Shown here piece by piece: positions 1 to 10,362 of a stretch of 10,362 nt of DNA; the stretch's first letter is position 1; each line of letters opens with the position of its first letter. Source of the DNA: an uncultured Eubacterium sp. (GTDB lineage Bacteria > Bacillota > Clostridia > Peptostreptococcales > Anaerovoracaceae); assembly GCA_946614405.1 (NCBI GenBank), contig CAMOGZ010000034.1:1-10362 (forward strand), in the 5' to 3' direction. The notes under the pieces were generated by a model. The model did not search any database and was not told the DNA's origin. It saw only the letters and a program-made list of their open reading frames with translations. The translations under genes and the position numbers were made by a program.

Positions 1-16
1 TACTTCTTTAGAAGTA
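1..16. repeat. Perfect inverted repeat at the window edge
   Basis: The first 16 bases read TACTTCT-TT-AGAAGTA, a perfect palindrome with 7-base arms and a 2-base centre. It lies about 24 bases upstream of the -35 element proposed for the PLP enzyme gene. It could be an operator for that gene, or the end of a structure belonging to an upstream gene outside the window. The 2-base loop and weak following T-run argue against an ordinary terminator. Confidence 0.45.
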
Positions 17-39
17 CTTTGTCAATGACGCCAAAACAG

Positions 40-68
40 TTGCACCGCGGAGATCGCTGCGATACAAT
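40..68 (+). promoter_or_regulatory. Probable promoter of the PLP-dependent enzyme gene
   Basis: TTGCAC (40-45) and TACAAT (63-68) are separated by 17 bases, a vegetative sigma-factor arrangement with a weak -35 and a 5/6 -10. Transcription would start near 75. That leaves a leader of about 20 bases that holds a perfect AAGGAGGT ribosome binding site at 80-87, seven bases before the ATG at 95. A TATAAT at 74-79 is a better -10 match but has no -35 and would start the transcript inside the ribosome binding site. Confidence 0.5.
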
Positions 69-94
69 GACACTATAATAAGGAGGTAATCACC

Positions 95-1108
95 ATGACA
101 CTGGGAAAAGATAAGATACAATTTCTGCACACGCCCACTCCCCTGACCCGGCTGGACCGGATCAGCGAGGACCTGGGGATCGACCTGTGGCTGAAGCGGG
201 ACGACCTCACGGACTTTGGCACCGGCGGAAACAAGCTCCGCAAGCTGGAGTATTTCATCAAAGACGCTCTGGATCAGGGCGCAACCATGCTGCTGACCGT
301 GGGCGGCGCCCAGACCAATCACGGCCGCCTCACCGCCGCCGTGGCTGCCAAGTTCGGGCTGAAATCCGCCATCGTGGCGGTGGACCCCTACCCCGGCGAG
401 ATCTCTGCCAACCTTCTGCTGGACGGCATCATGGACTGCCATGTCTATCTGGTGAAGGATGAGGGAGACTCTCCGCTGGATACCGCTGTGGCCCGCGTCA
501 CCGCTGAGTGGGAGGCCAAAGGCGAGAAGGTCTACTACATTCCCATGGGCGGCTCCAACGAGCTGGGAGCCCTGGGCTATTACGACTGCGCCGTGGAACT
601 CGCAAAGCAGTGCCAGGAGATGGGGCTTTCCGATCCCCATGTGATCTCCACCGTGGGCAGTATGGGGACCTACATCGGTCTTGCCACCGCCATCGCAAAT
701 GAAAACCTGCCCCTGCGCCTCACCGGCATCGGCATCCTGCCCTACCGCGACATCCGCAGGAGCGCAGCCAAATACTATGAAAGGGTAAAGACAGCCTACT
801 CCCTTACCGCAGAGCTTGGGCCGGAAGACTTTGATGCCACGTCAGATTACGACTACGGCGCATACAATAATCCGGTAGAAGACGTCAGGGATTCCATTTA
901 TTACATGGGCCGGATGGAAGGCATCATCCTGGATCCCTGCTACACCGGCAAGACCTTTAACGCCATCCGGAAGATGGTGGCAGAGGGCCGGATCCCTCAG
1001 GGCGAGACCGTCATCATGCTCCACACCGGCGGCATCCCCGGCATCTACACCAAACACCATCGCATCGAGATGGAGAAAGAACTGATGGATCACATCCACA
1101 TCATCTGA
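95..1108 (+). CDS. PLP-dependent D-cysteine desulfhydrase / ACC deaminase family protein
   Basis: This 337-residue protein has the usual full length of the family (tryptophan synthase beta-like, fold type II PLP enzymes). Such enzymes break D-cysteine into pyruvate, H2S and ammonia, or deaminate 1-aminocyclopropane-1-carboxylate; they are cytoplasmic. The PLP lysine is probably K47 in the GGNKLRKLE motif. GGAQTNH (70-76), the phosphate-binding GSMGTYIGLA (188-197) and LHTGGIPGIY (309-318) are further family motifs. Threonine (T311) at the LHTGG position favours D-cysteine desulfhydrase-like activity over true ACC deaminase, which carries Leu there in characterised enzymes (from memory). The start at 95 is fixed by AAGGAGGT seven bases upstream. 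The gene is probably a single transcription unit, since a hairpin terminator follows 12 bases after the stop and the next gene converges on it. The family is secure; the exact substrate is not, and another D-amino acid is possible. Confidence 0.9.
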   Translation: MTLGKDKIQFLHTPTPLTRLDRISEDLGIDLWLKRDDLTDFGTGGNKLRKLEYFIKDALDQGATMLLTVGGAQTNHGRLTAAVAAKFGLKSAIVAVDPYPGEISANLLLDGIMDCHVYLVKDEGDSPLDTAVARVTAEWEAKGEKVYYIPMGGSNELGALGYYDCAVELAKQCQEMGLSDPHVISTVGSMGTYIGLATAIANENLPLRLTGIGILPYRDIRRSAAKYYERVKTAYSLTAELGPEDFDATSDYDYGAYNNPVEDVRDSIYYMGRMEGIILDPCYTGKTFNAIRKMVAEGRIPQGETVIMLHTGGIPGIYTKHHRIEMEKELMDHIHII

Positions 1109-1113
1109 TCGCA

Positions 1114-1148
1114 TAGTAAAACGCCCCTCGAAGGAGGGGCGTCAGTTA
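1114..1148. terminator. Bidirectional intrinsic terminator
   Basis: Arms 1121-1129 and 1134-1142 (ACGCCCCTC / GAGGGGCGT) form a perfect 9-base-pair GC-rich stem with a GAAG loop. Read on the minus strand, the stem is followed by TTTTACT, a fair U-run that ends the DUF5685/J-protein operon. Read on the plus strand it is followed by CAGTTATTT, a poorer tract. It sits between two converging genes and probably serves both. Confidence 0.8.
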
Positions 1149-1160
1149 TTTCATATTGAA

Positions 1161-1841
1161 TTAGCACCAGCAGAATGGATTGGGCAGGCAGAAGCACAGC
1201 GGCAGGGCCATGCAAAGGTCTGCATCGGAATTCCGATTCTGGTTGTAGCCATACTGATCCGAACGCTGCCGGAACAGCTGACCCGCACCGGAGTTTGCCA
1301 TCTGCTGATAGATCTCCCGGTACTGCTGGTTGCCGGGATCCATACTGATGGCCTGATTCACGTTGGCCAGGGCGTCCTGGATATATCCCTTCTTGTAGGA
1401 CAAAACGCCGCTGAGGAAGAACCATTCTGCATCGTGGTTCCGGCTGTTGATCAGCATCTGCTCGGCAGAATACAGGTCGTTGGCATCCAGTGCCATGCGG
1501 ATCTGATTATAGTCTGTAGCGGATCCGGAGTTTCCGGAATAGCCACTGTTGTAGCTACTGTTATAGCTGCTCTGATATCCTCCGGATGTCCCGCCGCCGT
1601 AGTGGCTGGAGCCGGGTCCATAGGTGGTGGATCCGCCGGAGTAACTGCTTCCGGAGTTTCTGGTGAGCATGTCGTATGCCTCGTTGATCTCCTGCAGTTT
1701 CTCCTGGGCAAGGTCCGCCAGAGGGTTCCCCTGGTACTTGTCCGGGTGGTATTTCTTCACCAGTTCGTGGTATGCCGCCTTGATCTCCGCCTCGGAAGCT
1801 CCCTTAGAAAGGCCTAATACCGCATATGGATCGTTTATCAT
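1161..1841 (-). CDS. J-domain (DnaJ-like) protein with TPR-like segment and Cys-rich tail
   Basis: This 226-residue protein starts with a complete J domain (about 3-60), including the HPD motif at 32-34 that stimulates Hsp70/DnaK ATPase. A flexible Ser/Gly/Tyr-rich linker spans about 62-109. A TPR-like helical pair follows at about 112-185 ([14 protein letters not shown], then [20 protein letters not shown]). The last 17 residues carry five cysteines (210, 216, 218, 224, 226). It lacks the DnaJ zinc finger and C-terminal substrate domains, so it is a class III J-protein rather than the housekeeping DnaJ. The start at 1841 has AAGGAG seven bases upstream and lies inside the end of the DUF5685 gene, a 38-base overlap that suggests translational coupling. 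It may recruit DnaK to the DUF5685 protein. The client and the role of the cysteines are unknown. Confidence 0.88.
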
Positions 1842-2682
1842 CGTCTCTCTCCTTTCCCTTCAGCACATCGTCGGTGATCCGGCGAAGGCCCAGGAAAATA
1901 ACATTGTCCAGTATGTCTTTGTTCTTGCGGAACTCAAGAAGGTCGTAGGCTTTCGCCATTTCCCCAAGGTAATGGTACAGCGCAGGCTCTGCCATCTCCA
2001 CTGCCTTCTCCCGGCTCTGGATCCCCAGATCCACGATGGGATTGAAGCGGAACTCCCGCATGTCGTCCTCGAAGTCATCCATGATATCCAGGAGGTACAG
2101 CCACTTCCCCAGGTTATCCGCGAAGGTGTACACCGTGCGGAGCTGCTCGGAGGGAATGTTGTATCCCGTGAACACCGCCGCCATCACCTTGCCGAAGCAC
2201 TCGGACATCTCCTTGACGTTGGACTTGCCCTGGACCTCCTGCGCATAGAGCTGCTGCAGGTTGGTGTGGATGATGTCCGCCACCTCCGGATGGAGCTTGC
2301 GCGCCTTCTGGTACTTCTTCTCCAGGCGGAGGAGCTTGGCCTCCCAGGATGCCTTCTCATTGTCCCTGACGTCATCCATGAAATTCTCATAGCCCAGGAT
2401 GATCATCATGTCGGAAGCATACTTGATGGCCTGCTCGTAGGCTTCCACCGGCTTCCTGGCGATGGGATGCATGATGCAGTGCTTGTACTCCAGGTGATCG
2501 TCTCCTCCGGTCAGGGCGCCCAGGAACATGGCAAGGAAGGCCATGTCATTACTGAGCCACAGGCGCGCGATCTGTCCGTAGTTCTCTCCGATCTCCTTAC
2601 AAAGCCCACAGTAATATCCATTATATAATTCAAATTCCCGGACCCTAAGCTCCGGTTTCTCTGGTAAAATGTAACCTAACAT
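1804..2682 (-). CDS. DUF5685 family protein, function unknown
   Basis: This 292-residue, mostly helical protein opens with a segment typical of the DUF5685 family ([20 protein letters not shown], then [10 protein letters not shown]). Two cysteine/histidine pairs, C25/C28 and C69/H72, could hold a metal ion or iron-sulfur cluster. Two acidic motifs stand out: DDVRD at 103-107, and DIMDDFEDD at 199-207 preceded by [11 protein letters not shown]. The second resembles the second Asp-rich motif of squalene/phytoene synthases. No signal peptide or clear membrane segment is visible. It is first in an operon with the J-domain gene. The start at 2682 has AGGTG about eight bases upstream. The family name rests on recalled N-terminal motifs. 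The synthase-like reading is my inference; a metal-binding scaffold served by the J-protein is equally open. Confidence 0.8.
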
Positions 2683-2712
2683 ATATCACACCTCATTATC
2701 ACAATACATTAG

Positions 2713-2741
2713 ATGATAACCCATAAATGTAAAGATTTCAA
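2713..2741 (-). promoter_or_regulatory. Promoter of the DUF5685/J-protein operon
   Basis: On the minus strand, TTGAAA (2741-2736) and TATCAT (2718-2713) are separated by exactly 17 bases, a good vegetative promoter (5/6 at each element). The start of transcription would be near 2706, giving a leader of about 24 bases before the ATG at 2682. Confidence 0.7.
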
Positions 2742-2784
2742 GACTTCTGTGTGATAAATGTCGGAATTCCGCTATTCGAATTGG

Positions 2785-2813
2785 TTGACATAATACTTAT
2801 TACTTGTTACAAT
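2785..2813 (+). promoter_or_regulatory. Strong promoter of the GH25 lysozyme gene
   Basis: A perfect TTGACA (2785-2790) and TACAAT (2808-2813) lie 17 bases apart, with an extended -10 TG at 2805-2806. Transcription would begin near 2820, leaving a leader of about 48 bases. This promoter lies inside the reading frame extended back to 2751, so translation must start downstream, supporting the ATG at 2868. Confidence 0.8.
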
Positions 2814-2840
2814 TGTGATATCAGTAAAATAGGGAAGCAT

Positions 2841-2854
2841 GGGCGTTTGCGCCC
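2841..2854 (+). other. Leader hairpin beside the lysozyme ribosome binding site
   Basis: GGGCG-TTTG-CGCCC forms a perfect 5-base-pair GC stem with a 4-base loop. It ends five bases before the GGAG (2859-2862) that precedes the ATG at 2868. Such a stem could stabilise the leader or modulate access of the ribosome. It is too short to be a terminator and has no U-run. Confidence 0.5.
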
Positions 2855-2867
2855 GAATGGAGTCATT

Positions 2868-4529
2868 ATGATTAGCAGAAAAAGAATACTGATTATCGCA
2901 GGTCTTCTGTTGGCTGCGCTGTTTTTGTGCACCCAGACCTGCTTTGCCGCCAAGACTTCCACCATCAACGGAGTCAAGTACACCCACCCCAGCAAATACC
3001 AGTCCGCGGACTATAAGGTGCTGCTTGGCGTGGATGTCTCCTACTGGCAGTACGACATCGACTGGGATAAAGTAAAGAAGGACGGCGTGGACTTTGCCAT
3101 CATCCGCATCGGCTACACCGGAAGTGACTCTTTCAATCAGTACCTGGACAGCTATGCCCTGAAGAACATCAAGAACGCATACGCTGCCGGTGTGAATGTG
3201 GGGATCTACTTCTGGTCCGAGGCCTGCACCGAGAATGAGGCCAAGGCAGAAGCCAACTGGGTCATCCGTCAGCTGAAGTCCTACAAGAGCAAGATCACCC
3301 TGCCCGTGGCCATGGACTATGAGTTCGCCTCGGGACACCGGTCCACCAAGAAGTTCAACAGCATGACCAAGACCAAAGCCCGCAAGCAGTTCACCAAGAA
3401 CGCCAAGGCTTTCATGGATCAGATCGCTTCCGCCGGATACACCCCCATGTTCTATTCCTATCGGAGCCTGGTGGATGAGACCTTCAACTCCAGCGGCTAC
3501 AAAATCAATATGGCCAGCATCCTCAGCAAGTACAAGTTCTGGCTGGCCCAGTACAGCACCGACAATTCCTATTACGGCAAGTTCGAGATCTGGCAGCACA
3601 CCAGTTCCGGAACCGTCAAGGGAATCAGCGGACGCTGCGACCGGGACTTCTGGTATTACAATGAGAATAACGAGACCACCGAGTCCGGCACCACTTCCAT
3701 GAAGGACTGCAAAGTCAATCTGAAGTATGCCCAGATGAAGTACACCAAGAAACGGCTGGAACCCACCGTCACCGTCACCAAAGGCAAGAAGACCCTGACG
3801 AAAGGCACGGATTATCAGGTGCTCTACTTCAATAATGTGAAGAAAGGCACCGCCTACGCCATGGTCCGGGGAATCGGCAAATATTCCAATGCCGTACTGA
3901 AGCCCTTCACCATCGGCAAGGTGAATAAACTGGATCCTTCCGAGGTGGCCAAGAATGCCGTCACCCCCACCAGTCTCACCCGCCCTGCAGTCCTGAAGTT
4001 CAAAGCGACCTGGACACCGGTGACAGACGCCGACGGATACCAGATCCGCTACGCAGACAATAAGGCCTTCAAGAATTCCAAGACGGCGCTCTCTTCCAAG
4101 GGCACCTATTCATCCAAAACCGTGGCCAGCAAGATCAACGCCACCAAGCTCTACGTGAAGATGCGCTGCTTCGCCCTGCGGGACGGCAAACGAGTCTACG
4201 GAAAATACGGCGCCGTAAAGACCGTGAAGATCGTCAACACGCCCCCCGCTCCGGAGAACGCCAAAGTAAAGAAGACCAAGAAATACAAGTTCAAGCTGAC
4301 CTGGACGCCGGTACCCACCGTCTCCGGCTATGAGATCCAGTACGCCGACAACAAGAAAATGAAGAAGAAAAAGGCCGTCCTCATCGAGGACGCCACCCTC
4401 TCCCGCAAAACCATCAAGAGCGAGCTGAAGGTGGACACCGTCTACACCCGCATCCGCGCCTACATCATCGTAGATGGCAAGAAACACTTCGGTGCCTGGA
4501 GCACCAAACTGTCCGTGAAGATCAAGTAG
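2868..4529 (+). CDS. Secreted GH25 lysozyme with C-terminal Ig/FnIII-like domains
   Basis: This 553-residue protein has a Sec signal peptide (RKR at 4-6, hydrophobic 8-20, likely cleavage after CFAA near 28). A GH25 (Chalaropsis-type) muramidase domain follows at about 50-263, which in this family cleaves the MurNAc-GlcNAc bond of peptidoglycan. Its expected acidic residues are visible: D56 in GVDVSYWQ and D150/E152 in AMDYEF. Next comes a YDG/Ig-like repeat (about 280-350, GTDYQVLYFNN). Two related fibronectin-III-like domains follow (about 373-456 and 464-553), which share TWTPV and YADNK. The C-terminal half is very rich in lysine, which may favour binding to an anionic wall. No LPxTG, SLH or choline-binding repeat is seen, so it is probably released or held by charge. 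The start at 2868 is chosen because of GGAG five bases upstream, the signal peptide and the promoter position. Roles in wall turnover or against competitors are both possible. Confidence 0.9.
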   Translation: MISRKRILIIAGLLLAALFLCTQTCFAAKTSTINGVKYTHPSKYQSADYKVLLGVDVSYWQYDIDWDKVKKDGVDFAIIRIGYTGSDSFNQYLDSYALKNIKNAYAAGVNVGIYFWSEACTENEAKAEANWVIRQLKSYKSKITLPVAMDYEFASGHRSTKKFNSMTKTKARKQFTKNAKAFMDQIASAGYTPMFYSYRSLVDETFNSSGYKINMASILSKYKFWLAQYSTDNSYYGKFEIWQHTSSGTVKGISGRCDRDFWYYNENNETTESGTTSMKDCKVNLKYAQMKYTKKRLEPTVTVTKGKKTLTKGTDYQVLYFNNVKKGTAYAMVRGIGKYSNAVLKPFTIGKVNKLDPSEVAKNAVTPTSLTRPAVLKFKATWTPVTDADGYQIRYADNKAFKNSKTALSSKGTYSSKTVASKINATKLYVKMRCFALRDGKRVYGKYGAVKTVKIVNTPPAPENAKVKKTKKYKFKLTWTPVPTVSGYEIQYADNKKMKKKKAVLIEDATLSRKTIKSELKVDTVYTRIRAYIIVDGKKHFGAWSTKLSVKIK

Positions 4530-4553
4530 CGGCCGGTAACGGATGAAATGACT

Positions 4554-4624
4554 AAAGACAACAGAAAAACCCCGGAGACTGTCTGAGCCGTAAGGCGAGT
4601 TTCTCCGGGGTTCTGTTGTCTTTT
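4554..4624. terminator. Large bidirectional terminator between lysozyme gene and potD
   Basis: Left arm 4554-4578 and right arm 4602-4624 pair over more than 20 bases (AAAGACAACAG and ACCCCGGAGA with TCTCCGGGGT and CTGTTGTCTTT), with three extra A's bulged in the left arm. The 23-base loop holds a small GCC-GTAA-GGC hairpin. The right arm ends in TTTT for the plus strand, and the minus-strand reading has a T5 run after GGGG. It serves the converging lysozyme gene and pot operon. Confidence 0.85.
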
Positions 4625-4627
4625 AGC

Positions 4628-5704
4628 TTACTCCGACTTGAATATCTTCCAGTATTTACTGAACAGGTCGTCTCCTTCGGGGCCCACATCCCGCAGGGAT
4701 TCGCAGCGGGACAGGACTTCTTCATCTGGGAAGAGGTACGGATTGTTCCGGTCTTCCGGCTCCATCATTTCGCGAGCGGCTTTGTTGGGCGTACTGTAGG
4801 TCAGGTACTCGTAGTTGATGAAGGCGATGTCGGGACGGCACATGAAATCGATCCACTTCTCCGCGTTTTCTTTGTGGAAGGCGTTGGACGGGATCACCCA
4901 GCAGTCCTGGAAGATCTCGGTACCCTCCTTGGGGATACAGAAGTCCAGGTCGGGGTTCAGCTCCTGGCTGTACAGGAGCTCGCCGTTCCAGACCACGCCA
5001 AGGTCTGCGGAGTTTCCGATGAGCAGGTCTCTGGCGGAATCGTTGGCGTATTTATATACCAATGGTTTCTGGGCGATCAGGTGCTTGGAGGCTTCGTCCA
5101 GTTCGGTTTCCTTGATGGAGTTCAGGGAATAGCCCAGAGATTTCAGGCTGGCGCCCATGGTATCCCGAAGACTGTCCTGCATCAGCATCTTACCCTTGTA
5201 GTCTTTGTTCCACATGTCTGCCCAGGAGGTGATGGCACCCTCGCCGAGCTTCTTCTTATTATACATGATCCCCATGATGCCGATCTGGTACGGGACAGAG
5301 TACTTGTTCCCGGGGTCATAGCTGGCATCGGCGATCTTCAGATAGGCCGGATCGATGTTCTTGTAATTCTCCATTGATGCGGTGTCGATCTCCTGCAGGA
5401 GGCCTTCCCCGACCATACGCTCGATCATATAGTCCGAGGGACAGAGCACATCGTAGACCCCTGCGCGGTTCTTGATGACAGGATACATCTCCTCCACGGT
5501 ATCGAAGGTGTCAAGGATCACATCCAGCCCGGTTTCTTCTTCAAACATATCCACCACTACGGGATCCATGTAATCACCGTAGCAGAACACTCTTACCTGA
5601 TTCGGCTTGCCGCCTCCGCAGCCGGTGAGCAGCGCAGGTGACGCCAGCACCAGCGCCAGAAGCAGAGGAAGCAGAAGCATTCTCTTACCCTTGTGCAACT
5701 TCAT
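4628..5704 (-). CDS. potD: Polyamine-type ABC transporter substrate-binding lipoprotein PotD
   Basis: This 358-residue protein has a lipoprotein signal peptide: KGKR, a Leu/Ala-rich core at 10-25, and lipobox LTGC with C29 as the lipidated residue. It would be anchored on the outer face of the membrane to capture substrate for PotABC. PotD/PotF-like segments are present: VFCYGDYMDP (39-48), CPSDYM (88-93), WNGELLYS (239-246) and STPNKAA (304-310). D177 in MQDSLRDTMG, W239 and D267 match binding positions of E. coli PotD by eye. The second binding Trp position is F265, and the late Gln position appears as L337, so specificity may be altered. The start at 5704 is chosen for GAGGAGGAG eight bases upstream; a TTG at 5725 is less likely. 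It overlaps potC by 20 bases and is last in the operon. Spermidine/putrescine is the default substrate; a related cation is possible. Confidence 0.9.
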   Translation of the reverse strand: MKLHKGKRMLLLPLLLALVLASPALLTGCGGGKPNQVRVFCYGDYMDPVVVDMFEEETGLDVILDTFDTVEEMYPVIKNRAGVYDVLCPSDYMIERMVGEGLLQEIDTASMENYKNIDPAYLKIADASYDPGNKYSVPYQIGIMGIMYNKKKLGEGAITSWADMWNKDYKGKMLMQDSLRDTMGASLKSLGYSLNSIKETELDEASKHLIAQKPLVYKYANDSARDLLIGNSADLGVVWNGELLYSQELNPDLDFCIPKEGTEIFQDCWVIPSNAFHKENAEKWIDFMCRPDIAFINYEYLTYSTPNKAAREMMEPEDRNNPYLFPDEEVLSRCESLRDVGPEGDDLFSKYWKIFKSE

Positions 5705-6485
5705 AGAAAAACTCCTCCTCCTCAACTTTACGGTCCGATGCGAAATTCACCACGGAAAGGATCACCAGAACCACGATGAAGATCACCGTGGAAAGAGCGA
5801 ACAAAGTCGGCCGGATGCCCACCTTCACCTGACTGTAGATCAGGGTGGAGATGGTGTTGATCCCGGCGCCGCGAGTGAAGTGGGTCACCACGAAGTCATC
5901 CACGGACATAGTGAATGCCAGCAGGAACCCGGATACGATGCCGGGACGGATGTCCGGCAGCACTACTTTGCGGAAGGCATAGCCCGGGGATGCCCCCAGG
6001 TCCAGCGCCGCCTCGTAGGTGCTCATTCCAAGCTGCTTGAACTTAGGCATCACCGACAGGATCACATAAGGAATGCTGAAAGTGATGTGAGCCAGAAGCA
6101 CGGTTCCCCAGTTCAGGTAGAAACCGAAGGCGATGAAGGACAGCATCAGGGAAATACCCGTGACAATGTCCGCATTCAGCAGCGGAATATTATTGAAGCC
6201 CATGATGACCGTCTGGCTCCGGCGGCTCATGGCGATGATGCCCATGCAGGCCATGGTTCCAATGATGGTGGCGATGATGGAACTCACGATGGCGATGGAG
6301 AAGGTGTTCCAGATGGCCGAGAGCATCTGCTCGTCGCGGAACATCTCCTTATACCACTTCAGTGAGAAGCCCGCCCACTTGAACATGGACTTGCTCTCGT
6401 TGAAGGAGAAAACCATCAGCGTCACAATGGGCAGATAGAGGAACAACATGATGATGACCAGGTAAATTGATTTGACTGCTTTCAT
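5685..6485 (-). CDS. potC: Polyamine-type ABC transporter permease PotC
   Basis: This 266-residue inner-membrane permease has about six transmembrane segments (roughly 7-27, 62-85, 100-122, 128-146, 183-200, 230-247). The cytoplasmic EAA coupling loop is clear at 158-183 (YEAALDLGASPGYAFRKVVL followed by PDIRPGI). This loop contacts the ATPase PotA. Length and motifs match PotC/PotI of the spermidine/putrescine import systems. The ATG at 6485 shares an ATGA with the potB stop, a 4-base overlap. GGGGAGGGG lies about eight bases upstream, so translation is probably coupled. The 3' end overlaps the potD start by 20 bases. The acidic tail (EEEEFF, 255-260) has no obvious role. Confidence 0.93.
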   Translation of the reverse strand: MKAVKSIYLVIIMLFLYLPIVTLMVFSFNESKSMFKWAGFSLKWYKEMFRDEQMLSAIWNTFSIAIVSSIIATIIGTMACMGIIAMSRRSQTVIMGFNNIPLLNADIVTGISLMLSFIAFGFYLNWGTVLLAHITFSIPYVILSVMPKFKQLGMSTYEAALDLGASPGYAFRKVVLPDIRPGIVSGFLLAFTMSVDDFVVTHFTRGAGINTISTLIYSQVKVGIRPTLFALSTVIFIVVLVILSVVNFASDRKVEEEEFFYEVAQG

Positions 6486-7294
6486 ATGAATGTCCCCTCC
6501 CCAGACTTATCCAGACGGTTCAGCACCGTCATACTGATGACGATAAAGATCATCATGACCAGGGACAGCCCAGAGCCAAGGTTCCAGTTGGCGCTGGTGG
6601 TGAATTCCTGTTCGATGATATTGCCGATGAGGTAGATCTTGCCTCCGCCCAGGATGTTGGAAATGACGAAGGTGGTGAGCGATGGCACAAAGACCATCGT
6701 AATGCCGCTGGCGATCCCGGGGATACTCAGCGGAAGGATGATCTTCTGCAGCACCGTCCGCTTGTCGGCGCCCAGGTCGTATGCCGCTTCAATAACGTTG
6801 TCATCGATCTTCACCAGTGCATTGTAGATGGGCAGAACCATAAAGGGCAGAAAGTCATAGACCATACCCAGTACCACTGCGGCCGGCGTATTGATGATGT
6901 GGATCATGGGAATGTGGATCGCCGAGAGCATTGTCTCGAAGATGCCGCCCTTCTCCAGGATCACCTGCCAGGCCATGGTGCGCAGCAGAAAGTTCATCCA
7001 CATGGGCAGGATGAAGATGAACACGATAAATCCCTTTCGCCCCAGACTGCTGTCCTTCAGGATCATAGCAAGGGGAAAGGCGATGATCAGGCAGATCACT
7101 GTGCTGACGAATGCCAGGAGCAGGGAAAGTCCCAGCGCCTGGGCATGCACCGGCTCGAAGATCGCCAGTATGTTTTTCAGTGTGAAAGCCCCGGTCCGGT
7201 CAGTGAATCCGTAATACAGGATCATCAACAGCGGGAAGACGGTTCCCACCAGGACCCAGAACAGGAACGGGGTGGCGTAAACTCGTTTATACAT
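6482..7294 (-). CDS. potB: Polyamine-type ABC transporter permease PotB
   Basis: This 270-residue permease pairs with PotC. Transmembrane segments are visible at about 8-30, 53-78, 87-108, 138-160, 195-213 and 240-260. The EAA loop is at 168-194 (IEAAYDLGADKRTVLQKIIL followed by PLSIPGI). The frame stays open upstream to 7486, but that region is out-of-frame potA coding sequence and gives an Arg/Ser-rich, non-membrane peptide. The ATG at 7294 gives the expected MYKRVYATPFLFW permease start, with GAGGAGG about 12 bases upstream. It overlaps the potA stop by 8 bases and potC by 4. The assignment to PotB over other type I permeases rests on gene order and resemblance. Confidence 0.93.
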   Translation of the reverse strand: MYKRVYATPFLFWVLVGTVFPLLMILYYGFTDRTGAFTLKNILAIFEPVHAQALGLSLLLAFVSTVICLIIAFPLAMILKDSSLGRKGFIVFIFILPMWMNFLLRTMAWQVILEKGGIFETMLSAIHIPMIHIINTPAAVVLGMVYDFLPFMVLPIYNALVKIDDNVIEAAYDLGADKRTVLQKIILPLSIPGIASGITMVFVPSLTTFVISNILGGGKIYLIGNIIEQEFTTSANWNLGSGLSLVMMIFIVISMTVLNRLDKSGEGTFI

Positions 7295-8360
7295 CCGTTT
7301 CGATGGCCTCCTCTTCCTTGCTCTTCGGCTTATGCATGATCTGAATGTTCTCCGGGAGCACATCCAGGCTGACTTTGGTCCCAACGGGGAAGCTGACGGT
7401 ATTCTGGACCAGCCATTCGTATCCGCCGGCCAGGATCTCCATCTCGTAATGGACTCCGATGAACACGTTATGGATGACTTCTCCATCCAGTTTGCCCTGT
7501 CCCGGTTTTCCGATGATCAGATCCTCCGGGCGGATCACTACGTCCACCGGGCGGTTCCGTCCGAATCCCTCGTCGATGCAGGGGAATACGGTGTCGCAGA
7601 TCCGGACATTGTAATCCTCTACCATGGTTCCGTCTATGATATTGCTGTCACCGATGAAGTCTGCCACAAAGGCATTCTCAGGCTCGTTATAGATTTCCTC
7701 CGGAGTTCCCATCTGCTGTATATAGCCGCCGTTCATGACTACCACCTTGTCGCTCATGGTCAGGGCTTCCTCCTGGTCATGGGTAACGTAGATAAAGGTG
7801 ATGCCCAGCTCGTTCTTCAGACGGATCAGCTCATAGTGCATCTCCTGGCGCAGTTTCAGATCCAGTGCGCCCAGGGGCTCATCCAGAAGCAGGACCTTCG
7901 GCTCGTTGACGATGGCTCTGGCCATGGCAACACGCTGCTGCTGTCCACCGGAGAGTGACTCGATCCGGCGCCGTTCAAAGCCGTCCAGGTTCACCATCTT
8001 CAGTCCATATTTCACCTTCTCACGGATCTGGGAATCACTCATTCCCTTGATCCTAAGACCAAAGGCGACATTGTCCCCTACGTTCATGTGAGGAAAGAGC
8101 GCATACTTCTGGAATACAGTGTTGATATGCCTCTTGTTGGGCGGAACATCGGTGATGTCCTTCCCCTCGAAGAACACGCGGCCGCTGTCCGGCCTCTCAA
8201 AGCCGCCTACGATCCGCAGTGTGGTGGTCTTACCACAGCCGGAAGGACCCAGAAGGGTGATAAATTCATTCTCGTTCACCGTCAGGCTGAAATCATCCAG
8301 CACCACATTATCGTCAAAGGCCTTGGTGATGTTTTTCAATTCGATCAAAGACTGTTTCAT
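7287..8360 (-). CDS. potA: Polyamine-type ABC transporter ATPase PotA
   Basis: This 357-residue cytoplasmic ATPase powers the PotBC channel. All nucleotide-binding motifs are intact: Walker A GPSGCGKT (38-45), Q-loop Q84 in TVFQKYALFP, signature LSGGQ (136-140), Walker B VLLLDEP (156-162) and switch H194 in YVTHDQEEA. A C-terminal TOBE-type regulatory domain spans about 240-345 (VVIRPEDLII near 274-283). Two in-frame ATGs exist. The one at 8360 has GGAG six bases upstream and is preferred; the one at 8372 adds MENR but lacks a ribosome binding site. The gene follows the regulator gene by 18 bases, or six if the upstream start is used, so the two are co-transcribed. It overlaps potB by eight bases. 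CysA, MalK or FbpC alternatives are unlikely given the neighbouring potB, potC and potD. Confidence 0.93.
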   Translation of the reverse strand: MKQSLIELKNITKAFDDNVVLDDFSLTVNENEFITLLGPSGCGKTTTLRIVGGFERPDSGRVFFEGKDITDVPPNKRHINTVFQKYALFPHMNVGDNVAFGLRIKGMSDSQIREKVKYGLKMVNLDGFERRRIESLSGGQQQRVAMARAIVNEPKVLLLDEPLGALDLKLRQEMHYELIRLKNELGITFIYVTHDQEEALTMSDKVVVMNGGYIQQMGTPEEIYNEPENAFVADFIGDSNIIDGTMVEDYNVRICDTVFPCIDEGFGRNRPVDVVIRPEDLIIGKPGQGKLDGEVIHNVFIGVHYEMEILAGGYEWLVQNTVSFPVGTKVSLDVLPENIQIMHKPKSKEEEAIETDV

Positions 8361-8378
8361 TCTGTTCTCCATACTCTG

Positions 8379-8912
8379 TTAAAAACTAGGGGGCGTACTG
8401 ACCCAGATCAATTTGGCTCCCTTGCGGGATGTGAGATAATGCCGTTTCTCCGGCACATAATAGAAGGATTCTCCGGCTTTGGCCGTGTAGCTCTTGCCAC
8501 CGATATGGACGGTCACTTCACCGGATATCACATACCCGAACTCTTCTCCTTCATGGGGCATGTCCTGATAAGTGGATCCGCCGGGTTCCAGCGTAAGACG
8601 AACAGGCTCCATCATGTTCTTCTGCGCATTGGGAACGATCCACTCGATCTTATTGGCCAGCTTGGGATCCACCTTCTCGAAGTAGTCGTCGAAACCGAAG
8701 ACCACAGGCTCTTCCTTCTCTTCATGAAAGAATTCTGAAAGGGATGCTCCCAAGCAGATCAAAATATCCTCCAGTGTGGCGATGGAAGGTGATGTAAGGT
8801 CCCTCTCCAGCTGAGAAATGAACCCTTTCGACAGTTCTGCCCGGTCCGCGAGTTCCTCCTGTGTCAGTCCTTTTGCAATTCTGAGTTCTTTGATTCTGTG
8901 TCCTATCTCCAT
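8379..8912 (-). CDS. XRE-family regulator with cupin sensor domain (PuuR-like)
   Basis: This 177-residue protein has an N-terminal XRE helix-turn-helix (about 6-60; LTQEELADRAELSKGFISQL at 16-35) and a C-terminal cupin domain (about 105-175). The cupin motif contains H120 and E122-E124 (PHEGEEFGYVISG) and later YYVPEKRHYL. Cupin regulators of this form usually sense a small ligand. It is first in the operon with potABCD, which points to a polyamine or similar compound as its signal, by analogy with PuuR. The start at 8912 has AGAGG five bases upstream. The three-half-site operator lies 9-38 bases upstream of the start codon, so it probably represses its own operon and releases, or binds, with ligand. 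It may also act on the divergent hydrolase gene, although the repeats there have a different sequence. Confidence 0.9.
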   Translation of the reverse strand: MEIGHRIKELRIAKGLTQEELADRAELSKGFISQLERDLTSPSIATLEDILICLGASLSEFFHEEKEEPVVFGFDDYFEKVDPKLANKIEWIVPNAQKNMMEPVRLTLEPGGSTYQDMPHEGEEFGYVISGEVTVHIGGKSYTAKAGESFYYVPEKRHYLTSRKGAKLIWVSTPPSF

Positions 8913-8920
8913 AATGTCCT

Positions 8921-8950
8921 CTAAACTTTCTGTTTAGTATTTCTAAACAG
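8921..8950. promoter_or_regulatory. Three-half-site operator of the regulator-pot operon
   Basis: Half-sites CTAAAC (8921-8926), GTTTAG (8932-8937) and CTAAAC (8943-8948) alternate in orientation at an exact 11-base period. The last two extend into a perfect palindrome CTGTTTAG-TATTT-CTAAACAG (8930-8950). The element lies just downstream of the predicted transcription start (near 8957) and upstream of the ribosome binding site, a classic repressor position. One face of the helix would be occupied by adjacent dimers or one asymmetric complex. The regulator encoded alongside is the likely binder. Confidence 0.7.
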
Positions 8951-8963
8951 GATTGTGTCAAAT

Positions 8964-8992
8964 ATTTTATCAGAAATAGACTATCTGGTCAA
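8964..8992 (-). promoter_or_regulatory. Promoter of the regulator-potABCD operon
   Basis: On the minus strand, TTGACC (8992-8987) and TAAAAT (8969-8964) are separated by 17 bases, matching 5/6 at each element. Transcription would start near 8957, giving a leader of about 45 bases that contains the operator at 8921-8950. A second TTGACA at 8961-8956 has only a weak -10 partner (TACTAA, spacing 16) inside the operator; it could be a minor start. Confidence 0.75.
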
Positions 8993-9000
8993 CTAGTCTA
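8977..9000. repeat. Inverted repeat spanning the pot operon -35
   Basis: TAGACTA (8977-8983) and TAGTCTA (8994-9000) are perfect 7-base inverted arms around a 10-base centre that contains the -35 TTGACC. A protein bound here would cover the -35 element and act as a repressor. The sequence differs from the CTAAAC/GTTTAG half-sites, so a second regulator may be involved. Confidence 0.5.
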
Positions 9001-9046
9001 ACTGAAAAAACAAAAAAAGACCTATCGCTATGGTCCCAGGTAAAAA

Positions 9047-9060
9047 GTTAATAAATTAAC
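9047..9060. promoter_or_regulatory. Upstream operator-like palindrome of the hydrolase promoter
   Basis: GTTAATAAATTAAC fits GTTA-N6-TAAC with 6-base perfect arms. Its centre lies about 61 bases upstream of the predicted transcription start near 9115. A second site of the same form, on the -10 element, begins 54 bases downstream. Confidence 0.55.
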
Positions 9061-9079
9061 AAAAAATCTGCTGCAAGTA

Positions 9080-9108
9080 TTGTACTGTATTAGTAAGTTT
9101 GTTATACT
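9080..9108 (+). promoter_or_regulatory. Promoter of the M20-type hydrolase gene
   Basis: TATACT (9103-9108) is a good -10 with an extended TG at 9100-9101. The -35 at 9080-9085 is TTGTAC, 17 bases away, matching only the TTG. A weak -35 with an extended -10 suits a regulated promoter. The start near 9115 gives a leader of about 33 bases with AGAGG at 9133-9137. Confidence 0.65.
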
Positions 9109-9114
9109 ATTAAC
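9101..9114. promoter_or_regulatory. Operator-like palindrome over the hydrolase -10
   Basis: GTTATACTATTAAC matches GTTA-N6-TAAC and covers the whole -10 element, so a bound protein would block RNA polymerase. It pairs with the copy at 9047-9060, 54 bases (about five helical turns) away. Confidence 0.55.
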
Positions 9115-9147
9115 AAAGAATTCAAACTGGAAAGAGGATGATCATAA

Positions 9148-10359
9148 ATGGATGTAAACAAAGAGATCAACTGGATCACTGAGGCCATCGAGTCCTATGC
9201 CGAGACCTCGATCCGCAGGGGGGAATACTGGCGGGCTCCCTACACTCCGGAGGACAAGGCTGCAGCGGAATTACTCCAGAAATGGATGGAAGAGCGCGGA
9301 ATGACGACCTATTTTGACAGCGTCGGCAATCTCTTCGGCCGTATTGAGGGAAAAGAACCTGGTGTAATCATGACCGGATCCCACAGAGACACCGTTCGTC
9401 ATGGAGGCAAATACAGCGGTGCACTGGGAATGCTGTGCTCCATCGAGGCCGTTGGGGCTTTGTACGAGGAGCTGGGACAGCCCCAGAAGACCGTGGAAGT
9501 CGTGGCCACCGTGGAAGAGGAAGGCTTCCGCTTTTTCTCAAGCTTTATTGGCAGCCGTGCTATCATCGGCAAGCTGACAGAGGATGACCTGAAGGAGACC
9601 GACGATAACGGGATGACCCTGGAAGAGGCCATCACGGAAGCAGGATACTATCACGGCGAGCTTCCGAAAGCCCGGACAGACATCGAGCATTTCCTGGAGC
9701 TGGATACCGAACAGGGCGCCATCATGGAGCGCTCCGGCAAGAATGTGGGACTGGTGCAGTCCATCGTAGGACTGAAGATCGGCAAGATCACCATCCGCGG
9801 GGAACGCGGCCATGCGGGAACCTACCCCATGAGCATGCGTGCCGATGCCGTACCTCTGGCTGCCAAGGTGATCGTAGACCTGACCCGCTGGGCCAGAAAC
9901 CGGAATGATCGTGTGGCATGTACATTCGGAAACGTAGAGGTATCACCGGGCAAGACCAATATCATCGCTGACGAGGTGGTGATCACCTTTGACATCCGCT
10001 CCACCAATGAGTCTTTGATCAATGAGGCGGAGTCCATGCTGAAGGAGTTCCAGAGAGGACTGGGACGAGGTCTGTCACTGGAATATGAGGTGGCCGCCTA
10101 CGATAAACCGGCGGACATGGATATGGACGGTGTCTTCGCCATGCGCGACATCGCCGCCGAAGAAGGGATGAAGTACATGCGGATCAACAGCGGAGCCGCT
10201 CATGACTCCCAGATCATCGCCCAGATCGCTCCATCCAATATGATCTTCGTGCCCAGCCATGACGGGATCGCCCTGACACCCATGGAGTATACTTCTCCGG
10301 AAAGCACCGTGGAGGGCTACACGCTTCTGAAGAAATATTTGCAGAAGCTGGCATGGTAA
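9148..10359 (+). CDS. M20/HyuC-AllC-type amidohydrolase with altered metal-site residues
   Basis: This 403-residue cytoplasmic protein has the normal length and order of the N-carbamoyl-L-amino-acid hydrolase/allantoate amidohydrolase/beta-ureidopropionase group. Motifs seen are GSHRDTV (77-83), GGKYSGALG (86-94), EEEGFRF (123-129), ELDTEQG (184-190), GHAGTYPMSMRADA (221-234, lid/dimer domain), SGAAHD (348-353) and IFVPSHDGIALTP (366-378). Family members hold two metals with His, bridging Asp, Glu, His and His. Here H79 and E125 remain, but the bridging Asp is S90, the ELH histidine is D186 and the late GISH histidine is L376. The frame is intact from ATG to stop and has its own promoter, so it is unlikely to be a decayed gene. 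The start has AGAGG ten bases upstream. It is transcribed divergently from the polyamine-type operon, suggesting action on a related amide or ureido compound. Fold confident; reaction unknown. Confidence 0.85.
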   Translation: MDVNKEINWITEAIESYAETSIRRGEYWRAPYTPEDKAAAELLQKWMEERGMTTYFDSVGNLFGRIEGKEPGVIMTGSHRDTVRHGGKYSGALGMLCSIEAVGALYEELGQPQKTVEVVATVEEEGFRFFSSFIGSRAIIGKLTEDDLKETDDNGMTLEEAITEAGYYHGELPKARTDIEHFLELDTEQGAIMERSGKNVGLVQSIVGLKIGKITIRGERGHAGTYPMSMRADAVPLAAKVIVDLTRWARNRNDRVACTFGNVEVSPGKTNIIADEVVITFDIRSTNESLINEAESMLKEFQRGLGRGLSLEYEVAAYDKPADMDMDGVFAMRDIAAEEGMKYMRINSGAAHDSQIIAQIAPSNMIFVPSHDGIALTPMEYTSPESTVEGYTLLKKYLQKLAW

Positions 10360-10362
10360 TAT

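Follow-up and report, generated by a model that had tools for sequence, protein, structure and literature searches.

E. coli AllC (1z2l, 4pxd) is among the closest described systems, and 1z2l holds the full metal-ligand set His-Asp-Glu-His-His. Enzymes of this kind cleave urea-type bonds with the help of two metal ions. A fourth ligand that is His is a feature of the AllC/HyuC branch; other M20 enzymes have Asp or Glu there, according to the relevant passages of PMC6271292, where the carnosinase-type enzyme CN2 is assigned the ligands His99, Asp132, Glu167, Asp195 and His445 beside a catalytic Glu166, and PepD has Asp173 at the fourth position. Pseudopeptidases, the inactive homologues of metallopeptidases, have lost catalytic features and kept the fold, as appears to be the case here; in the parts of the review concerned (PMC11266112), both occurrences of "M20" that were found are reference DOI strings, and no description of a branch of this kind was found among the papers listed in an open-licence library.

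In the present study, we analysed a window (the whole stretch of DNA, 10,362 nucleotides) from a gut bacterium, an uncultured Eubacterium sp., with the following features:

8379..8912, minus strand: divergent HTH-cupin regulator gene, ahead of PotABCD-type genes; a neighbour not conserved with the M20 gene
9045..9062, strand not assigned: Rex-like box, two mismatches to TTGTTAANNNNTTAACAA
9099..9116, strand not assigned: Rex-like box, one mismatch to TTGTTAANNNNTTAACAA, overlapping the likely -10 and 31 bases before the M20 start
9103..9108, plus strand: likely -10 TATACT, 17 nt after TTGTAC (9080-9085), picked out by eye and absent from the promoter scan (weak -35)
9148..10359, plus strand: M20 protein of the AllC/HyuC type, 403 aa, its metal site broken
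9382..9384, plus strand: H79, ligand His, retained here and lost in 2 of 12 clade rows
9415..9417, plus strand: S90 (AGC) replacing the bridging Asp, which is lost in 11 of 12 clade rows
9517..9522, plus strand: E124 at the catalytic-Glu position, unchanged in all 12 clade rows, and E125, the ligand Glu, present in 11 of them; roles by position (PMC10952681 and PMC6271292, each in part)
9703..9705, plus strand: D186 replacing the ligand His, which is changed in 12 of 12 clade rows
9997..9999, plus strand: R284, at the place of the Arg that binds the substrate carboxylate, unchanged in all 12 clade rows (PMC10952681, in part)
10273..10275, plus strand: L376 replacing the last ligand His, which is lost in 3 of 12 clade rows

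The M20 protein and its ligand positions

The reading frame runs from ATG to stop without internal stops, and was thus rightly called whole in the first-pass annotation. Its product belongs to the hydantoinase/carbamoylase sequence family TIGR01879 (335.8 bits against a cut-off of 204), but its two-metal ligand set is incomplete. It stays below the cut-off of every more specific NCBIfam model listed, and scores 292 bits against the AllC model, the cut-off being 598. The Pfam domains are Peptidase_M20 and M20_dimer, and the predicted structure matches the AllC/HyuC branch over its whole length.

Aligned with AllC of E. coli (1z2l) and the L-carbamoylase of Geobacillus (3n5f), the protein reads H79, S90, E125, D186 and L376 at the five metal-ligand positions of AllC/HyuC. 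S90 stands at the Asp of GGxxDG, D186 at the His of ELHxEQG and L376 at the His of GISH, while H79 and E125 align with the conserved His and Glu; the three substitutions and the two retained ligands that had been read from the sequence by itself are thereby borne out. The protein therefore lacks the His-Asp-Glu-His-His set of a dinuclear metallohydrolase, having H-S-E-D-L, and differs in this from 1z2l. A base-calling error is unlikely, because Ser, Asp and Leu recur at the three positions in P0001, a cluster of its own with 7 member sequences and 99% identity.

The earlier statement that three of the five ligands are lost holds in so far as the canonical dinuclear set is incomplete, with D90 and the last His clearly gone, and is uncertain for D186: since other M20 enzymes normally use Asp as a ligand at position 186 (PMC6271292, in part), "three lost" is an overstatement. 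D186 resembles the Asp at the fourth ligand position of CN2 and PepD and, by that analogy, may be a usable ligand. As far as the alignment can tell, what the M20 protein has clearly lost is the bridging Asp together with the last His, both of which CN2 and PepD keep.

A clade of homologues with incomplete sites

The search for homologues covered 5.8 billion protein sequences, and the best 120 of 923 matches were used. Among these 120, position 90 is D in 108, G in 10 and S in 2; position 186 is H in 108, S in 10 and D in 2; and position 376 is H in 117, N in 2 and L in 1. Twelve clusters have broken sites (P0001-P0011 and P0014, with 88 member sequences) and share 58-64% identity with the M20 protein, P0001 standing at 99%. 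The remaining 108 are at most 54% identical, and 107 of them carry all five ligands, the exception being P0115. The nearest relatives outside the clade, at 44-54% identity, are intact proteins of Emergencia and other members of the bacterial family to which the source organism belongs, with the full ligand set in the rows examined, P0115 excepted. A search with a profile of the clade (best 120 of 973 matches, 7998 candidates scored) ranked the same 12 clusters first, with a drop from 644 bits for the lowest of them to 557 for the protein that follows, and the four new proteins that it brought in all have the full ligand set.

A tree was built from 79 rows, 64 of them outside the clade; the 15 clade rows, a number that counts near copies, all fall on one branch with support 100/100. 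Leaving out the near copies P0001, P0002 and P0010 gives 12 distinct clade rows, in which D90 is lost in 11 (10 G, 1 S), H186 is replaced in every one (10 S, 2 D) and H376 is lost in three (L, N, N); H79 has become N in two and E125 has become S in one, and the non-ligand H222 is N in two. The commonest pattern, H79/G90/E125/S186/H376, accounts for seven rows. Outside the clade, all five ligands are present in 63 of the 64 tree rows, P0115 again departing, and these 63 rows served as the intact comparison set. The proposal that homologues sharing Ser90/Asp186/Leu376 would form a clade was not supported, as that set occurs beyond the M20 protein only in P0001 among the best 120 of 923 homologues; the clade is defined, at the level of aligned residues, by loss of H186 (12/12) and D90 (11/12).

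Among 17 genomes of the genus, four have the clade gene (G000, G174, G198 and G199). Family-wide, a match at E 1e-90 was found in 21 of 349 genomes, and among site-spanning alignments from these 349 the clade-type residues occur only in the same four. The profile search of contigs gave at least 558 relatives, of which 80 were kept. Among tblastn alignments on the fetched loci that span residues 60-380, 131 of 140 show the full set and the other nine are the clade genes of the four genus genomes, a tally in which duplicates are counted and clade genes were fetched more than once.

The clade forms a small natural set of 12 proteins whose common site is partly lost in different ways, with close intact relatives in the family, and opens the question of the order in which a two-metal site is lost and of how the scaffold is used later. 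The names attached to clusters P0014 ("allantoate deiminase") and P0010 ("hydantoinase/carbamoylase family amidase") may misstate function. Outside the clade, P0115 shows a separate partial loss, Ser having replaced the bridging Asp and Gly the catalytic Glu (S90, G124), and its near relative P0120 has an intact site.

Residues around the site

Unchanged in all 12 distinct clade rows are D81, E124, N271, R284, G349, D353 and E380, among others. The catalytic Glu preceding the ligand Glu and the carboxylate-binding Arg are thus found throughout, and Q189 and H222 are kept in 10 rows, H222 being present in the M20 protein. H222 is the His of the HAGT loop, which has its role across the dimer. 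The ligand-binding residues Glu131, Gln196, Arg291 and His385 reported in a part of PMC10952681 for RrCbetaAA would correspond, by motif and spacing, to E124, Q189, R284 and L376.

At least 97% invariance in the 63 intact rows is seen at 52 sites, of which 21 vary in at least one clade member and four are changed in at least half of them; ligands make up 5 of the 21 and 2 of the 4 (Fisher p 0.008 and 0.04, a rough guide only, because the rows are related by descent). Twelve positions, including R252, N253, R255, R333, D334, R345 and A375, are near-invariant in the clade with residues rare in relatives. Position 86 is Gly in at least 97% of intact rows and Asp in 8 of 12 clade rows; counted together with D186, which supplies two, a new acid near the site (position 86 or 186) is present in 10 of 12.

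The earlier idea of a new metal site built from D186, H352 or H371 survives only for D186, as a possibly usable ligand. Intact relatives share H352, which is therefore an ordinary residue of the family and does not mark a new site, and residue 371 varies among H, E, K and R within the clade; both were rejected as replacement ligands. The predicted model is uninformative on the site, because confidence in the active-site loops is low both in the M20 protein and in the intact control P0012 (66 against 75 for residues 81-90, 67 against 70 for 221-230 and 81 against 59 for 371-380), and model confidence was for the same reason rejected as a sign of a disturbed site.

Rex-like boxes in the promoter

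Rex is a repressor that senses NADH/NAD+. Its consensus is TTGTTAANNNNTTAACAA (PMC5367854 and PMC9600882, each in part), and both Rex-like boxes lie in the 235-bp gap between the M20 gene and the divergent HTH-cupin gene. The gap is AT-rich; when it was shuffled 4000 times with dinucleotides preserved, a site of one mismatch or fewer arose in 2 shuffles, a site of two or fewer in 51, and two sites of two or fewer in 1, figures that are optimistic because the Rex motif was chosen for testing after palindromes had been noticed in the promoter.

Across the 1.46 Mb assembly (89% complete), 10 places have at most two mismatches (3 for the reversed control pattern), two of them in the M20 gap. The only other place with at most one mismatch lies 33 bases before a butyryl-CoA:acetate CoA-transferase-like gene (523 bits, below the cut-off of 675), and in Caproicibacterium a Rex site has been predicted before a gene of this type (PMC9600882, in part). 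Of the other places, those on C33, C51, C108, C115, C125 and C186 had their flanks inspected and no clear Rex-type target was found beside them; since, in addition, at least two (on C33 and C51) are inside ORFs, much of the ten-place list is attributable to chance. The source genome has a Rex-type gene, recognised by a match to PF06971, the domain that marks Rex, as do G174, G198 and G199. Gene and promoter box, both predicted from sequence, thus coexist in the source genome. In G174 and G198 a weak site with three mismatches lies about 90 bases upstream of the M20 start; a site of this quality appears by chance in 56 of 2000 shuffles for the G174 upstream region, and the two genomes count as one because they are close relatives. 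No Rex-like site was found in 19.5 kb around the G199 clade gene.

The promoter in the source genome does look regulated, as had been claimed, by Rex-like boxes, and Rex probably controls the M20 gene in this species. The gap being shared, the boxes could alternatively target the HTH-cupin gene. A perfect palindrome, CTGTTTAG-N5-CTAAACAG, lies at 8930-8950 just before the HTH-cupin start (8912), and a second CTAAAC/GTTTAG pair at 8921-8937; these palindromes (8921-8950) are likely to be the operator of the HTH-cupin regulator, distinct from the Rex-like boxes.

Gene neighbourhood

The HTH-cupin regulator was found in 5 of 17 genus genomes (E 1e-30), and together with the clade protein only in the source genome. 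The convergent neighbour of the clade gene in G174 and G198 is a second arginine deiminase; in G199, addA lies upstream and a polysaccharide deacetylase nearby, and PotABCD relatives begin about 6 kb off. As the neighbourhood differs between clade genomes, an operon logic with HTH-cupin and PotABCD was rejected, and since it is unconserved no partner is indicated. The intact relative at L043 is flanked by amidohydrolase and Asp/Glu/hydantoin racemase genes, and neither type was found among ten scanned neighbours of clade genes.

The second arginine deiminase (L038:7267-8508 and L039:7794-9035, convergent to the clade gene) scores just below the NCBIfam arcA cut-off. Such a copy is present in 3 of 4 clade genomes against 1 of 13 others, G199 and G204 also having one, and none was found in the incomplete assembly of the source genome; the co-occurrence was set aside as too weak a functional clue. 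At 95-1108 of the window, a PLP enzyme of the D-cysteine desulfhydrase/D-cysteate sulfo-lyase group falls below every listed NCBIfam cut-off (250 against 289 for the subfamily model, 262 against 450 for CuyA).

Decay, altered chemistry or ligand binding

We regard it as highly improbable that the gene is a hydrolase without use, drifting. The differences in metal positions among clade members would suit such drift. Against it, no break in the frame was seen in any of the four genomes read at the DNA level, the predicted proteins elsewhere are full-length (P0014, at 359 aa, is incomplete), distant members are still 58-64% identical to the M20 protein, and the 12 clade-specific near-invariant positions have been held. 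Decay is also made unlikely by the close species pair G174 and G198, whose clade genes give dS 0.133, dN 0.007 and omega 0.053 in the one pair in which selection was tested, the others being saturated at synonymous sites; the proteins are 98.5% identical, and seven nearby ORFs of this pair have omega from 0 to 0.16. The first-pass view that this is not decay is therefore sustained, and the clade combines the marks of a pseudoenzyme clade, namely shared catalytic-site loss, monophyly and, from that one pair, purifying selection.

Because several ligands are changed, and similar losses occur in the related branch, the usual reaction has probably been replaced by something else. We favour, with moderate confidence, the reading that the M20 protein is a non-hydrolysing, ligand-binding pseudoenzyme, and for the clade as a whole our evenly balanced verdict is a pseudoenzyme branch inside the AllC/HyuC group. 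It would have arisen from an amidohydrolase of the allantoate/N-carbamoyl-amino-acid type, with the AllC-like fold retained, as predicted, and probably dimerising like AllC. With these ligands lost, the canonical water-activating two-metal centre would no longer be held. Residues at substrate-orienting positions are retained (catalytic Glu, carboxylate Arg and Asn271 in 12 of 12, Gln189 and His222 in 10 of 12), and the protein may bind a small ligand that carries a carboxylate, the likely candidates being amino acids, ureido acids and guanidino acids, and act by binding (sensing, buffering or regulation of a partner) rather than by hydrolysis. The acidic pocket, joined in 10 of 12 rows by the new acid (86 or 186), could hold ammonium or guanidinium where the metals were, and in this species the gene would probably be Rex-repressed and induced at high NADH/NAD+. 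A more specific version, which we think rather unlikely, makes it a metal-free binder of amino acids or guanidino acids, Rex-controlled and made at high NADH, in which the ligand's positive group replaces the two metals; that group could sit among the former ligand and catalytic acids and the new acid, with the former carboxylate Arg binding the other end. If true, Rex control would link a sensor or buffer to the redox state.

Fully lost chemistry would not require the catalytic Glu in 12 of 12 rows, and E124 speaks instead for an enzyme with an altered site, a possibility that we entertain tentatively: with one metal (e.g., on H79 and D186) or none, and E124 as general base, it would carry out a different reaction such as hydrolysis of other amides, isomerisation or a lyase reaction. 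One metal is possible in the M20 protein because H79, D186 and E125 are kept, D186 being the acid used here in other M20 enzymes (PMC6271292, in part), and the new acid at 86 or 186 points the same way. P0003, which retains D90 together with E125S and D186, is a possible intermediate, and with H79 it would complete a His-Asp-Asp site like that of other M20 enzymes (PMC6271292, in part), which counts against the pseudoenzyme reading. The altered-site reading is itself weakened by losses that vary by member (H79N, E125S, H376L or N, H222N), a pattern that one shared new metal site would not predict, and by H352 and H371, which supply no clade-wide replacement. For a pseudoenzyme that regulates a partner, a neighbourhood pointing to none is a further difficulty. 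It is quite unlikely, in our estimate, that the protein is a regulatory or structural subunit whose partner is an active M20 enzyme from a different subfamily: there are cases of pseudoenzymes regulating their active cousins (PMC11266112, in part) and the source genome carries six other Peptidase_M20 matches, but a second AllC/HyuC-type match to the M20 protein at E 1e-30 was found in none of the four clade genomes, and none of the flank ORFs, compared with the stretch's own proteins, matched it.

The pseudoenzyme reading, which we prefer, is testable because one clade member (record L050) occurs in Hornefia butyriciproducens, a cultured pig-gut species (PMC7738495, in part).
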